Positions 1 to 64,000 of a DNA stretch of 64,000 nt are shown in pieces. A program made the translations under genes and the position numbers. The notes beneath the pieces were generated by a model. That model did no database searches. It was not told where the DNA came from and was given only the letters and a program-made list of their open reading frames with translations. How positions within the stretch are numbered: the first letter of the stretch is position 1; each line of letters starts with the position of its first letter. The stretch is from Bdellovibrionia bacterium (GTDB lineage Bacteria; Bdellovibrionota; Bdellovibrionia; Bdellovibrionales; JAGQZY01). The stretch spans positions 682,001 through 746,000 of the forward strand of contig JAUICP010000002.1 in NCBI GenBank assembly GCA_030427805.1, written 5' to 3'.

Positions 1-1
1 A

Positions 2-967
2 GAAAAAGACATCGTCGGTACCAATCACTTTTATCAATTTAATATCACCGATGAATCTTTTAGTAACTCTCTAGGTGACAATAATTTAACTCTCTTAAGT
101 CAAAATTCCACCCATTATCGCATTAAAGGACTACCCGGAGTTTCTGGCCAAACACAACTTCTCTGTGACGATGGAGTCCAATCTCTTGAAGTTGATCAAA
201 TCAATAACTTTAATCTCTCTGAACTGATCAACAAAGGCCGACAATACGCTAATAAACCCTTCTACTGTCGAATTTATGCCTTAGCAAAAACCGGAGAGAA
301 ATATTTTAGCAGAAAATTTAGACTCCTCTATCCCATTGAAAAAAAGAAAACTTTATCTTTCGAACTCACTCACCAATTCGATGAAGATACCGGTGTGGGC
401 AACCTCTTTCTGTCAATTTCAACGAAAGATCCTCTCTCTTCTAAATCCTTAGTCCACCTAAAAGGCCTCAATGACTTTCAGGTCTCAACCAACGAACTGA
501 TTTATCTTGTCGACGCTCCACTCGGAAAACAATTTGTCTACTCAAACGAAAACACAGCAAATTTAATGTCCGTCTATGTCGATGGAAAAATCGTCGAGCA
601 GCCTTCGGATCAGTTGTCTTTCGAAAACAATGTGAAATTTGATTTTCGCTTTCATTCAGATTGCCAAGGAGTTGCAGTGATGAAGAAAGGTTTCGCCGCC
701 GGGCCTATCCCCATGCAGATATTTTCGGGTATTCAAGTCAATTTCTTAAGTAAGATTTTGACCTGGCAGAGCTACCTAACCAACTCAGAAGAGCCACTTC
801 TACTCGATACGCCTTTGGAATTCAGCATTCAAGATCGGTTGCAAAATTCAATTTACAGAGATCTCTTTCCTGATGATGACGTTCAGTTCTCTCGAATGTT
901 TGGAACTCGGCCTGAGTACAAACATCCCATAAAAACGAATTACGTTGATCGTAAAATTTGCCAATAA
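2..967 (+). CDS. Unknown protein, 3' part only (gene starts before the window)
   Basis: The frame is open from base 2 to the TAA at 965-967, so only the C-terminal 321 residues are visible. An internal GTG at 395 can be read as a start, but the upstream codons continue in the same frame with protein-like composition and no stop. The sequence is polar and beta-rich in appearance (many T, S, N, alternating hydrophobics) with a few cysteines, which fits an exported protein, but I recognise no domain. The stop lies 6 bases from the end of the convergent trmB. Function unknown. Confidence 0.7.
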   Translation, partial: EKDIVGTNHFYQFNITDESFSNSLGDNNLTLLSQNSTHYRIKGLPGVSGQTQLLCDDGVQSLEVDQINNFNLSELINKGRQYANKPFYCRIYALAKTGEKYFSRKFRLLYPIEKKKTLSFELTHQFDEDTGVGNLFLSISTKDPLSSKSLVHLKGLNDFQVSTNELIYLVDAPLGKQFVYSNENTANLMSVYVDGKIVEQPSDQLSFENNVKFDFRFHSDCQGVAVMKKGFAAGPIPMQIFSGIQVNFLSKILTWQSYLTNSEEPLLLDTPLEFSIQDRLQNSIYRDLFPDDDVQFSRMFGTRPEYKHPIKTNYVDRKICQ

Positions 968-972
968 TCTCG

Positions 973-1662
973 CTAGATTTTAACAAGACGGACGTAATTA
1001 ATAGGAATCCCCTTAGACACAAATATTTTTTCAAAGTGGGTCAAAAAACTATGATCCACTTCACTACTGGCATGAAGGTCTTCCGTTTGGTAATCTATTT
1101 TATACTTTGATTTTTCAAAACGTTCCATAGCCCACTCAAAATAAGAATAGGAATCCGTTTTAAATTCTAAAAAACTACCTTCACGCTGGATTGCAAAGAT
1201 TTTGTCCAAAAAGTCTTCCTGAATGAGTCTGTTTTTAAAATGCCTCTTCTTGGGCCAAGGGTCCGGAAAATGAATAAAGACATTATCAATTTCCTCATTA
1301 GAAAAAACCGTTTCAATTTCATTGGCGTGGAATCGCAACATTCGACAATGAGTCGAATCGTCATTGAGAGCCCTTTTAATAGACTGAATAAGAGGTTTAT
1401 ACTTTATTTCCATGCCCAAAAACCCCCGTTCCGGATGGGCCTTGGCTCTATGGGCAAAGTGATAACCGTTTCCAGTACCGATTTCTAAATCGATGGGGTA
1501 GCTATCGGATTCTGCAAAAACCTCTTCTCGCCATCTTCCTTTAAAGCCGGGTACTCTACTTTCATCAAAGGCATAGTCGCTGAGCTCATTTAATAGAGCA
1601 TCAATGTACTTATTGGGCTTTGGAACATCAGCTGTTTTGGTTATTTTCTTATGAGAACGCAT
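973..1662 (-). CDS. trmB: tRNA (guanine-N7-)-methyltransferase TrmB
   Basis: Class I SAM-dependent methyltransferase of 229 residues that makes m7G46 in the tRNA variable loop. The SAM-binding motif EIGTGNGYH lies near residue 60. The family signature NVFIHFPDPWPKKRH follows at about 128-142, and the catalytic-side segment around RLIQEDFL comes next. Length is normal for bacterial TrmB. The ATG at 1662 is preceded by AGGAAGCC, an acceptable ribosome binding site. It is divergent from ggt and convergent with the partial gene at the window start. The DPWPKKRH motif makes the assignment firm. Confidence 0.95.
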   Translation of the reverse strand: MRSHKKITKTADVPKPNKYIDALLNELSDYAFDESRVPGFKGRWREEVFAESDSYPIDLEIGTGNGYHFAHRAKAHPERGFLGMEIKYKPLIQSIKRALNDDSTHCRMLRFHANEIETVFSNEEIDNVFIHFPDPWPKKRHFKNRLIQEDFLDKIFAIQREGSFLEFKTDSYSYFEWAMERFEKSKYKIDYQTEDLHASSEVDHSFLTHFEKIFVSKGIPINYVRLVKI

Positions 1663-1771
1663 AGAGGCTTCCTAACTGAAAATGCGACAATCCGCAACAG
1701 TCCCGCCAATGATTGCATTTTTTTTGGAATCCGTATCTGATAGTAAGTATTCGAATTATAAAGGATTTTCA

Positions 1772-3430
1772 ATGATGCGAAAGATTCACATTTTTACAGT
1801 TCTCCTAATAACCACTTTCACACTCCAGTCCGGAGCAGTTCCCTTTGAAGGCTCAAAAATCCTGATGACCTCTCCTAATCCATTTGCCGTTGAAGCCGGA
1901 GAGGAAATTGCTCGCAAAGGCGGAAATGTGGTGGACGTGGCCGTGGCCATTGGCCTTACTCTGGCCGTAACTAACCCCTACAATGCAAGCTTTGGCGGCG
2001 GCGGCTTCGCCCTCATCAAAATGGGCAAAAAGGATGTGGATGTTATCGACTTCAGAGAAACAGCTCCAAAAAACACGGGCCCTAAATATTATATGGACAA
2101 ATCTAAAGACGCTTCAAAATTTGGCGGTACAGCAGTTGGAGTTCCCGGAGTTCCCGCTGGTCTTTGGGAAATGCACCAAAAGTACGGAAAACTCAAGTGG
2201 AGCCAGCTCTTTACTTACCCCATAAGAATTGCTTCAAGAGGGTTCAGAGTGAGTGGTGAGTGGGCGAGAAATACAGAGCGAGCCGCTCAACGCTTTAACA
2301 AGGGAGCTAAAAATGTTTTTCTTAAGAAAGGAAAAACTCCCTACAAACCCGGCGAACTCATGAAACAACCTAAGCTGGCGAAAGTTCTCAAAGAAATGAG
2401 AAATAGAAATATTGTGCCTTTCTATAGAGAGAACGTAGCCCGAGATATCGTGAATAGTGTTAAAAAAGCTGGTGGTCATATGACCATCGAGGACATGAAG
2501 TCTTACAAACCTCGTTGGCTAAAGCCTTTGAAAACAAACTTTAAAGGTTTTGAGGTCAACTTAATGCCCCCTCCGAGTAGCGGTGGTGTAGTTATAAAGG
2601 CGGCCTTAAAACTCTTAGAAAAGTTAAAAGTCGACGAAAAACCAACATTGAGTGCTGAAGAATTTCACCTGCTTGCCGAAGTTCAAAAAATAGTTTTCCG
2701 CGGAAGAGCGCTCCTAGGTGACCCAAGTTTTCACAAAAACCCCATTGAGAAGCTCACAAGCGATCAATACCTTTACGAGCTTGGCGAAAAAATAAAGGCC
2801 GATGGCACCCTCGCACTGACTCCGTTAACCGAAGAAAATCCTCCGGCAGAGTCTTCAGAAACGACTCATTATAATGTTATGGATGTAAATGGAAATGCCG
2901 TAAGTCTCACTGTAACCCTCAATGGAAATTACGGGGCCCATGTCGCCTCTGATAAATATGGAATCTCTCTTAACAACGAGATGGACGACTTTACAACTCG
3001 TCCCGGAGAACCCAACCTTTATGGCCTTATTCAAGGCCAAGGTAACTTAGTACAACCGGGCAAGAGACCATTGAGCTCAATGAGTCCCACCATCGTCACT
3101 AAAAAGGGCAAAGCCGTGATGTCAGTTGGTGCCCCCGGTGGACCACGAATCATTAACGGCGTTTTACTGACTCTCTATCGAGTTCTCGCTAACGGCTATG
3201 ATGTTGACTGGGCCATTCAAGCACCCCGAGTTCACCATCAGTTTTTACCAGATACCCTTTATGTCGATACCAAGAGGCACTCTCCTGACGTCCTCAACTT
3301 GCTACGTGAAAAAGGTCACAAAATTGAGGAGTCCTGGCATTCAAAGGTTCAAGCCATTCGAATCAATGATAAAAAGTGGCTCGAAGCCAGTTTTGATTCT
3401 CGCGGCGAAGGAGCCGCAGGAGGGTTCTAA
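1772..3430 (+). CDS. ggt: Gamma-glutamyltranspeptidase
   Basis: Periplasmic N-terminal-nucleophile enzyme that hydrolyses or transfers the gamma-glutamyl group of glutathione and related compounds. The frame is open from 1682, but the ATG at 1772 is the better start: AAAGGA lies upstream, and it gives a signal peptide (basic MMRKIH, then a hydrophobic core to about residue 22). The 552 residues match the family. Visible signatures are NASFGGGGFALI in the large subunit, the autoprocessing/catalytic threonine in SSETTHYNVMD followed by GNAVSLTVTLN, and the oxyanion-site region MSPTIV/GAPGGPRII. Self-cleavage before the second Thr of ETTH would give the small subunit. It is monocistronic and ends at a strong hairpin. 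Confidence 0.93.
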   Translation: MMRKIHIFTVLLITTFTLQSGAVPFEGSKILMTSPNPFAVEAGEEIARKGGNVVDVAVAIGLTLAVTNPYNASFGGGGFALIKMGKKDVDVIDFRETAPKNTGPKYYMDKSKDASKFGGTAVGVPGVPAGLWEMHQKYGKLKWSQLFTYPIRIASRGFRVSGEWARNTERAAQRFNKGAKNVFLKKGKTPYKPGELMKQPKLAKVLKEMRNRNIVPFYRENVARDIVNSVKKAGGHMTIEDMKSYKPRWLKPLKTNFKGFEVNLMPPPSSGGVVIKAALKLLEKLKVDEKPTLSAEEFHLLAEVQKIVFRGRALLGDPSFHKNPIEKLTSDQYLYELGEKIKADGTLALTPLTEENPPAESSETTHYNVMDVNGNAVSLTVTLNGNYGAHVASDKYGISLNNEMDDFTTRPGEPNLYGLIQGQGNLVQPGKRPLSSMSPTIVTKKGKAVMSVGAPGGPRIINGVLLTLYRVLANGYDVDWAIQAPRVHHQFLPDTLYVDTKRHSPDVLNLLREKGHKIEESWHSKVQAIRINDKKWLEASFDSRGEGAAGGF

Positions 3431-3433
3431 AAC

Positions 3434-3467
3434 AAAAAAGGCTGAGTTAAAACTCAGCCTTTTTTTA
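3434..3467. terminator. Bidirectional Rho-independent terminator
   Basis: An A-run, then AGGCTGAG and its perfect complement CTCAGCCT around a short AT-rich loop, then a T-run. It lies between the convergent ggt (+) and the large secreted-protein gene (-), with A/T tracts on both sides, so it can serve both strands. Confidence 0.9.
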
Positions 3468-3486
3468 TCCCATTTGTCGAACCCAA

Positions 3487-6400
3487 TTAATGAGGGCGAC
3501 TCATCACAGGCTCCTGAGACTGCGAATAAACACTACTTAGATCTTCAATGAGTTCATTATAGAAAACATTATCAGCCGAAACATCCTTATCTTCTTCCGA
3601 ACAACTCAACTCTGGATTGAGCTGACAGTAAGTCGGAATTCGATCTAAGAAAACATCTTGATCCCTAGGATCAGCTTCGAACATCTTTCCTAGATATTCT
3701 CCGGTTGTCGGAACAAAAATCATTTTTCTTTGGCCATTAGCTTTTTCTTTGAAACCAATGAGGACTGAAGCCATAACTCCACCAAAACGGTCTGAATAGT
3801 TAACTCGGTACTCTTCTCCGACACAGATAAGATCATTGATACCATCTTGCAGACAGCCTTCGCCGATAAACTGACCATCGAATTCTTCAAATTCATTACT
3901 AGATAGAAGCGCAAAAATCTCAAGATCTCTTTGTACATAGTTTCCAAAGTACTCGACCCTGATATTTCCTTGCGAGTAGATCACATCACCAGCGCATACA
4001 TTCATATCCGAGCAACCCTCTGCTTTGACTACGGTATTGCTCAAAACTCCTTGAACCAATTGCCCAACTGTATCGCCGCTTTGACTCGAAAGTAAGAACT
4101 TGGTTCGAGAGCCATCCTGGTAAGAACCGACAACAATACCGTCGAAGCTGAGGTCTTCTCTTTGCGACTTTCTATAAACTCTAGAACCATTACAAAGAGT
4201 TTGGCCATTAACTTCGACACAGGCATTTGGCTCGATGTTTAATCCAGGACCTAAAGCACCCATTTCGGCTGCATCTTCAATGACGATCATACCATCATCA
4301 TTGAGGTTCAAAATTTGGAAACCTAAGCTTCTATTATTCCAGTACTCACAGTATTCATGAACACAGGTTTCAGCTGGAATCAGATTGCTATTATCTGCTA
4401 CAAAGAGTTCAGACGTGTCTTCAGTTTCCACAATAATGACGGATTTTTCATTGGAATACGGAAGTAGATAATTTGCTCGACCCACAGGAGTCACGAATCG
4501 AGGCATCAAATCCTGGCTCGCTCTATAGAGGATTTCCGTTCCCATTTCGTAGACTTGGAAGTCGAGCTGATTCAAATTCATTACGACATCAGTCAGGCCG
4601 TTTATCATATAATCACCAGTGAGCTTGATATCAGAGATAAAGATATTCTCATTGACTCCTAGATCCTGCCCTACACAAATAATATCTAAGGCACATTCTC
4701 CGTTCATCAATGAAAGCTCACTTGCCCGTAGAGTTCTAAAAGAAAGGTTATCTTTAGACACCTCTAATACTACCAGAATATCTTGGGGAGAATCAGCTCC
4801 GACTACTGCAGGCACTAATCTTGGTTGATTATCAAATCCAACCAAAAATGTCTCTACACCAGGCTCAGGAGAGTCTACCTGATAATTTAAAATACTGTCA
4901 CCATTGATGTATGTTTTAACTTCATCATTTAAATTAGTAAAACTAAGGTTTGAAGGAACAGTAAAAAATTCGTTATTGATTGCTACGATTTCAGTCTCAC
5001 CACTAAATGACTTTGCGACCCCTTTTACTTTAAATTCTTCGTCTTTACCCAAAGAAAAGTTATAACATTTAGTCTGATCGCTACAGGAAGACAAATTTCC
5101 AACAAACCGAAGATCGTTATCACTACCCGACGTTCGTATTATTTGAGTATGCCCTTCTGCGTCTCTAACTGTGACCAAGTATTCTCCTAATACGAGACTC
5201 ATTGCTGCCACACTTACCTCGGATAACTGCCCATTTACTAAAGCCATGACTTTATCTGCGTTGCAAACTTTGTCTTCTCTATCACAGACCTGATCTTGAG
5301 GGCGATTAGAGGCTTCAAATCGAAAAGATCTTTCTACGGCAACTCGTCTCACAAGGTCACCTTCTTCAATCTCGAACAGGTAGTTACCCGCCATGGTTTG
5401 ACCGAGCATTTTCATATTTGCAATTTGAATCCCAGGGCAGAGTTCGCTCTTACAAGATCCCTCGCGATAAAATTTGTCGCTTCCAATGTCTACTCTTACT
5501 GCGGTTTTATTTTCTGTGTCTATAAGCACAACTTTTTTACCATTAGCACCGAGTACCCGTAGTTCCCTATCACCAACAACTGTTTTGATGAGGTCACCTC
5601 TCGATAAACCAAAAGACGCTACCGTTGTTCGGTCTTCAACTCCAAAAAATATATCGTGTGAATATCGAACATCAGACAAGTTTATAGAATAAAAGTCACC
5701 TCCTCGATGTTTTGATTTTGCTAGAAAACTAGGGCCGCCTATCATAGGTGTTAGAGGCATTGTTTCCGCCCACATTTCCACGGGAGTAATCGTCGCAGCT
5801 CGCGGGTTCATTGCAAATACTTCTAACTCTTCATCAGTCCCTCTAAGAAGCTTATCGCCGACGCAAACTTCTTTATCATCAACTTGACCACAGAGGTTGT
5901 CTTCGTCGTAATACATATAGTGATCACCGGCAGCAACCATATAAAGAGGTGATTCAAGTCTCGAATTATAGTCAAAAGAAGTTGGATTGAGAGCATCCGC
6001 CTCAACCTTTAAAAGCATGGCTCGATGTTCATACTCACCTTTACTAGGCAAATAACCTACAACCGAAACTTTCATTAGGCCATTGGTTAGGGGACCACCA
6101 TCTGTTGCACTGGTGTTTACTAAAAGACTATCATCGAGCATCAAACGGCCAAGTCCATATCCTATATTGGGCACTAAAGCCGTCGTACCAACTGGCTTCA
6201 AATTCTCATCATCACTCGGCCACACCGAGAAAACAGAATCAGTACTTACTTCATATTCAGGCTCTAAAGAGTCTTTAGGGCTAATCACAACCGATTCAAC
6301 ATTGACACTTCGTACGATGTAAGCTTTCGGAAAAATATTGGTTTCCGTTAAAAGATCTTTATAGGGACTCACCATCGAAAGTGCACCAACAGTTCCCGAG

Positions 6401-7116
6401 AATCCAACGAGTTGCGACTCAGGGAGGCCTGCAGGAGCCGTATCTTCATATTTGAACGCATACATGCCTTCACAAATTTTGTTGTTAGCACAGTCACACT
6501 CAAAATGTTTTTCTTCGACCTGGATGGCCTCGTTTGCCATGAGTAGACTTGATTGATCGATCGCCACAGCTTCTTCATTGAGTTCATTATTTAATAGCAA
6601 CTTCTCATTGTATTGTTCGTGAAGATCCGCACCACTTTCTTTAGTAGGAACATAAAATGTCATCAGATCAACAAACTCAGAAGATGCACCGTTGACCACG
6701 ATAAAACCGATCGCAGATTGTTTCTCTGAAATTTTTATTTCAAGGCTGACTTCGCTGTATGCCTTCGAGCGAATTTGATCGATCGAGACATTGAATACAG
6801 GTTCTTCACGAGTCATTTGCTTTTTAAATACAAGGTCTTTTGTTTCGGAAATTCGATTTTTTACATAGACGTTTAATTCAAATTTATTAGTCGGCTCACT
6901 ATTAAATCCAAAAAGTACAAAATCAGGCACCAAACCAAGTTCATTGAGCTTTTGCAAACTCACTTGCATTTCCATCTTTAGTGGATAACCTACTTCAGGA
7001 GGGCGATAACAAGCACTCCGCGATTGGACTTGGTAACTCCAAGCTTGGCTTGAAAAAACCAAGTAAGAGAGTAGGAAAAAACCAACAAACTTTTTAATTA
7101 AAAGCCGAACAGACAC
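3487..7116 (-). CDS. Large secreted protein with repeated cysteine pairs (unknown function)
   Basis: 1209 residues. Residues 1-27 form a signal peptide (basic start, hydrophobic core, SQAWS). Start is a GTG preceded by GAGGTGAAG. From about residue 400 the chain carries a series of close cysteine pairs, usually C-x(4-9)-C-x-G/A-[DE]: 409/418, 555/560, 611/618, 678/684, 808/814, 918/923, 966/975, 1035/1041, 1088/1098 and 1164/1172. Most are followed by a beta-like stretch ending in V/I-x-G. An earlier triplet is at 207/209/215. This suggests a string of small beta domains, each stapled by one disulfide. No catalytic motif, transmembrane helix, LPXTG or autotransporter domain is visible. It is probably periplasmic or surface located. 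The family is not known to me; calling it a repeat protein is my reading of the spacing. Confidence 0.85.
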   Translation of the reverse strand: MSVRLLIKKFVGFFLLSYLVFSSQAWSYQVQSRSACYRPPEVGYPLKMEMQVSLQKLNELGLVPDFVLFGFNSEPTNKFELNVYVKNRISETKDLVFKKQMTREEPVFNVSIDQIRSKAYSEVSLEIKISEKQSAIGFIVVNGASSEFVDLMTFYVPTKESGADLHEQYNEKLLLNNELNEEAVAIDQSSLLMANEAIQVEEKHFECDCANNKICEGMYAFKYEDTAPAGLPESQLVGFSGTVGALSMVSPYKDLLTETNIFPKAYIVRSVNVESVVISPKDSLEPEYEVSTDSVFSVWPSDDENLKPVGTTALVPNIGYGLGRLMLDDSLLVNTSATDGGPLTNGLMKVSVVGYLPSKGEYEHRAMLLKVEADALNPTSFDYNSRLESPLYMVAAGDHYMYYDEDNLCGQVDDKEVCVGDKLLRGTDEELEVFAMNPRAATITPVEMWAETMPLTPMIGGPSFLAKSKHRGGDFYSINLSDVRYSHDIFFGVEDRTTVASFGLSRGDLIKTVVGDRELRVLGANGKKVVLIDTENKTAVRVDIGSDKFYREGSCKSELCPGIQIANMKMLGQTMAGNYLFEIEEGDLVRRVAVERSFRFEASNRPQDQVCDREDKVCNADKVMALVNGQLSEVSVAAMSLVLGEYLVTVRDAEGHTQIIRTSGSDNDLRFVGNLSSCSDQTKCYNFSLGKDEEFKVKGVAKSFSGETEIVAINNEFFTVPSNLSFTNLNDEVKTYINGDSILNYQVDSPEPGVETFLVGFDNQPRLVPAVVGADSPQDILVVLEVSKDNLSFRTLRASELSLMNGECALDIICVGQDLGVNENIFISDIKLTGDYMINGLTDVVMNLNQLDFQVYEMGTEILYRASQDLMPRFVTPVGRANYLLPYSNEKSVIIVETEDTSELFVADNSNLIPAETCVHEYCEYWNNRSLGFQILNLNDDGMIVIEDAAEMGALGPGLNIEPNACVEVNGQTLCNGSRVYRKSQREDLSFDGIVVGSYQDGSRTKFLLSSQSGDTVGQLVQGVLSNTVVKAEGCSDMNVCAGDVIYSQGNIRVEYFGNYVQRDLEIFALLSSNEFEEFDGQFIGEGCLQDGINDLICVGEEYRVNYSDRFGGVMASVLIGFKEKANGQRKMIFVPTTGEYLGKMFEADPRDQDVFLDRIPTYCQLNPELSCSEEDKDVSADNVFYNELIEDLSSVYSQSQEPVMSRPH

Positions 7117-7150
7117 AACTTCACCTCATAACGCTTTGCATTAGGTGCCT

Positions 7151-7179
7151 GTAATACTTAAGTTTTGTCAGTTTTACAA
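7151..7179 (-). promoter_or_regulatory. Possible sigma70-type promoter for the large secreted protein
   Basis: On the minus strand, TTGTAA (7179-7174) and TATTAC (7156-7151) are separated by 17 bases, 35 bases before the GTG start. A perfect TTGACA lies slightly upstream (7194-7189) but has no good -10 partner. This is pattern matching only. Confidence 0.35.
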
Positions 7180-7261
7180 GGGATATCTGTCAAATTTATA
7201 TACAAAATCTATTGAGCGAAACCCCGTGAAATTATTAAAGAAAACAAGGGACGATTCTTTA

Positions 7262-7314
7262 GAAAAATAAAAAATGGATGGTCTATTCAAGATCTTAAAA
7301 TCTTCAGACCATCC
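7262..7314 (-). terminator. Rho-independent terminator overlapping the esterase 3' end
   Basis: Read on the minus strand, GGATGGTCT (7314-7306) pairs perfectly with AGACCATCC (7284-7276). A further AT-rich inner pairing sits in the loop. A T-rich tract follows (complement of the A-rich 7262-7274). The 5' arm contains the last codons and the TGA stop of the esterase gene. Confidence 0.85.
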
Positions 7315-8332
7315 TCCATTTTTTAGCCTGCCAAGAAAGAGCATTGGGTAATTGAGTACTTAAATCAAAATGCCCACCGTCGAATTCGTCGTAAACATTC
7401 TTAGCATTCATCATCTTAAGGGCAGTTCGAATTCTCCGACTTCCATAATGAAGTTGAAACTGATCTCTTTTTCCACAAGCCAGATATATACCCTTCAGCA
7501 GCTTAACATTCTTTTTTCGTCGCGGTATAAAACGTACTGGATCTTTTTCCAGCCATTTTTTCCACTCTCCGACATCAATTTCTAAAGTATCGGTGTTAAA
7601 TGGAAAATGTGGAAGTTTATCGTGCCATTTTTTCGTGCCATAACAAGCTGACATGGCAAGCGCATTTAAAACCTTAAAACCGTTCCTTGATTTTAAAAGT
7701 TTTCCCTTCTTATGAAGTCGGTTGGCCTCTTTAAGGCCACCACGGTTAGCTATCTCCGTTTGGGCCTCATAGAGCTCGGGCAGAAGACTCACTTCAAAAA
7801 GGCTATCAGGGGCTAGGGCGATGGCCCACGGAAACACTTTGGGATGACTTGAAGATAGGTGAAGTGCTCCATACCCCCCACTCGATCCGCCCATGACCAT
7901 CCACTTCTTTCCGATATCGTCTACAGGAAATTCGTTTTTGATTTTGGGAACCAACTCTTTAACGATCATATCTTCGTACTTTCCACAAAGAGCGCTATTG
8001 ATAAATTGGCTCCCTCCCCAATAGGTAAAAGCATCAACAAAAACATAAAGAGCCGGCGGTGCCTTCTTTGACCCTACTAGACGGTCTATCTGTTGGGGCT
8101 GATTCTCTTCAAAGGCCTTTAAATTGAAACGAAAATCTCCATTCCCTAAATAACCAGAGAGTATGAGTACAACAGGAAGTTTTGAATTAATCGTTCGCGA
8201 CTTTGGAATGAGAACAGGGTGCCTTCTACGGGTCGGATCACCCAGGGGATTCTTTTTTAAAACCTGGCTATCCAACTCAATTACAGATAAATCGAAATGC
8301 TTGAAATCATAAAGACCATTTAAAATTTTCAT
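7304..8332 (-). CDS. Esterase D-like alpha/beta hydrolase
   Basis: 342 residues. The nucleophile elbow MVMGGSSGGYGALHL (GxSxG, Ser near residue 151) is typical of the putative-esterase/S-formylglutathione-hydrolase-like superfamily. Upstream is the hydrophobic strand VVLILSGYLG, where the oxyanion hole is expected. Candidate acid and base are the Asp in LACGKRDQF and the His in DEFDGGHFDLS near the C-terminus. No signal peptide is visible, so it is probably cytoplasmic. The fold is clear; the substrate is unknown. It is separated from the upstream diguanylate cyclase by 14 bases, so co-transcription is possible. Confidence 0.8.
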   Translation of the reverse strand: MKILNGLYDFKHFDLSVIELDSQVLKKNPLGDPTRRRHPVLIPKSRTINSKLPVVLILSGYLGNGDFRFNLKAFEENQPQQIDRLVGSKKAPPALYVFVDAFTYWGGSQFINSALCGKYEDMIVKELVPKIKNEFPVDDIGKKWMVMGGSSGGYGALHLSSSHPKVFPWAIALAPDSLFEVSLLPELYEAQTEIANRGGLKEANRLHKKGKLLKSRNGFKVLNALAMSACYGTKKWHDKLPHFPFNTDTLEIDVGEWKKWLEKDPVRFIPRRKKNVKLLKGIYLACGKRDQFQLHYGSRRIRTALKMMNAKNVYDEFDGGHFDLSTQLPNALSWQAKKWRMV

Positions 8333-8346
8333 GAAAGTATTTTAAA

Positions 8347-9309
8347 CTAGACGTGCTTGCGTGCAAGCTTCGGATCAATTATTTGTCCCGCTTCGGCCTT
8401 TACGGCAACAACGCGATTCTTACCTTCTCGCTTGGCCTGATATAGGGCATTATCAGCTTGTCGGACGAGCTCTCTCGCATCGATCCCCACGTCACCATCT
8501 TCGCAATAAGCCAAACCAATTGACGAGGTTAAATTAATTTCATCTTTACCCTGTTTAAAAAGGTATTGAGCGATTTTACTTCGTAGACGTTCAGCAAAAC
8601 TTTTTGCTCCCTCGCCCTGGGAATGGGTGAGCACAACTAAGAACTCGTCACCGCCATAGCGAGCAGCAAAGTCGACCGTTCTAATATTTTCTCGAATAAT
8701 TTTTCCAACCTCACTAAGAACAAAACTTCCAAATAAATGATCATGTCCATCATTGACAGCTTTAAAGTTGTCCATGTCCATCATTACTGCAGCAATACTA
8801 CCATCATACCGTCTTGCCCGATCGAGCTCGAAATCTAACTTTTTGTAAATTGAGCGCATGTTGTACAAGCCAGTGAGATCGTCGATATCAACAAGTTGCT
8901 TAAGTTTGGCATTAGCTTCTTGAAGTTGATCGTGGAGATCTTTAATTCTTAGCTGAGCCTTGATTCTTGCCAATAATTCCCGCGGGTCAAACGGCTTGCG
9001 AATGTAATCATCAGCTCCCGCATCGAGCCCAACAATGACATCTTCAGTTTCAGATTTTGCCGTAAGAAAAATAATCGAAACGTGTTTGTCATTCTTTCGC
9101 ACTAAGCGAAGGGTTTCGATACCACTCATACCAGGCATGTTGATGTCGAGGAGTATGAGGTCTGGAGTTTTTTCACCAAGACGCTTTAACCCCTCTTCAC
9201 CTGAAGAGGCCGTACTGACCTCGTACCCCATGTGTTCAAGGGTTCGAGATACCAGCTTTAAATTGTCTAGATCGTCATCCACAACGAGAATACTCTGCTT
9301 CTCTCCCAT
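8347..9309 (-). CDS. Response regulator with GGDEF domain (diguanylate cyclase, PleD-like)
   Basis: 320 residues from the ATG at 9309. The frame extends upstream to 9402, but the extra residues do not resemble a receiver domain. REC domain about 5-120: acidic pocket VVDDD, phospho-acceptor Asp in LILLDINMPG, the conserved Thr in FLTAK, and the Lys in YIRKPF. A short coiled coil (about 125-150) links to a GGDEF domain with intact RYGGDEF active site, so it should make cyclic di-GMP from GTP. RTVD five residues before GGDEF fits the RxxD inhibitory I-site, implying product feedback. No histidine kinase is adjacent. Confidence 0.92.
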   Translation of the reverse strand: MGEKQSILVVDDDLDNLKLVSRTLEHMGYEVSTASSGEEGLKRLGEKTPDLILLDINMPGMSGIETLRLVRKNDKHVSIIFLTAKSETEDVIVGLDAGADDYIRKPFDPRELLARIKAQLRIKDLHDQLQEANAKLKQLVDIDDLTGLYNMRSIYKKLDFELDRARRYDGSIAAVMMDMDNFKAVNDGHDHLFGSFVLSEVGKIIRENIRTVDFAARYGGDEFLVVLTHSQGEGAKSFAERLRSKIAQYLFKQGKDEINLTSSIGLAYCEDGDVGIDARELVRQADNALYQAKREGKNRVVAVKAEAGQIIDPKLARKHV

Positions 9310-9454
9310 ACTATAAGGATATCGAATAAGACATGACTTGTCAGAACTTTTCCAACAGGATATAGAAGAGCCAGACTTTCTAGAGCACTGCATATAGCTC
9401 ATGGGCTGGGGATTTTGTTTAGTAAAAAGTCATAATTAGTGGAGATGAGGGAAA

Positions 9455-11842
9455 ATGGCCTACGATCACAAGAATATCGACAGTAAATGGCAAAAAGAGT
9501 GGCAAGAAAACAAGGTATTTGAAGCTCAAAATGATTCGTCAAAACCAAAATATTATGCTCTCGATATGTTTCCCTACCCGTCTGGGAAAGGCCTCCACGT
9601 TGGTCATTTAGCCTCTTACACCCCTACAGATGTGATTTCGCGATTTAAAAGGAACAAGGGTTTTAATGTCCTTCACCCAATGGGCTATGATGCCTTTGGA
9701 CTTCCTGCCGAACAATACGCCATTCAAACCGGAATTCACCCTGAAAAAACCACAAAAGCAGCCATTGAAAGTTTTCGCAAGACTCTGATCGAGTTTGGAT
9801 ACAGTTTTGATTGGAGCAGAGAGGTTTCAACCTGTGATCCAAGCTTTTATAAATGGACCCAATTTATTTTCAAGAAGCTTTACGAAAAGGGACTCGCCTA
9901 CCAAAAAGAAGTTCCTGTGAACTGGTGCCCTGCACTTAAAACCGTTCTCGCCAATGAAGAGGTCGTCGATGGCAAGAGTGAGCGCGGAGGACATCCCGTT
10001 GTTCGCAAACCCATGAAGCAGTGGATGTTAAAAATTACAGCCTATGCGGACAGACTTCTTCATGATTTAGAAAAAATCGATTGGCCAGAGCGCACGAAAG
10101 AAGGACAGAAAAATTGGATCGGTCGCAGCGAGGGTGCTGAAGTCGATTTTAAAATAAAAGATCACGACGAAAAATTTCGCGTCTTTACAACTCGGCCAGA
10201 CACATTGTTCGGTGTTACTTTTATGGTCATTTCCCCGGAACACCCTCTTACTAAAGTCATTACAACTTCAGAAAATAAAACTAATGTCGAAAACTATATT
10301 CAGCAGGCCGCTTCACGAAGCGAAGTTGACCGTAAATCTGACACTACAAAGACGGGAGTATTTACAGGTGCTCACTGTCTTCACCCCCTTACGGGTGAAG
10401 AGATCCCCATTTGGACTGCCGATTACGTGTTAATGGATTACGGTACGGGTGCAATCATGGCGGTTCCCGGTCACGACGAAAGAGATTTTGAATTTGCGGA
10501 AAAATTCGGTATTGAAATTAAAAGAGTTCTCGAAAGCAAAGAGGAACTTCCATTTATCGGCGACGGAAAACTCGTTAATTCGCAGTTTTTAGACGGCCTC
10601 GATAAATCCCAGGCCATCACAAAAATGATTGAATACCTCGAAAAAGAAAGTCTCGGTGAAAAGAAAATAACTTATAAACTCCGCGACTGGCTTTTCTCAA
10701 GACAACGATACTGGGGCGAACCATTTCCTGTTGTCCACTACCCAAGTGGGGATTTAAAGCTCGTTCCAGACAACGAACTTCCTGTACTTCTACCCGAGGT
10801 TGATGATTATGAGCCGTCAGAGGATGGTAGAGCTCCACTATCAAATGCTAGAGATTGGTTGTCTTATGATGGTGGTGAACGCGAAACAGATACGATGCCC
10901 GGGTCCGCAGGTTCAAGCTGGTACTTTCTGAGGTACTGCGATCCACACAACACTGAGGAGTTCGCTAGTAAAGAAAGCCAGAATTATTGGATGCCCGTCG
11001 ACCTTTATATCGGTGGACCTGAGCACACGGTTGGCCATCTTCTCTATTCAAGGTTCTGGCAAAAGGTTCTTTTCGATGCTGGACTCGTAACAACTGACGA
11101 ACCATTTAATAAACTCGCTCACCAGGGTATGATTCTCGGTGAAGATGGCGAGAAAATGTCGAAGTCACGAGGTAATGTAGTAAACCCCGATGATATTAAA
11201 GTCGAAAATGGAGCCGACGCCCTTCGCGTTTATATTTTATTTCTCGGCCCTATGGATAGAGATAAACCCTGGAACCCAAAAGGCATTGACGGTGTTAAGC
11301 GTTTTCTAGACAGGTACTGGCGCGCTTGTGTCGATGACAGTGGAAATTATATTGGTGATGACAGCGAAGTTTCAATGGAGCTCAATAAAACCCTGCACAA
11401 GACGATTAAAAAAGTTGAGGAAGATATCGAAAGCCTCAGTTTTAATACTGCAATTAGTGCGATGATGATTCTACTCAATGAGGTTTACAAATCTGAAAAT
11501 CGTCCGACTTCTGTTTTAAAAGCATTAACTGTGTTACTTTCACCATTTGCACCCCATATAACCGAAGAAGTCTGGCATAAAATGGGGGAGAAGACTTTTG
11601 TTGCCCAGGCTCCTTGGCCTCAATTCGACCCTCAGTTGACTATCGACGACACTGTTACCATTGGCGTTCAGATCAACGGAAAAGTTCGCGGCTCTATAGA
11701 GATCGCCAAGGATGCCACAGAGGAAGAGGCCCTTAAGGTTGCGAGATCTGTAGAAAATGTGGAATCCCATATTGGTGGCAAAGAGCTTGCAAAAGTCATA
11801 TATAAAGCTGGGCGAATTCTGAACCTCATTGTTAAAAAGTAG
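9455..11842 (+). CDS. leuS: Leucyl-tRNA synthetase
   Basis: Class Ia synthetase of 795 residues, close to the shorter bacterial forms. It charges tRNA-Leu in the cytoplasm. The HIGH-type motif appears in PYPSGKGLHVGHLASY near residue 40, followed by HPMGYDAFGLPAEQYA. The CP1 editing domain contains the T-rich VFTTRPDTLFGVTFM and GHDERDFEFA, indicating proofreading is intact. KMSKS occurs as GEKMSKSRGNVVNPD. The C-terminal anticodon-binding and small C-terminal domains are present (HITEEVW, VQINGKVRG). The start has GGAGATGAGGG upstream. speA follows 24 bases later with no terminator between them. Confidence 0.97.
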   Translation: MAYDHKNIDSKWQKEWQENKVFEAQNDSSKPKYYALDMFPYPSGKGLHVGHLASYTPTDVISRFKRNKGFNVLHPMGYDAFGLPAEQYAIQTGIHPEKTTKAAIESFRKTLIEFGYSFDWSREVSTCDPSFYKWTQFIFKKLYEKGLAYQKEVPVNWCPALKTVLANEEVVDGKSERGGHPVVRKPMKQWMLKITAYADRLLHDLEKIDWPERTKEGQKNWIGRSEGAEVDFKIKDHDEKFRVFTTRPDTLFGVTFMVISPEHPLTKVITTSENKTNVENYIQQAASRSEVDRKSDTTKTGVFTGAHCLHPLTGEEIPIWTADYVLMDYGTGAIMAVPGHDERDFEFAEKFGIEIKRVLESKEELPFIGDGKLVNSQFLDGLDKSQAITKMIEYLEKESLGEKKITYKLRDWLFSRQRYWGEPFPVVHYPSGDLKLVPDNELPVLLPEVDDYEPSEDGRAPLSNARDWLSYDGGERETDTMPGSAGSSWYFLRYCDPHNTEEFASKESQNYWMPVDLYIGGPEHTVGHLLYSRFWQKVLFDAGLVTTDEPFNKLAHQGMILGEDGEKMSKSRGNVVNPDDIKVENGADALRVYILFLGPMDRDKPWNPKGIDGVKRFLDRYWRACVDDSGNYIGDDSEVSMELNKTLHKTIKKVEEDIESLSFNTAISAMMILLNEVYKSENRPTSVLKALTVLLSPFAPHITEEVWHKMGEKTFVAQAPWPQFDPQLTIDDTVTIGVQINGKVRGSIEIAKDATEEEALKVARSVENVESHIGGKELAKVIYKAGRILNLIVKK

Positions 11843-11866
11843 CCTTGCCATAAAAAGGAAGTAATA

Positions 11867-13783
11867 TTGAGCAGTTGGACAGTTGACAAGGCAAAAGAAC
11901 TCTACGGTATCAAGTACTGGGGAGCCGGTTACTACGATATTAACGATAAAGGGCACGTCATTGCGACCCCAGAAGGACCTTCTGGAGCGAAGCTAGATCT
12001 CTATAAAGTGACATTAGAGCTCAGACAGCGAGGAATTCGCACCCCCGTACTAATCAGGCTCGCCGATTTAACTAAAAGCCGTGTCAGACTTTTAAACACT
12101 TGCTTCCAAAATGCCATCAAAGAGTGCGAATATAAAGGCGGCTTTCAAGGCGTTTATCCCATTAAAGTGAACCAACAAAGACATCTCATCGAAGAGCTGG
12201 TCACTTTTGGTGGCGAATACAGTCTCGGTCTCGAATGTGGCTCAAAGCCCGAACTCCTGGTTGTTCTCGCTCAAAAGCAAAATGAAGACGGAATCATTGT
12301 TTGTAATGGTTTTAAGGACATGGAGTACATCGAAACGGCGGTCCTTTCTTCGAAACTGGGTCGACACACGATTATCGTTGTCGATCGCAAAGAAGAGCTG
12401 CCGATGATTATAAAGGCTGCTCGAAAATTTGACACCAAGCCCCACATAGGATTTCGCGTAAAGTTGGCCTCTAAAGGTTCAGGAAAATGGGTAGACTCTG
12501 CGGGTGATCGATCTAAATTTGGACTCACAACTTCTGAAATTGTCGAAGGCTACGAGTTACTCATTAAAGAAAACATGCTGGATAGCCTAGAGCTTCTTCA
12601 TTTCCATATCGGCTCACAAATTCCTTCCATTGGACGCATCAAAGCTTCACTCAAGGAAGGGGCTCGATTTTACACCGAACTTAAAAAAATGGGCGCACCC
12701 TTGCGGTACCTCGATGTTGGTGGTGGCCTCGGAGTCGACTACGATGGTTCGGGAGAAAGTGATTCTTCAACAAACTATACAGAACAAGAGTATGCTAATG
12801 ACGTCGTCTCTATTGTTCAAAATGCCTGTGAAGAAATGGAAGTGGAGCAACCCACGATTGTTACTGAAAATGGTCGCGCTTTGGTCGCCCATCACTCTAT
12901 TTTAGTTTTCGACGTTCTCGGCAAGAATACATTGCAATCTGCTGAGCCGCCTCAAGTTCCTAGCGATGAAAAACATAAAATGATTCTCGAATTGGAAGAG
13001 ATTTATGAAGATCTCAATTTAAAAAATCTCAGTGAGTACTACCACGATGTCTTACACATCAAAGAAAGTTCTCTCCAGTTATTTACCTATGGGATGTTAA
13101 ACCTTAAACAAAAAGCAATTGTTGATGGTTTCTACTGGGCCATACTCACTAAGATGAAAGAGCTCTCACAAGAAAACGAGGACCTGGAAGATATCCAGTT
13201 TGAACTGACAGAACTCCTATCAGATACCTTCTTTTGTAATTTTTCAGTTTTTCAATCACTCCCCGATTCTTGGGCCCTTGGACAGGTTTTTCCAATTATT
13301 CCCATCCACCGACACGATGAAAAACCAGAGACAAAAGCTGTCCTCGTTGATTTAACCTGCGACTCAGATGGAAAAATTGAGAACTTTTTAGATATAGAGT
13401 CCGGAAAAGCAAAGAAGACACTCGAGGTCCACAGCCTCGATGAAAACGAGTCCTATTTTATGGGGGCTTTTATGGTCGGCGCCTATCAGGAAACTCTCGG
13501 TGATCTCCACAACCTTTTCGGCGACACGGATGCTGTTCATATTACGATTCATGAAAATGGTGGATACTATGTATCTGATGTCATCGCCGGTGATACGGTC
13601 AGCGAAGTTCTTAGTTTCGTACAGTACAATCGCGAAGAACTCATGCGTAACATGAGAAATTCCTGCGAAATGAGTATTACCACTGGAAATATCACCCGAA
13701 GAGAAGCCGCTTTACTAATGAAATATTATGAAGAAGGTCTTGCCGGATACACCTATCTCGAACAACACGAGGATGAGCTCTAA
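11867..13783 (+). CDS. speA: Biosynthetic arginine decarboxylase
   Basis: PLP-dependent fold-III decarboxylase (638 residues) converting arginine to agmatine, the first step of the agmatine route to putrescine. Start is TTG at 11867 with AGGAAG six bases upstream; the N-terminus WTVDKAKELYGIKYWGAGYY is typical of SpeA. The PLP lysine lies in GVYPIKVNQQ near residue 94. The phosphate-binding region LRYLDVGGGLGVDYDGS and the C-terminal DLTCDSDGK and GDTDAVHI signatures are present. Length is as expected. The agmatinase that would use its product is encoded at 20493. A hairpin follows immediately after the stop. Confidence 0.96.
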   Translation: MSSWTVDKAKELYGIKYWGAGYYDINDKGHVIATPEGPSGAKLDLYKVTLELRQRGIRTPVLIRLADLTKSRVRLLNTCFQNAIKECEYKGGFQGVYPIKVNQQRHLIEELVTFGGEYSLGLECGSKPELLVVLAQKQNEDGIIVCNGFKDMEYIETAVLSSKLGRHTIIVVDRKEELPMIIKAARKFDTKPHIGFRVKLASKGSGKWVDSAGDRSKFGLTTSEIVEGYELLIKENMLDSLELLHFHIGSQIPSIGRIKASLKEGARFYTELKKMGAPLRYLDVGGGLGVDYDGSGESDSSTNYTEQEYANDVVSIVQNACEEMEVEQPTIVTENGRALVAHHSILVFDVLGKNTLQSAEPPQVPSDEKHKMILELEEIYEDLNLKNLSEYYHDVLHIKESSLQLFTYGMLNLKQKAIVDGFYWAILTKMKELSQENEDLEDIQFELTELLSDTFFCNFSVFQSLPDSWALGQVFPIIPIHRHDEKPETKAVLVDLTCDSDGKIENFLDIESGKAKKTLEVHSLDENESYFMGAFMVGAYQETLGDLHNLFGDTDAVHITIHENGGYYVSDVIAGDTVSEVLSFVQYNREELMRNMRNSCEMSITTGNITRREAALLMKYYEEGLAGYTYLEQHEDEL

Positions 13784-13807
13784 GGAGGTCTTTGGACTTT
13801 CCTTTTA
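13782..13807 (+). terminator. Probable terminator after speA
   Basis: AAGGAGGTC, loop TTTG, then GACTTTCCTT with one bulged T and a G-T wobble, followed by a T-rich run. The 5' arm begins inside the TAA stop codon. It is weaker than the other hairpins in the window; the GGAGG could instead be a coincidental RBS-like string. Confidence 0.5.
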
Positions 13808-13893
13808 TTCAGCGCCTCAAACGACCTAACAAGGATACTCTCTTCCCCTTTCAGTAAAAATCAAATAGACTCAGGGTCTCTAGTGGGGGACCT

Positions 13894-15195
13894 ATGAATA
13901 TAGTGATGATTGGCTTGGGTTTACTTTTTTTTCTCGGACATGGTTTAACTTGGCTATTTTCAAGAACTAAAATACCCGATCTTCTTATCCTCATTCTCAT
14001 TGGCTATATACTAGGGCCCGCTACTGGCTTTTTAAATATCGAAGACCTCGGAAAAGTTGGAGGTATTGTTTCGACAATTGCCTTGATTGTGATTCTCTAC
14101 GAAGGGGGCCTGAACCTATCTGCAAGTCAACTCGCTCAATCAGCTCTCCCCGCTATCGGAATTTCTCTTCTTGGTTTTATTCTAATTGTCGGTATCACTT
14201 TCGGTCTCACCATTAGTTTTCAAAATTGGGAGGTTGCAACACTTCTCGCACTTGGATTGGGATCCACCTCTTCTGCGATCGTAATTCCGATGGTTAAATT
14301 TCTTTCGATACAAGACAAGACAAAGACTATATTGTCGCTTGAGTCGGCCTTTACCGATGTTTTAACTATTGTTCTCTTCTTGGTTATGGTTGACTCCATC
14401 GCTTCAGGAACATTTAGTGCTAGAACAATTTTTATAGGTCTCGGTCCTCTCACCCTAGCGTCAATTGTAGCTGGTATTGGTCTCGGACTCTTGTGGTCCT
14501 TTCTCAAGAAAAAATTCAATGACCTAACATCGATGCCTTTTTCAGGAGAAGCCTTCGCCCTCATGTGCTACGGAGCCATGGAATCAACTGGCATGAATGG
14601 AGCCATGGTCGTTCTCGCCCTAGGATTTACTTTAGGTAACTTGGATCTACTACCCGACTGGGGCAAGAAATTTATCAGTAAAGTCCCCGTGAGCTACAGG
14701 GACCTCAGTCTCCTCAAAGAGATTTCATTTCTTTTGAAGACCTTTTTCTTTCTCTATCTCGGTCTTCTTATTAGCTTCAATGAAATCCAACCCATCGTCT
14801 ACGCCTTCGCAATCGTTATTTTGATTTTCATCACTCGCTACGTTTGCGTAAGAATTCTTTTTAGCTCTAAAACTTTCAATCGCCTCGATGCGATGGCAGC
14901 TGTTGCGATGGGACCTCGAGGCCTCGCCTGTGCCGTCCTGGCAACAATTCCTATCGAGCGAGGAATCGAAGGTGGAGAATTCATTCAATCAGTTCTTTTT
15001 GCAGTGATTCCGTTATCCATACTTTTCACCGCAGTCTTCACATTCCTTTGTGAGAACCCCTCGATTCGACAGTCTCTTGAGTCGACCTTTAGGAGTTATC
15101 CCGAACAAGCACCCGAGGTCGCCGTAACGGAAGGGACTGAGAGCCCAACACTAGCGACCAGTACTCAAGAGGGATCTCCTGAGGAATTCGATTGA
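13894..15195 (+). CDS. Cation/proton antiporter (sodium/hydrogen exchanger family)
   Basis: 433 residues with about 11-13 hydrophobic segments and a polar C-terminal tail of about 45 residues rich in E, S and T. The family features are the first-helix pattern KIPDLLILILIGYILGP, the IALIVILYEGGLNLS segment, LGLGSTSSAIVIPMV, and the MGPRGLACAVLATIPIERG region near the C-terminus. The PRGL pattern and single membrane domain point to the NhaP/CPA1-like side of the monovalent cation:proton antiporters. There is no RCK/TrkA domain as in KefB. Inner membrane; it exchanges Na+ or K+ for H+. The exact ion cannot be read from sequence. Confidence 0.88.
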   Translation: MNIVMIGLGLLFFLGHGLTWLFSRTKIPDLLILILIGYILGPATGFLNIEDLGKVGGIVSTIALIVILYEGGLNLSASQLAQSALPAIGISLLGFILIVGITFGLTISFQNWEVATLLALGLGSTSSAIVIPMVKFLSIQDKTKTILSLESAFTDVLTIVLFLVMVDSIASGTFSARTIFIGLGPLTLASIVAGIGLGLLWSFLKKKFNDLTSMPFSGEAFALMCYGAMESTGMNGAMVVLALGFTLGNLDLLPDWGKKFISKVPVSYRDLSLLKEISFLLKTFFFLYLGLLISFNEIQPIVYAFAIVILIFITRYVCVRILFSSKTFNRLDAMAAVAMGPRGLACAVLATIPIERGIEGGEFIQSVLFAVIPLSILFTAVFTFLCENPSIRQSLESTFRSYPEQAPEVAVTEGTESPTLATSTQEGSPEEFD

Positions 15196-15212
15196 AGAGT
15201 TCTTTTTTTAAA

Positions 15213-15659
15213 TTACGAGGCGTGAGCCTTCATCGGTTCTACAACTTGCTCGACCGCAAACCTTGGCTCGACAAGAGAGCGAATAAATAACTCCATTTTA
15301 CGGCTAAATATTTGCGCTTTCTCTCTTGGTTTCTTGTCGATCATTCGGTTCTCAAAGGACAAAGAAGTTCCAATTTGTTGGATGGTTTCAAATAAAGTCA
15401 TCCCTGACTGTAAATAAAAATATGCTAAAGCTAGGCACCGCGCCTCTTCATCGTGAATCAAAGCAATTTGTGCTTTAAGCTTATCAAAATCTTCTGGAGT
15501 GGCTTCTCCGAGTTTTCTTCGGTAAGCAATTTCTTCGAGTAAAGTAATTGATGTGTCGGAAACACCCAATTCTGGAATGAACGGCGCTCTCTTCATCTTC
15601 TCTCGAATATTAGATTTCCTAGTTAGACCAACGACAATAGAAACAACATTATCAAACAT
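15213..15659 (-). CDS. Unknown small cytoplasmic protein
   Basis: 148 residues, mostly helical in appearance, with no signal peptide or membrane helix. It starts at an ATG with a very strong GGAGGAGGAGAG ribosome binding site. A central segment (EDFDKLKAQIALIHDEEARCLALAYFY, quoted in part only) has an amphipathic helix pattern. I recognise no family. It converges with the antiporter gene, 17 bases away. The strong RBS and normal codon use support a real gene. Confidence 0.7.
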   Translation of the reverse strand: MFDNVVSIVVGLTRKSNIREKMKRAPFIPELGVSDTSITLLEEIAYRRKLGEATPEDFDKLKAQIALIHDEEARCLALAYFYLQSGMTLFETIQQIGTSLSFENRMIDKKPREKAQIFSRKMELFIRSLVEPRFAVEQVVEPMKAHAS

Positions 15660-16075
15660 AAACTCTCCTCCTCCATGTGAGCTTATAATTCATTTATTCT
15701 CTTTTGCGAGGAATCAACGGACAGGAATTCGCAAGACTTAAAACGTATTACTCTCGAAACCAAAAGGTAGATAAAATTTGAAATGAGCTCTTGCTTAATG
15801 AGTCAAATCGTCGAGTGATTTATTGTGCGATTTAAGAAAGGACTTTAAAAAGGGATTTTGCCAAATGAGTCGGAAGGTCTCCAACTCCTTGATTAGACAA
15901 AAGTCACTAAAGCCGAATTTGCACTCTCTCACTCTCTACCTCTCAAGGAAAAGATTATCATAATGAGCCCCTCAAAATTGAACACTACTTTCAAATTTTA
16001 CTACCCCTGTATCAATTTAGTACGGGCTGTGTCTAATTTTTAGTGGGTGTGAATAGGCCGATCTAGTAATTTCAA
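15660..16075. other. Intergenic region without recognisable gene
   Basis: 416 bases between the small unknown gene and the end of yejE. The start of the minus-strand gene's leader (strong RBS) is at its left edge. Two short plus-strand ORFs (from 15865 and 15963, about 26-32 codons) lack ribosome binding sites. A short CTAGT/ACTAG stem lies at 16063-16079 near the yejE stop but has no T-run. I see no tRNA, repeat array or clear promoter. Confidence 0.6.
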
Positions 16076-17095
16076 CTAGTTAGTGCGCTTGGGATCGAAG
16101 GCTTCGCGAACCCCTTCACCGATGAGGTTTAAAATAGTCAAAGTGAAAAAGAGAGCCAAAGACGGGTAGAGGGCTAACCACCAGGCAATTGTGAAGTGCT
16201 TTTTTGATTGGTTTAAGAGCTCACCCCAACTCGGAGTTGGCGCAGGAACACCAAATCCCAGGTAATCCAGGATCGCTAGGCTCGCAATAGCACCCGAAAT
16301 CATAAATGGCGAAAAGGTAATCCATGGCGTAAGGGCATTGGGCAAACAATGTTTGAATAGAACTCTCGGCACTGAAGCTCCTTGGGCACGTGCCGCTTCG
16401 ACAAATTCAAGATTTCTTAAACGTAACATCTCGGCCCGAAGATAATGACCGACACCAGTCCATGTGAAGACCGCTGTGAGCACAATCAAAAGGAAGACTC
16501 CAGGAAAGAAAATAGAACTCATCGTTAGGAGAATCAGGAGGTAGGGCATAGATTCAAAAATCTCAACGAGCCTTTGCCCAATAAGGTCGACCTTGCCACC
16601 AAAAAAGCCCATAGCGGAGCCAAATACCATTCCTAGAATAGAAACTAGAACCCAAACGCCAAAACCATAAATAAAGGAATATCGAAATCCATAGAGAAGA
16701 CGGGATAATAAATCTCTTCCGCCCTCATCAGTACCTAACCAATTGGGTGAGGATGGAGGTGCCGGAAGCTCATAGAGTTCATCATTTTTCTCATAGGGAT
16801 CCCAGGGAATAATCGGCCATAGCGCCCAACCTTCGCTCTCGATATCCAACTTGCGAAAATTCATTACAAACTCATCTGTGATTCCAAATTCAGATGGGTG
16901 GTATTTATTTAAAACAGGAAAATAGATTGAGCCTTTGTAATTCATCACTATGGGTTTTGAATTGGCCCAAAGCTCTGCCGTTAAGCTCAGGAAAATAAGA
17001 AACAGTAGTAACAAAGTGCTGATGAGCGAGAGCTTTCGAGACTTGAAAGCCTTCCAACGTTTCTGTCCTGCTGTCGACTGCTTCCACTGACTCAT
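16076..17095 (-). CDS. yejE: Peptide ABC transporter permease, YejE-like
   Basis: 339 residues. One N-terminal membrane helix (about 25-45) is followed by a periplasmic stretch of about 90 residues and then a five-helix permease domain. The EAA loop reads EAARAQGASVPRVLFKHCLPNALTPW. The extended periplasmic segment with KPIVMNYKGSIYFPVLN is characteristic of YejE in the microcin C/oligopeptide uptake system rather than generic OppC/DppC. It overlaps yejB by 4 bases (ATGA), so translation is coupled. The cognate ATPase gene yejF does not follow. Confidence 0.9.
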   Translation of the reverse strand: MSQWKQSTAGQKRWKAFKSRKLSLISTLLLLFLIFLSLTAELWANSKPIVMNYKGSIYFPVLNKYHPSEFGITDEFVMNFRKLDIESEGWALWPIIPWDPYEKNDELYELPAPPSSPNWLGTDEGGRDLLSRLLYGFRYSFIYGFGVWVLVSILGMVFGSAMGFFGGKVDLIGQRLVEIFESMPYLLILLTMSSIFFPGVFLLIVLTAVFTWTGVGHYLRAEMLRLRNLEFVEAARAQGASVPRVLFKHCLPNALTPWITFSPFMISGAIASLAILDYLGFGVPAPTPSWGELLNQSKKHFTIAWWLALYPSLALFFTLTILNLIGEGVREAFDPKRTN

Positions 17096-18114
17096 GAGAA
17101 CGTAATCCTCGGATCGACAAAGACATAGAGAAAATCGACAAAGAGCCGACCAAACAAATAGAGTAAACTCTGAATAAAAATCATGGCCATGATAACCGGA
17201 TAATCTCGACTCACAAGAGCCTCATAACTGAGTAAGCCCATACCGTCGATTTGAAAAATTTCTTCAATAATAATTGAACCCGCAAAAAATACCGTAAGAA
17301 TTCCGGTCATACTGGTTACAATTGGTATTAAAGCATTTCTAAAAGCGTGCTTCATATATGTGGTTCGTTCATCTAACCCCTTTGCTCGAGCCGTTCGGAT
17401 ATAATCCTGACTAATTACCTCAAGCATGCTGTTCTTCATAAGCATTGTAAGAAAAGTGAAACTACCCACCATGTAACAAAGAAGTGGTAAAATGAGATGG
17501 CGAAGACGGTCCTCAACCTGGCCCCAAAAATCCAGTGATTCATAGTCATCCGAAACAAATCCCTGGAGTGGAAACCAGCTTCCTTCTTGCCCAGCGACAT
17601 AGACAATTAAGAAAATTCCTAATATCAGCGGCGGTATCGAATACAGAACAAACAATATAGAACTCGTAATAACATCAAATTGAGTGCCATTCCGGATGGC
17701 CTTTATCAGCCCCAGAAAAACACTCACAATGTAAGTGAGCACCAGAGAAGTTAAACCAAACTGAAGAGATATTGGAACTCGACTTATTATTAAATTAGAG
17801 ACCGGCTCTTCATAGGTGTAACTATTTCCAAAATCGAGTGTCGCAATATTTTTGAGCCAGATAAAATAACGAGTAATCAATGGCTTATCAAAACCATAGT
17901 ACTCTTTCATGAGCTTAATGACTTCGGGATTCGCAGCCTGGTCATTACCGCCACCACCCGACTCACCACCTCCGGTCGCGCTAAAACGCATGGCCCGTAA
18001 CTTTTCATCGATGGGACTTCCCGGTGCCATATTAATAATAACAAAGCACACAAGGGTAATCCCAATCAAAGTGGGAATCATCAGTAGTAGTCTGCGAATC
18101 AAATAACTAAACAT
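17092..18114 (-). CDS. yejB: Peptide ABC transporter permease, YejB-like
   Basis: 340 residues; inner-membrane permease of the Opp/Dpp/Yej class. N-terminal pattern MFSYLIRRLLLMIPTLIGIT, then MAPGSPID. A Gly/Ser-rich insert (GGGESGGGGN near residue 50) lies in the first periplasmic loop and is usual for YejB. The EAA loop is DYIRTARAKGLDERTTYMKHAFRNALIP. The gene begins 7 bases after the yejA stop and overlaps yejE. It forms the heterodimeric membrane channel with YejE. Confidence 0.91.
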   Translation of the reverse strand: MFSYLIRRLLLMIPTLIGITLVCFVIINMAPGSPIDEKLRAMRFSATGGGESGGGGNDQAANPEVIKLMKEYYGFDKPLITRYFIWLKNIATLDFGNSYTYEEPVSNLIISRVPISLQFGLTSLVLTYIVSVFLGLIKAIRNGTQFDVITSSILFVLYSIPPLILGIFLIVYVAGQEGSWFPLQGFVSDDYESLDFWGQVEDRLRHLILPLLCYMVGSFTFLTMLMKNSMLEVISQDYIRTARAKGLDERTTYMKHAFRNALIPIVTSMTGILTVFFAGSIIIEEIFQIDGMGLLSYEALVSRDYPVIMAMIFIQSLLYLFGRLFVDFLYVFVDPRITFS

Positions 18115-18121
18115 AGGATCT

Positions 18122-19759
18122 TCAGTTCAAAGTATTCGACTTAACTGACCAGAAACGACGGCCAATCTCGTATTCAAACGTATCCTTCGGCATTTTAATT
18201 CGACTTGTTACACCGAAGTGCTCATATTTTCTATTAAACAGAAATACGTAAGGAGCATCGGCTGCGATCGTGCGATAAACTTTTCTCAGCTTTTGGATTC
18301 TCTTATCTTTATCAAGCTCGACTCGAGCCTCATCAATAAGCTTATCGACTACAGGGTTTTTATAGTGAATAAAGTTAGATCCACCCTTAACAGCTCCAGA
18401 CGAGTGCCAAATTTGCTTTGGATCCGGCTTAACTGAACCTGACCACACTAAGGTGGTTGCTTCAAAGTCGTTATTATCTACTTTATCGATAAACGAGTTC
18501 CACTCAAGATATTGAAGCTTCATCTCAATTCCGGCCTTTTTTAGGTCTCTCTTGTAGAGAATCCAATACTTCTCGACCGGTTTATAGGAGTAGATCATGG
18601 TAAAAGAAAACTTCCTTTTTGCACCATTGATCTCTTTTTCGAGAACGCCGTCTTTATCAGTATCCGCCCAACCATCTTTTTTTAGCATGGCTTTCGCTTT
18701 TTCTGGATCAAACAAAAAAGGCTTAACATCGGGGTCAGCATATTCGTTTTGACGATACCAAGGACCCGTTGCCAATAGACTTCGTCCAAACGAAAACTTT
18801 TTGTTAATTTCTTCGCGATTCATTAAGTGAGCCAAAGCAACTCGAGTGTCTCGCGATTTGAAGAGATCATTATTCAGGTTCCATGCGATAAAACTCGTCG
18901 CTTTTGGATACTTGTTAATGACATCTTTTTTGATAAGAGATTTTCCCCATTCAGGGCCAACCGCCTTCTGCATGAAAGTTTCAGAAGACATGGCTTCATA
19001 ATCAAGAGTTCCCTTTTTCATCATTTGCAGGGCAACGTCAGGCTGCTTTACAAAGCGAACAACAATTTTATCAAAGTTATGCTGACCTTTGTAGGCATCA
19101 ACCCCGTAGCCAAACCAATCTTTGTTCTTCTCAAGAACAATTCGGCGACCTTTATCGTATCGAGCGATTTTATATGGGCCCGAACCGATCAAACTTTTGT
19201 TAAGAGTTTTTCCTTTTTTGGCATCGGCGTAGATATGCTTGGGGAGAATAAAAAGTCCGCCGATTACATCGAGAGTTAAGTAATATTTTTCTTTCGCAGT
19301 AAACTTAATCGTTTGCTCGTCTAAAATTTCAACTTTCGAAATTTTTTCGAGATAAGGGCGCATTTGAAAGGCACCGTACTCGTCGATAAAGAAAGCTTCA
19401 TAGCTAAACTTTACATCTTCAACAGTAACGGGTTTTCCATCGTGAAACTTAGCGCCTTTACGAATCTTAAAAGTGAAGCTGAGTCCATCTTCAGAAACTT
19501 CCCAGGACTCGGCAAGACCCGGTCGGTTTTCGTAGGTATCGGGATCATCTTGCATTAAGCGATCCATGACTAACTCGCGAACATATCGGCTAGCCACATC
19601 GGATGACGTAATAGGATTCAGTGTTTTTGGTTCTGTAGTGATATTGTAGTTAAATGTATTTTCACTACTCATTTTGGCGTCTGTAGAATCGTCAGATTTC
19701 TTTGTACACCCCAGTTGGATGCCCAGAATTAAGACCAAAGTTATGACAAGCTTAATCAT
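18122..19759 (-). CDS. yejA: Extracellular solute-binding lipoprotein, family 5 (YejA-like)
   Basis: 545 residues. The N-terminus ends in a lipobox (GIQLGC, Cys18), so the mature protein should be lipid anchored in the periplasm. The family-5 binding-protein pattern is clear: NYNITTEPKTLNP, LAESWEVSEDGLSFTFKIRKGAKFHDGKPV, LIGSGPYKIARYDKGRRIVLEKN, and a C-terminal PYVFLFNRK. It binds peptides or related ligands and delivers them to YejBE. It is the first gene of the yejA-yejB-yejE operon. The ligand is not readable from sequence; peptide is an inference from the neighbouring permeases. Confidence 0.9.
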   Translation of the reverse strand: MIKLVITLVLILGIQLGCTKKSDDSTDAKMSSENTFNYNITTEPKTLNPITSSDVASRYVRELVMDRLMQDDPDTYENRPGLAESWEVSEDGLSFTFKIRKGAKFHDGKPVTVEDVKFSYEAFFIDEYGAFQMRPYLEKISKVEILDEQTIKFTAKEKYYLTLDVIGGLFILPKHIYADAKKGKTLNKSLIGSGPYKIARYDKGRRIVLEKNKDWFGYGVDAYKGQHNFDKIVVRFVKQPDVALQMMKKGTLDYEAMSSETFMQKAVGPEWGKSLIKKDVINKYPKATSFIAWNLNNDLFKSRDTRVALAHLMNREEINKKFSFGRSLLATGPWYRQNEYADPDVKPFLFDPEKAKAMLKKDGWADTDKDGVLEKEINGAKRKFSFTMIYSYKPVEKYWILYKRDLKKAGIEMKLQYLEWNSFIDKVDNNDFEATTLVWSGSVKPDPKQIWHSSGAVKGGSNFIHYKNPVVDKLIDEARVELDKDKRIQKLRKVYRTIAADAPYVFLFNRKYEHFGVTSRIKMPKDTFEYEIGRRFWSVKSNTLN

Positions 19760-19866
19760 AATCCCCCCTTATTGGCAGTGATACTCCCAAATAGATCTAC
19801 TAAAATCAAGTGAGGGCATTGCAATTACTGTGTTTTTCCAGATAAATAGAGTAAGTGAGGTCAAAC

Positions 19867-20490
19867 TTGGAACGAACTGAAGAAAATAGCTCTTTCATCC
19901 TTTTTCGCTGGTTAAGAACGCTTTATCACTGGGTACTCAGATGGTCTTCCCACAGGCATAACACCAAAGCTTTAGCGGTTGTGTCATTTACCGAGGCTAG
20001 CTTCTTTCCCATCCCCCCCGATCCCCTTTTAATGACCATGGGAGCCAGTAAACCAAAGAAGTCCCTTAAATATGCTGCAATAGCGACGATTAGCTCTGTC
20101 GCCGGAGGGCTTTTTGGCTATCTTATAGGCTTTTTGTTTTGGGAACTCACCCAGGACTTCTTTTTTCAGTTCGTCTTTAGCGAAGAAATTTTCAATAAGG
20201 TCGTCGTTAAATTTAAGGAGAATACCTTTATTAGCCTGTTTCTCGCTTCATTTACTCCGATTCCCTTTAAGGTATTTACCGTAGCCGGCGGGGTTGGCCA
20301 CGTTCCCCTTCTTCCCTTCTTCTTAGCGAGTTTACTCGGTCGAGCTCTTCGTTTTTTTATCGTCGGAACCATGATTTACTATTTCGGAAAACCCATCATG
20401 GGCTTTATTGAAAAGAATTTTGAGAAAGTAACACTCCTATTTGCCCTCCTTTTTGTGGGAGGATTTATGGCGTTTAAATTTTTGGTGTAA
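19867..20490 (+). CDS. DedA/YqaA-family membrane protein
   Basis: About 207 residues with four to five hydrophobic segments. The segment SFTEASFFPIPPDPLLMTMGA followed by a GGLFGYLIGF helix is diagnostic of the YqaA/DedA (SNARE-associated) group. Another conserved region is FTPIPFKVFTVAGGVGHV. DedA proteins are inner-membrane proteins linked to lipid recycling and membrane homeostasis. I prefer the TTG at 19867 because TGAGG lies six bases before it; a GTG at 19855 is the only in-frame alternative nearby. The speB start follows 2 bases after the stop, so the two are co-transcribed. Confidence 0.85.
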   Translation: MERTEENSSFILFRWLRTLYHWVLRWSSHRHNTKALAVVSFTEASFFPIPPDPLLMTMGASKPKKSLKYAAIATISSVAGGLFGYLIGFLFWELTQDFFFQFVFSEEIFNKVVVKFKENTFISLFLASFTPIPFKVFTVAGGVGHVPLLPFFLASLLGRALRFFIVGTMIYYFGKPIMGFIEKNFEKVTLLFALLFVGGFMAFKFLV

Positions 20491-20492
20491 GT

Positions 20493-21536
20493 ATGAACTT
20501 TGATGCAAATAAGACTTCCCTTACCAATTCCGGAATCTTTGGACTCCCTTTTAGTAAGGAACAGGCCCTTTTACAGATTATTCCCGTTCCCTGGGAAGTA
20601 ACGACCTCCTATAGAGGTGGAACATCCTTGGCTCCAAAAGCCATTCTCGAAGAGAGCGCACAACTCGATCTCTTTGATACGGACTGGAAAAATTCTTGGG
20701 AAGCTGGAGTTTTTTTGGATCAAGAGATGCACGATGACATTTTGACCGAAAGTAAACTCCATAAGATCAGAGCCCAATACATCATCGATGCACTAGAAAC
20801 GAGTGGTGGATTAACTGTCTCATTGAGCAACCAGCAAGAAGAGGTCAATCGTGCAGCCGAAAGACTCAATAAGAAGCTCTTTGCACGAGCCAAGTCTGCT
20901 CTCACTGAAGACAAGTTTGTCGCCTTTCTTGGAGGAGATCATTCAACCCCCTATGGCTTAATAAAGGCCGTCGACGACAAGTACTTCGAGAACGGTTTTG
21001 GCATTCTTCATATTGATGCCCACGCCGATCTTCGAGATGCCTACCAGGGCTTTACCCATTCCCACGCCTCAATCATGAAGAATGTTTTGGCCGATTGCCA
21101 ACGACTAAAGAAACTCGTGCAAATAGGTATTAGGGATTTTTGCGAAGAAGAATACGACCTCATAAATTCTGACGAACGAATTCAATGCTTCTTTCAAAAA
21201 GATATTTCAAATCGCCTTTTTACGGGCGAAACCTGGGCTTCAATCGTTGATGAGGCTGTCGAAGCTCTTCCCGAAACAGTTTATATCTCGTGCGATATTG
21301 ATGGATTCATACCAAAATTATGCCCCAACACTGGTACTCCGGTTCCCGGTGGAATCAGTTATGAGCAATTCACCTTTCTATTGAGAAAGGTCGTGGAAAA
21401 AGGCAAAAAGATCGTCGGATTTGACCTCAGTGAAGTGTCTCCCGGTCCCGAGGGGGACTCCCAGTTTGACGCTATTGTCGGAGCGCGGGTTTTGTTCCAA
21501 TTATCTTCGGCCCTTCTTTATTGCCAGAAAGCATAG
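20493..21536 (+). CDS. speB: Agmatinase/arginase family ureohydrolase, probable agmatinase
   Basis: 347 residues; binuclear manganese enzyme. The metal ligands are present in order: FLGGDHSTPYG, HIDAHADLRDAYQGFTHSHAS, and SCDIDGFIPKLCPNTGTPVPGG. The last departs slightly from the usual SxDxDxxDP pattern (GFIPKL in place of ALDPAF) but keeps both Asp ligands. Agmatinase (agmatine to putrescine and urea) is favoured over arginase because the arginine decarboxylase gene lies in the same window (11867). Substrate choice is inference. It is part of the yqaA-speB-ykgJ unit. Confidence 0.85.
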   Translation: MNFDANKTSLTNSGIFGLPFSKEQALLQIIPVPWEVTTSYRGGTSLAPKAILEESAQLDLFDTDWKNSWEAGVFLDQEMHDDILTESKLHKIRAQYIIDALETSGGLTVSLSNQQEEVNRAAERLNKKLFARAKSALTEDKFVAFLGGDHSTPYGLIKAVDDKYFENGFGILHIDAHADLRDAYQGFTHSHASIMKNVLADCQRLKKLVQIGIRDFCEEEYDLINSDERIQCFFQKDISNRLFTGETWASIVDEAVEALPETVYISCDIDGFIPKLCPNTGTPVPGGISYEQFTFLLRKVVEKGKKIVGFDLSEVSPGPEGDSQFDAIVGARVLFQLSSALLYCQKA

Positions 21537-21542
21537 TCCTCC

Positions 21543-21998
21543 ATGGCAGAAAAAGATTGGCTCCCTGAAAAACTGCGGTTCCAATGCCAGGGCTCTGGTA
21601 ATTGCTGTGTGAGCCGTGGCCAATATGGCTACGTCTACATGACACAAAGTGATCGCAAAAGAATGGCTAAAGAGTTAAAACTTAAAACTTCCGAATTCAC
21701 AAAAAAGTACTGCAAGCGAGATGGAGATGGATTCTTCTTTTTAGTCACGGGTCCTGAGTCCCACGAATGTATTTTTCTAGAAAACGGAAATCGATGTAGC
21801 GTCTACAAAGGACGTCCTAGCCAATGTCGAACCTGGCCCTTTTGGCCTGAAGTTATGAACGCCAAGATCTGGAAGAAAGAAGTAGCTGGCTTCTGCCCTG
21901 GAGTTGGCAAAGGAAAGCTCTGGTCTAAAAAAGAAATGCAGAAAATTCTCGACGAACAAAAAGCTTCCGAAGAAGAACTGCAAAAAGACACTTTGTAA
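21543..21998 (+). CDS. YkgJ-family cysteine cluster protein
   Basis: 151 residues. Cysteines are arranged as in the YkgJ (UPF0153) family, which probably binds zinc or an iron-sulfur cluster: CQGSGNCC near residue 15, then C-x(7)-C in the HECIFLENGNRCSVYKGRPSQC region, and a later FCPG. WPFWPEV is also family-like. Cytoplasmic. The biochemical role of this family is not established. It starts 6 bases after the speB stop and ends the operon at a strong terminator. Confidence 0.87.
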   Translation: MAEKDWLPEKLRFQCQGSGNCCVSRGQYGYVYMTQSDRKRMAKELKLKTSEFTKKYCKRDGDGFFFLVTGPESHECIFLENGNRCSVYKGRPSQCRTWPFWPEVMNAKIWKKEVAGFCPGVGKGKLWSKKEMQKILDEQKASEEELQKDTL

Positions 21999-22028
21999 GT
22001 TCTTCTATCTAGCCATTGGATAAAATAA

Positions 22029-22060
22029 AAGAAGAGCCCTGATCGGCTCTTCTTTTTATT
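22029..22060. terminator. Bidirectional Rho-independent terminator
   Basis: GAAGAGCC, loop CTGATC, GGCTCTTC, with an A-rich tract on the left and T-rich on the right. It lies between the convergent ykgJ (+) and dksA-like (-) genes and can act on both. Confidence 0.9.
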
Positions 22061-22083
22061 ATTGATAATTATCTATACTGTAA

Positions 22084-22455
22084 TTATCGAGCGTATCTTT
22101 TTTGAAGGCTTTCGCGAATTTCCGCACCTTCAATTGAAAGGCGTGTCCAAGGAATCGCTCTAAGGCGCTCCGCTTCGATCCACTCTTCAGTCTCTTCACA
22201 AACACCATAAGTACCGTTATCGATACGACTAAGGGCTTGCTCGATCTCTACGAGTTGTAAACGAAGTCTTTCGTGCATTTGAAGAAGTTCACTTTCGGCC
22301 AAAACGCGAACTGTTTGATCAGCTTCATCTCCACCCTTTTCATCATTATGGAGATCTTTGCGTGTCTCCTTAACTCGGTTGAGAATTTCTGACTTCGTTG
22401 AAAGCAATTTCGTTTTGCATTCTTCTATGAGGTCTTTACTTAAAGTTGCAGTCAT
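22084..22455 (-). CDS. DksA/TraR-family RNA polymerase-binding protein, zinc finger degenerate
   Basis: 123 residues from the ATG at 22455, chosen because GGAGGGG lies just upstream; the frame is open further 5' but that part is not family-like. It has the N-terminal coiled-coil arms with the acidic tip GGDEADQT (D43 and D46), the position used by DksA to act in the RNA polymerase secondary channel. The C-terminal globular part keeps the frame DNGTYGVCEETEEWIEAERLRAIP but only one of the four zinc cysteines (C86): the partner is T89 and the second pair is replaced in RLSIEG. Zinc-independent DksA paralogues are known (for example DksA2 of Pseudomonas). Role: modulating transcription with ppGpp, by family. 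Confidence 0.87.
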   Translation of the reverse strand: MTATLSKDLIEECKTKLLSTKSEILNRVKETRKDLHNDEKGGDEADQTVRVLAESELLQMHERLRLQLVEIEQALSRIDNGTYGVCEETEEWIEAERLRAIPWTRLSIEGAEIRESLQKRYAR

Positions 22456-22743
22456 TGTCCCCTCCTTTATTTGCACTGTCTTTGTCCCCTCACAGTGCCA
22501 ATTCGGAACTGGTATATTTAGACACAAAGGCAAATTTCTTTGCAAGAAAAAACTTAAATTCTCTTACAGATTTGTCTGGCTTTTAGTGAGAGACCTAAAT
22601 AACTAGTCTTTACTAAAAGAGGACTAATCGTAGCAAATATCATATTTATTAGGCGTTTAGACTGGAATAAGATTCTGTCAGCTTATGACTTTTTGTATCA
22701 ACATAAAACGGAATCTGTCACGAAATCTTACATTGTCGGTAAT

Positions 22744-23211
22744 TTAGAACTCGATTCGAGACCTTCTCAGGGGTTCCCAGACATTTCTGTCATAGATCCA
22801 AGCCCTCGATTTATAGTCATCTTCTACCAAAAGCCAATTTCCCCGGCGGTCGAGCTTGCGAAATGGGGTAAATCGATCTGCGAATTTTATAAATGCCAGC
22901 TTGTTAGAAGGCCCCGGTCCAGTTCTTAGATTCGAAATAATAGATCGAACCACCAAGCAGTCGTAGTCATTGGTAATCAAGTTGCGATGAATCCAGTGAG
23001 CTTCACCATCGAGGTCCTTTACTTTAATCCAGCTTCCTTTGCGACTGACCTGAAGAAGGGGCATATATTTACCCACTGTCCACGTCACTTTGTATTTCGT
23101 TGAGGGCCCTGACCTTAAATTGGCAACCGACGACGACACACAAAGAGCCGAGGCTTTTTGCCCAGAAATCCAGCAAGATAAAATGATGAGTCCGTAGGAT
23201 AAAATACGCAT
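22744..23211 (-). CDS. Secreted protein with two bacterial SH3 domains
   Basis: About 155 residues with an N-terminal signal peptide (hydrophobic segment followed by GQKASA). Two SH3b repeats are visible: CVSSSVANLRSGPSTKYKV followed by GSWIKVKDLDGEAHWIH, and CLVVRSIISNLRTGPGPSNK followed by GNWLLVEDDYKSRAWIY. The NLRxGPS and W-I-K-V strands are the domain hallmarks. Such domains commonly bind peptidoglycan or proteins in the periplasm. No enzyme domain is attached. The ATG at 23211 is preferred to the GTG one codon earlier. Confidence 0.87.
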   Translation of the reverse strand: MRILSYGLIILSCWISGQKASALCVSSSVANLRSGPSTKYKVTWTVGKYMPLLQVSRKGSWIKVKDLDGEAHWIHRNLITNDYDCLVVRSIISNLRTGPGPSNKLAFIKFADRFTPFRKLDRRGNWLLVEDDYKSRAWIYDRNVWEPLRRSRIEF

Positions 23212-23326
23212 CACTTCTAGTTTATCAGGTCGCTTTTTATTTTTAAGTTGGACTCCCCAGGATTAAGTCTTTTTCTAGACTACTATATATTGATTTGAGA
23301 CAAAGCCCTGGCTATTCTACCGGTCC

Positions 23327-24274
23327 ATGGACTTAGTCATTTCAATATCTCTACTCCTAGCAGGCTTTACGATTTTAATTTTCGCCGGTGATGCACTGGT
23401 AAAAGCCGCCGTTAGTATCTCAGCTCGAACCAAAATTGATCCCGCTACTATTGGCTTAACGGTTATCGCCGCTGGGACCTCAGCACCAGAACTCGTCACC
23501 TCTTTGCTGGCAGCCTTTAAAAACTCTCCCGATATCGCTCTCGGCAATGTTGTCGGGTCTAATATTTTTAATATTCTCGCAATCATTGGGATCGCCTCAA
23601 TTATTAAACCCAATAAAATCAGCACCCAATCACTGCGTATCGAACTGCCATTTTTGATATTCTCAGCGATCTTTCTATTCATACTTGGACAGGATCTCAA
23701 CTTTTCTCGAATTGACGGAAGCATAATGCTTTTAGTGCTGGGATTATTCCTCGTCTACACCATACGAGCAGCTAAAAAAAGGGGCATTGATACTGATCTT
23801 GAAGAGGAAATCGAGATACTCAAATCTCCACTCTACGACGGACTTTATCTTGTTTTGGGTTTTGTTGGGCTCATTGGCGGGGCTGATTTGGCTCTCAGGG
23901 GCGGAGTTCAAATCGGAGAGTACATAGGTCTTTCAGAAAGAATCATTGGAATAACTATAATATCCGTAGGCACAGGGCTTCCAGAGCTAGTGACTTCAGC
24001 GGTTGCTGCCTACAAAGGCCGAGATGATATCGCCATTTCTAACGTTATTGGCTCAAATATTATGAATACTCTAGCAATTATTGGCACAACTTCTCTCGTA
24101 CTCCCTATTAGTGCTTCAGAGCAGATAATGAACTTCGACGTTTACTGGATGATCGCAGCGAGTGCGATTTTACTTCCACTGTTTTATATGACCAAAAGAG
24201 TTTCAAACCGCCCAACTGCGGGCCTTCTACTAGGTATTTATTTAACCTATATAACAATTCTTATTGTGAACTAG
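23327..24274 (+). CDS. Calcium/sodium antiporter (CaCA family, YrbG-like)
   Basis: 315 residues with about ten membrane helices in two inverted halves. Each half has the alpha-repeat signature: IAAGTSAPELVTSLLAA with GNVVGSNIFNILAIIG, and ISVGTGLPELVTSAVAAYKG with SNVIGSNIMNTLAIIG. These carry the Glu/Asn ion ligands. Inner-membrane exchanger of Ca2+ (or another cation) against Na+ or H+. No strong ribosome binding site is seen before the ATG at 23327. The 3' end overlaps the convergent next gene by 14 bases. Confidence 0.93.
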   Translation: MDLVISISLLLAGFTILIFAGDALVKAAVSISARTKIDPATIGLTVIAAGTSAPELVTSLLAAFKNSPDIALGNVVGSNIFNILAIIGIASIIKPNKISTQSLRIELPFLIFSAIFLFILGQDLNFSRIDGSIMLLVLGLFLVYTIRAAKKRGIDTDLEEEIEILKSPLYDGLYLVLGFVGLIGGADLALRGGVQIGEYIGLSERIIGITIISVGTGLPELVTSAVAAYKGRDDIAISNVIGSNIMNTLAIIGTTSLVLPISASEQIMNFDVYWMIAASAILLPLFYMTKRVSNRPTAGLLLGIYLTYITILIVN

Positions 24275-24713
24275 ATTCAAAAGTCATTAGCACTTTAACC
24301 TGATCACTACCTTTAATCATTAGACTTGGAACAAAAGAGATTGCTCCCTCTTCGCGCTGAACGTATCGCAGGACTTTTCTGAAATCCGAAAATTCTTTGG
24401 GCTTTCGCGTGATACCCTTGGATTTTTGTCGGATCCAATATTTACGATATTGAGCTTCGGTGTCAAAAGCGAGAATCTTATTCAAAAAAGCACTTCTCGA
24501 AGCTTGAACACGACTGTTGTCACTTTTCACAATCGCTGGCAAGACTTCAATACCGCCAGGAAAACTCCCCTTACCTTTCTGCAAAAGAAAGTACTTTCTC
24601 ACCATATCTTTCCCAGAAAAGCTATTTTCCTTATTTAATATAAGTGAAAACTCTTCACCTTGGGCAATTTGAGCGAAAATAAAAAAAGCTGTAAAAACAA
24701 TTATTTTATTCAT
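24261..24713 (-). CDS. Small periplasmic PBP-like (PstS-related) protein
   Basis: 150 residues with a signal peptide (MNKIIVFTAFFIFAQIAQG). The arrangement of a FSGKDMVRKYFL-like segment, then FLNKILAFDTEAQYRKYW, and a final EEGAISFVPSLMIKGSDQVKVL resembles the short phosphate-ABC-type substrate-binding-like proteins often found next to porins. It sits 11 bases downstream of the porin gene and is probably co-transcribed with it. Ligand unknown; the fold call is by resemblance. Confidence 0.65.
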   Translation of the reverse strand: MNKIIVFTAFFIFAQIAQGEEFSLILNKENSFSGKDMVRKYFLLQKGKGSFPGGIEVLPAIVKSDNSRVQASRSAFLNKILAFDTEAQYRKYWIRQKSKGITRKPKEFSDFRKVLRYVQREEGAISFVPSLMIKGSDQVKVLMTFESSSQ

Positions 24714-24724
24714 AGCTCCCCCCT

Positions 24725-26151
24725 TTAAAAAGAAATGACAGCCGAAACAATGAGTTGGCTATAGTCTGGGTCCTTAGAATCAACTGCACCGCTGTCGAAT
24801 AATCCCTGTTCAGATTCGTAATCGACCAGTTGGTATTCCACTCTCAAGCGCAAGAGAGGATCGGGCAAATAGTTAATTCCAAAGATATGTTCAGTAATGG
24901 CATCGTCTTCAGTTTTGTCAGTTTTGTCGTAATTATCGTAACGATAGACTAACCTGATTTGATCACTTAACTCGAGGGAGGGTTGAACAATAAGTCCCTT
25001 TTTGTTGGTGTCATTTCCCTCTTCAATGGACCATACATATTCTAATTTGAGATTAAAGGTTCCGGCGTTAACGTAAAGATCTGCACCATAATTTTCATAG
25101 TTAAAGTCATCACGATTTCCGTCTCCGAGTGGGTCTCGCTGCCCCCCTTGAAACGAAGTACCAATCGCAACTTCATCGTCTAAGAAAGAAAAACGAAGTC
25201 TACCGCCGTAGATCATATGTGAAGGGTTGCCCCTAGTTGGCGCAGGACCATTGATAAAACTAAAGGATGAGTAATTGATATGATAATCCATTGTCGGACC
25301 GCCAACATCAAAACTTCCGAAGAGATCGACACCATTTAAAAAGTGCCCCCAAAAAACTCCACCGGGAATAGGCCGTAAAAACTGAGGTGCTGTCTCTAGA
25401 AAAAGGCCGGGGGGAAATGCTCAACGTTGATAATACCAATTGGCGCAACAAATCTTCCGAATTTAATGTTTGCTTGCTCAGACCATTTGTATGTTCCGTG
25501 AGAAATTATTAGTGGTACTGGGTTTTGCCGGCGGTTATCAGCATTATCCCCTTGATAAGTCCTTTCCGATGAATTTGCATCTTCGAGTACGGATTGAGAA
25601 ATAATCCCAAAAGCCGTAAAGAACTCCAAGTTTTGCGAGACATCCACGCCGAGAAGGAGTTCAAAACGATTGGATGTAAAGGATTGTTCCGATAGGGAGT
25701 CATTTCGCAAGTAAGCATAGGTACTCGTCAAAAACCCTCCTAAACGAAACCGATCAGCATCCATAGGAAACAAAGGTGATTTTTCTCCAATTATTTTTTC
25801 GATGTTATAAATTCGATCATCTAGATCTTTTAGAGAACCATCGACACCCTCAACTTGCTTATCAATTGTCTCTACATTCTTAATAAGGCTTTTAACCCGA
25901 CGCCACCGAGTTGATCGCTTCTTTTTCTTACGAGGTTTTTTAGGAGCCTTCTTTTTAGCAACTTTCTTCGCCTTCGCCTTTTTCTTTCTCTTCTCCTTTG
26001 GCTTCAGACTTTCCTGAATTTCCTCATCACCTTCTTCTTCGATAGATTGATTCTCACTCGGAGAGTTCGATTCTTGAGAATCGTTCTGTGCTATCGATTG
26101 AAATGAAAATAAGAATGAAACCAAAAGAAGTAGGATTAACTTCTTACCCAT
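24725..26151 (-). pseudogene. Outer-membrane porin gene with a one-base frameshift
   Basis: Two frames make one protein. The 5' part (26151-25396) codes for a signal peptide, an acidic linker, a Lys/Arg/Ala-rich stretch (about 50-85), a short coiled coil, and the first beta strands of a porin barrel (FRLGGFLTSTYAYLR, IKFGRFVAPIGIINVEHFPP), then stops at 25396. The 3' part (24725 to about 25410, in another frame) continues the barrel to a C-terminal strand ending in VSAVISF, a typical Phe-terminated signal. One extra C in the C6 tract (G6 at 25409-25414 on +) joins them into about 475 residues, giving HFPPGLFLETAPQFLRPIPGG-like porin sequence (quoted in part). It may be a sequencing error, a real null allele, or slippage-controlled. 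Confidence 0.8.
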
Positions 26152-26216
26152 GAATTACCCCATTAAAGCTGATTAACCTCATTAAATGGGACTTAATTCA
26201 AGAAATCAAGACAGTA

Positions 26217-26753
26217 TTAGCGATCGCTATCCTTAGTATCGACATCGATAACGTCATCTTCGTTTTCAGAGCGAAAGATGCGTTCTTCTTTTTCGAAGCG
26301 GTGTTGATTTTGTTGCTGTTGAGGCTTTCTTTCAAACCCTCCTGCCCCGTTAAAACCACCGAACCCAAAGTGGACGTGGGTTCTACCGCTTTTAATGCTC
26401 TCCGTGAATCGGTTCTTTAAATACCTAACTAAAAACATGCGAGTCAGGGGAAAAACCATAGTAAATCCAAGAAAGTCAGTAAAAAACCCGGGGGTCAACA
26501 GGAGGAGACCACCACCAAAAACAAGAAGCCCTGAAAGCAATCCATCTGCTGGTATCTGCCCTTGGGCCAGTTCTCCTTGAATGTTGGCGTAAACAGAGCG
26601 CCCCTGGGAACGAGCCAGTGCTGCACCCAAAATTCCAGTAATAAAAATAATGGCGATCGTATTAAGACCTCCAATTTCATCACTCACTTCGAAGAGTAAA
26701 TAGAGTTCGAGGATCGGGACAAGTGTGAATAAAAGGAGAAGATTTAAAAACAC
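26217..26753 (-). CDS. fxsA: FxsA family membrane protein
   Basis: 178 residues. The conserved FxsA core is clear: LVPILELYLLFEVSDEIGG, then a second helix with GILGAALARSQG, then GQIPADGLLSGLLVFGGGLLLLTPGFFTDFLG. Four hydrophobic segments are followed by a hydrophilic tail (about 125-178) rich in Gln, Arg and then acidic residues. FxsA is an inner-membrane protein known for suppressing F exclusion of phage T7; its basic function is unknown. The ATG starts immediately after the xth stop, so translation is probably coupled. Confidence 0.9.
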   Translation of the reverse strand: MFLNLLLLFTLVPILELYLLFEVSDEIGGLNTIAIIFITGILGAALARSQGRSVYANIQGELAQGQIPADGLLSGLLVFGGGLLLLTPGFFTDFLGFTMVFPLTRMFLVRYLKNRFTESIKSGRTHVHFGFGGFNGAGGFERKPQQQQNQHRFEKEERIFRSENEDDVIDVDTKDSDR

Positions 26754-27524
26754 TTATTTGTCCTCGAGTTCAATAACTATGGGGCAATGATCAGAACCTT
26801 CTTGGCCATCCATTATTTCTGCGGACTTAAGGCGGTCCATGAGATTTTCGGTGATGCAAATATAATCCAAGCGCCAGCCCCTATTGGCTGGTCTCGCCAT
26901 CTCTCTATAACTCCACCACGTGTATTTCTCTGCCAATTCAGGATTAAAATGCCGATAGGTATCCACAAATCCTAAATTAAGAAATGCATCAAACCACTCT
27001 CGCTCCTCTGGCAAAAATCCTGATACGGATGAGAGTCGTTCTGGGTCATAGACATCAATTTCTTTGTGGGCCACATTGTAATCTCCGAGAACCACAAGCT
27101 TGTCGCCGGCTTTGATACGCTTTTTGAGGTGACTATTGATCTTCTTTAAAAACTCTTGCTTATAATCATGTCTCTCTTCAGAAGAAGATCCATTTGGAAA
27201 ATAAATATTATAAACATAAAAATCTTGGTGTTTCGTGACGACAATTCGCCCCTCACTATCAAACTTACGAACACCAATTCCGAAGTCAGTTTCTTTCGAT
27301 TTATCAAAGCTAAAGGTGGCAACACCCGAATAACCTTTGCGCTCAGCCGATGAGAAATAACTATGAGAGTCCAAGGGACGAATGAGTTCATCGTCCAACT
27401 GCTCTTTATGAGCTTTTGTTTCTTGTACACAAAGAATATCGGGCTCTTCTCTCGAGAAAAACTCTAAAAAACCCTTGCGATGGGCTGCACGAATTCCATT
27501 TACATTCCAAGAAATAATCTTCAT
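26754..27524 (-). CDS. xth: Exodeoxyribonuclease III (AP endonuclease)
   Basis: 256 residues from the ATG at 27524, which is preceded by GGAGG; the frame extends to 27650 but the added residues are Pro/Gly/Arg-rich and not family-like. Mg2+-dependent exonuclease/AP endonuclease of base-excision repair. Motifs: MKIISWNVNGIRAAHRKGF, ILCVQETKAH (catalytic Glu), YNIYFPNGS, LVVLGDYNVAHKEIDVYDP (Asp/Asn), WWSYREMARPANRGWRLDYI, and SDHCPIVIEL (catalytic Asp-His). Complete and normal length. First gene of the xth-fxsA pair. Confidence 0.95.
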   Translation of the reverse strand: MKIISWNVNGIRAAHRKGFLEFFSREEPDILCVQETKAHKEQLDDELIRPLDSHSYFSSAERKGYSGVATFSFDKSKETDFGIGVRKFDSEGRIVVTKHQDFYVYNIYFPNGSSSEERHDYKQEFLKKINSHLKKRIKAGDKLVVLGDYNVAHKEIDVYDPERLSSVSGFLPEEREWFDAFLNLGFVDTYRHFNPELAEKYTWWSYREMARPANRGWRLDYICITENLMDRLKSAEIMDGQEGSDHCPIVIELEDK

Positions 27525-27683
27525 TGAACCTCCGCCGGGGCCGCGAATATAGCGGGGTCCACTAAAACTAGCAATGCTAAGTGCCATTGGACGCCGCACC
27601 AAATCAGAGTCTCCGGGACCGGCCTTGCTGGGGTCAACAAACTGTGGCAAATCTAAGTCTGTACAAACACTAGGAGATTAAGA

Positions 27684-28205
27684 ATGCCAATGATTGGTCA
27701 ACCCGCACCTCAGTTTACTGCCGAAGCCCTCTACGATGGCGGAGAATTCAAAAACATAAGCCTCGAGGACTTTAAAGGTAAGTGGGTGGTACTCTTTTTC
27801 TATCCTCTCGACTTCACATTTGTTTGCCCCACTGAAATTACGCAGTTTAGGGAGCATTTAGGCAAATTTAAAGATGCGGGTGCTGAAGTCATCGGCTGTA
27901 GTGTCGATTCAGTTCATGCCCATGCCCGTTGGGTAAAAGATGATTTAGAAGATCTTGGCTTTCCTCTTATTGGAGATACAACTCGAAGAGTCTCTCGAGA
28001 TTACAATGTTCTTCTCGAGGATAAAGGATTCTCAACTCGAGGAACCTACATCATCGATCCCGAAGGTAAGATTCAATACATGGGAATCCATAACGAAACT
28101 GTGGGGCGTGATACTGAAGAAATTTTCAGAGTCTTAAGTGCACTTCAGTCTGGAGAACTTTGCGGTGCCGGTTGGAAGCCCGGTGACAATCATATAAAAG
28201 TTTAG
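27684..28205 (+). CDS. Typical 2-Cys peroxiredoxin
   Basis: 173 residues; thiol peroxidase reducing H2O2 and organic hydroperoxides. The peroxidatic cysteine is in FFYPLDFTFVCPTEI (about residue 49). The resolving cysteine is in GELCGAGWKPGDNHIK at the C-terminus. RGTYIIDPEGKIQYM is also family-typical. AhpC/Prx1 type; the reductant could be thioredoxin or AhpF, and neither gene is nearby. The ATG is preceded by AGGAGAT. Monocistronic by spacing. Confidence 0.95.
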   Translation: MPMIGQPAPQFTAEALYDGGEFKNISLEDFKGKWVVLFFYPLDFTFVCPTEITQFREHLGKFKDAGAEVIGCSVDSVHAHARWVKDDLEDLGFPLIGDTTRRVSRDYNVLLEDKGFSTRGTYIIDPEGKIQYMGIHNETVGRDTEEIFRVLSALQSGELCGAGWKPGDNHIKV

Positions 28206-28406
28206 ACAACTGACTTTTAACTGAGCGATTTTCAATTACTCGAATACGATTTCCAAGAACTCAACTTAGGTTGGGTTGCTAAAGCAAGTAAGTTCCACGC
28301 ACAATATTCAGATTTTAATCCTTTGGTCCTAATTTTTTTTGCCTTTTAAAGCATTTTCTTAAAGAAAGGCTTAAAAAACTTCTGTCTCATTCCGATAAAA
28401 CAAGTG

Positions 28407-30275
28407 ATGGGTCGTAAAGAACAGTCAAAAAATAACAGCCAGCAAAGCCCTAAGCGCAAGAGAAGTTATTCTTATAAAAGCTTCGAGCAGATCAATGGGC
28501 TTCATCCTTGGCAAGAAGCCGTTGAAGACGGATGCATTCTCTATAAAACAAGGGTGTTAAAGGGCGGTAAAGTAGCATTCTTTAACTTTGCCCTCGCCAA
28601 AGAAATGGGGCTTATTGATAACGATCACCCCCACAAGATGAACCATCGCCTTGAAAAGAAGTTACTCGATACATTCAATTTGCGAATTATTAACGAGTAC
28701 GAAATAGAAAACAAAATTGAATTCGACCCTAAATCGATCAAAGAACACCCCTTTATGGCAACTCGGTACTTGCAGCTTCAACACGATAACAAGCAAGGCA
28801 AAACAAGTGGTGATGGTCGAAGTATTTGGAATGGGGTCGTTTATAATCGAGGAAAGTATTGGGATGTTTCCAGTCGTGGTACTGGTGTTACTCAACTTTC
28901 TCCGGGTGCCGTCAACGCTGATAAACTTCTCGAGACCGGCAACACAGAAATGGGTTACGGTTGTGGCCAAGCTGAAATCGAAGAACTATTTTCGTCGGCT
29001 ATCATGTCGGAGCTTGTACACTTCCAAGGGATCTCTACTGAACGGGTGTTGTGCATTGTGGACCTGGGAGGTGGTTTGGGTATTGGAGTAAGAGCGGGAC
29101 TCAATCTCCTTAGACCGGCCCATATTTTTCGGTACCTGAAGCTCAATGAACACGAAGAAGCCAAAAAAGCTTTTGATTATCTCGTAGAAAGACAGATTCA
29201 AAATAAATCCTGGGAATTCGAAGTCGACGGTAAACACTACGACAAAGCTCTCCAGGCTATCATGAAAGACTTTGCACGCTTTGCTGCTCTCCTTGATCGC
29301 CATTATATCTTCACTTGGCTCGACTGGGATGGCGACAATGTCTTAGCCGAAGCCGGCATTATTGATTATGGAAGTGTTCGACAGCTCGGTGTTCGTCACG
29401 ACCAATACCGTTACGACGATGAAGATCGGTTCTCAACCAACCTGAATGAACAAAAGGCAAAAGCAAAACTAACAGTCCAGGTTTTTATTCAGCTGATTGA
29501 CTTCATTAAAACGAAGAATAAGAAGCCTTTAAAAGATTTTGCGGACCATAAAATATTAGAGAGTTTTGATCAGGAGTTTTCTGACCACTCCCTGTTCTTA
29601 TTTACTCAACAAATCGGCTTAGATGAAGAACGATCTTACGAGGTTCTAGATTCGAGTAAGGAGCAGCTGCAGGATTTGTTTGAGGCCTTTTCTTATCTTG
29701 AACGATTTAAGACAAGGACCGGAGAAGAAAATTTACCTGATGGTATAAATAAACCAGCCATCTTTAATGTAAGAAAGCTTTTGGCTTTTCTACCAAAGAA
29801 TCTTCACGAACACTGGCATATCAGAGATCAGTACGAGCCAGCCGCATATACACTTCACCAAATTATGCTTATAGACGGCGTTCAAGCCGAAGACAAAGCC
29901 ATGAGTGATTACCAAGAAAAACGGATTCTAGAGTTTTTCAGTAAGTACAAGAAGTTCATTATGAATTTTCTCGACCAACAAAAAAATGCAAAACTGGCTT
30001 TGAACTATTTGGCTGAACGAGCCCTAACTCGAAACAACAAGGCGAAAGTGACCGGCAATGCCGTTGAATTTGTTGTTCGTGAAATCCAGGCCAACCACAA
30101 GAAGAAGAAACCAAAGTTCTCAACTCAAACGGCCATGGAACTCTTTATTTATCATAATTCACCTGACCCAACTCACAGGGGCCAAGTGAACCTGATTCTT
30201 AATGTCGATAATGCCCTCGGCAAATTTCTCGAAAAAAGTATCGACATTGTTTCGACCTACGCAGAAGATATTTAG
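28407..30275 (+). CDS. Divergent SelO/YdiU-like protein (pseudokinase-fold AMPylase homologue)
   Basis: About 622 residues. Family landmarks, numbered from the GTG at 28404: GDGR near residue 136; a short glycine-rich segment SRGTGVTQLSP (about 157-167) where SelO has LKGAGPTPYSR; SELVHFQGISTERVL (about 202-216); GIGVRAGLNLLRPAHIF; and WDGDNVLAEAGIIDYG (about 308-323). The last reproduces the SelO metal/base pattern D-N-x(8)-D-Y-G. SelO transfers AMP to protein Ser/Thr/Tyr residues. Here the usual Lys of LKGAG is replaced by Arg, and the length and spacing differ, so this is a distant subgroup. Cytoplasmic; the N-terminus is basic. The ATG at 28407 is chosen; no strong RBS is seen. Activity is an inference. 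Confidence 0.65.
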   Translation: MGRKEQSKNNSQQSPKRKRSYSYKSFEQINGLHPWQEAVEDGCILYKTRVLKGGKVAFFNFALAKEMGLIDNDHPHKMNHRLEKKLLDTFNLRIINEYEIENKIEFDPKSIKEHPFMATRYLQLQHDNKQGKTSGDGRSIWNGVVYNRGKYWDVSSRGTGVTQLSPGAVNADKLLETGNTEMGYGCGQAEIEELFSSAIMSELVHFQGISTERVLCIVDLGGGLGIGVRAGLNLLRPAHIFRYLKLNEHEEAKKAFDYLVERQIQNKSWEFEVDGKHYDKALQAIMKDFARFAALLDRHYIFTWLDWDGDNVLAEAGIIDYGSVRQLGVRHDQYRYDDEDRFSTNLNEQKAKAKLTVQVFIQLIDFIKTKNKKPLKDFADHKILESFDQEFSDHSLFLFTQQIGLDEERSYEVLDSSKEQLQDLFEAFSYLERFKTRTGEENLPDGINKPAIFNVRKLLAFLPKNLHEHWHIRDQYEPAAYTLHQIMLIDGVQAEDKAMSDYQEKRILEFFSKYKKFIMNFLDQQKNAKLALNYLAERALTRNNKAKVTGNAVEFVVREIQANHKKKKPKFSTQTAMELFIYHNSPDPTHRGQVNLILNVDNALGKFLEKSIDIVSTYAEDI

Positions 30276-30715
30276 AGATTACCTTCGTAAATATCCTTAC
30301 AAAGTTTAATCAACTGATCTTTTGAGTTGTAGCTGACATCGGTCGCGTTTTCACAGCTTCCTTTATCAACCGTGTAGCCCCAAACTGAAGTTCGCTTTCT
30401 TGCAACTTTGCGAGCCAGAGTGGCACAAGCCGAATCAACACCGGTGCTGGTCGCGTTATAATCTATAAAAATACCAGCAACAAAATTGGATGAAGAACAA
30501 GAGTAATCACTATAGTAAAAATCAATTTGTACGCCATCACGAGTCGACTGTTGAGAACTGTAATAAATGGACATCAAAGTCGCACAGGTTTCTTCACTCA
30601 AGTTATGAGTCGAAACACATTCTTTGAGTTCATCAACGAGGGCTGTAAACTCCAGAGCCTGAGAATGGCTTGAAAAAACAAAGCTAAAGGCAAGAATAGA
30701 TAAGAAATATTTCAC
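30272..30715 (-). CDS. Small secreted cysteine-containing protein, unknown
   Basis: 147 residues from a GTG at 30715 with GGGAGGTTT upstream; the nine codons before it do not help the signal peptide. The signal peptide is KYFLSILAFSFVFSSHSQA. The mature part has seven cysteines (ELKEC, EETC, DYSC, DSAC, KGSC, IKLC and others), consistent with disulfides in the periplasm. No known family is recognised. It overlaps the 3' end of the SelO-like gene by 4 bases on the opposite strand. Confidence 0.72.
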   Translation of the reverse strand: MKYFLSILAFSFVFSSHSQALEFTALVDELKECVSTHNLSEETCATLMSIYYSSQQSTRDGVQIDFYYSDYSCSSSNFVAGIFIDYNATSTGVDSACATLARKVARKRTSVWGYTVDKGSCENATDVSYNSKDQLIKLCKDIYEGNL

Positions 30716-30845
30716 TGAAACCTCCCAATTTCCCCCTAGCAACTAGCATCCCCTTTTCTGAATGACACTCGAATTTAGTGGATTGAAGGAATAACAGCCA
30801 GTTCAATCAATTAGACCAGGAACTAATTTCAATATCGCTAAATAT

Positions 30846-30876
30846 TAATTATTTTATGTTTATCATAAAATAATTA
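30846..30876. promoter_or_regulatory. Perfect inverted repeat upstream of the DUF2975-HTH operon
   Basis: TAATTATTTTATG, five-base spacer, CATAAAATAATTA: 13-base arms match perfectly. It ends just before TTGACC (30877-30882), a possible -35 element, with a weak TAACTC at 30900-30905 as -10. It has the shape of an operator for a dimeric regulator, possibly the HTH protein encoded downstream. Confidence 0.55.
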
Positions 30877-30916
30877 TTGACCCGCGGTGAGGTAAAGATT
30901 AACTCTAGCTCCAGAT

Positions 30917-30936
30917 TTGCTGGTTTAAACCAGCAA
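30917..30936. promoter_or_regulatory. Perfect 20-bp palindrome in the leader of the DUF2975-HTH operon
   Basis: TTGCTGGTTTAAACCAGCAA, fully self-complementary with no spacer, 30 bases before the start codon. It could be an operator or a leader-RNA hairpin. It differs in sequence from the other palindrome 40 bases upstream. Confidence 0.55.
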
Positions 30937-30966
30937 AAAACGATTGGGTTTTGAGGAGTTTGTAGA

Positions 30967-31617
30967 ATGCCTAATTTATTTGAGAGTCCACTGTCTATTC
31001 TAGAATTATATTTGCGCATCAATAGAAGAGTCTTTCAGGCCCTAGTAATGATAATGTTTATCTTTCTGGGTGTTTCCGTCATTTCTCTTGGGATTAAAAA
31101 CCTATTTGCTTACAGCCTTTCACTATCTAACTTTCAATTTGATTTCGTTAGTTTTGTTTCATTTTTTTCTTATCTTGGTAACGTGGTCTCCAAAACCCTC
31201 GTTCAATCCTTTGGTTATGGAGTTCTATTTAGTTTTTCAGCTCTCGGTGCGTTTATTTCTTTTAGATTTATAGTGGTTATAGAGCAAATTATTCAAAAAG
31301 TGAGAGCCGAGAGTTTCACTAAAGTTTTCTCTGATCGTATGAACTTTGTAAGGGCTAACAAGTACCTCTGGGTCATTCTGGTCTACAACCTCTTCTATTT
31401 GTTTATTTTTTCACCGATGTTTGATTATTCATTTTCAGAATCCTCAACCTTTTCTTGGGCTTCCTACTTATTCACCCTACTTTTTGAAGGACTCGACTTC
31501 GTTTTACTTTCATTACATGGAATTCAACCTCTAGTAGTCATGCTTGCCCTAGAAGTCATCCATCGAATTTGTATCAGAAGTAATTCCCTCGAAGAAGAAG
31601 TTGAAGGCACGGTCTAG
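30967..31617 (+). CDS. DUF2975-like integral membrane protein
   Basis: 216 residues with four strong membrane helices (about 25-50, 75-105, 133-155, 165-195). The pattern of a cytoplasmic loop after helix two (ESFTKVFSDRMNFVRANKYLW), then two more helices, resembles DUF2975 proteins. These are typically encoded with a small YozG-like HTH regulator, as here. It starts with GAGGAG upstream. The stop TAG abuts the ATG of the HTH gene. Function of the family is unknown. Confidence 0.72.
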   Translation: MPNLFESPLSILELYLRINRRVFQALVMIMFIFLGVSVISLGIKNLFAYSLSLSNFQFDFVSFVSFFSYLGNVVSKTLVQSFGYGVLFSFSALGAFISFRFIVVIEQIIQKVRAESFTKVFSDRMNFVRANKYLWVILVYNLFYLFIFSPMFDYSFSESSTFSWASYLFTLLFEGLDFVLLSLHGIQPLVVMLALEVIHRICIRSNSLEEEVEGTV

Positions 31618-31860
31618 ATGGAAAAAGAGATCAAGGTAAAACTTGCTGTCGTTCTAGCTGAAAGGGAGATCTCTTTGAAGAATCTTTCGTTAGCGGTAGG
31701 GATCAGTATGACTAATTTATCCTTACTCAAGACGGGAAAAGCCAAAGCAATTCGCTTCTCAACACTTCAAGCTCTGTGCGAAGCGCTTGATTGCCAACCT
31801 GGTGATATCTTGGCCTACGAAGAAAAGCGGCCACAGAACAAACTTGAAAGTGTTCTATAG
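31618..31860 (+). CDS. YozG-like Cro/C1-type HTH transcriptional regulator
   Basis: 80 residues. The helix-turn-helix covers about 18-50 (SLKNLSLAVGISMTNLSLLK, then IRFSTLQALCEALDCQPGDIL). The ending CQPGDIL is typical of the small XRE regulators found with DUF2975 membrane proteins. It starts directly after the stop of the membrane-protein gene (TAGATG), so the two are translationally coupled. It probably regulates this operon through one or both palindromes upstream (inference). Confidence 0.85.
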   Translation: MEKEIKVKLAVVLAEREISLKNLSLAVGISMTNLSLLKTGKAKAIRFSTLQALCEALDCQPGDILAYEEKRPQNKLESVL

Positions 31861-31975
31861 GATGATAACCCGCGTTACCTATAAATATTTCTAAATTGGA
31901 TCACTCTAATTCAACACCCATTGTTTATCGAGGCCATTCACGATTTAACTAGGGCAACTGTTTAGGGAGGTCACT

Positions 31976-32455
31976 ATGAAGTTAGTGCTAAGTACATTAG
32001 GTGTTCTATTTTTATTAATCTCAGTGCAAGCGAATGCTCAACTCAATCCATCCAGCGATCCATTTACTCTTTGTAACTCCATGACTTTTGATTCAGATAA
32101 ACAAAAGTGCGTGGCAGAAATTAGAATGGGTGACTACTACGACCGCGAAGCTCTTGCTATCTGTAGTAGAATGAGTTTTGGAAGCGATAAATTAAAGTGT
32201 ATCTCTAAGATCAGAGATAAGGCTTACTTTTCTGGTGAACTTAGCGTTTGTAAAAATATGAGTTTTGCGAGTGATCAACTCAAATGTCTTGAAAACTCAG
32301 GTGACTCACACCAGGGTGGAGCACTTTGCCCGACAATTCCTGTTCTTAAGCAAAAGCTTAAGCGCGCAATGAATGATTTTGAACGTGGTAATTACCGCAA
32401 AGGGATTCGAATCGTTACTGATGTTTACTACGAACTCGAATATTGCGATCAATAA
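31976..32455 (+). CDS. Secreted protein with three CxxM[ST]FxSDxxKC repeats
   Basis: 159 residues with a clear signal peptide (to about residue 21, QANA). Three copies of a 13-residue motif occur at 33-45, 63-75 and 92-104 (CNSMTFDSDKQKC, CSRMSFGSDKLKC, CKNMSFASDQLKC), period 29-30 residues, each with a cysteine at both ends that could form one disulfide or metal site per unit. A non-repeated C-terminal region (about 117-159) contains two further cysteines and a basic helix. The RBS GGGAGGT is strong. Periplasmic or secreted. I do not recognise a named family. Confidence 0.85.
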   Translation: MKLVLSTLGVLFLLISVQANAQLNPSSDPFTLCNSMTFDSDKQKCVAEIRMGDYYDREALAICSRMSFGSDKLKCISKIRDKAYFSGELSVCKNMSFASDQLKCLENSGDSHQGGALCPTIPVLKQKLKRAMNDFERGNYRKGIRIVTDVYYELEYCDQ

Positions 32456-32484
32456 GAATTATTAAAATCTTATAGAGATTTTAG

Positions 32485-32513
32485 AACCCGGCTTTAAAGA
32501 GCTGGGTTTTTTT
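32485..32513 (+). terminator. Rho-independent terminator
   Basis: AACCCGGCT, loop TTAAAG, AGCTGGGTT (one G-T wobble), then a run of seven T. It terminates the CxxM-repeat protein gene. The convergent carboxylesterase gene ends immediately to the right. Confidence 0.88.
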
Positions 32514-32517
32514 ATGC

Positions 32518-33177
32518 CTAATTAATGAAATTTAGAATTGCAGGGATTTCCTCTTGGTCGTCCAGCTCGTGATCTTTGTCAAATTCAAGCCACTTGATCG
32601 GTAAGCCTGCATCTTTCAACTTCTTTGCACAAAGGCGCGAATGATCGATTTCGAGAGCATCGTCACGCAAACCGTGGGTAAGAAGCCACTTTGTCTTAAA
32701 AGCTGCTTTGGGGATGCGACTTCGCCAGCGCGGAAAGAAATAAACATAACCGCTTATACCGATGATCCCACCGAGAGGTTCTTGATAATTGAGTCCAAAA
32801 TCGACGCTGACAAGTGCTCCCTGTGAAAAGCCGAAAAAGAAAATGTCTTTTGTCTTCCACCCTTGCTCTTTCAGCTCTTCCATTAGAATCGAGAGTCGCA
32901 TTCGGGCATTGAGCACCCCTCGAGCCTGGCGTGGAGGAAAGCCATACCAGGTGAAGCCACCATCGTACTTTCTAGGGGCATTAAGAAGAAGGTAGTTCAT
33001 ATTGTACAAGCCAAGTTCATCGGGCAATTCCCTAAAGGGCTTTAAGCTATCTCCCCGACCGTGAAGAACGATCATTAAACGGCGCGATTTCTTACTCTTA
33101 GCAGGGATAAACTCACTGTGAAACTGGCTTGTTTCTGCATGCACTCTTACTTCCTCCTGGGACTCCCTAGGTAGCAT
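32518..33177 (-). CDS. Phospholipase/carboxylesterase family alpha/beta hydrolase
   Basis: 219 residues. The LPL/carboxylesterase pattern is complete: LMIVLHGRGDSLKPFREL (oxyanion-hole HGRGD), the nucleophile elbow FFGFSQGALVSVDFGL (Ser in GFSQG), LLTHGLRDDALEIDHSR with the catalytic Asp, and FDKDHEL with the His. No signal peptide. Cytoplasmic esterase acting on short-chain or lysolipid esters; the substrate is unknown. Divergent from hldD across a GC-rich structured spacer. Confidence 0.87.
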   Translation of the reverse strand: MLPRESQEEVRVHAETSQFHSEFIPAKSKKSRRLMIVLHGRGDSLKPFRELPDELGLYNMNYLLLNAPRKYDGGFTWYGFPPRQARGVLNARMRLSILMEELKEQGWKTKDIFFFGFSQGALVSVDFGLNYQEPLGGIIGISGYVYFFPRWRSRIPKAAFKTKWLLTHGLRDDALEIDHSRLCAKKLKDAGLPIKWLEFDKDHELDDQEEIPAILNFIN

Positions 33178-33248
33178 AATTTATGCTTTGCAACAAGATT
33201 CTGGAGCGTTTCTGGCATTCTTTCATAGTTCGAAATACTTAGGTTTTT

Positions 33249-33300
33249 CCCCATTTAACGGGGTCTCCCAGAGGGGACTTGTGTTCCCAGGGAGCCTAGG
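33249..33300. promoter_or_regulatory. Structured GC-rich spacer upstream of hldD
   Basis: First hairpin CCCC(33249-33252)/GGGG(33260-33263). The second has outer arms CTCCC (33265-33269)/GGGAG (33290-33294) enclosing GGGGA (33273-33277)/TTCCC (33284-33288). CCTAGG follows. No T-run. It is just before the weak RBS of hldD and may be a leader structure or a binding site. Role unknown. Confidence 0.4.
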
Positions 33301-33313
33301 CTAAAACCACGGA

Positions 33314-34279
33314 ATGATTATAGTTACTGGTGCAAAAGGCTTTATTGGTAGTGCTGTGATTTGGGAACTTGAACGCGCGGGCAAGGGACCGATCGTGGCA
33401 GTGGATCTCCATAAAAAGGGAGAGAGAACCGAGTATTTTAAGAGTCATTCCATATCTGGAGATCTCACAGAAAAGGAACTGATTTCTCAGCTCGAAAATG
33501 GCCAGCTGAAGCCTGAGTGGATTGTTCACATGGGCGCCTGCTCCTCTACCACAGAAATGAATCGCGATTACCTCCGAGAAATAAATACTGAATACACTCA
33601 GAAATTGTGGAACCACTGCGCGAAAGAACAAATTCCGTTCATCTACGCCAGTAGTGGGGCCGTTTACGGCGATGGCGCTGAAGGCTTCGATGATAAAACC
33701 GACCCCGAAACCTTTAAACCGCTCAACCCTTACGGCGAATCAAAACTCAATTTCGATATATGGACGAAAACCGCTTCAAACTTTCCTCCTCAATGGTATG
33801 GTCTCAGATTTTTTAATGTCTACGGACCCAACGAGTATCATAAGGGTGATATGTCGAGTGTGGTGTTTAAAGCCTTTGAGCAAATTACTTCTCAAGGAAG
33901 CCTTAAACTCTTTCGATCTCATAACAAAGACTACAAAGACGGTGAACAACTGAGGGACTTTGTCTATATCAAAGACATTACTCGTTGGATTCTAGAACTC
34001 ATTGATACTCAACCCCAATCTGGAATTTACAATATGGGTTACGGTGAGGCTCGCAGCTGGCTCGATTTAGCCAAGGCCACGTTTCTTGCACTCAACAAAG
34101 AAATGAAGATTGATTGGATCGATATCCCCGAAAGAATTCGCGATAAATACCAGTACTACACCCAAGCAAAAATGGACTCGCTCTTTTCTTTGGGACTTTC
34201 TCAGCCTGAATGGCCCCTAGAAAAAGGGATCAAAGATTATGTAACGAATTACTTATCGCAAGACTTAAAAAGTCTTTAG
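33314..34279 (+). CDS. hldD: ADP-L-glycero-D-manno-heptose-6-epimerase
   Basis: 321 residues; extended short-chain dehydrogenase that makes ADP-L-glycero-D-manno-heptose for the LPS inner core. N-terminal Rossmann motif MIIVTGAKGFIGSAVIWELE, the HldD-typical HMGACSSTTEMN, the YxxxK pair in NPYGESK, and RFFNVYGPNEYHKG. Complete. Its presence indicates a heptose-containing LPS, that is, a Gram-negative envelope. It is followed 9 bases later by the hydroxylase gene; no other LPS genes are near. Confidence 0.95.
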   Translation: MIIVTGAKGFIGSAVIWELERAGKGPIVAVDLHKKGERTEYFKSHSISGDLTEKELISQLENGQLKPEWIVHMGACSSTTEMNRDYLREINTEYTQKLWNHCAKEQIPFIYASSGAVYGDGAEGFDDKTDPETFKPLNPYGESKLNFDIWTKTASNFPPQWYGLRFFNVYGPNEYHKGDMSSVVFKAFEQITSQGSLKLFRSHNKDYKDGEQLRDFVYIKDITRWILELIDTQPQSGIYNMGYGEARSWLDLAKATFLALNKEMKIDWIDIPERIRDKYQYYTQAKMDSLFSLGLSQPEWPLEKGIKDYVTNYLSQDLKSL

Positions 34280-34288
34280 AGGGAACCA

Positions 34289-36052
34289 ATGACTACCTAC
34301 GAAGAAATCCTCGATAGTATTCCGAGCCACTTAAAAAGATATGTCGTTGATCAGAATTACGAACGTTATACGCCGGTGGACCAAGCGGCATGGCGCTTTA
34401 CCCTCAATCAACTCAAGGCTTTTTTGTCAGAGAACGCCCATGAGGTTTACGAAAGCGGACTCAAAAAAACTGGTATTTCTATTGAGCGAATTCCAAAAAT
34501 TTCAGATATGAGTGAAAAGCTTCAGCAGTTTGGATGGGTTGCTGTTCCGGTGAGCGGGTTTATCCCTCCTGCGGCTTTTATGGAAATGCAGTCCCTCGGA
34601 ATCCTACCCATTGCATCTGATATGAGAAGTGTTGATCATATTCTCTATACTCCCGCTCCTGATATCGTTCATGAAGCCGCTGGCCACGCCCCTATCTTGG
34701 TGGATGAGCAATTCGCTAGTTATTTAAAAAAGTATGCACAGGTGGCAAAAAAGGCCATAGTTGGTAAAAAAGACTTGGAACAATACGAAGCAATTCGCGT
34801 TCTGTCTGATGTAAAAGAAGACCCGAACTCTACTAAAGAAGAAATTCAGAAAGCCGAAGATCAACTCAAAAAAATCAATGCTGAGTTAACTTTTATTTCT
34901 GAAGCAGCAAAACTTGGTAGAATGAATTGGTGGACCGCCGAGTACGGCCTTATTGGGGACCTCAGTAATCCTAAAATTTTTGGCGCTGGTCTTTTGAGTT
35001 CGATTGGCGAATCAAAAGAGTGTCTTAAGAACCATGTCGAAAAAGTCCCTCTCAGTCTCAAATGTATTGATACAACTTATGATATCACCGAGCCCCAACC
35101 TCAACTCTTTGTAACCGATAGCTTCGAGAATCTTCATCAGGTTCTTGATGAGATGGCAGAGGGAATGGCTTTTAGAAAAGGTGGAGTGTTTGGACTTGAA
35201 GAAGCTCTACAAGCTGAAACCGTTAACACTGTGGTCCTGGACTCTGGCCTACAGTTTTCTGGTCAAGTAGTTAGTTACAAGAAAGACGACAAGGATCGGG
35301 CCTATTTTGTAAAGCTCGATGGTCCGAGCCAATTGGCCCTTAATGAAATGCAGCTCAACAATCATGGCAAAGAGCGCCACCCCCATGGCTTTAGTACTCC
35401 CCTTGGACCAATTAAAGGCAAGGGAAAGTCGTTATTTGAAATGACTCCCCCTGAATTGGAATCTCTTGGAATAGCAAAGGGGAAAACATCGAAAATCACG
35501 TTCGAAAGTGGAATTACTGTTGAGGGTGAGGTTTCCAAAGTTCTTTTCGACACGAACGAAAGAGCATTACTCATTACTTGGACTCAGTGCACTTCGCAAT
35601 TGAATGGTGAGATTCTTTTTGAGCCAAGCTGGGGAGAATTCGATATGGCAACGGGGTCAGAAATTATCTCTGTCTTCGGAGGGCCTGCAGATCGAGATAC
35701 CTATGGTGGAATTGACGAGTTTGCTAAAAAAGTCATTCCGCCGAGGGTCTTTTCAGAAAACGAAAAAAAGAGACACCAAATATACTTTAAAGTGCGCGAA
35801 TGGAGAGAGTCAGACAAAGAAGTCAGGGGTGAAGAGATTGCATCTACCTACGAAACCTCACTGGCCGTAAAAAATGACGATTGGCTTTTGTACTTCGAAC
35901 TCTACGAACTCGCTCTTAAGATGGAATCACAGTTTTCTCAAAACTTATCAGAAATCAAAAATACACTGAGAACCCACCTCGAAGCGATCAAATCAAAGTC
36001 AGAGAATTTGAACAAGCTTATAAGCATGGGATTGAGTTACGTTGAAAAGTAA
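34289..36052 (+). CDS. phhA: Long-form aromatic amino acid hydroxylase (phenylalanine 4-monooxygenase)
   Basis: 587 residues, twice the usual bacterial length. The catalytic domain spans about 20-300: VPVSGFIPPAAFMEMQSLGILPIASDMR, the iron ligands in IVHEAAGHAP (His128, His133), and Glu218 in WWTAEYGLIG. A charged helical insert (about 160-200) separates the two ligand regions. Residues about 300-587 form an additional C-terminal region with a beta-rich part (VVLDSGLQFSGQVV, ITFESGITVEGEV) and a helical end, of unknown function. The reaction converts Phe to Tyr with a pterin cofactor. hppD nearby (38931-37894) supports Phe/Tyr catabolism. The RBS GAGGGAACC is good. It overlaps trmJ by 11 bases. 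Confidence 0.88.
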   Translation: MTTYEEILDSIPSHLKRYVVDQNYERYTPVDQAAWRFTLNQLKAFLSENAHEVYESGLKKTGISIERIPKISDMSEKLQQFGWVAVPVSGFIPPAAFMEMQSLGILPIASDMRSVDHILYTPAPDIVHEAAGHAPILVDEQFASYLKKYAQVAKKAIVGKKDLEQYEAIRVLSDVKEDPNSTKEEIQKAEDQLKKINAELTFISEAAKLGRMNWWTAEYGLIGDLSNPKIFGAGLLSSIGESKECLKNHVEKVPLSLKCIDTTYDITEPQPQLFVTDSFENLHQVLDEMAEGMAFRKGGVFGLEEALQAETVNTVVLDSGLQFSGQVVSYKKDDKDRAYFVKLDGPSQLALNEMQLNNHGKERHPHGFSTPLGPIKGKGKSLFEMTPPELESLGIAKGKTSKITFESGITVEGEVSKVLFDTNERALLITWTQCTSQLNGEILFEPSWGEFDMATGSEIISVFGGPADRDTYGGIDEFAKKVIPPRVFSENEKKRHQIYFKVREWRESDKEVRGEEIASTYETSLAVKNDDWLLYFELYELALKMESQFSQNLSEIKNTLRTHLEAIKSKSENLNKLISMGLSYVEK

Positions 36053-36776
36053 TCGAAGCCCAGTAAAAGTGATTCTCGCTCGCCCTATTTATCCGAGAAA
36101 TATCGGACAGGTGGCTCGAGCAATGACGAACATGGGTTTTAGTGACCTGATTCTCATAGCCCCTCAATGTGAGATTAATATCGAAGCCCAGGAAGGTGCT
36201 GCCAGGGCCCAGGGTCCTCTTGAAAATTTAATCACCTATGGATCTTGGGAAGAATTTTTTGAGAAAGAAGAAGATGGTTTAAGAATTGGTTTTTCAAGAC
36301 GTTCTGGTCGAATGCGACCGGTTCGACAGTGGAAAGAATATGTAACCAGTGAGTTAAAGTCATTTTTGTTCAATCGCCCTCTTCATCTCATATACGGCCC
36401 CGAAGATGCCGGCCTCGATCTTGACGACCTAAAAAGAGTTCATCATATTTGCGAACTCCCCACCTACGGTGAACACGGATCTATGAATCTCGCCCATGCC
36501 GTTTTAATTAGCTTATTTATTTTACAAGATAACTTAAAGCTGGACGAACTGATTAGCTATGGTGAAGAGGTCGAGCGCCATGTCTTTCCCGACAAAATGC
36601 TCAAGGAGTGGTTAGAAACTCTAGGATTTGACTTATCTAAGCGGCGAGTTAATGCCCATACAACTCTAAGAAGAATCTTACTTGAAAGCGGTATTACTCG
36701 CCGTGAGTGGGAAACCTTAGAGGCAATCGTTCAACAGACTGTCCGCAAACTAAAAGGTCAATCTGCAGATTCCTGA
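36042..36776 (+). CDS. trmJ: tRNA/rRNA 2'-O-methyltransferase, TrmJ-like (SPOUT)
   Basis: 244 residues; SPOUT-class knotted methyltransferase. Motif 1: VILARPIYPRNIGQVARAM. Motif 2: HLIYGPEDAGLDLDDL. Motif 3: LPTYGEHGSMNLAHAVLISLF. The C-terminal extension of about 80 helical residues is as in TrmJ, which methylates ribose at position 32 of some tRNAs. TrmH-family specificity is hard to fix from sequence alone. Start is TTG at 36042 inside the end of the hydroxylase gene. The 3' end overlaps ribD by 19 bases, convergent. Confidence 0.83.
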   Translation: MKSNRSPVKVILARPIYPRNIGQVARAMTNMGFSDLILIAPQCEINIEAQEGAARAQGPLENLITYGSWEEFFEKEEDGLRIGFSRRSGRMRPVRQWKEYVTSELKSFLFNRPLHLIYGPEDAGLDLDDLKRVHHICELPTYGEHGSMNLAHAVLISLFILQDNLKLDELISYGEEVERHVFPDKMLKEWLETLGFDLSKRRVNAHTTLRRILLESGITRREWETLEAIVQQTVRKLKGQSADS

Positions 36777-37894
36777 TTTTTACCCGCCATTAAATTTCGA
36801 GCTGAATAGTACATATCGGTGCCAACCATGGTTGAACGCGGCCACGAAAGCTCACAAGCTTCTGCCATATTGCTTATACCAAACTCCTGAGACCAAGAAA
36901 TACCATTGGTAGAGCCAAAAATTTTTGGGGCCATAAAAAGGTGAAGTCTATCCCAACACCCTTGAAGTAAAAAGGATGAATGCACAAGGGCCCCACCTTC
37001 GACAAGAACCGAATGGATACCAAACTCCAAGAAACGATTTGTTAATTCACTTAATTTAAAGGTTCCACTCTCATCTAAACTGCAAGTGATATTGTTCATT
37101 CCTTTAAATTCAACGGACTCTTCCGTCACAATAAATATATCTTCTGGTGGGTGGTGCTTATGAATATTGCAGCCCTCAATTAGATTTTTCGTTTTTCCCT
37201 TAGGGTCCAGAACAATCACTTTGTTTCGCTTATCAGGAAATTCATCGTGCCTGACATTTAAACTAGGATTGTCTACTTCAAAAGTTTTTCTACCGACCAA
37301 TATTCCGTCGTGAGTTGCTCGAAGATGATGGGCTAATGCCCTAGACTGTTCAGAGGTGATCCACTTACTCGAACCGTCTGAAAGAGCCATTTGCCCATCA
37401 ATCGATGAAGCCACTTTCAGTGATATGAAAGCTCGATCCATCCGTTGATTAATGAGAAATTGTTCAGCCAATTCTTCCAGTGGAATTTTGTCACCTAAAT
37501 ATTCTTGGCAGTGAATTCCGGATGCGGAAATAATTTGAGCGCCCTTACCGGCAGTTAAAGGGTTGGGATCCAAAAGACCATAGGTCACAGAGGCTAATGG
37601 CAATTCTTTAATAGCATTGGCACAAGAAGGGGTTCTTCCGTCGTGAGCACAAGGCTCGAGGGTAACCACCATATGGGCGCCCTCAAGAAGTTTCTTGTCT
37701 TTTATTTTTTTAAGAGCGTCGACCTCAGCATGATCTTTGCCTAATTTAGGGTGAAACCCGCGAGAAAGCTCCTCCCCTTTTGAGTCAAGGATCACGCAGC
37801 CCACTAATGGATTGGGAGAAACAAAGCCCGCTCCACGGCGGGCTTCATTGATGGCTAACTCCATTGCACGATCAATATCAAATGGCAAATTCAT
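36758..37894 (-). CDS. ribD: Bifunctional riboflavin deaminase/reductase
   Basis: 378 residues. The N-terminal deaminase domain (1-145) has the zinc site: HAEVDAL and VTLEPCAHDGRTPSCANAI. The C-terminal reductase domain (about 150-360) has SLKVASSIDGQMALSDGSSKWIT, GILVGRKTFEVDNPSLNVR and SVLVEGGALVHSSFL. It performs the second and third steps of riboflavin synthesis from GTP. The ATG overlaps the hppD stop (TAATG), so it is translated with hppD. That is an unusual operon partner. No FMN riboswitch is present. Normal length. Confidence 0.95.
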   Translation of the reverse strand: MNLPFDIDRAMELAINEARRGAGFVSPNPLVGCVILDSKGEELSRGFHPKLGKDHAEVDALKKIKDKKLLEGAHMVVTLEPCAHDGRTPSCANAIKELPLASVTYGLLDPNPLTAGKGAQIISASGIHCQEYLGDKIPLEELAEQFLINQRMDRAFISLKVASSIDGQMALSDGSSKWITSEQSRALAHHLRATHDGILVGRKTFEVDNPSLNVRHDEFPDKRNKVIVLDPKGKTKNLIEGCNIHKHHPPEDIFIVTEESVEFKGMNNITCSLDESGTFKLSELTNRFLEFGIHSVLVEGGALVHSSFLLQGCWDRLHLFMAPKIFGSTNGISWSQEFGISNMAEACELSWPRSTMVGTDMYYSARNLMAGKNQESAD

Positions 37895-38931
37895 TAGAGA
37901 ACGCCGCGCCTTTGTTGATCACGCTCAATAGCCTCAAATAGAGCTTGGAAATTTCCTTCTCCGAAACCCTGATGATTTTTTCTTTGAATGATTTCAAAAA
38001 AGATTGGACCACAAACATTTTGCGTAAATATCTGAAGCAGGTAACCCTCTTGATCTCCATCGACAAGAACTTTTAAGTTCTTGAGAGTCGTGAGATCTTC
38101 GGTCACACCCGGCACTCGATCATTGATCATATCGTAGTAGGTATCTGGTGTATCTAAAAATTGAATTCCCGCCTTACGCAATTGAGTAACAGAAGCCAGA
38201 ATATCATTGGTTAAAAGGGCGATGTGTTGAATTCCAGAACCTTTGTACTCATCAAGGTATTCTTGGATCTGACTTTTAGAGTTTTCAGCATCGGGTTCAT
38301 TAATTGGAATCGTAATTTTATTACAAGGTGATCGCATAACTTTTGAGAGAAGACCTGTTTTGGAACCTTTAATATCAAAGAAACGACGCTCTTTAAAATT
38401 AAAAACATTCTCATAAAAGTTACACCATTTTTCCATTTCACCGAATGGCACATTATTAGTGAGGTGATCGATTAACTCCAAGCCAAAGCCGTTTTGCTCT
38501 TTCGCTTCAGTATAGTTGAATTCGCTATCGTAAATATTCTTATCACCATAATCATCGATAAAATAAACCAGTGAATCACCAATTCCATAGATAGCCGGAT
38601 AATCGAAAGTCTTTGCGCCATTATTTCCTTCATAGGGCTTAGCACCCCTTTCAACGGCAACTTCGAAGGCTTTGTTTTTATCTTTACAGCGAAAACCCGT
38701 TGAACAAGCACTCGGACCATGGGATTCAGAAAAGTTTACGGCAAATGTATTGGGCTCAAGATTCAGAAGAATATTCACATCATTTTGACGGTAAAGATTT
38801 AGTTTTTTAGTCTTGTGATTTGCGATTTGAACAAAGCCCAACTGCTTGAAAAGCTCTTCTAGGGCCTGGGCGTGGGGGCCAGCAAATTCGATAAATTCCA
38901 TCCCATCAAGACCGACTGGATTATTCTCCAT
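37894..38931 (-). CDS. hppD: 4-hydroxyphenylpyruvate dioxygenase
   Basis: 345 residues from the ATG at 38931 with GGAGG upstream (a TTG four codons earlier lies within that RBS). Two vicinal-oxygen-chelate halves. The iron ligands are His in ELIDHLTNNV, His in GSGIQHIALLTNDI and Glu in GPIFFEIIQRKN. The C-terminus is NHQGFGEGNFQALFEAIERDQ, the usual lid. It converts 4-hydroxyphenylpyruvate to homogentisate in tyrosine catabolism. Together with the phenylalanine hydroxylase 2 kb away it forms part of a Phe/Tyr degradation route. First gene of hppD-ribD. Confidence 0.95.
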   Translation of the reverse strand: MENNPVGLDGMEFIEFAGPHAQALEELFKQLGFVQIANHKTKKLNLYRQNDVNILLNLEPNTFAVNFSESHGPSACSTGFRCKDKNKAFEVAVERGAKPYEGNNGAKTFDYPAIYGIGDSLVYFIDDYGDKNIYDSEFNYTEAKEQNGFGLELIDHLTNNVPFGEMEKWCNFYENVFNFKERRFFDIKGSKTGLLSKVMRSPCNKITIPINEPDAENSKSQIQEYLDEYKGSGIQHIALLTNDILASVTQLRKAGIQFLDTPDTYYDMINDRVPGVTEDLTTLKNLKVLVDGDQEGYLLQIFTQNVCGPIFFEIIQRKNHQGFGEGNFQALFEAIERDQQRRGVL

Positions 38932-39143
38932 TTTTACCTCCAAAATTTTGGTTCAAAATAGTTCCCATAAGATGAGTATATAAGCAAGGATGCTTGCAAG
39001 AAGGAGACTCACTACAGGCTTAAACACAGCCATTTTCCCTATTTTACTTCATTTTTCAAGCAATCCAGGTAAAATAAAAAATAATTAATAATTTTAACAA
39101 TTTACTGATTTCAGAAGCCCCCTCTTTGAGCTGGTTATAAGAA

Positions 39144-39794
39144 ATGGACTTCAAAAGCCCAACCTCTCAAAAGGGTGCGAAGAACCGAGTCGCCCTTGGA
39201 GCGCATAGAAAAGGCCAAATTTTGCAGACGCAGCAGGAATTTAAAATCGTAAATATCGAGTCCGTTAGCATCGAGCAGCTCAAAGCCGCTACAGACCTGC
39301 TGATTGGCCGGGATTATTATACCGAAAGTGAACTCAAAAAATTGCTTTCGGATCAAGATTCAAAGGCTGCATCTTTCGCTCTAATTAATGGAAACGGTGA
39401 TTTGATGGGATTTAGAATCAGTCTCACCTATCCCCATTATCAGAACTTCGTAGACGCCAAGAAATACAGTCCCGATCTTTGGGAATGCGACCTTAAAGAC
39501 GTCGCCTATTTCAAGAGTCTGTTTCTATTGGAAGAAGTCCGTGGACGAGGATGGGGAACCAAGCTTTCTAAAACTTCGATGGGCGTCCTTAAAAAACTGG
39601 GCTATAAAAAAATATTCGCCCACTCTTGGAAGGAATCTCCATCAAAGTCTTTTTACTATTTAAAAAAGCTGGGGTTCCAGGTCATCAAAGAGCACCCCAA
39701 TTTTTGGTCCGATATTGACTACGAATGTACGCGATGTAAAACACCCCCCTGTGATTGTACCGCTCTTGAAATGTTAGGACCCATTAATGACTAA
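39144..39794 (+). CDS. GNAT-family acetyltransferase with C-terminal Cys cluster
   Basis: 216 residues. The GNAT core lies at about 30-190: acetyl-CoA loop RGRGWGTKLSKTSM, then KLGYKKIFAHSW and YYLKKLGFQVI. The C-terminus has CTRCKTPPCDC (four cysteines within 11 residues), which could bind zinc. The first 30 residues are basic and poorly conserved-looking; the true start may be downstream of the ATG at 39144, which lacks a good RBS. It overlaps the following FAD oxidoreductase gene by 8 bases, so they are a coupled pair. Substrate unknown. Confidence 0.78.
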   Translation: MDFKSPTSQKGAKNRVALGAHRKGQILQTQQEFKIVNIESVSIEQLKAATDLLIGRDYYTESELKKLLSDQDSKAASFALINGNGDLMGFRISLTYPHYQNFVDAKKYSPDLWECDLKDVAYFKSLFLLEEVRGRGWGTKLSKTSMGVLKKLGYKKIFAHSWKESPSKSFYYLKKLGFQVIKEHPNFWSDIDYECTRCKTPPCDCTALEMLGPIND

Positions 39795-40884
39795 TGAATC
39801 CTATTGGCAAAGTTTGTATTCAAAGTCTGAAATTCAGTTGCCTGCCGCTAGTGAAACCCACTATGACCTTATTCTCATGGGAGGCGGACTATCCGGCCTC
39901 TCACTCGCCTATTGGTACGAAAAGAAGTTCCCAGGTCAGAAAGTATTAATCGTCGAAAAAAAAGCGATTGGCTCCGGTGCTAGCGGACAAAATGCTGGAT
40001 TCCTCACCAAAGGATCTTTTCAATATCTCCATAAACTCTATAAAACATTTGGCCTCGAAAAGGCTTTCGATATTTTTCGATTTGCACAACAAAATATCGA
40101 ATTAATTACTGGTGAATTTGATTTAAAAAAAACTCGCGACTTTCAAGAGCAAGGAAGTTACACAGTATCAAGTCAGATTGACAGTGAACTCCTAGTAATA
40201 GCAAAGGATCACGGATTTAATTTTAAGTTACTCGACGAGCCCGTTTTCAATCCTCTGGGACTAAAAGGTAAAAAAATTATTCTCGACCCTTCTGAAAAAA
40301 GTATTAATCCGCTCGAGCTGTGTCGGTCCCTTGTGGAGTCCCTAGAAAACACAGTGATTCTTTATGATGCCATTGTAGAAATCACTGAGGGCTCTACTCT
40401 TTCTTTAAGAACTGGCAATCAAACTCTAACATGCGACCACCTGATCCTCGGAGGCTTTGCTCCTGAAATTAATTTTAATTCAGAAACATGGACTCAATCC
40501 AAAGCAGATCTCGAATTTGTAAAAAACGAAGTATTAGTCACTCAGCCTTTAAAAAGCAAAGTTCTTGGTAACTACTACGATTCAGACGCCTTGGGATACT
40601 TTAGACAGACTACCGATCAAAGATTAATTGTAGGAGGATATCGGCAAATTGCTGGCGACTCCCTTCTTGAAAAATTCCTCAATTCCTTTTGGACACCTTC
40701 GTGTATGGAAGAACGAGTTGAAGTCAGTAAAGAGTGGGTTGGTCAACTCGTGATGAGTAAAGATGGTTTACCCATTATAAAAAGGCTTTCAGATAATAAT
40801 TCTATACATCTCTTCACAGGATTCAGCGGGCACGGCTTGGGAATGATTTTTCATTCCGCCAAGGAACTGGTGAATCATCTTTAG
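39787..40884 (+). CDS. FAD-dependent amino acid/amine oxidoreductase (DAO family)
   Basis: 365 residues. The FAD-binding Rossmann motif is DLILMGGGLSGLSLAYWYEK at about 28-47, then IVEKKAIGSGASGQNAGFL, which is the GSGASGRNGG motif of DAO/PuuB-like enzymes. A second FAD-contact motif near the C-terminus is HLFTGFSGHGLGMIFHSAKEL. No signal peptide. It likely oxidises an amine or N-substituted amino acid; the substrate is not known. It is translated with the upstream GNAT protein, which could modify the same compound (inference). Polyamine genes elsewhere in the window are not adjacent. Confidence 0.82.
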   Translation: MTNESYWQSLYSKSEIQLPAASETHYDLILMGGGLSGLSLAYWYEKKFPGQKVLIVEKKAIGSGASGQNAGFLTKGSFQYLHKLYKTFGLEKAFDIFRFAQQNIELITGEFDLKKTRDFQEQGSYTVSSQIDSELLVIAKDHGFNFKLLDEPVFNPLGLKGKKIILDPSEKSINPLELCRSLVESLENTVILYDAIVEITEGSTLSLRTGNQTLTCDHLILGGFAPEINFNSETWTQSKADLEFVKNEVLVTQPLKSKVLGNYYDSDALGYFRQTTDQRLIVGGYRQIAGDSLLEKFLNSFWTPSCMEERVEVSKEWVGQLVMSKDGLPIIKRLSDNNSIHLFTGFSGHGLGMIFHSAKELVNHL

Positions 40885-40940
40885 CGACGAAGGTGCACAC
40901 CCTGTAACGATAGGAATTGCAATTAACTCGAAAATCCAGA

Positions 40941-41831
40941 TTAACCAAGGGCCACTAAGAGGCCGCCGGCAATGGCGATACTAATAGCTAACCAATTTCT
41001 TCGCTTCAAAGGCTCTTTCAACCAAACAACAGCTAAGATGATGATAAAAATTGATGCCATCTGATTATAAATGGCTGCCCTCCCTGCCAATGTATATTTG
41101 AAACTGAGAAACCAAAAAAGTGTTGAGGCAAAAGGACCGAGGACAGTTGAAGACAGGGTCCACTTCAATCGAGAATCAAAGCGAAAGGCTTGTAGAATAA
41201 AACCGTATTCCCCGCGTATGACATACCAAATGACGAGAAAAAATAATCCAATGGCAAAACGATAAAGGGTGAGATTGAGTACCGATTCGTACTCAACAAG
41301 TTCTTTTACCATAAGCACAGTTCCTGCGTGGGAGAACTGGGCCAGAAGACCATAGGTTAAACCGATCCACAGCTCTTTTGATTCGATACCCGGTAACGAC
41401 CCCCCAGAGCTACCAATGGAGATACCCAAAATGACAAGCCCGCCGCCAATTAATTCGGTGGGGCCCATGATCTCCGCAAAAAACATGTAAGAAAAAACCA
41501 TGACGATTGGCACATAAAGGCAATCGACAATCGCTTGCAATCCCGCGCCAATTCGATTGAGTGAAGCCACATGAAAGGTATCACCGAGAGTGACCCCAAG
41601 AATTGCACTTCCGACCAATAACCACCATTGGTCTCCCTTAAGGTTTGGAAAGTGCATTTCTCCAAAAATTATAGCTGATATTAAAAACAAAACGAGTGCG
41701 CAGAAATTTTGAAAAACCTTGAGAGGAATCGGTTTAAAATGAAAGCCAGAGAGTCTTAAAAGAATTATTGTAAAAGCCCAGGAAACTGCCGTAAGAAGGG
41801 CATAAATGTCCCCTAAAAAGGATTGATCCAT
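40941..41831 (-). CDS. EamA/DMT-family transporter
   Basis: 296 residues with ten predicted membrane helices in two five-helix halves (EamA repeats), typical of the drug/metabolite transporter superfamily. Each half begins with an ALLTAVSWAFTIILL-like helix and ends in VILGISIG or AIAGGLLVALG. Inner membrane; the substrate cannot be predicted. It lies 2 bases downstream of the helicase gene, so it is in the same operon. Confidence 0.87.
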   Translation of the reverse strand: MDQSFLGDIYALLTAVSWAFTIILLRLSGFHFKPIPLKVFQNFCALVLFLISAIIFGEMHFPNLKGDQWWLLVGSAILGVTLGDTFHVASLNRIGAGLQAIVDCLYVPIVMVFSYMFFAEIMGPTELIGGGLVILGISIGSSGGSLPGIESKELWIGLTYGLLAQFSHAGTVLMVKELVEYESVLNLTLYRFAIGLFFLVIWYVIRGEYGFILQAFRFDSRLKWTLSSTVLGPFASTLFWFLSFKYTLAGRAAIYNQMASIFIIILAVVWLKEPLKRRNWLAISIAIAGGLLVALG

Positions 41832-41833
41832 GC

Positions 41834-43075
41834 TTAGCCATTAACTTCGTAAAATTTTAATACTTCGTGGTCCGCTTTAATAGATGAAGGGTCCCAACCT
41901 CTCAGGTAAAGACCCTCCCCTTCTTGGATGCGACTTAATGCCACGTAGGCCTGGCCCGGCTCCCAAAGTCTTCGCAAATCGACATAGACTTTGTCTAAAG
42001 TTTGACCTTGGGATTTGTGAATTGTTGTCGACCATGCGAGGTTTACTGGAAAATTTGTAAGAGTCGCAACGGTTTCACCTTCAGCATCGAGCATACTAAA
42101 GCTGGTTTTCTCAACTTCTACAATCTTTCCAGAAACGAGCTCTAAAATAAGGGAGTTGTTTGAAATTTCTTTAACATAACCGGTTGAACCGTTTACGAAC
42201 CGACCCTTAGGGTCGTTTTGCAATGTCATGACGTAGGCACCCACCTTTATTCTCAATTGGGGAGGAACTGGAGCCATTTTAGTCAGCCGATCGACAAAGC
42301 GTTGTGCGCCCGAGTACACAGATTCAATAACTACCTCTTCTGACTCAATTTCTTCAAGTTTTTGGTTATTAAAGTCAGAAACCATATTCTTTCTCGGAAA
42401 GAGTCTTGTAAGGTCGACATCAACGGATATTTCATCGAGTTTAGAGTCGAGATAGGATTTAACCCGATCCGTAACTCGACCTTCCCGAACCTCTTCAAGG
42501 ATTTCCATGTAATCTTTGTCTTTACAGCGAGTTTGCTCTCTGAGAAGACTGAGTTTGAAATCAGAAAATTGCCAAACGGGATCCAAAAAAGCCCAATCTT
42601 TTTGTGCCTGCCCCCTTGTCACTGGTGGCAACTGTGCGAAGTCACCAACGACAATAACTTGAAGCCCGCCCCAGGGACTGTCTTTACTACGGGCTAGTCG
42701 GCTTATTTCTTCAGCAGCCTGCAAAACTTCTGATGAAAGCATCGAAACTTCATCAATTATGACCCCTTGAACTTTTTGGAGTCTTTTAACAAGCCTTTTA
42801 TTTCCAAGCGCTTTTTCTACGGTTTTCTCAACCCCACCCTCGAGAATTCCCAATCCAAAAAAACTGTGAAATGTCCTACCACCAACTAAGACTGACGCAG
42901 CCCCGGTACTAGCCAATATTGGAAAGGCTTTCGGATCGAGAGTTTTATGGAAGTGTTTTATGAGGAAGCTTTTTCCCGTTCCAGCTCCACCTGACAAAAA
43001 AGTATTCTCACCGGATTTCAGTTGTTTTAGGGCTTTTTCTTGGCAGGGGGTCAATTCGACGGAATTCTCTAACAT
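41834..43075 (-). CDS. PIF1-like ATP-dependent DNA helicase
   Basis: 413 residues; SF1B helicase. Q-like start LTPCQEKALKQL. Walker A: FLSGGAGTGKSFLIKHF. Motif Ia: ASTGAASVLVGGRTFHSFFG (the G-G-R-T-x-H-S-F-F pattern of PIF1). Walker B: GVIIDEVSML. Motif III: VVGDFAQLPPV. C-terminal motifs V and VI: STTIHKSQGQTLDKVYVDL and AYVALSRIQ. Shorter than eukaryotic Pif1, which is usual for bacterial forms. DNA-based roles such as replication of structured DNA are by family. Followed by the EamA transporter gene in the same transcript. Confidence 0.92.
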   Translation of the reverse strand: MLENSVELTPCQEKALKQLKSGENTFLSGGAGTGKSFLIKHFHKTLDPKAFPILASTGAASVLVGGRTFHSFFGLGILEGGVEKTVEKALGNKRLVKRLQKVQGVIIDEVSMLSSEVLQAAEEISRLARSKDSPWGGLQVIVVGDFAQLPPVTRGQAQKDWAFLDPVWQFSDFKLSLLREQTRCKDKDYMEILEEVREGRVTDRVKSYLDSKLDEISVDVDLTRLFPRKNMVSDFNNQKLEEIESEEVVIESVYSGAQRFVDRLTKMAPVPPQLRIKVGAYVMTLQNDPKGRFVNGSTGYVKEISNNSLILELVSGKIVEVEKTSFSMLDAEGETVATLTNFPVNLAWSTTIHKSQGQTLDKVYVDLRRLWEPGQAYVALSRIQEGEGLYLRGWDPSSIKADHEVLKFYEVNG

Positions 43076-43193
43076 ATCCTGGACTTTAGACGATGAATCG
43101 ATCGGAAAGCAACAAGTCTTTGATTCGCGTCATCCCTATGCCACTGGGCCTTATCAGGAGAAAATAAAGAGTTATAAGTGAGGTACCTATTTA

Positions 43194-44594
43194 ATGAAGT
43201 CACGCGTTTTTACTAATCGAACTCTGAATCTGCGAAAAATCAAATATATTGGCCTAGATATGGATCATACCTTGGTGAAATACAATACCCAAGAATTCGA
43301 AGCCTTGGCCCATAAGTGTATGAAAGAAAAACTAATTAACCGGGGCTACCCTGACATAATTGGTGAATTGCCCTTTGAGTTTGAACAGGCGATCCGGGGC
43401 CTGGTTATTGATGAGGCCCGAGGTAACCTTCTTAAACTTTCTCGTCACGGAGCAATTAGAGCGAGTCGACACGGCACCAAACGAATGGACTTCCAAACCC
43501 AGCAACAAATATACACGGGAACCTATGTCGATTTAGGCGATCCAAATTTCTCAGCCATTGATACTGCTTTTTCCATTTCAGTAGCGGTTCTCTATTCGCA
43601 ACTTGTGGACTACAAACTGAAAAATCCAAGTCTTGAATTTCCTGAACATAAGACAATGTTCAATGATGTTGTCGATGTTCTCGACGAGTCCCACCGTGAC
43701 GGCTCTATTAAAAATGTTGTCGCTAAAAATTTGGACAAATATATTTTAAAAAACGAAAAAGTAGTAGAAGGTTTAGAGCGATTTGTTCGCCATGACAAAA
43801 AAATATTCATCGTTACAAATTCTGACTTTCACTACACTAAACTTCTTCTCGACTACGCTGTTTCACCTTTTTTGAAAGATCATAAGTCGTGGATGGACCT
43901 CTTTTTTATCGTTATCACATTTTCACAGAAACCCCGTTTCTTCTTTGATAACTTACGATTTCTCAAAGTCGACCCTAAAGATGGTTCAATGACTAATATG
44001 GAAGAGAAACTCACGGCCGGTATTTACCAGGGTGGGTGTGCTGATGTCTTTGAGGCTGATTTAGAACTCAAGGGAGAAGACATTTTATATGTAGGTGACC
44101 ATATCTATGGCGATATTGTCCGTTTAAAGAAGGACTGTAACTGGAGAACGGCCTTAGTCGTTGAGGAACTAGATGATGAACTTAAAAAAATGGAGCATGC
44201 AAAGCCTCTACAAGATCAAATTCGTGCCTTGATGGAGGATAAAGAACCATTGGAGTTTGAACTTGTTGATCTTATTTCTAAAAAAATTGAAGACTCAGAT
44301 AATTCCAAGGACGAAAAAATCGAAGCACTCCAGAGTCAAATTAGTGAACTCGACAAAAAAATCAGTCCGCTCATTAAACAACAGGCTTCTATTTTCAATC
44401 ACCATTGGGGCGAGGTCATGCGCGCGGGTAACGAAGAAAGTTATTTCGCCCATCAAGTCGATCGATTTGCTGACATCTACATGCCCAATTTAGCCGATCT
44501 CCTTTCGCTCTCTCCAAGAACTTATTTTAGAGCTAAAAGAAGACCTCTAGCACACGAACTTGCTCTGTCACTAGTACTTGACGAAGAAACTTAA
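43194..44594 (+). CDS. HAD-superfamily 5'-nucleotidase (HAD-IG, cN-II-like)
   Basis: 466 residues. HAD motif 1: IGLDMDHTLVKYN (nucleophile Asp and second Asp at about 23/25). Motif 2: KIFIVTNSDFHYT. Motif 3/4: ILYVGDHIYGDIVRLKKDCNWRTALV. This arrangement matches the HAD-IG 5'-nucleotidases related to cytosolic nucleotidase II. A coiled-coil stretch (about 355-405) near the C-terminus is typical. It hydrolyses nucleoside 5'-monophosphates; base preference cannot be read. It overlaps the convergent downstream gene by 4 bases. Confidence 0.92.
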   Translation: MKSRVFTNRTLNLRKIKYIGLDMDHTLVKYNTQEFEALAHKCMKEKLINRGYPDIIGELPFEFEQAIRGLVIDEARGNLLKLSRHGAIRASRHGTKRMDFQTQQQIYTGTYVDLGDPNFSAIDTAFSISVAVLYSQLVDYKLKNPSLEFPEHKTMFNDVVDVLDESHRDGSIKNVVAKNLDKYILKNEKVVEGLERFVRHDKKIFIVTNSDFHYTKLLLDYAVSPFLKDHKSWMDLFFIVITFSQKPRFFFDNLRFLKVDPKDGSMTNMEEKLTAGIYQGGCADVFEADLELKGEDILYVGDHIYGDIVRLKKDCNWRTALVVEELDDELKKMEHAKPLQDQIRALMEDKEPLEFELVDLISKKIEDSDNSKDEKIEALQSQISELDKKISPLIKQQASIFNHHWGEVMRAGNEESYFAHQVDRFADIYMPNLADLLSLSPRTYFRAKRRPLAHELALSLVLDEET

Positions 44595-45325
44595 TTCTTG
44601 GGAAGGGAGATATAAATAAGGAAATCTCCCTTGGCCACCTGGTCGGCAGCAGCAACAATTCCCTTTTTCTCGTAGTGCTTTTTTCGATAAATACTTCGCG
44701 ATTTCTTTAGAAGAAAGCAGCCAATTCGACCCGAGCCACTCGCCGTTGCCCCTTGGGTTTCACAACTGGGAGAAATGAGTTCCTCTTGATCATGCTTTAA
44801 TGCAAAGTTAAAAACTGAAAAAGAAAAAGTATTTAATTTCATTTTTTCTAAAATATACTGAGTCATACTTTTTTCAGGAATCGTACTGGAATAGTTATTA
44901 AGCGTGAGTAGTAAAACTCTCTGCTTATTAAGATTAGCCTGCTCCAATAAGCTAAGGAGCGCTTTGGTATTCCGCTGCAAATCCAGAACTTGACCCTTCG
45001 AAAATGGATTAAAGCCCAAAGTACTATCAACGATGATGTGATCAAAAGTCAGCCCCTCCGCCTGAGCTGTCTTCAAGAAGCCACTGGGAATTTCACGGTG
45101 ATTGACCTGAACTGGATCGACGCCAAAGACAACAATTGGAGCTTTCTTTAAATCGGCAAATAATCGCCGATAAAGAACTGCACCTATTTGTTCTGATTTT
45201 TCGAATTCCGTGGGCCCCATCAGGCGAATGGGTTTTGGCCCCATTCCAAAGCGAATCGTCAAAAAAAGGAGAGAAGAAAGAACTGTACTTAAAATTAACC
45301 AATACCACCATTTCATGGCGACCAT
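44591..45325 (-). CDS. Membrane-anchored protein of unknown function
   Basis: 244 residues. One N-terminal membrane helix (about 5-25: WWYWLILSTVLSSLLFLTI) is followed by a soluble domain that would face the periplasm. Alternating hydrophobic strands (PIVVFGVDP, HIIVDSTLGFN, RVLLLTLNNYSS) suggest an alpha/beta fold like SGNH or phosphatase-type domains, but I see no catalytic motif. No family recognised. Divergent from the pantothenate operon. Confidence 0.68.
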   Translation of the reverse strand: MVAMKWWYWLILSTVLSSLLFLTIRFGMGPKPIRLMGPTEFEKSEQIGAVLYRRLFADLKKAPIVVFGVDPVQVNHREIPSGFLKTAQAEGLTFDHIIVDSTLGFNPFSKGQVLDLQRNTKALLSLLEQANLNKQRVLLLTLNNYSSTIPEKSMTQYILEKMKLNTFSFSVFNFALKHDQEELISPSCETQGATASGSGRIGCFLLKKSRSIYRKKHYEKKGIVAAADQVAKGDFLIYISLPKN

Positions 45326-45460
45326 CTTCTTCGGACCGGAAAAAAAGTCAAGCCGTGTTATCTACTTTTCATTTTACCGTTTTAGGGGTAAGACCTACTT
45401 GTTCTTAAGGAGAATTTACGCGTTGTAGCAATTTTCTTTGAACAATGGAGGACTTGATCC

Positions 45461-46171
45461 GTGGGACAGGTACCGCAAACTGAATACCTAATTATTGGCC
45501 GTGGCCGCTTGGCCAGTCATATAGCTCACTATATGAATCTTTGTGATATTCCATTTCATCAATGGGATCGCAGTGCAGAGCACGCTCTCGAATCCATTTC
45601 AAATCGTTATCAAAAATTACTTTTTCTAATTTCGGATGATGCCATCGAAGGACTCGCAAGTCGTTTGCAAAAAGGCAAAGATCAACTCTTTATTCACATG
45701 TCTGGCGCGATTCACGCTGACTCGTTGATTTCTTGCCACCCCTTGTGCACTTTTGGAACTGAGTTTTATTCCAAAGAGTTTTATGAGTCGATTCCATTCA
45801 TAGTAAGCCACAACACTTCCGAATCCCCCCAGCTTTTTCCACAACTTAAAAATCCTCAATACTTTTTGCCTGCTGAAAACAAAGCTAAGTATCACGCCCT
45901 TTGTAGTATGGCTGCCAATTTTTCGCAGATGATGTGGATAAAGTTGTTTAATTCTTTTGAAAGTGACCTTGGCTTACCAAAAGAAGCGGCCCACGCTCTT
46001 CTCAAAAAAACCTTTGAAAACCTTTTACAAAAGCCGAACTTAGCTTTAACGGGCCCTATGGCTCGCGGAGACAGCGAAGTTATTCAAAAGCATATTCAAT
46101 CATTAGAAAATGATTCGTTCTTACCCATTTATAAAAGTTTTGCCGAAAATTATTCGAGTTTGGATCTTTAA
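45461..46171 (+). CDS. Rossmann/DUF2520-type oxidoreductase, probable ketopantoate reductase (PanG-like)
   Basis: 236 residues. N-terminal NAD(P)-binding segment EYLIIGRGRLASHIAHYM (a GxGxxA/S variant). The mid region LFIHMSGAIHAD, CHPLCTFG, and a C-terminal helical domain containing ALTGPMARGDSEVIQKHI fit the Rossmann-like/DUF2520 group. It is the first gene of an operon that otherwise contains panB, panC, coaBC, coaX and panD but no panE, so it is the natural candidate for the missing ketopantoate reductase, as described for PanG of Francisella. Start is GTG at 45461 with GGAGGAC upstream. Function is an inference from context and family. Confidence 0.7.
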   Translation: MGQVPQTEYLIIGRGRLASHIAHYMNLCDIPFHQWDRSAEHALESISNRYQKLLFLISDDAIEGLASRLQKGKDQLFIHMSGAIHADSLISCHPLCTFGTEFYSKEFYESIPFIVSHNTSESPQLFPQLKNPQYFLPAENKAKYHALCSMAANFSQMMWIKLFNSFESDLGLPKEAAHALLKKTFENLLQKPNLALTGPMARGDSEVIQKHIQSLENDSFLPIYKSFAENYSSLDL

Positions 46172-46969
46172 ATGAAAAGCATTACCGACTTCCAAAAATA
46201 CAAACAACAGAATAAGAAAATTTCTATGCTCACCTGCTACGATGCTTGGAGTGCATCTATTCTCAGCCAAACTGATATTGATTGTCTCCTCGTCGGTGAC
46301 AGTGTGGCGATGATTGCCCATGGCCACGACTCAACTATTCATGCCGATCTTGAAATGATGGCCCTTCACACAAAGGCCGTCCATCGCAAAGCGAGTAATA
46401 AGTTTATCGTAACCGATTTGCCATTCATGAGTATTCACAAAGGAATGACACCAGCCATGGAAGCCGTTGAGGCACTCACTCGATCGGGAGCGAAAGCTCT
46501 AAAAATTGAGGGCATTGAAGCTAATAAAGATGTAATACGACAATCCATAAAATCTGGTGTTCCAATTATGGGTCACATTGGTTTGCTTCCACAAAGTGTT
46601 AATTTAACCGGGGGTTACCGTATTCAAGGCAAAGATAATTCCTCTGCCGAATTCATTAAAAGTGAAGCCCGCCTAGCAATGGATTTGGGATGTTTTGCCG
46701 TGGTTCTTGAATGTATACCCACACTATTGGCAAAAGAAATCAGCGAAGATATTTTAATCCCCACAATAGGAATTGGTGCTGGGCCTTTCTGTGACGGACA
46801 GGTCCTAGTGCTACAAGATATGCTTGGAGCACAAACTGAATTGTCACCGCGTTTCGTAAGAAACTATTCAAGCGTTAAAGAAGATTGGATTAAACAAATT
46901 AATCACTTCGATCAAGATATTAAGTCTTCGAACTTTCCGGCCAAAGGAGAGAGCTACTTATGGCAGTAG
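46172..46969 (+). CDS. panB: 3-methyl-2-oxobutanoate hydroxymethyltransferase
   Basis: 265 residues. Converts 2-ketoisovalerate plus methylene-tetrahydrofolate to ketopantoate. Motifs: SMLTCYDAWSASI, CLLVGDSVAMIAHGHDSTI, VTDLPFMS, ALKIEG, MGHIGLLPQSVN, FAVVLECIP, and TIGIGAGPFCDGQVLVLQDMLG. Complete, normal length. The ATG directly follows the stop of the panG-like gene, and the 3' end overlaps panC by 10 bases. Cytoplasmic. Confidence 0.97.
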   Translation: MKSITDFQKYKQQNKKISMLTCYDAWSASILSQTDIDCLLVGDSVAMIAHGHDSTIHADLEMMALHTKAVHRKASNKFIVTDLPFMSIHKGMTPAMEAVEALTRSGAKALKIEGIEANKDVIRQSIKSGVPIMGHIGLLPQSVNLTGGYRIQGKDNSSAEFIKSEARLAMDLGCFAVVLECIPTLLAKEISEDILIPTIGIGAGPFCDGQVLVLQDMLGAQTELSPRFVRNYSSVKEDWIKQINHFDQDIKSSNFPAKGESYLWQ

Positions 46970-47736
46970 TCATCGCAGACCCTATTGAATACAGAAACTA
47001 TTGCCTTCAATATAAAGAAAAAGGCTTTAGCATTGGATTTGTACCTACGATGGGGGCACTTCACAAGGGGCACTTGGAACTTGTAAAAAAGGCCCGCCGA
47101 GAAAACGACCTCTGTGCCGTAAGCATATTCGTAAATCCAACGCAATTCGATGATCAAAAGGATCTTAACGAATATCCAGATCATTTTGATGATGATCTAA
47201 AAAAACTTGAAAGTTTAGATATCGATTGCGTTTTTGCTCCCTACCCATCAGCTATGTATCCCAGAGATTACAATTTTAGAGTTACTGAAAGCCAATTGAG
47301 TAAAAAACTATGTGGGCAATATAGAATTGGCCATTTTGATGGAGTTCTCTCTGTTGTTCTCAAATTACTTAATTTAAGCCAAGCAGATCGAGCTTATTTT
47401 GGCGAAAAAGACTACCAACAGTACCTATTAATAAAAGATATGGTGGAGGCTTTTTTTCTAAACACTGAGATAGTTCCTGTAGGAATTATCAGAGAAGAAT
47501 CTGGATTAGCCATGAGTTCTCGCAATCAACGACTCAGTAAGGATGGCCGGACTAAAGCGGCAAGACTTTTCTTTCATCTCAATGAGTCTGTTCGAAATAA
47601 TAGGAGTGCCAAAGAGGCAAAACAAAATCTAATAGGCGAGGGTTTTGAAGTGCAATATGTTGAAGACTTTGAAAATAGACGTTTCGCCGCAGTTTTCTTA
47701 GAGGGGGTTAGACTCATTGACAACGTTAGCCTCTAA
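46960..47736 (+). CDS. panC: Pantoate--beta-alanine ligase
   Basis: 258 residues. ATP-dependent synthesis of pantothenate. Motifs: IGFVPTMGALHKGHLELVKKA (HIGH-type), VSIFVNPTQF, QADRAYFGEKDYQQY, and GLAMSSRNQRLS (KMSKS-like). Slightly shorter than the E. coli enzyme (283), with a compact C-terminal dimer domain. It overlaps panB by 10 bases and coaBC by 20, a sign of tight coupling. Confidence 0.96.
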   Translation: MAVVIADPIEYRNYCLQYKEKGFSIGFVPTMGALHKGHLELVKKARRENDLCAVSIFVNPTQFDDQKDLNEYPDHFDDDLKKLESLDIDCVFAPYPSAMYPRDYNFRVTESQLSKKLCGQYRIGHFDGVLSVVLKLLNLSQADRAYFGEKDYQQYLLIKDMVEAFFLNTEIVPVGIIREESGLAMSSRNQRLSKDGRTKAARLFFHLNESVRNNRSAKEAKQNLIGEGFEVQYVEDFENRRFAAVFLEGVRLIDNVSL

Positions 47737-48937
47737 TATTCTGTTTAAAGTGTCGGGTTCTATCGCTGGATTCAAAGCTGCTGAACTTGTTTCGAGCCTC
47801 GCCAAAGACGGACACAATATCAAAGTAATGGCTTCTAAGAATTCCATTAATTTTGTTGGGACCAACACTTGGCAAGGGATTACTGGAAATCAAGTTTACT
47901 CAGAGCAATTTCCCAACAGTCAGGGGATTGATCATATTGACCTCAATCGATGGGCAGACATTGTGGTTCTCTGCCCCGCTACAGCTGCTCGAATTAACCA
48001 AATGGCAACTGGAGTTTCTTCAGACCTGTTGGGTGACTCTTACCTCACACATGACTTTAAAAAACCCTATATTTTGTTCCCTGCCATGAATTGGGCCATG
48101 CTCGAACACCCAGCCACGCAAAGATCCATAAAGCTGTTAACCGACTATGGCATCCAAGTTGAAAAAACTGAAAGTGGTTTATTGGCCTGCCAAGAATCCG
48201 GAAATGGAAGACTTCTCCCTGTCGAAAAAATGAAACTCATTATCGAAAGAGCTCTTGGAAAAGGAAAGAATCCGACAAATAAAATATTAGTTACTGCAGG
48301 AGGAACTTCTGACCCAATTGATCAGGTTAGAAATTTAACAAATACAAGTACAGGACAAACGGGCTTAGCTCTTGCGAACCATCTTTATCGACAGGGAAGC
48401 TATGTTCAATTGGTTACAAGCAGAGATAGTGGATTCATGGAAAGTGTTAAGAGATTTAAAACTTCCAATGAACTCTACAAAATAGTCCTCGATGAAGTAA
48501 GAAGTAACTACGATTATATTTTTATGGCTGCTGCGATCTCTGATTTTGAATTACCAGACGACACTCATGTAATAGGAAAAATTTCTTCGCAAGAGGACCT
48601 ACATATTAAACTTGTTCCTCGAAAAAAACTCATTGAACTTATAGAGCAAGTAAAGCCTAGAAAAACCAAAATAGTTGCTTTCAAACTGACTGCAAATGCA
48701 GACTCAGAGGAGAAATTGAATTCTATTGAGAAACTCTTTCAATACCCTTCAGTGGAGTACGTCATTCATAATGATATGCGCGAAATTGATAAGACTGCGG
48801 GTAAACACACTTTTAACCTTTTTGATCGACAACTCAAACTCATTCACAGTTTTGACACAATTGAAGCCTGCTCTAATTATATTCTCAATAAAGAAAATCC
48901 GCCATTTAGCCCCAGAGAAGAAAGGACGACTCTATGA
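47717..48937 (+). CDS. coaBC: Bifunctional phosphopantothenoylcysteine decarboxylase/synthetase
   Basis: 406 residues. The CoaC half (1-185) has the flavoprotein start KVSGSIAGFKAAELVSSL, HIDLNRWADIVVLCPATAARIN (active His), and PAMNWAMLEHPATQ, with the Cys-containing lid LLACQESGNGRLL. The CoaB half (about 190-400) has ILVTAGGTSDPIDQVRNLTN, where most CoaB has TAGPTxEPIDPVRxIxN. Its next stretch is STGQTG instead of SSGKMG, and KNPDIL is replaced by VPRKKL. The Asn of NLTN and the Lys of GKI are kept. Start is TTG at 47717 with GAGGGGG upstream. The reaction adds Cys to phosphopantothenate and decarboxylates it. Confidence 0.92.
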   Translation: MTTLASNILFKVSGSIAGFKAAELVSSLAKDGHNIKVMASKNSINFVGTNTWQGITGNQVYSEQFPNSQGIDHIDLNRWADIVVLCPATAARINQMATGVSSDLLGDSYLTHDFKKPYILFPAMNWAMLEHPATQRSIKLLTDYGIQVEKTESGLLACQESGNGRLLPVEKMKLIIERALGKGKNPTNKILVTAGGTSDPIDQVRNLTNTSTGQTGLALANHLYRQGSYVQLVTSRDSGFMESVKRFKTSNELYKIVLDEVRSNYDYIFMAAAISDFELPDDTHVIGKISSQEDLHIKLVPRKKLIELIEQVKPRKTKIVAFKLTANADSEEKLNSIEKLFQYPSVEYVIHNDMREIDKTAGKHTFNLFDRQLKLIHSFDTIEACSNYILNKENPPFSPREERTTL

Positions 48938-49704
48938 TTCTTTGTATCGATATCGGAAACACTCAGCTTTATGCTGGCGTTTTTAAAGACGGCCAAATTG
49001 CCGTCCGATTTCGCATGTCTTCGGTGAAAGGAAAGTCCTCCGATGAAATCGGTATTTTCCTAACTTCGGCTTTGCGAGAAAATGAGATCGACCCAAGCCA
49101 AATTGAAAAAATCTCGGTCTGTACTGTTGTGCCTGAAGTCGTCCACGCGCTAAAAGGTGCATGTATAAAGTATTTTAACAAAGAGGCTTTTTTCGTAGAT
49201 GTTGGAACAAAAACAGGACTTAAAATAAAGTACAAAAATCCTGCTGAAGTAGGCGCGGATCGAATAGCCAATGCCATGGCAGCAATTGAGCAATTTCCAG
49301 AAAAGAACTTAATCATTGTCGACTTCGGAACGGCAACTACTTTTGATGCCATCTCCTCTAATAAGGATTACCTCGGCGGTATCATCATCCCAGGCGTTAA
49401 ATTGAGTATGACCTCACTTTACACAAATACCTCAAAATTACCGCCCGTCGAAATCAAAGAGCCGGCACAAGTCGTAGGACGAACAACAGTAGAGAGCATC
49501 CAGTCTGGACTTTATTTCGGGCAAATCGGGATGATCTCATACTTTGTAGATAAAATAAGCAAAGAAGCTTTTCCGAACTCTGACGTTCTCGTCATCGGAA
49601 CGGGAGGCATGTCCAATCTATTTTTTAAAGAGTCTCTATTTCATGTTCATGAACCTGACTTAATTTTACTTGGCCTCAAACGAGCCCTTGAATTGAACTG
49701 TTAA
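48934..49704 (+). CDS. coaX: Type III pantothenate kinase
   Basis: 256 residues of the ASKHA fold. Motifs: [16 protein letters not shown] (phosphate 1), [26 protein letters not shown] (phosphate 2), and [12 protein letters not shown]. Phosphorylates pantothenate; CoaX is insensitive to CoA feedback and needs a monovalent cation. It overlaps coaBC by 4 bases (ATGA). Normal length. Confidence 0.96.
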
Positions 49705-49720
49705 TCGAATTGAGGAAAAT

Positions 49721-50071
49721 ATGACTATTTCACTTTTAAAATCTAAAATTCACCGCGCTACTGTAACAGATGCTAACCTCAACTATGAAGGATCTATTAG
49801 CATTGATCGCTCGCTCTGTGATATCGCTCACCTCCGTCCCTACGAACGGGTGGAAATTTACAATTGTAATAATGGCGCTCGCTTTTCAACCTATGTCATA
49901 TACGGCGACAAAGGCGAAATCTGCCTCAATGGAGCAGCTGCTCGCCATGCTCACTCTGGAGACCTGGTGATCATCGCTTCATACGCACAAATGACCGACA
50001 GCGAGGCCTCAGAACACAAACCTCAATTGGTTTTTGTCGATGAAGAAAACAAACCTAAATCTCTGGACTAG
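49721..50071 (+). CDS. panD: Aspartate 1-decarboxylase precursor
   Basis: 116 residues. Makes beta-alanine for panC. The self-processing site is YEGSISID (cleavage between Gly and Ser to form the pyruvoyl group). Other conserved elements are [28 protein letters not shown] and [18 protein letters not shown]. Last gene of the pantothenate/CoA operon; RBS GAGGAAAA. Its processing factor is unknown here. It ends 5 bases from the convergent gene on the minus strand. Confidence 0.96.
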
Positions 50072-50076
50072 TAATA

Positions 50077-51642
50077 TTACTGTTTTTGAAAACTTGGGAG
50101 CGCCGGCGTGCTCCCGTTACGGACACCTCGGACTGCCGTCCCTGGGTTATTGCTATAAAAGAAGCTTAGGCTCGGGTACCACACGAGACTTTTAAATCCC
50201 AGTTTAACGTCCAAGGGTGACAAGGCCATCGAATCGACCTTAAGGAAAAACTTTAAAACCAAGGGTTTTCTATTGGCTACCAGAGCTTGATTCAATAGTT
50301 TCGAATCGAAAAATAGAAAATCGAGACGCGGGTTTCTCTTCGAAAAACTAAAAAGAATATCATTGGTTCTAAAGGCCCTAAATTCGACAAATTGATCCGT
50401 TGTACACTGTTTGACCCACACAAAAAATTCACCCTCGATTTTTCTCGCAATTAATCCTTCGGTCGAAGGCCACTCACATGAGTCGTATATGTGATACTGA
50501 ATATCACTATCCTCAATGACTAACTTCATTTTTGACCCTGAAGGAAATACCTCGATGAGGTCTCCCTGGCGGATAAACGCTAGTCGACTACTTTCTTCGA
50601 GTAACTGAGCAAAGCTATTCCTCGCTTCATTAGTTTGAAGAAGCTCAAAATCCGAACCGAGATCCACCAAAAAATTCCTCTTGGTCGAACTCGCGCGAAT
50701 TTTCTGATAAAGATTCCTTGATCGGTCGGCAGTTAAGGACTCCGACATATCGATGTCAAAAAAATGGAGGACTAAATCGTCAATAAGTGCTTGCGCCTCT
50801 TTGTCCGAGTAAATCTTTTCATTGGGAAGCTCATATTGAACTAAGTCTTTGTCGTATCGGTCTAACTTTTGGATCAAGGACTTAACAATTTCAGGCTGCT
50901 TAGACCAGCTCCACAAACCAAGATACTCCAAAAACAAACTCCCCACATATCTCCGTAAAGAAAGTAAGCTCCAGGTATTAGTAATGGAGTTAGCACCGTT
51001 CTCATCAGCCAACTTATTGATCGAATCGCAGAAGTTAACATACTCAAGTGGATATAAATGAACTCTACAAACCTCTTCGATCGGCGCTAATTCTGCCAAC
51101 CACGGCTTCAAAGAGGAAAAATCAATAACAGTTGATGCATGTACCTGCTTTATCTGTAATTTGTTTTCTTGGTAAAGGTGAATAAAGTCAGAAAATATCG
51201 TCAATAAAAACTGAGAATCTAGTGGCTTCCCTAAGTGTTGTTTCAGAAAAGCCTTGATAAAAGCAATTTTTGCCTGATCTTCGACCAGAAATAAGGCCAA
51301 CCCCATTTTAATCGAGTCATCTGAAACCTCATAGATCGAACTTCCCTTGACCAAGTCTACTTTTAAGGGCTTCTTAAAACCCCCAATCAGATCAAACGAA
51401 CTTTTGCTATTTTTTATGACTTTCAAAAGGCTGATTAATTCAATGCGAATATTCGAGGGCAAGTCACTGATATCAACAAGACTCTTTTCACCATGAATTC
51501 TCAGGGATTCTATAAAGGGAGGCAGCTGATAGTCTTTAATTCGTTGATTGTAATTAAATAGAAATACAAAACTCAAAAGTGCAAAAAGGAGAATCATCCC
51601 TAGAAACTTTAAAAGTTTAAATTGATTCTTACCTTCTGCCAC
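50077..51642 (-). CDS. Membrane-anchored protein of unknown function
   Basis: 521 residues. A single N-terminal membrane helix (about 11-27, LKFLGMILLFALLSFVFLF) is followed by a long soluble domain, probably periplasmic. The domain is rich in Leu, Phe, Lys and Ser with predicted helices; no motif is recognised. It starts immediately after the stop of the HMG-CoA lyase gene, so it is the last gene of the leucine-degradation transcript, but nothing shows a link to that pathway. Confidence 0.72.
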   Translation of the reverse strand: MAEGKNQFKLLKFLGMILLFALLSFVFLFNYNQRIKDYQLPPFIESLRIHGEKSLVDISDLPSNIRIELISLLKVIKNSKSSFDLIGGFKKPLKVDLVKGSSIYEVSDDSIKMGLALFLVEDQAKIAFIKAFLKQHLGKPLDSQFLLTIFSDFIHLYQENKLQIKQVHASTVIDFSSLKPWLAELAPIEEVCRVHLYPLEYVNFCDSINKLADENGANSITNTWSLLSLRRYVGSLFLEYLGLWSWSKQPEIVKSLIQKLDRYDKDLVQYELPNEKIYSDKEAQALIDDLVLHFFDIDMSESLTADRSRNLYQKIRASSTKRNFLVDLGSDFELLQTNEARNSFAQLLEESSRLAFIRQGDLIEVFPSGSKMKLVIEDSDIQYHIYDSCEWPSTEGLIARKIEGEFFVWVKQCTTDQFVEFRAFRTNDILFSFSKRNPRLDFLFFDSKLLNQALVANRKPLVLKFFLKVDSMALSPLDVKLGFKSLVWYPSLSFFYSNNPGTAVRGVRNGSTPALPSFQKQ

Positions 51643-52584
51643 TTAAAGCTTTCTCTTTTTAACAGGAACTCTTTTCGGTATTCCAGCTGCTCCGAGTTTT
51701 GAGGGTAGCGATCTTTTTACGTGTTTGGCCATCCAGTGATTAATCTTAATAAGTTCCGACAGATCGATTCCCGTTGAATAGCCCATGCGGTGTAAAGTAT
51801 ATATTAGATCTTCTGTGGCTATGTTTCCGGTCGCTGCAGGGGCGTAGGGGCAACCTCCAAGACCACCAAGACTTGAGTCAAAACTGGTTATACCCATCTG
51901 CAAGCTGATTAGGACATTTGCCAGGCCCGTACCGCGAGTGTCATGAAAGTGCATTGCAATCTTTTTTAAGGGGATTCTCTTTTCTATTTTTTTTAATATG
52001 CGCTCGACTTGCTTTGGATCAGCAACTCCGATTGTATCACCCAAAGAAACTTCGTAAGCCCCTAACTCTAACATTTTCTCGGTCAGTTTTACGATTTTTG
52101 CTTCTGAAACTTCACCTTCGAAAGGGCAACCGAAGACAGTACTCAAATAGGCTCGTACTCGAATTTTATTTTTCTTCGCCTCATCCGCAACCTGTTTAAA
52201 TTTTTTGAGGCTTTCATCGATACTACAGTTGATATTCATCTTAGAAAAAGACTCTGAAGCAGCGCCAAACACCGCCACTTCCTCAACATCAGACGCCAGG
52301 GCCAATTTCATTCCATAGCTATTTGGCACTAAGGCGCATAATTTGACATCTTTAGGTATGTTGCCCTGAGCCTTCATCGAGGCCATTTTTTTTGAAATCT
52401 TAGCAGATCCCGCCATCTGGGGAACCCACTTTTCAGAAACAAAAGCACCCGTCTCTATGTGCCTCACTCCAGAAGCAATTAGTTTTTTGATAAACTGAAT
52501 ACGAAGATTCGGAGTCAGTCTTACAACCTCATTTTGTAAGCCATCTCTCGGTCCAACTTCGTAAATTCGGATCTTCTTAGGCAT
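51643..52584 (-). CDS. liuE: Hydroxymethylglutaryl-CoA lyase
   Basis: 313 residues; TIM-barrel lyase splitting HMG-CoA into acetyl-CoA and acetoacetate, the last step of leucine degradation. Motifs: IYEVGPRDGLQNE (metal-binding Asp), FVSEKWVPQMAGS, SLGDTIGVADP, MHFHDTRGTGLANV (metal His pair) and the catalytic-Cys loop GGLGGCPYAPAATGNIATEDL. ATG at 52584 is preferred; it overlaps the BCCP gene stop by 8 bases. A basic C-terminal tail (KRVPVKKRKL) is extra. Confidence 0.94.
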   Translation of the reverse strand: MPKKIRIYEVGPRDGLQNEVVRLTPNLRIQFIKKLIASGVRHIETGAFVSEKWVPQMAGSAKISKKMASMKAQGNIPKDVKLCALVPNSYGMKLALASDVEEVAVFGAASESFSKMNINCSIDESLKKFKQVADEAKKNKIRVRAYLSTVFGCPFEGEVSEAKIVKLTEKMLELGAYEVSLGDTIGVADPKQVERILKKIEKRIPLKKIAMHFHDTRGTGLANVLISLQMGITSFDSSLGGLGGCPYAPAATGNIATEDLIYTLHRMGYSTGIDLSELIKINHWMAKHVKRSLPSKLGAAGIPKRVPVKKRKL

Positions 52585-52951
52585 CTTCCACACCTAACTC
52601 AACTAAAAGGGCACCTAATTCAACTTGATCACCCACATTCACATTGAGCTTCACCACTTCTGAATTGATTTGGCTTGAAAGCGTATACTCCATCTTCATT
52701 GCTTCCATTACGATAAGGGCTTGATTTTCTTCAACTGTATCACCGACTGCTACAGACACCTTTGTTATTTTACCCGGCATGGGCGAAAGGATCTTTGTTG
52801 GATCTGTCGATGCTTCACTTTGTCCGGATTTTCGGCGACTGGGACTATAGTTGAAACTGCGACCTTCAATTTGCGCCCACAACTGATCTCCTACCTTCTC
52901 AACAAAGGCTGTTCGCATCTTCCCATCAACTTCTATTGAAAGTTTTTTCAT
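52577..52951 (-). CDS. Biotin carboxyl carrier protein of the acyl-CoA carboxylase
   Basis: 124 residues. The C-terminal biotinyl domain (about 55-124) has the biotin site VMEAMKMEYTLSS (Lys in EAMKM) and ILSPMPGKITKVSVAVGD. The N-terminal about 40 residues form a short linker or beta domain. In most methylcrotonyl-CoA carboxylases this domain is fused to the biotin carboxylase; here it is a separate gene that overlaps the carboxylase gene by 4 bases. It carries carboxybiotin between the two enzyme subunits. Confidence 0.93.
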   Translation of the reverse strand: MKKLSIEVDGKMRTAFVEKVGDQLWAQIEGRSFNYSPSRRKSGQSEASTDPTKILSPMPGKITKVSVAVGDTVEENQALIVMEAMKMEYTLSSQINSEVVKLNVNVGDQVELGALLVELGVEDA

Positions 52952-54420
52952 AAGTCACCCCACGCTTGGTGAAATGGATCTACAAAGCCGCTTTTTTGTT
53001 GGCTCACACTAGACACCTCTAAATACGCCTTTTTCATAAAGTCAGGGATCCATTCAGCCGATTGATCTTTAATACCCTCTGAAAAATTCTCGGCAATGAA
53101 TTGTGTGGTGAATTTGCCGTTTTGAAATTCTTCATGCTCCAAGATTTCTATCAAATAAGGAATATTTAAATGAACTCCAAAAACGAGTGTCTCCTTGAGA
53201 GTCCCGATCATTTTTTGGATACAACGCTCCCGGGTTTCTTCCCAAACGATCACTTTTGCGATCATTGAGTCGTAAAAAGAAGTGATTTCATCACCCTGAT
53301 CAAACCCAACTTCGAATCGACGTCCGGGACCATGGGGCCACTTCATTGATCCTAGAAGACCGGTTGATGGCATACCCATTTTGAATGGATCTTCAGCGTA
53401 AAGTCGACACTCAATCGCATGACCACGTGGCTTTAGGTCTGCCTGGGGCCATAGGCTGAAACTACCATCAGCCAATAAAATCTGACTTTTAACTAAATCA
53501 ACACCTAAAACCATTTCCGTTACCGGGTGCTCAACTTGAAGTCGAGTATTCATTTCAAGAAAGTAAAATTCACTATCCTGAACGAGAAACTCAACCGTGC
53601 CAGCCCCTCTATAGGAGGTTTCTTTTGCCAGGGCAACAGCTGCCTCTCCCATGGACTTCCTCAGCTCACCATCAATAGAAGGACTCAGAGCTTCTTCAAT
53701 AATCTTTTGGTGACGCCTTTGTACCGAACACTCTCTTTCTAACAGATGAACCGCATTCCCTTGGCCATCTCCAAAAACCTGAAATTCGATATGCTTTGCC
53801 CTGTTCAAATATTTCTCTAAAAAGACCGTCTGCGAGCCAAAAGCGCCTAAGGCTTCTCTTTGCGCCGACTCTATTTGATCTTTAGCCTCTGATTCAGAAT
53901 TAATGATTTTCATCCCACGGCCACCACCTCCGGCCGCCGCTTTGACAATAACTGGAAACCCGATTTTAACGGCTTCTTTCGTTAAAACAGCAATGCTTTG
54001 ATCATCACCCTCATATCCAGGTACAGAGGGTACCCCTGCTTTTTTAATGATTTGCTTGGCTTTAATTTTGTCGCCGAGAGCAGAAATTGTTTCTGGTCTT
54101 GGCCCAACGAAAATTAAACCCGCTTCTTCAACCGCTTTTGCGAAGTCAGCATTTTCAGACAAAAAACCAAAGCCGGGGTGTATAGCCTGGGCACCTCTTT
54201 CAAGGGCCCCTTTGACATTAGAATTTATATCTAAATAACTCTCATTCGTAGGAGATGGTCCGACACAGTATTGATCATCCGAAACTCTATAGGCAATCGA
54301 GTTACGGTCAGCCTCCGAATGCAAAAGTAAAGTTTCAATACCCAACTCTTTGCAGGCATTAATAATTCGAACGGCTACTTCTCCTCTATTGGCAATGGCA
54401 AGCTTCTTAATTCTTTGCAT
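52948..54420 (-). CDS. liuD: Biotin carboxylase subunit of methylcrotonyl-CoA (acyl-CoA) carboxylase
   Basis: 490 residues; ATP-grasp biotin carboxylase. Motifs: KLAIANRGEVAVRII, HPGFGFLSENADFA, PVIVKAAAGGGGRGMKII (ATP loop), HIEFQVFGDGQGNAVHLLERECSVQRRHQKIIEEA, FYFLEMNTRLQVEHPVTEMV and HAIECRLYAEDP. The chain ends after the carboxylase domain with a 40-residue tail; the biotin carrier is separate. Assigned to leucine degradation because of the operon (carboxyltransferase, hydratase, lyase). Substrate class is by context. Confidence 0.92.
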   Translation of the reverse strand: MQRIKKLAIANRGEVAVRIINACKELGIETLLLHSEADRNSIAYRVSDDQYCVGPSPTNESYLDINSNVKGALERGAQAIHPGFGFLSENADFAKAVEEAGLIFVGPRPETISALGDKIKAKQIIKKAGVPSVPGYEGDDQSIAVLTKEAVKIGFPVIVKAAAGGGGRGMKIINSESEAKDQIESAQREALGAFGSQTVFLEKYLNRAKHIEFQVFGDGQGNAVHLLERECSVQRRHQKIIEEALSPSIDGELRKSMGEAAVALAKETSYRGAGTVEFLVQDSEFYFLEMNTRLQVEHPVTEMVLGVDLVKSQILLADGSFSLWPQADLKPRGHAIECRLYAEDPFKMGMPSTGLLGSMKWPHGPGRRFEVGFDQGDEITSFYDSMIAKVIVWEETRERCIQKMIGTLKETLVFGVHLNIPYLIEILEHEEFQNGKFTTQFIAENFSEGIKDQSAEWIPDFMKKAYLEVSSVSQQKSGFVDPFHQAWGDL

Positions 54421-55213
54421 CCTTAGCCTCCCGTTCGATAATCCAACTTGGTTTTCTTTTTTCTAGAAAAGATCGCAGGCCTTCTTGCCCCTCTGAGCTC
54501 ACTCGGAGGTCCGCAATAACCTTTGTCGTCTCGCTTTTTTGATCCAACCACTTTGATTGTTCTTCGACATAGGAGACCAAAGTTTTGGTTGCACGAACGG
54601 CACGACGACCATTTTGCTGGAACTTCTTAATCCACTTTTTTAAAATTTCATCTTTTTCTGAATCATTCCCAACCGCACTAATTAAACCGCCCTTAAACGC
54701 TTCTTTTGCCGAAAACATTTCTGCCGTAAGAAGGTAGCGATTATAGAACTGTGGTAGAGTTTTGCGAATTATAAAGGGACTGATAACCGCTGGCGCAATT
54801 CCTAGCTTTACCTCCGAAAAACAAAACTGAGTTTCCTTGTGCGCCACTGCTAAGTCGCAAGCCGAAACAAGGCCCAAAGCACCACCCATTACATAACCGT
54901 GAAGAGAGGCAATCGTCGGCACATCACAGGTTTTTAGAGCGTAAAACATATCAAAAAGAACCTCTGAGTCTTTTCGATTTTCGGCCACACTATAATCGAC
55001 CATCGATTTCATATAATTGAGGTCGGCTCCCGCACAAAAAGCAGGTCCCTCTCCACTAAGCACTAAGGCTCGCAGCTCGTCATCATTACTGGCCTCAGAA
55101 ACAACTTTAGTGATCTCTTTGATCATCTCTGGATTAAAAGCGTTTCTCAGCTCAGGTCTATTTAGTTTTACGTAAAGTACTCGATCAATGGTTTCTGTTT
55201 TAATCAGATCCAT
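54407..55213 (-). CDS. liuC: Enoyl-CoA hydratase family protein, probable methylglutaconyl-CoA hydratase
   Basis: 268 residues of the crotonase fold. Oxyanion-hole elements: ALVLSGEGPAFCAGADLNYM and IASLHGYVMGGALGLVSACDLAVA. FCFSEVKLGIAPAVISPFI carries the conserved Glu region. In the liu operon this enzyme hydrates 3-methylglutaconyl-CoA to HMG-CoA. Family is certain; the exact substrate follows from neighbours. It overlaps the biotin carboxylase gene by 14 bases and lies 6 bases after liuB. Confidence 0.9.
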   Translation of the reverse strand: MDLIKTETIDRVLYVKLNRPELRNAFNPEMIKEITKVVSEASNDDELRALVLSGEGPAFCAGADLNYMKSMVDYSVAENRKDSEVLFDMFYALKTCDVPTIASLHGYVMGGALGLVSACDLAVAHKETQFCFSEVKLGIAPAVISPFIIRKTLPQFYNRYLLTAEMFSAKEAFKGGLISAVGNDSEKDEILKKWIKKFQQNGRRAVRATKTLVSYVEEQSKWLDQKSETTKVIADLRVSSEGQEGLRSFLEKRKPSWIIEREAKDAKN

Positions 55214-55219
55214 ACTTCC

Positions 55220-56833
55220 TCACATTCTAAATACGCCTTGGCGTTTTTCTGGCCACTCTTTGTTGTAAGAGCAACTCAATCCCAAGGCGACAACCATTCT
55301 CGTGTCTTTAGGGTCAATGACTCCATCGTCCCATAAACGAGCACTCGAAAAGTAGGCAGAACTTTCTTCTTCGTATTTTTTTAAAATCGGAGCTTTAAAT
55401 TTTTCTTGCTCCTCAGGAGACATCGTTGAAGACTTCGCAGCTAGCTGATCCATCTTAACGGTCAAAAGCACATTGGCAGCTTGCTCGCCCCCCATCACCG
55501 AAATTCTAGCATTAGGCCACATCCAAAGCTGTCGCGGCTGGTAAGCTCTTCCGCACATTCCATAGTTTCCAGCCCCGTAAGATCCACCTATAACCACAGT
55601 AAATTTTGGAACATTGGCATTACTAACGGCCATCACCATCTTCGCTCCGTGCTTGGCTATACCCTCATTCTCATACTTCTTACCGACCATGAATCCTGAA
55701 ATATTCTGCAAAAACAGAAGTGGAGTTTTTCTTTGCACACAAAGCTCAATAAAATGTGCCGCCTTGAGAGCACTTTCACTAAAAAGAACTCCATTATTGG
55801 CAATGATTCCAACCGGCATTCCATAAATATGTGAAAAGCCACAAACGATACTCGAACCGTAGTTCTTTTTAAACTCGTGGAAACGACTTCCATCGACGAT
55901 TCGAGCTATCACTTCTCTAATGTCAAATTGAATTCTTGAGTCGCGTGGTAGAATACCGTAAAGCTCTTCAGCTTTATAAAGAGGCTCTTCAACAGCTCGA
56001 ACCTGGGCTCTCGCTTTATGGTCTCGTTTTATGTTTAGGTGAGAGACGATGTCTCTCGTTATTTCGATAGCGTGTTCGTCGTCTTCCGCTAAGTGATCCG
56101 TAACACCCGATACTTCTGAATGAACTCGGCCGCCACCTAATTCTTCGGCTGTTACTTCTTCACCAGTCGCAGCTTTAACTAAAGGTGGCCCCCCCAAAAA
56201 GATCGTTCCATTGCCCTTAACTATGACATTTTCATCACTCATGGCTGGCACATAAGCGCCACCAGCGGTACAGCTCCCCATGACAACTGATATTTGTGGA
56301 ATTCCTTGGGCGGACATTTGCGCTTGATTGTAGAAAATCCTTCCGAAATGATCTCGGTCCGGAAAGACTTCCGACTGAAGGGGCAAGAAAGCGCCACCAC
56401 TGTCGACCAAATAGATACAAGGCAATCCGTTCTCCAGCGCAATTTCTTGGGCTCGCAAATGTTTTTTAACTGTGATCGGAAAGTAAGTGCCACCTTTTAC
56501 CGTCGCATCGTTAGCTACGATAACACACTCGGTACCCGCGATTTGGCCAATACCGGTGATAATTCCCGCGGCAGGAGCTTTATTGTCATACATTCCCCAA
56601 GCTGCAAATCGACTGAATTCAAGAAAGGCCGTTCCCGGATCGACAAGAGATTTAATCCTCTCGCGCGCGGTTAACTTTCCGCGACTCTTGTGGCGCTCAA
56701 CCGATTGAGCTCCCCCACCTTGTTTTATGAAGTCTACTTTTTCTTGATAGTCTCCAAGGATAGACATCATATGTTCTTTGTTCTTAACAAATTCTTCCGA
56801 ACTTGTTTGAATTTGCGATGGAATAATTTCCAT
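55220..56833 (-). CDS. liuB: Methylcrotonyl-CoA carboxylase carboxyltransferase subunit
   Basis: 537 residues; two crotonase-like carboxyltransferase halves. Motifs: [96 protein letters not shown], and the second-half [35 protein letters not shown]. The [11 protein letters not shown] and [11 protein letters not shown] patterns are characteristic of 3-methylcrotonyl-CoA rather than propionyl-CoA carboxylases. First enzyme gene of the liu operon; liuA (isovaleryl-CoA dehydrogenase) is not here. Confidence 0.94.
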
Positions 56834-56842
56834 TTTTACTCC

Positions 56843-57418
56843 CTATGATGGCAAAGCTAATGTCTCCAGTTGAAGGAGCCATTGAGTATTTACTTCTGCC
56901 ACAAGACGATTATCGCTATCGAAAATGGGGACAGCTAAACTGGTCTCCATTTTTCGAAGTTTTCTGAGTTCAAATAATAGGGCTTCGCGATCCGCTACTT
57001 CTAATCGAACCCTTGCCTCTACCCGCCTTAATTCGCTGGAAAAGAGCTTAGTTTCAATTCCCACTAAAGTAATTTTGCAACTGCTGAAATCAACGGATTT
57101 CATCCACAATTGACGCGTCGCAAATTCAGCTAGAGAATTAAGAGCCCCCAAGTGGAGCGACGAGTCTAAGGCTAGATTCGTCGGAAGAGCCGGCATTAAT
57201 ACGACCAGTGACTCCGGGTCCGACTTTGTAACTATAAAGCCTCGCGCTAAGGACATGGGATCAAAAGCCACTGCCGAGGCGGTCAAAAAGATTTTATGGG
57301 CAATAGAACTTCTTTGTTCGATCCAGTCTGCACTTTTTTGCAGAAAAGCCCCCCTATTTTTGGGAATATCACGGGCCATTTTACTTAAACCCATGATCTT
57401 CGAAAAAAGACGGCTCAT
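56843..57418 (-). CDS. Unknown protein, possible hotdog-fold (DUF4442-like)
   Basis: 191 residues from the ATG at 57418. The segment DPMSLARGFIVTKSDPESLVVLMP, then LALDSSLHLGALNSLAEFATRQLW (quoted in two parts), then strands VRLEVADREALLFELRK, resembles a hotdog thioesterase: two beta regions around a central helix with H-x-G-A-L-N. No catalytic residue can be fixed. It lies 9 bases upstream of liuB and probably belongs to the operon. A five-codon ORF with a strong RBS overlaps its start (see next entry). Confidence 0.6.
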   Translation of the reverse strand: MSRLFSKIMGLSKMARDIPKNRGAFLQKSADWIEQRSSIAHKIFLTASAVAFDPMSLARGFIVTKSDPESLVVLMPALPTNLALDSSLHLGALNSLAEFATRQLWMKSVDFSSCKITLVGIETKLFSSELRRVEARVRLEVADREALLFELRKLRKMETSLAVPIFDSDNRLVAEVNTQWLLQLETLALPS

Positions 57419-57432
57419 AATCCATCCCCCAT
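57415..57432 (-). CDS. Possible five-codon leader ORF (MGDGL) coupled to the next start
   Basis: ATG at 57432 follows GAGGAGGT at a good spacing and encodes M-G-D-G-L-stop. The TGA overlaps the ATG of the downstream gene (ATGA). The in-frame gene itself has no better RBS than the GGGGGATGG inside this mini-ORF. It may act by translational coupling. The peptide itself need not matter. Confidence 0.35.
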   Translation of the reverse strand: MGDGL

Positions 57433-57523
57433 TTGACCTCCTCAAACCTCCAAGATATTTAATATACAACAACTTTTATGTGAAGCGTGAAACACGCGTA
57501 ATGACAGAAATTTTGGGAATAAT

Positions 57524-57928
57524 ATGAAATTTTTAGGCCTTTTGATCATGGTCCTTCTGATGTGGTGGACATTTACTCTCAACCAAACTGAGCGCAAGAT
57601 CCCCGTGGAAACTAGAAGCCAAATTATCCGGGAACTTCAAGAGAGTATGATTGATTTTTTGGTCGAAAATGTGGAAGGCATTCAAGGCATTACATTCTTG
57701 CAATCCTATACAACAACCCTTGTGCCCGGTAAGCAAATCGTTGCTTACTTCAAATATTCCTATGAGGCCCCAACTCCTACTGGTCAATACACTCGTGAAA
57801 CTCGAGATGGTGAATTTGAACTGGTATCAGAAGATGGTGGCAACTCTTGGCAACCCAAAGCACTGACTTTTAGAGATCTCAGTTTAGAATTCTTGGAAGA
57901 GTTGAGAATTTCTCCGAATGAGCAATGA
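57524..57928 (+). CDS. Small exported or membrane-anchored protein, unknown
   Basis: 134 residues. One hydrophobic segment at 3-20 (FLGLLIMVLLMWWTF) acts as signal anchor or signal peptide. The rest is soluble with beta-like strands (QIVAYFKYSYEAPTP, EFELVSEDGGNSWQP). No family recognised. The RBS is weak. It overlaps the methyltransferase gene by 11 bases. Confidence 0.65.
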   Translation: MKFLGLLIMVLLMWWTFTLNQTERKIPVETRSQIIRELQESMIDFLVENVEGIQGITFLQSYTTTLVPGKQIVAYFKYSYEAPTPTGQYTRETRDGEFELVSEDGGNSWQPKALTFRDLSLEFLEELRISPNEQ

Positions 57929-58973
57929 GGATTTCAATCCAGCTAGAAATCTTTTTCTCGACGAAGAGGGCTATGCGCTCAATAAAGAGGGATTAAGATA
58001 CCAAGATACCGAGCTTTACAAAGAATTGTTTTCAAACTTAAAGTTTAAAGACAATCTCACTCTCGAAACAACGATTGGTGGCTCACCCGTTTACTTAAAA
58101 CCCTTTGCCGGCGGAATCGTGGCCGGACAAGTCGAGAAGAAAACTGGCGAAGTATGGTCTCTTCTTCTACCCGGAGAACAGAGCCTTGATTTTAAAATTG
58201 GTGATTTGAAGGCAGATCCATTCGATCGATTTCGAGGTTATACCTTAGAGGGAATTCCTTTTGTATTTTCTAGAAAAGCTCAGTTCGCGTTTTTTGACCT
58301 TGTCGATGAGTTTGGTGATGATTTCTTCATTGTAGAAGGCAAAAAATATGTCATGAAAGACTACTACCAGTGCTCTGAGGACATTGCTTCAGAAGACTTT
58401 TGGACAAAAAAATATAGCGAAATGAATGATACTCCACCGTGGGAACTCAATGTCCCACATCCCGCCTTTGTAGAGATTCTTCCACGATTGAAATTACAAA
58501 AATCAAAAGTTATTAATCTCGGTTGTGGCTCGGGTAATGATCTTTCACTTTTCGCCGAAGCGGGACATCTCTGCACCGGAGTCGACTTCAGCTCTCGAGC
58601 TCTCGAAAATGCCAAGAAGAAATATTCCAAGTTTCAAAATATTGAATGGATTCAAACCGATATTTTTAATTTACCAACTGAGCTCAATAATACCTATGAC
58701 CTTGTTTTAGAACACACCTGTTTTGCGGCAATTTTACCAGAAAATAGGCCAAAACTCGTTCAAACCTGGAAGAAACTACTACGTGAAAAAGGCTTTTTCT
58801 TGGGAATCTTTTTTAATATGCCCAAAGAAGCGGGTCCACCTTTTGGAGTCAGCGAGTGGGAGCTCCGTCACCTATTTGAAAAGACGGGCTTTAATTTTCT
58901 GATTTGGAATCACGAAATCCCCTCTCCCAGTGGTCGCTCGGGTAAGGAACTCCTCGTTCTTTGCCAAAAATAA
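57918..58973 (+). CDS. SAM-dependent methyltransferase (TPMT-like) with extra N-terminal domain
   Basis: 351 residues in two parts. Residues 1-150 are a beta-rich domain of unknown family, starting NPARNLFLDEEGYALNKEGL and containing FAGGIVAGQVEKK. Residues about 160-351 form a class I methyltransferase: entry segment NDTPPWELNVPHPAFVEIL (typical of thiopurine/halide methyltransferase-like enzymes), SAM motif I VINLGCGSGNDLSLFAEAG (198-216), motif II TGVDFSSRAL, and DLVLEHTCFAAI. Likely acts on a thiol, thioether or halide-like small molecule by family; not proven. It overlaps the upstream gene and is convergent with the next gene. Confidence 0.82.
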   Translation: MSNEDFNPARNLFLDEEGYALNKEGLRYQDTELYKELFSNLKFKDNLTLETTIGGSPVYLKPFAGGIVAGQVEKKTGEVWSLLLPGEQSLDFKIGDLKADPFDRFRGYTLEGIPFVFSRKAQFAFFDLVDEFGDDFFIVEGKKYVMKDYYQCSEDIASEDFWTKKYSEMNDTPPWELNVPHPAFVEILPRLKLQKSKVINLGCGSGNDLSLFAEAGHLCTGVDFSSRALENAKKKYSKFQNIEWIQTDIFNLPTELNNTYDLVLEHTCFAAILPENRPKLVQTWKKLLREKGFFLGIFFNMPKEAGPPFGVSEWELRHLFEKTGFNFLIWNHEIPSPSGRSGKELLVLCQK

Positions 58974-58976
58974 CTT

Positions 58977-59897
58977 TTATTTTTTAAAGGTAATCAATAG
59001 TTTATTGTGATTTTCAAAGGCGTACTCCCCTTTGAAATAAAGCTCTTTTTTAGGAGTTCTACCGTCCAACTCTTCAACATTTCCCATGGGAAGAATGTTT
59101 TCGGAATTTTCACTATCGGTGCTTCCCATGAGAACTAAGTTCATCCCCTCGGGCACTTTGTCGTACCATTTATGAAAATCAGCTAACTTTTCAATACTCA
59201 AATGAATAATTGTATCAGCTTTTTCATACATGGTTCCCTCATGGTTCAAACTGTTAACAGCCTGCCACTCGGTCATGTAGTATTCCTTTTCAAGGGGGTC
59301 GAAAGTTCCTGCCTTAAAAAACCAGTCGGCAACGACAAGGTGATTAAGTATTCGTTCAGAAATCTGTTCGTATGAATTCTTTATTGAGAAATTTCTCAGC
59401 TTTTGAATGTCAAACTTTGTACTCCACAAAAGTGAGTGACAGAAAAGACCCGAGGGCTCTCCAAGAACAAAAGTCAAACCGAGGTCTTTGGGAGCATTTT
59501 CTGCCATGGCTTGGGTCACCCAATCGTATAAAAGCCAATGCTCAAGACTGTAGTTTTTAATATCAAAACCCTCTGGAGGTTTTTTTGCCAGCGAGTGAAT
59601 AGAACTGAAATAAGTAGATCCCTGGAGAATATCCATTAGGCGACACAGTCTCTCCAAAATGTATTCAGTATCTTTCTGTAATTGAAAACTGAGATTCTGT
59701 GCTTTTGCGAAATCCCCATAGGACAGGAGTCCAATATTATGAATATGACTAATCTCATCAATTAGGATCTTCGATAATTTGTGACGCGACAGAGGAAGCT
59801 CGGTAACTAAATTCTGTACCTCCGCCATTCTATCAAAATCTTCTATAAGACCGAAGTTTTCGGCCAAAAAATCCACAATAGGCTTTTCCATTTTCAT
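58977..59897 (-). CDS. Unknown soluble protein
   Basis: 306 residues without signal peptide or membrane helix; helical N-terminal half (about 1-120), then a mixed region with DWVTQAMAENAPKDLGLTFVLGEP. Tryptophan, histidine and aromatic residues are frequent (HWLLYDWV, ADWFFKAG, DFHKWYDKV). I find no catalytic motif and recognise no family. The start overlaps by 2 bases the longest possible frame of the divergent pyrophosphorylase gene, so the two share a very short promoter region. Confidence 0.68.
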   Translation of the reverse strand: MKMEKPIVDFLAENFGLIEDFDRMAEVQNLVTELPLSRHKLSKILIDEISHIHNIGLLSYGDFAKAQNLSFQLQKDTEYILERLCRLMDILQGSTYFSSIHSLAKKPPEGFDIKNYSLEHWLLYDWVTQAMAENAPKDLGLTFVLGEPSGLFCHSLLWSTKFDIQKLRNFSIKNSYEQISERILNHLVVADWFFKAGTFDPLEKEYYMTEWQAVNSLNHEGTMYEKADTIIHLSIEKLADFHKWYDKVPEGMNLVLMGSTDSENSENILPMGNVEELDGRTPKKELYFKGEYAFENHNKLLITFKK

Positions 59898-59952
59898 GAC
59901 AACAATATATCATAGGACTTTTCTAGAACAAGTGACTTCGTATTGGAAAATT

Positions 59953-61551
59953 ATGACATCCATCAATATAAATGACATCATTTCACTCAAAGACACTCAG
60001 TTGCAGAAAAAGAAACTCATGGAAGTGTTCGACATTAATGCGGCCAATGCCGACTACTTTGTCTCAATATTCAAGCAATTGAACCAAGCCGAAAAAAGCA
60101 TTTCTATAACCGAAGACCAAAACCAAAGTGGCTTTTTCCCCCTTGCTCTTGCAAGCAAGGAGCAGCTTCAGGAATTCAATATTTTTTCGTTTGCAGAAAT
60201 AAAGTCAAAAGAGCATAGGCACTACAATGGCCCCATCTATTACATGCCATTGATGGCCGGTATCGGTAGTTCAATAAAAAGAGAAAGCCATTTAAGCCAG
60301 CACTCAGGTAGAAACTCTTTGGGAACAAAAAGTACTGATTTGTTTGTGCAATCGACAAAGAGTTCCATTTTTGATCTTTTGGTCAAACAAATAGAAAGCC
60401 TTAATAAACAGGATCATCGAGACATTATTTTTTACCCACAGATGAGTGATGATACGTTTGAGTTAATTAAAGAATTGACGAAAAAAAAGGGCCCTCAAGG
60501 TACCCTCATCAACAGAGAAATTATTCAAAACAGACTCCCCACACTCATGGGCGATGATCTTGTCGATCAACAAACAGCTCCCGGAGGACATGGTTTTTTT
60601 GCCTACACTTGGATTAATAATTTATTTAAAAATTCGCCCCAGGGAATTTCTGTTATTGGCAATGGAGAAGATCTCAACTCCTTACCTCCAATTGAAATCG
60701 TTGACTGGTTCTCGCAACAGGACTTTCCGATTCTTATGATTACAACAACCAAAACCTCTATCGATAAAAAAGGCGGTCAAATCTGTCTTCTAAATGATAG
60801 TGACCAGTCTTCGCTTTCAATTGTTGAAAAGGCGCAAGCTGAGCAGAGCGGACAACTTGAACTGTTTTCAGAACTCGGTTTAAGGAAAAATGATGGTCCA
60901 AGCTTTTTCAATACCAATACGGTTCTGATAAATAATGATCTCCTACGAAAAAAGCTAGAATTACTGAGTAGAGATGGAAATGAACTCAATCTTCAAGATG
61001 TAATGAGTCCGCAATTAATCAAGAACAAAAAGAAAAACTCACAGTCTGATGAGTTTACGCAACTTGAAGGTGCTATGGGTTCAGTTGTTCTCCATCTCAA
61101 TCGGGAATTTAAAAAAGCTAAAGGTCAAAGCCTCTTGGGTATTCTAAACGTCGAACCAATCGATCGCTTCAAAGTCTTTTGCCCCATCAAATCGGCCTTC
61201 GATTTTGTCCACAAATTTTATTCGGACCGATTTTCTCTAAAAGAATTTCGATTGGTCGATGAAAATCCCGGGCTTCAGACTGAAGTATCACTTAAGGATC
61301 CCAGTGGAACCATTGACTATGACGATGTGACTTCATGTATGAATGCATTTCGAAATACTTCTCTGAAAGAACTTTCACAACTCAAGGTTGAGGGGCCCGT
61401 TGATTTCGAAGGAATGGAACTCATTGGTTCAATTAAAATCGAGAATAAAACTTCAAAGCCCCTCGTATTAAAAAAATGGATTCCTGAGGCTCAATTATCA
61501 AATTGTGAAATTAAATTTTTATCCGACGAAAAAGGAATCGAAAAAAGATGA
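59953..61551 (+). CDS. UDPGP-family nucleotidyltransferase (UDP-sugar/UDP-HexNAc pyrophosphorylase type)
   Basis: 532 residues from the ATG at 59953 (RBS GGAAAA; the frame extends to 59896). It belongs to the eukaryote-like UTP:sugar-1-phosphate uridylyltransferase family (UGP/UAP). Visible elements: MPLMAGIGSSIKRESHLSQHSG, which may stand in for the LxGGxGTRLG nucleotide loop; TLINREIIQNRLPTL; the strong APGGHGFFAYTWINNLF; and GISVIGNGEDLNSLPP, where UDPGP enzymes have the (D/E)NL pattern. ILNVEPIDRFKVFCPIKSAFDF resembles the NxWxPIKTxxDL region. The nucleotide loop is divergent, so activity and sugar are uncertain. Cytoplasmic, envelope precursor synthesis by family. Confidence 0.72.
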   Translation: MTSININDIISLKDTQLQKKKLMEVFDINAANADYFVSIFKQLNQAEKSISITEDQNQSGFFPLALASKEQLQEFNIFSFAEIKSKEHRHYNGPIYYMPLMAGIGSSIKRESHLSQHSGRNSLGTKSTDLFVQSTKSSIFDLLVKQIESLNKQDHRDIIFYPQMSDDTFELIKELTKKKGPQGTLINREIIQNRLPTLMGDDLVDQQTAPGGHGFFAYTWINNLFKNSPQGISVIGNGEDLNSLPPIEIVDWFSQQDFPILMITTTKTSIDKKGGQICLLNDSDQSSLSIVEKAQAEQSGQLELFSELGLRKNDGPSFFNTNTVLINNDLLRKKLELLSRDGNELNLQDVMSPQLIKNKKKNSQSDEFTQLEGAMGSVVLHLNREFKKAKGQSLLGILNVEPIDRFKVFCPIKSAFDFVHKFYSDRFSLKEFRLVDENPGLQTEVSLKDPSGTIDYDDVTSCMNAFRNTSLKELSQLKVEGPVDFEGMELIGSIKIENKTSKPLVLKKWIPEAQLSNCEIKFLSDEKGIEKR

Positions 61552-61580
61552 GGGGCCCTTTAATTTCTTAAAGAGCCCCT
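61541..61580 (-). terminator. Rho-independent terminator of rnpB
   Basis: On the minus strand AGGGGCTCTTTAA, loop GAAA, TTAAAGGGCCCCT (13 pairs with one wobble), then CATC and a T6 tract. It overlaps the last bases and stop of the convergent pyrophosphorylase gene. Confidence 0.88.
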
Positions 61581-61591
61581 ACAAAGCCAAA

Positions 61592-61946
61592 CTGGTTTTC
61601 ATTAAGCCGGATTCTGTTCCATTTAATTCTGGCAAATTAAACTTTAGAAACCATTCATCTGGGCTCTCAATTACTATCGAGCTCATGCGATCTTACCCGG
61701 AAGCTTGTGCAGGCGACACTCAAGCGCTTCCCTATTTGATCTTGCTCCGTGCAGAGTTTAGCTGTTTTCACTCCAGCAACTCCCAAAATGCTTCCCGTTC
61801 CCAGCATTAAGATCATAGCTCTGGACATTCTCTCTGTTCCACTGGTCCTCATCTCTCGATGGAAGGGCGTTACCCTTTGCACTGCCTTATGAAGTCCGGA
61901 CTTTCCTCTCAAACCCGAAGGTTGAAGCGATTTCCTTTCAAACCAG
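61592..61946 (-). ncRNA. rnpB: RNase P RNA
   Basis: Catalytic RNA that trims tRNA 5' leaders. On the minus strand the 5' universal segment GAGAGGAAAGTCCGGACTTC occurs near 61910-61890. The middle has GCAAGATCAAATAGGGAAGC. The 3' part has CAGATGAATGGTTTCT and the universal ACAGAATCCGGCTTA near 61610. The ends pair as helix P1: CTGGTTT (61946-61940) with AAACCAG (61598-61592), giving about 355 nt. A TATAAA (61958-61953 on -) sits 7 bases upstream of the predicted 5' end as -10 element, and a strong terminator follows. The AACC-TTCG-GGTT hairpin near the 5' end fits P3. Confidence 0.95.
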
Positions 61947-61952
61947 AGACCC

Positions 61953-61958
61953 TTTATA
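61953..61958 (-). promoter_or_regulatory. Possible -10 element of rnpB
   Basis: TATAAA on the minus strand, ending 7 bases before the RNA 5' end predicted from helix P1. No convincing -35 hexamer at 16-18 bases. Confidence 0.45.
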
Positions 61959-62070
61959 AACGAATTCAGCGCACTTTCATAGCACTCCGGAAAATTTTCA
62001 AAAAATGGCGTATTTTCATAGACTTATATATTCATTAAGTTTTCCCAAAATTCCTTTAGGACCTAGACGA

Positions 62071-62109
62071 ATGACCGATAAAGACACTGTAGAACGTATT
62101 CAGGAGTAA
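62071..62109 (+). CDS. Possible 12-residue ORF (MTDKDTVERIQE)
   Basis: ATG at 62071 with AGGACC upstream; encodes twelve mainly charged residues and stops at TAA. The final CAGGAG codons form the ribosome binding site of the next small ORF, so the two may be coupled. It is too short to judge from composition. Confidence 0.35.
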   Translation: MTDKDTVERIQE

Positions 62110-62113
62110 ATTT

Positions 62114-62212
62114 ATGGAATCAGTCGGAACGGCCCGCAAAGTACTCATCCTCGCACTCGTTGCATTTGCGACTTCAATTGCCTTGATTCAAGCCACAACC
62201 GTCATTTTCTAA
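62114..62212 (+). CDS. Small single-pass membrane protein (32 residues)
   Basis: ATG at 62114 follows AGGAG at seven bases. The product has a basic N-terminus (MESVGTARK) and then about 21 hydrophobic residues with small side chains (VLILALVAFATSIALIQATT) before the stop, the pattern of a single-pass membrane small protein. It lies between rnpB and the SGNH hydrolase gene. No family recognised. The RBS and the clean membrane helix are the evidence. Confidence 0.55.
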   Translation: MESVGTARKVLILALVAFATSIALIQATTVIF

Positions 62213-62273
62213 TCTCAAGATCTTCGTCTAATATTAGGTACTTAGAGGCATATCTCTATGCTAGAATCTACCT

Positions 62274-63461
62274 ATGCCCTCTCCTCGAAGCCGAATAAAA
62301 ACTCTAACCTTCTATCTAATGACCGGCCTTATTGGCTTTCTCATAATAGAACTGGCACTTGGCTCATTATATGCCATTAAGAAGGGGGAGCTACTCGCTC
62401 CATGGACCCTCTTTTCGACCCTCACTACCGATTTCGACTCCGAAAATCCCCTCTGTCGATGGGCCGATTCGACCAAGCTCCATCCGCTGTATTTTTTCAA
62501 CTACAAGAAAAATGGCCACTGCAACCAATTTAATATGACCACTAATGATCTTGGTTTTGTAAGTCCTCCATTTAACTTCGATGACCGAGAAAACTACTAC
62601 GTTGTTCTCTTTTTGGGAGGTTCAGTTACAGAAGGACTTTTTTTTCAAGAATACTTCAAAAGACAAATTGAGAATAAACTCAACGAAAAGTATAAGTCGC
62701 CCAATGGGAAACCTTTTAAACTCGTTAGCTTTGCAATCGCAGGTGGCCAGCAACCCATGCAATTTAATATCTATAGTTATTTTTCTGAATTTGTAGACGC
62801 CGTTGTGAGTCTTGAGGGCTATAACGAGCGCAACAATTTTAAGTTGCACCAACACTTCGCCTACCCTCCTGCGCTTTGGGATCAGAAAGTTGGAGAGGCT
62901 CGGCAAAGGGGTATTAAAATATTAATACGAAGAATGGGTTTCGCATTTTCTAAAATTCTTCAACAGCTAAAAATTGCCAAATATTCTTATATACTTTATA
63001 CAATTGCGGACTTTTCTGTTCCTAAAAAAAACTTGGAACTTGATTTCTACGAAGCTCCCTTTAAACCCTATCCAAAAGAGTGGACTGATGAACAGAAAAA
63101 TGAAATCAACATTAAAATTTATAAGTCTTACCTGAGAGGAATGGCAACTCTCGCGGAAAGTAAGAAGCAAAAATACGTATTTCTATTACAACCGGTACCT
63201 GCCTTTAAAGAATCTCTTACTGATCAGGACCGGAGAGTTATTGGCAGCGACATGGACAAAGAACTCATTGGGGATCTTTACGAGAAACTTTTATCCCTCA
63301 AAGAAGAAGGACTCAACATTGTCGACATGCGGTCTTCTCTCGATAACTATAGAAAGGATATTTATATCGACCATATTCACACCAATCACAGTGGAAAGGT
63401 CGTCCTCGGTGAAGCAATTTACAAAGAACTCATCAAAACATGGGATCTAGAGAAAAAATAA
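62274..63461 (+). CDS. SGNH-hydrolase-fold membrane-anchored protein
   Basis: 395 residues. N-terminal membrane helix at about 12-32 (FYLMTGLIGFLIIELALG), then a periplasmic SGNH domain. Block I Ser in VVLFLGGSVTEG (Ser117). Block V D-x-x-H in YIDHIHTNHSGKVVLGEAIYKEL at the C-terminus. Candidate Gly and Asn blocks are less clear (FAIAGGQQP, SLEGYNERNNF). Such membrane-anchored hydrolases often act on acyl groups of lipids or polysaccharides (esterase or acyltransferase); the substrate here is unknown. Confidence 0.8.
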   Translation: MPSPRSRIKTLTFYLMTGLIGFLIIELALGSLYAIKKGELLAPWTLFSTLTTDFDSENPLCRWADSTKLHPLYFFNYKKNGHCNQFNMTTNDLGFVSPPFNFDDRENYYVVLFLGGSVTEGLFFQEYFKRQIENKLNEKYKSPNGKPFKLVSFAIAGGQQPMQFNIYSYFSEFVDAVVSLEGYNERNNFKLHQHFAYPPALWDQKVGEARQRGIKILIRRMGFAFSKILQQLKIAKYSYILYTIADFSVPKKNLELDFYEAPFKPYPKEWTDEQKNEINIKIYKSYLRGMATLAESKKQKYVFLLQPVPAFKESLTDQDRRVIGSDMDKELIGDLYEKLLSLKEEGLNIVDMRSSLDNYRKDIYIDHIHTNHSGKVVLGEAIYKELIKTWDLEKK

Positions 63462-63467
63462 GTCCTG

Positions 63468-64000
63468 TTAAACCAGCCCTTGATCTTCTGCTAGACCTTT
63501 ACAGAGCTTCCAAAAGTCTTCCATCTCTGGGAAGGCCCCTAAAAAGTCGGTTCCTCGCCGCCGGTCATGCTCTGTAAAGAACATATAAAAATTCGTTCGG
63601 TAACTCTTCATAACCCCAGTACTAATTGGCTGTTTCATCCAATCAAGTACTCTCTTCATCTTATTAATTTCAGTATCGAGAAAGCCCGTTCTTTCGTCTT
63701 TATTGTCTTCCATAAATCGAATATGGGATTCCATCATCTCATGATAATCTTCCGTCAAAATTTTTGCAGCTTGATGATGAGGAGTTTGTAGATGTGGAAT
63801 ATCTAAATAAATTGAACGATACTGTTTATTAAAGCGTTTTCTCAGGTCTAATATTTTTTCAAGAAATTCCCGAAAGCCCACAAGACTTAGAGCATTGAAT
63901 GTACACATAAAAGCCAAGTCGCTATCGTAAAGCTTTGTCAGCGTTTTTTCTACGGCCTTTTCAAAGTCTTCCATTTTGAGTCCATGTCGAATGTATTCCG
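63468..64000 (-). CDS. C-terminal part of a probable radical SAM protein (gene continues past the window)
   Basis: The frame remains open to the right edge of the window (EYIRHGLKMEDFEKAVEK...), so the ATG at 63974 is internal. About 176 residues are visible: DLAFMCTFNALSLVGFREFLEKIL followed by LDIPHLQTPHHQ and a helical tail ending near a W-K-x-C. The RxGLxFExxxxN..TFNxLSL pattern resembles the post-barrel part of radical SAM proteins with an auxiliary 'twitch' domain. The CxxxCxxC cluster itself is outside the window, so this is an informed guess. Confidence 0.5.
   Translation of the reverse strand, partial: EYIRHGLKMEDFEKAVEKTLTKLYDSDLAFMCTFNALSLVGFREFLEKILDLRKRFNKQYRSIYLDIPHLQTPHHQAAKILTEDYHEMMESHIRFMEDNKDERTGFLDTEINKMKRVLDWMKQPISTGVMKSYRTNFYMFFTEHDRRRGTDFLGAFPEMEDFWKLCKGLAEDQGLV

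Follow-up and report, generated by a model that had tools for sequence, protein, structure and literature searches.

A conserved outer-membrane porin gene of a Bdellovibrionia bacterium is broken in two at a run of six cytosines, and the most probable explanation, to which we give about one chance in two, is that the missing seventh C is a residual consensus error, absent from the assembly and not from the cell. This figure, like the weights given in words to the three other explanations, is a judgement and not a computed posterior. On this view, consensus calling would have dropped a single C from a run of seven that arose by chance (TTC CCC CCC GGC in a relative of the same genus), and the organism's main allele would probably be intact, with the full barrel made and no switch operating. 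The window, by which we mean the whole stretch of 64,000 nucleotides that was analysed, lies within a 917-kb contig of a 4.50 Mb genome (11 contigs, 98.9% complete). Two genomes served for comparison: the sibling, which is the one same-genus genome compared, a Bdellovibrionia MAG with 93% DNA identity over the porin region, and L004, which carries the next porin homologue, belongs to another family of the order and shows ~50% protein identity. The features under discussion are listed in Table 1.

Table 1. Features at the porin locus, in window coordinates.
Feature	Position	Strand	Evidence
C6 tract, point at which the porin frame changes (C7 in the sibling)	25409..25414	-	sequence, sibling comparison
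Porin 5' part: signal peptide, polybasic segment, coiled coil and predicted strands 1 to 5; early stop at 25396-25398	25396..26151	-	
Porin 3' part, read in the second frame: the eleven further predicted strands; purifying selection persists	24725..25420	-	
Next gene: small secreted 150-aa protein, matching by position the small, PBP-domain-like proteins encoded after porin homologues	24261..24713	-	
Upstream neighbour: FxsA family membrane protein	26217..26753	-	PF04186, E 3.4e-34

On the minus strand, the sequence around the break reads GAGCAT TTCCCCCCGGCC TTTTTC TAG, and the upstream open reading frame, 251 amino acids long, ends in HFPPAFF at a stop only a few codons beyond the C6 tract, as the earlier note had said it would. 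The downstream frame reads FPPGLFLETAPQF from the C6 tract onward and stays open as far as the C-terminus VSAVISF, which is a typical porin ending. In the sibling, the porin is one unbroken gene of 475 amino acids with seven Cs at the corresponding site, and the peptide HFPPGLFLETAP runs without interruption over the break point both in that 475-aa frame and in L004. The difference in tract length thus shifts the reading frame, C6 being broken in the window and C7 intact in the sibling, and the claim that the porin switches frame exactly at the C6 tract is confirmed. Because the downstream half is 98-99% identical in protein sequence to the sibling's intact gene, a chance juxtaposition of open reading frames is ruled out. 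The tract itself is present in only two genomes, so the direction of the change rests on the intact frame that the sibling and L004 have in common.

The broken gene encodes an ordinary outer-membrane porin of 16 strands, is present in a single copy and is strongly conserved. An AlphaFold2 model built from the sibling protein and seven homologues (mean pLDDT 60.6, with most strands at about 65-89) begins with a helix, which is followed by a polybasic segment that is disordered, two further helices, 16 strands and a C-terminal Phe. With a putative signal peptide at the N-terminal helix, a modelled 16-strand barrel and a C-terminal aromatic residue, the protein has the features of a general porin. 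Foldseek matches the sibling model in the PDB to OmpU, OmpC and OmpF with probability 1.00, so that the predicted barrel resembles the folds of these trimeric general porins, although identity to the solved structures is only about 11-13% and the porin here has an extra N-terminal polybasic segment and coiled coil. Against the Pfam family Porin_O_P (PF07396, gathering cut-off 20.9 bits), the close homologue in L004 scores 32.2 bits, whereas the sibling protein, at 15.6 bits, falls below the cut-off, and no match above it was found in the window's own genome. A search of that genome for a second copy of the porin returned the two halves and one weak match of 25% identity, and the idea of an intact paralogue was rejected. 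The residues encoded at the tract fall, in the model, in the loop that follows predicted strand 5; a protein made from the C6 allele would therefore probably still be exported, with eleven of its sixteen strands missing. Between the signal peptide and the coiled coil lies a Lys/Arg-rich stretch of 36 residues, KPKEKRKKKAKAKKVAKKKAPKKPRKKKKRSTRWRR (25897-26004, minus strand), which is absent in L004 and is possibly a tether that binds the cell wall or LPS.

Both halves of the gene are under extreme purifying selection. Compared with the sibling, there are 43 synonymous and 4 nonsynonymous differences upstream of the tract (dN/dS 0.021), and 50 synonymous and 3 nonsynonymous differences downstream of it (dN/dS 0.012), which shows that the porin was needed over the whole divergence of the two genomes. 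Had the 3' half gone untranslated all along the lineage's branch, taken as half of a dS of 0.477 over 515 nonsynonymous sites on the assumption of equal branch lengths, ~120 nonsynonymous changes would be expected; only 3 are seen, with an upper 95% Poisson bound of 7.75, and the break therefore spans at most ~6% of the branch. Such a low count on the downstream side points to a break that is very recent, reversible or absent from the cell.

The last of these is favoured because miscounting a homopolymer by one base is more likely than a null allele being the majority form of a single-copy gene under such constraint. Homopolymers are a known weak point of long-read consensus sequences, but runs of six or seven Cs are usually called correctly by current platforms (PMC9262707). 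What speaks against a consensus error is the quality of the assembly itself: in an alignment of about 301 kb with the sibling, runs of at least five bases agree almost always, the differing ones being more often longer than shorter here, and 15 of the 17 G/C runs of at least six bases that were compared agree, the exceptions being the C tract and, at a distance of 0.7 kb, a G5/G6 run. Genome-wide, systematic long-read homopolymer error is rejected on the same scarcity of length differences. Among the 247 sibling open reading frames compared over this distance, the porin is the only one that is truly frame-broken; a second apparent break, at L064:16080-17085, was set aside as an upstream start call, since both genomes have that gene intact when it is read from a later start. 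With so clean an assembly an error is less likely, yet one residual error in 300 kb is ordinary.

The same cleanness counts in favour of a genuine and very recent slipped-strand mutation, a reading that we rank second and hold to be unlikely. One C would have been lost from a chance C7, so that the strain or population that was sequenced has an inactive porin gene; the product, exported but without about eleven of the sixteen strands, would be degraded, and the locus would be either a pseudogene of recent origin or a null allele that segregates. Slippage is expected at C runs of such length, and selection, by phage or toxic solutes for instance, can favour cells that have lost a porin. Against this stand a dN/dS that marks the gene as needed throughout and the lack of a close second copy, and this strong constraint with no paralogue to fall back on makes a real null allele less probable.

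In the sibling, the tract encodes a conserved Phe-Pro-Pro-Gly, and the codons are common in both genomes, with CCC at 28% among the Pro codons and TTC at 27% among those for Phe, so that the C run needs no special cause. L004 encodes the same peptide as CAC TTT CCG CCA GGT, without a run. The comparison among relatives that the earlier note had called for thus yields a C7 tract with an intact gene in one same-genus genome and, in L004, the peptide without the tract; no relative turned up among the viral contigs that were searched for further alleles. In a sample of 1.2 Mb of the bacterium's own genome (L006-L025 and L106-L145), G/C runs of at least seven bases number 21, fewer than half of the 47-57 expected under a second-order Markov model. 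At a contingency locus the tract should be longer than chance or long tracts enriched, and relatives that carry the gene should retain the tract; here neither is the case. Across the same 1.2 Mb, no other gene is convincingly split in its middle at a G/C run of at least six, and the remaining hits were rejected as breaks because they resemble adjacent genes that meet at a ribosome-binding site.

Phase variation, in which C6 (off) and C7 (on) would interchange at low frequency to give porin-minus and porin-plus cells as in Bordetella bvgS, is in our estimation improbable. It draws on the two tract lengths in two related genomes, on the product being a surface protein, on a frame kept by selection as expected of a reversible off state, and on the bvgS precedent that C6 and C7 can switch, so that shortness alone does not exclude it (PMC1891110). 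The four results above, on codons, L004, long G/C runs and split genes, nonetheless count against an evolved on/off switch, which is not supported. Where the earlier note had offered phase variation or an error, the split at a homopolymer and a relative with C7 and an intact gene have stood, but the supposed layout of phase variation has given way before a tract that is short, explained by codon choice and absent in L004, in a genome where long G/C tracts are rarer than chance; error or a very recent mutation is what remains. Recoding, whereby a -1 ribosomal slip on C CCC CCG, a possible slippery heptamer offered by the zero-frame TTC CCC CCG, or polymerase slippage on the C run would yield full-length porin from the C6 allele, is highly improbable, as no stable stimulating RNA structure was found downstream of the tract (z 0.04), the sibling's intact frame does without recoding, and the heptamer arises only from the one-base difference, with nothing conserved.

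The surroundings of the porin recur elsewhere. The order of porin and small secreted protein is found in G026 as well and in genomes of another genus, whose small proteins show a weak likeness to a periplasmic binding-protein domain, with scores under the curated cut-off. The pair is seen at L147:1435-3045, L151:832-2411 and L152:772-2450, beside 24261-25420 in the window, with the weak domain match in some cases. A histidine-kinase-like gene lies near the pair in several genomes, and this recurring neighbourhood suggests a role in sensing. The G run that differs from the sibling (24718-24723, minus strand; G6 here, G5 there) falls in the ribosome-binding region of the small-protein gene. Farther along the window, a class A RNase P RNA (61588-61946, minus strand; 194.8 bits) sits tail to tail with a nearby plus-strand gene that ends near 61551, and the open frame that crosses the RNA is no evidence for an extension of a gene.

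To our knowledge, no homopolymer contingency locus has been described in Bdellovibrionia, and a small literature search found none. That a C6/C7 run turns a conserved single-copy porin on and off in this bacterium seems to us quite improbable. Should mixtures of C6 and C7 prove real, they would point to phase variation at the surface of Bdellovibrionia, of which signs are rare, and would bear on phage resistance and permeability. The case otherwise serves mainly as a warning: a surface-protein gene broken at a homopolymer resembles phase variation, but comparison with a single relative shows the tract to be a by-product of codons and the frame to be kept by selection.

A close known likeness is bvgS of Bordetella pertussis, where a run of six or seven cytosines inside the coding sequence likewise sets the product, one length giving the full protein and the other a truncated one (PMC1891110). 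There, both lengths occur within cultures and in mixed populations, whereas here each of two divergent genomes has one allele and nothing shows reversion; long runs are also in excess in Bordetella (PMC1891110). The phase-variable outer-membrane genes of Neisseria meningitidis also resemble the porin, being surface-protein genes whose frame is set by the length of an intragenic G/C run, but their tracts vary among strains of one species and mostly at lengths of 8 or more bases (PMC5084427), which tells against a switch at six or seven. Simple repeats are commoner than chance in the meningococcus (PMC5084427), in contrast to the depletion of G/C runs of at least seven bases in the genome studied here.
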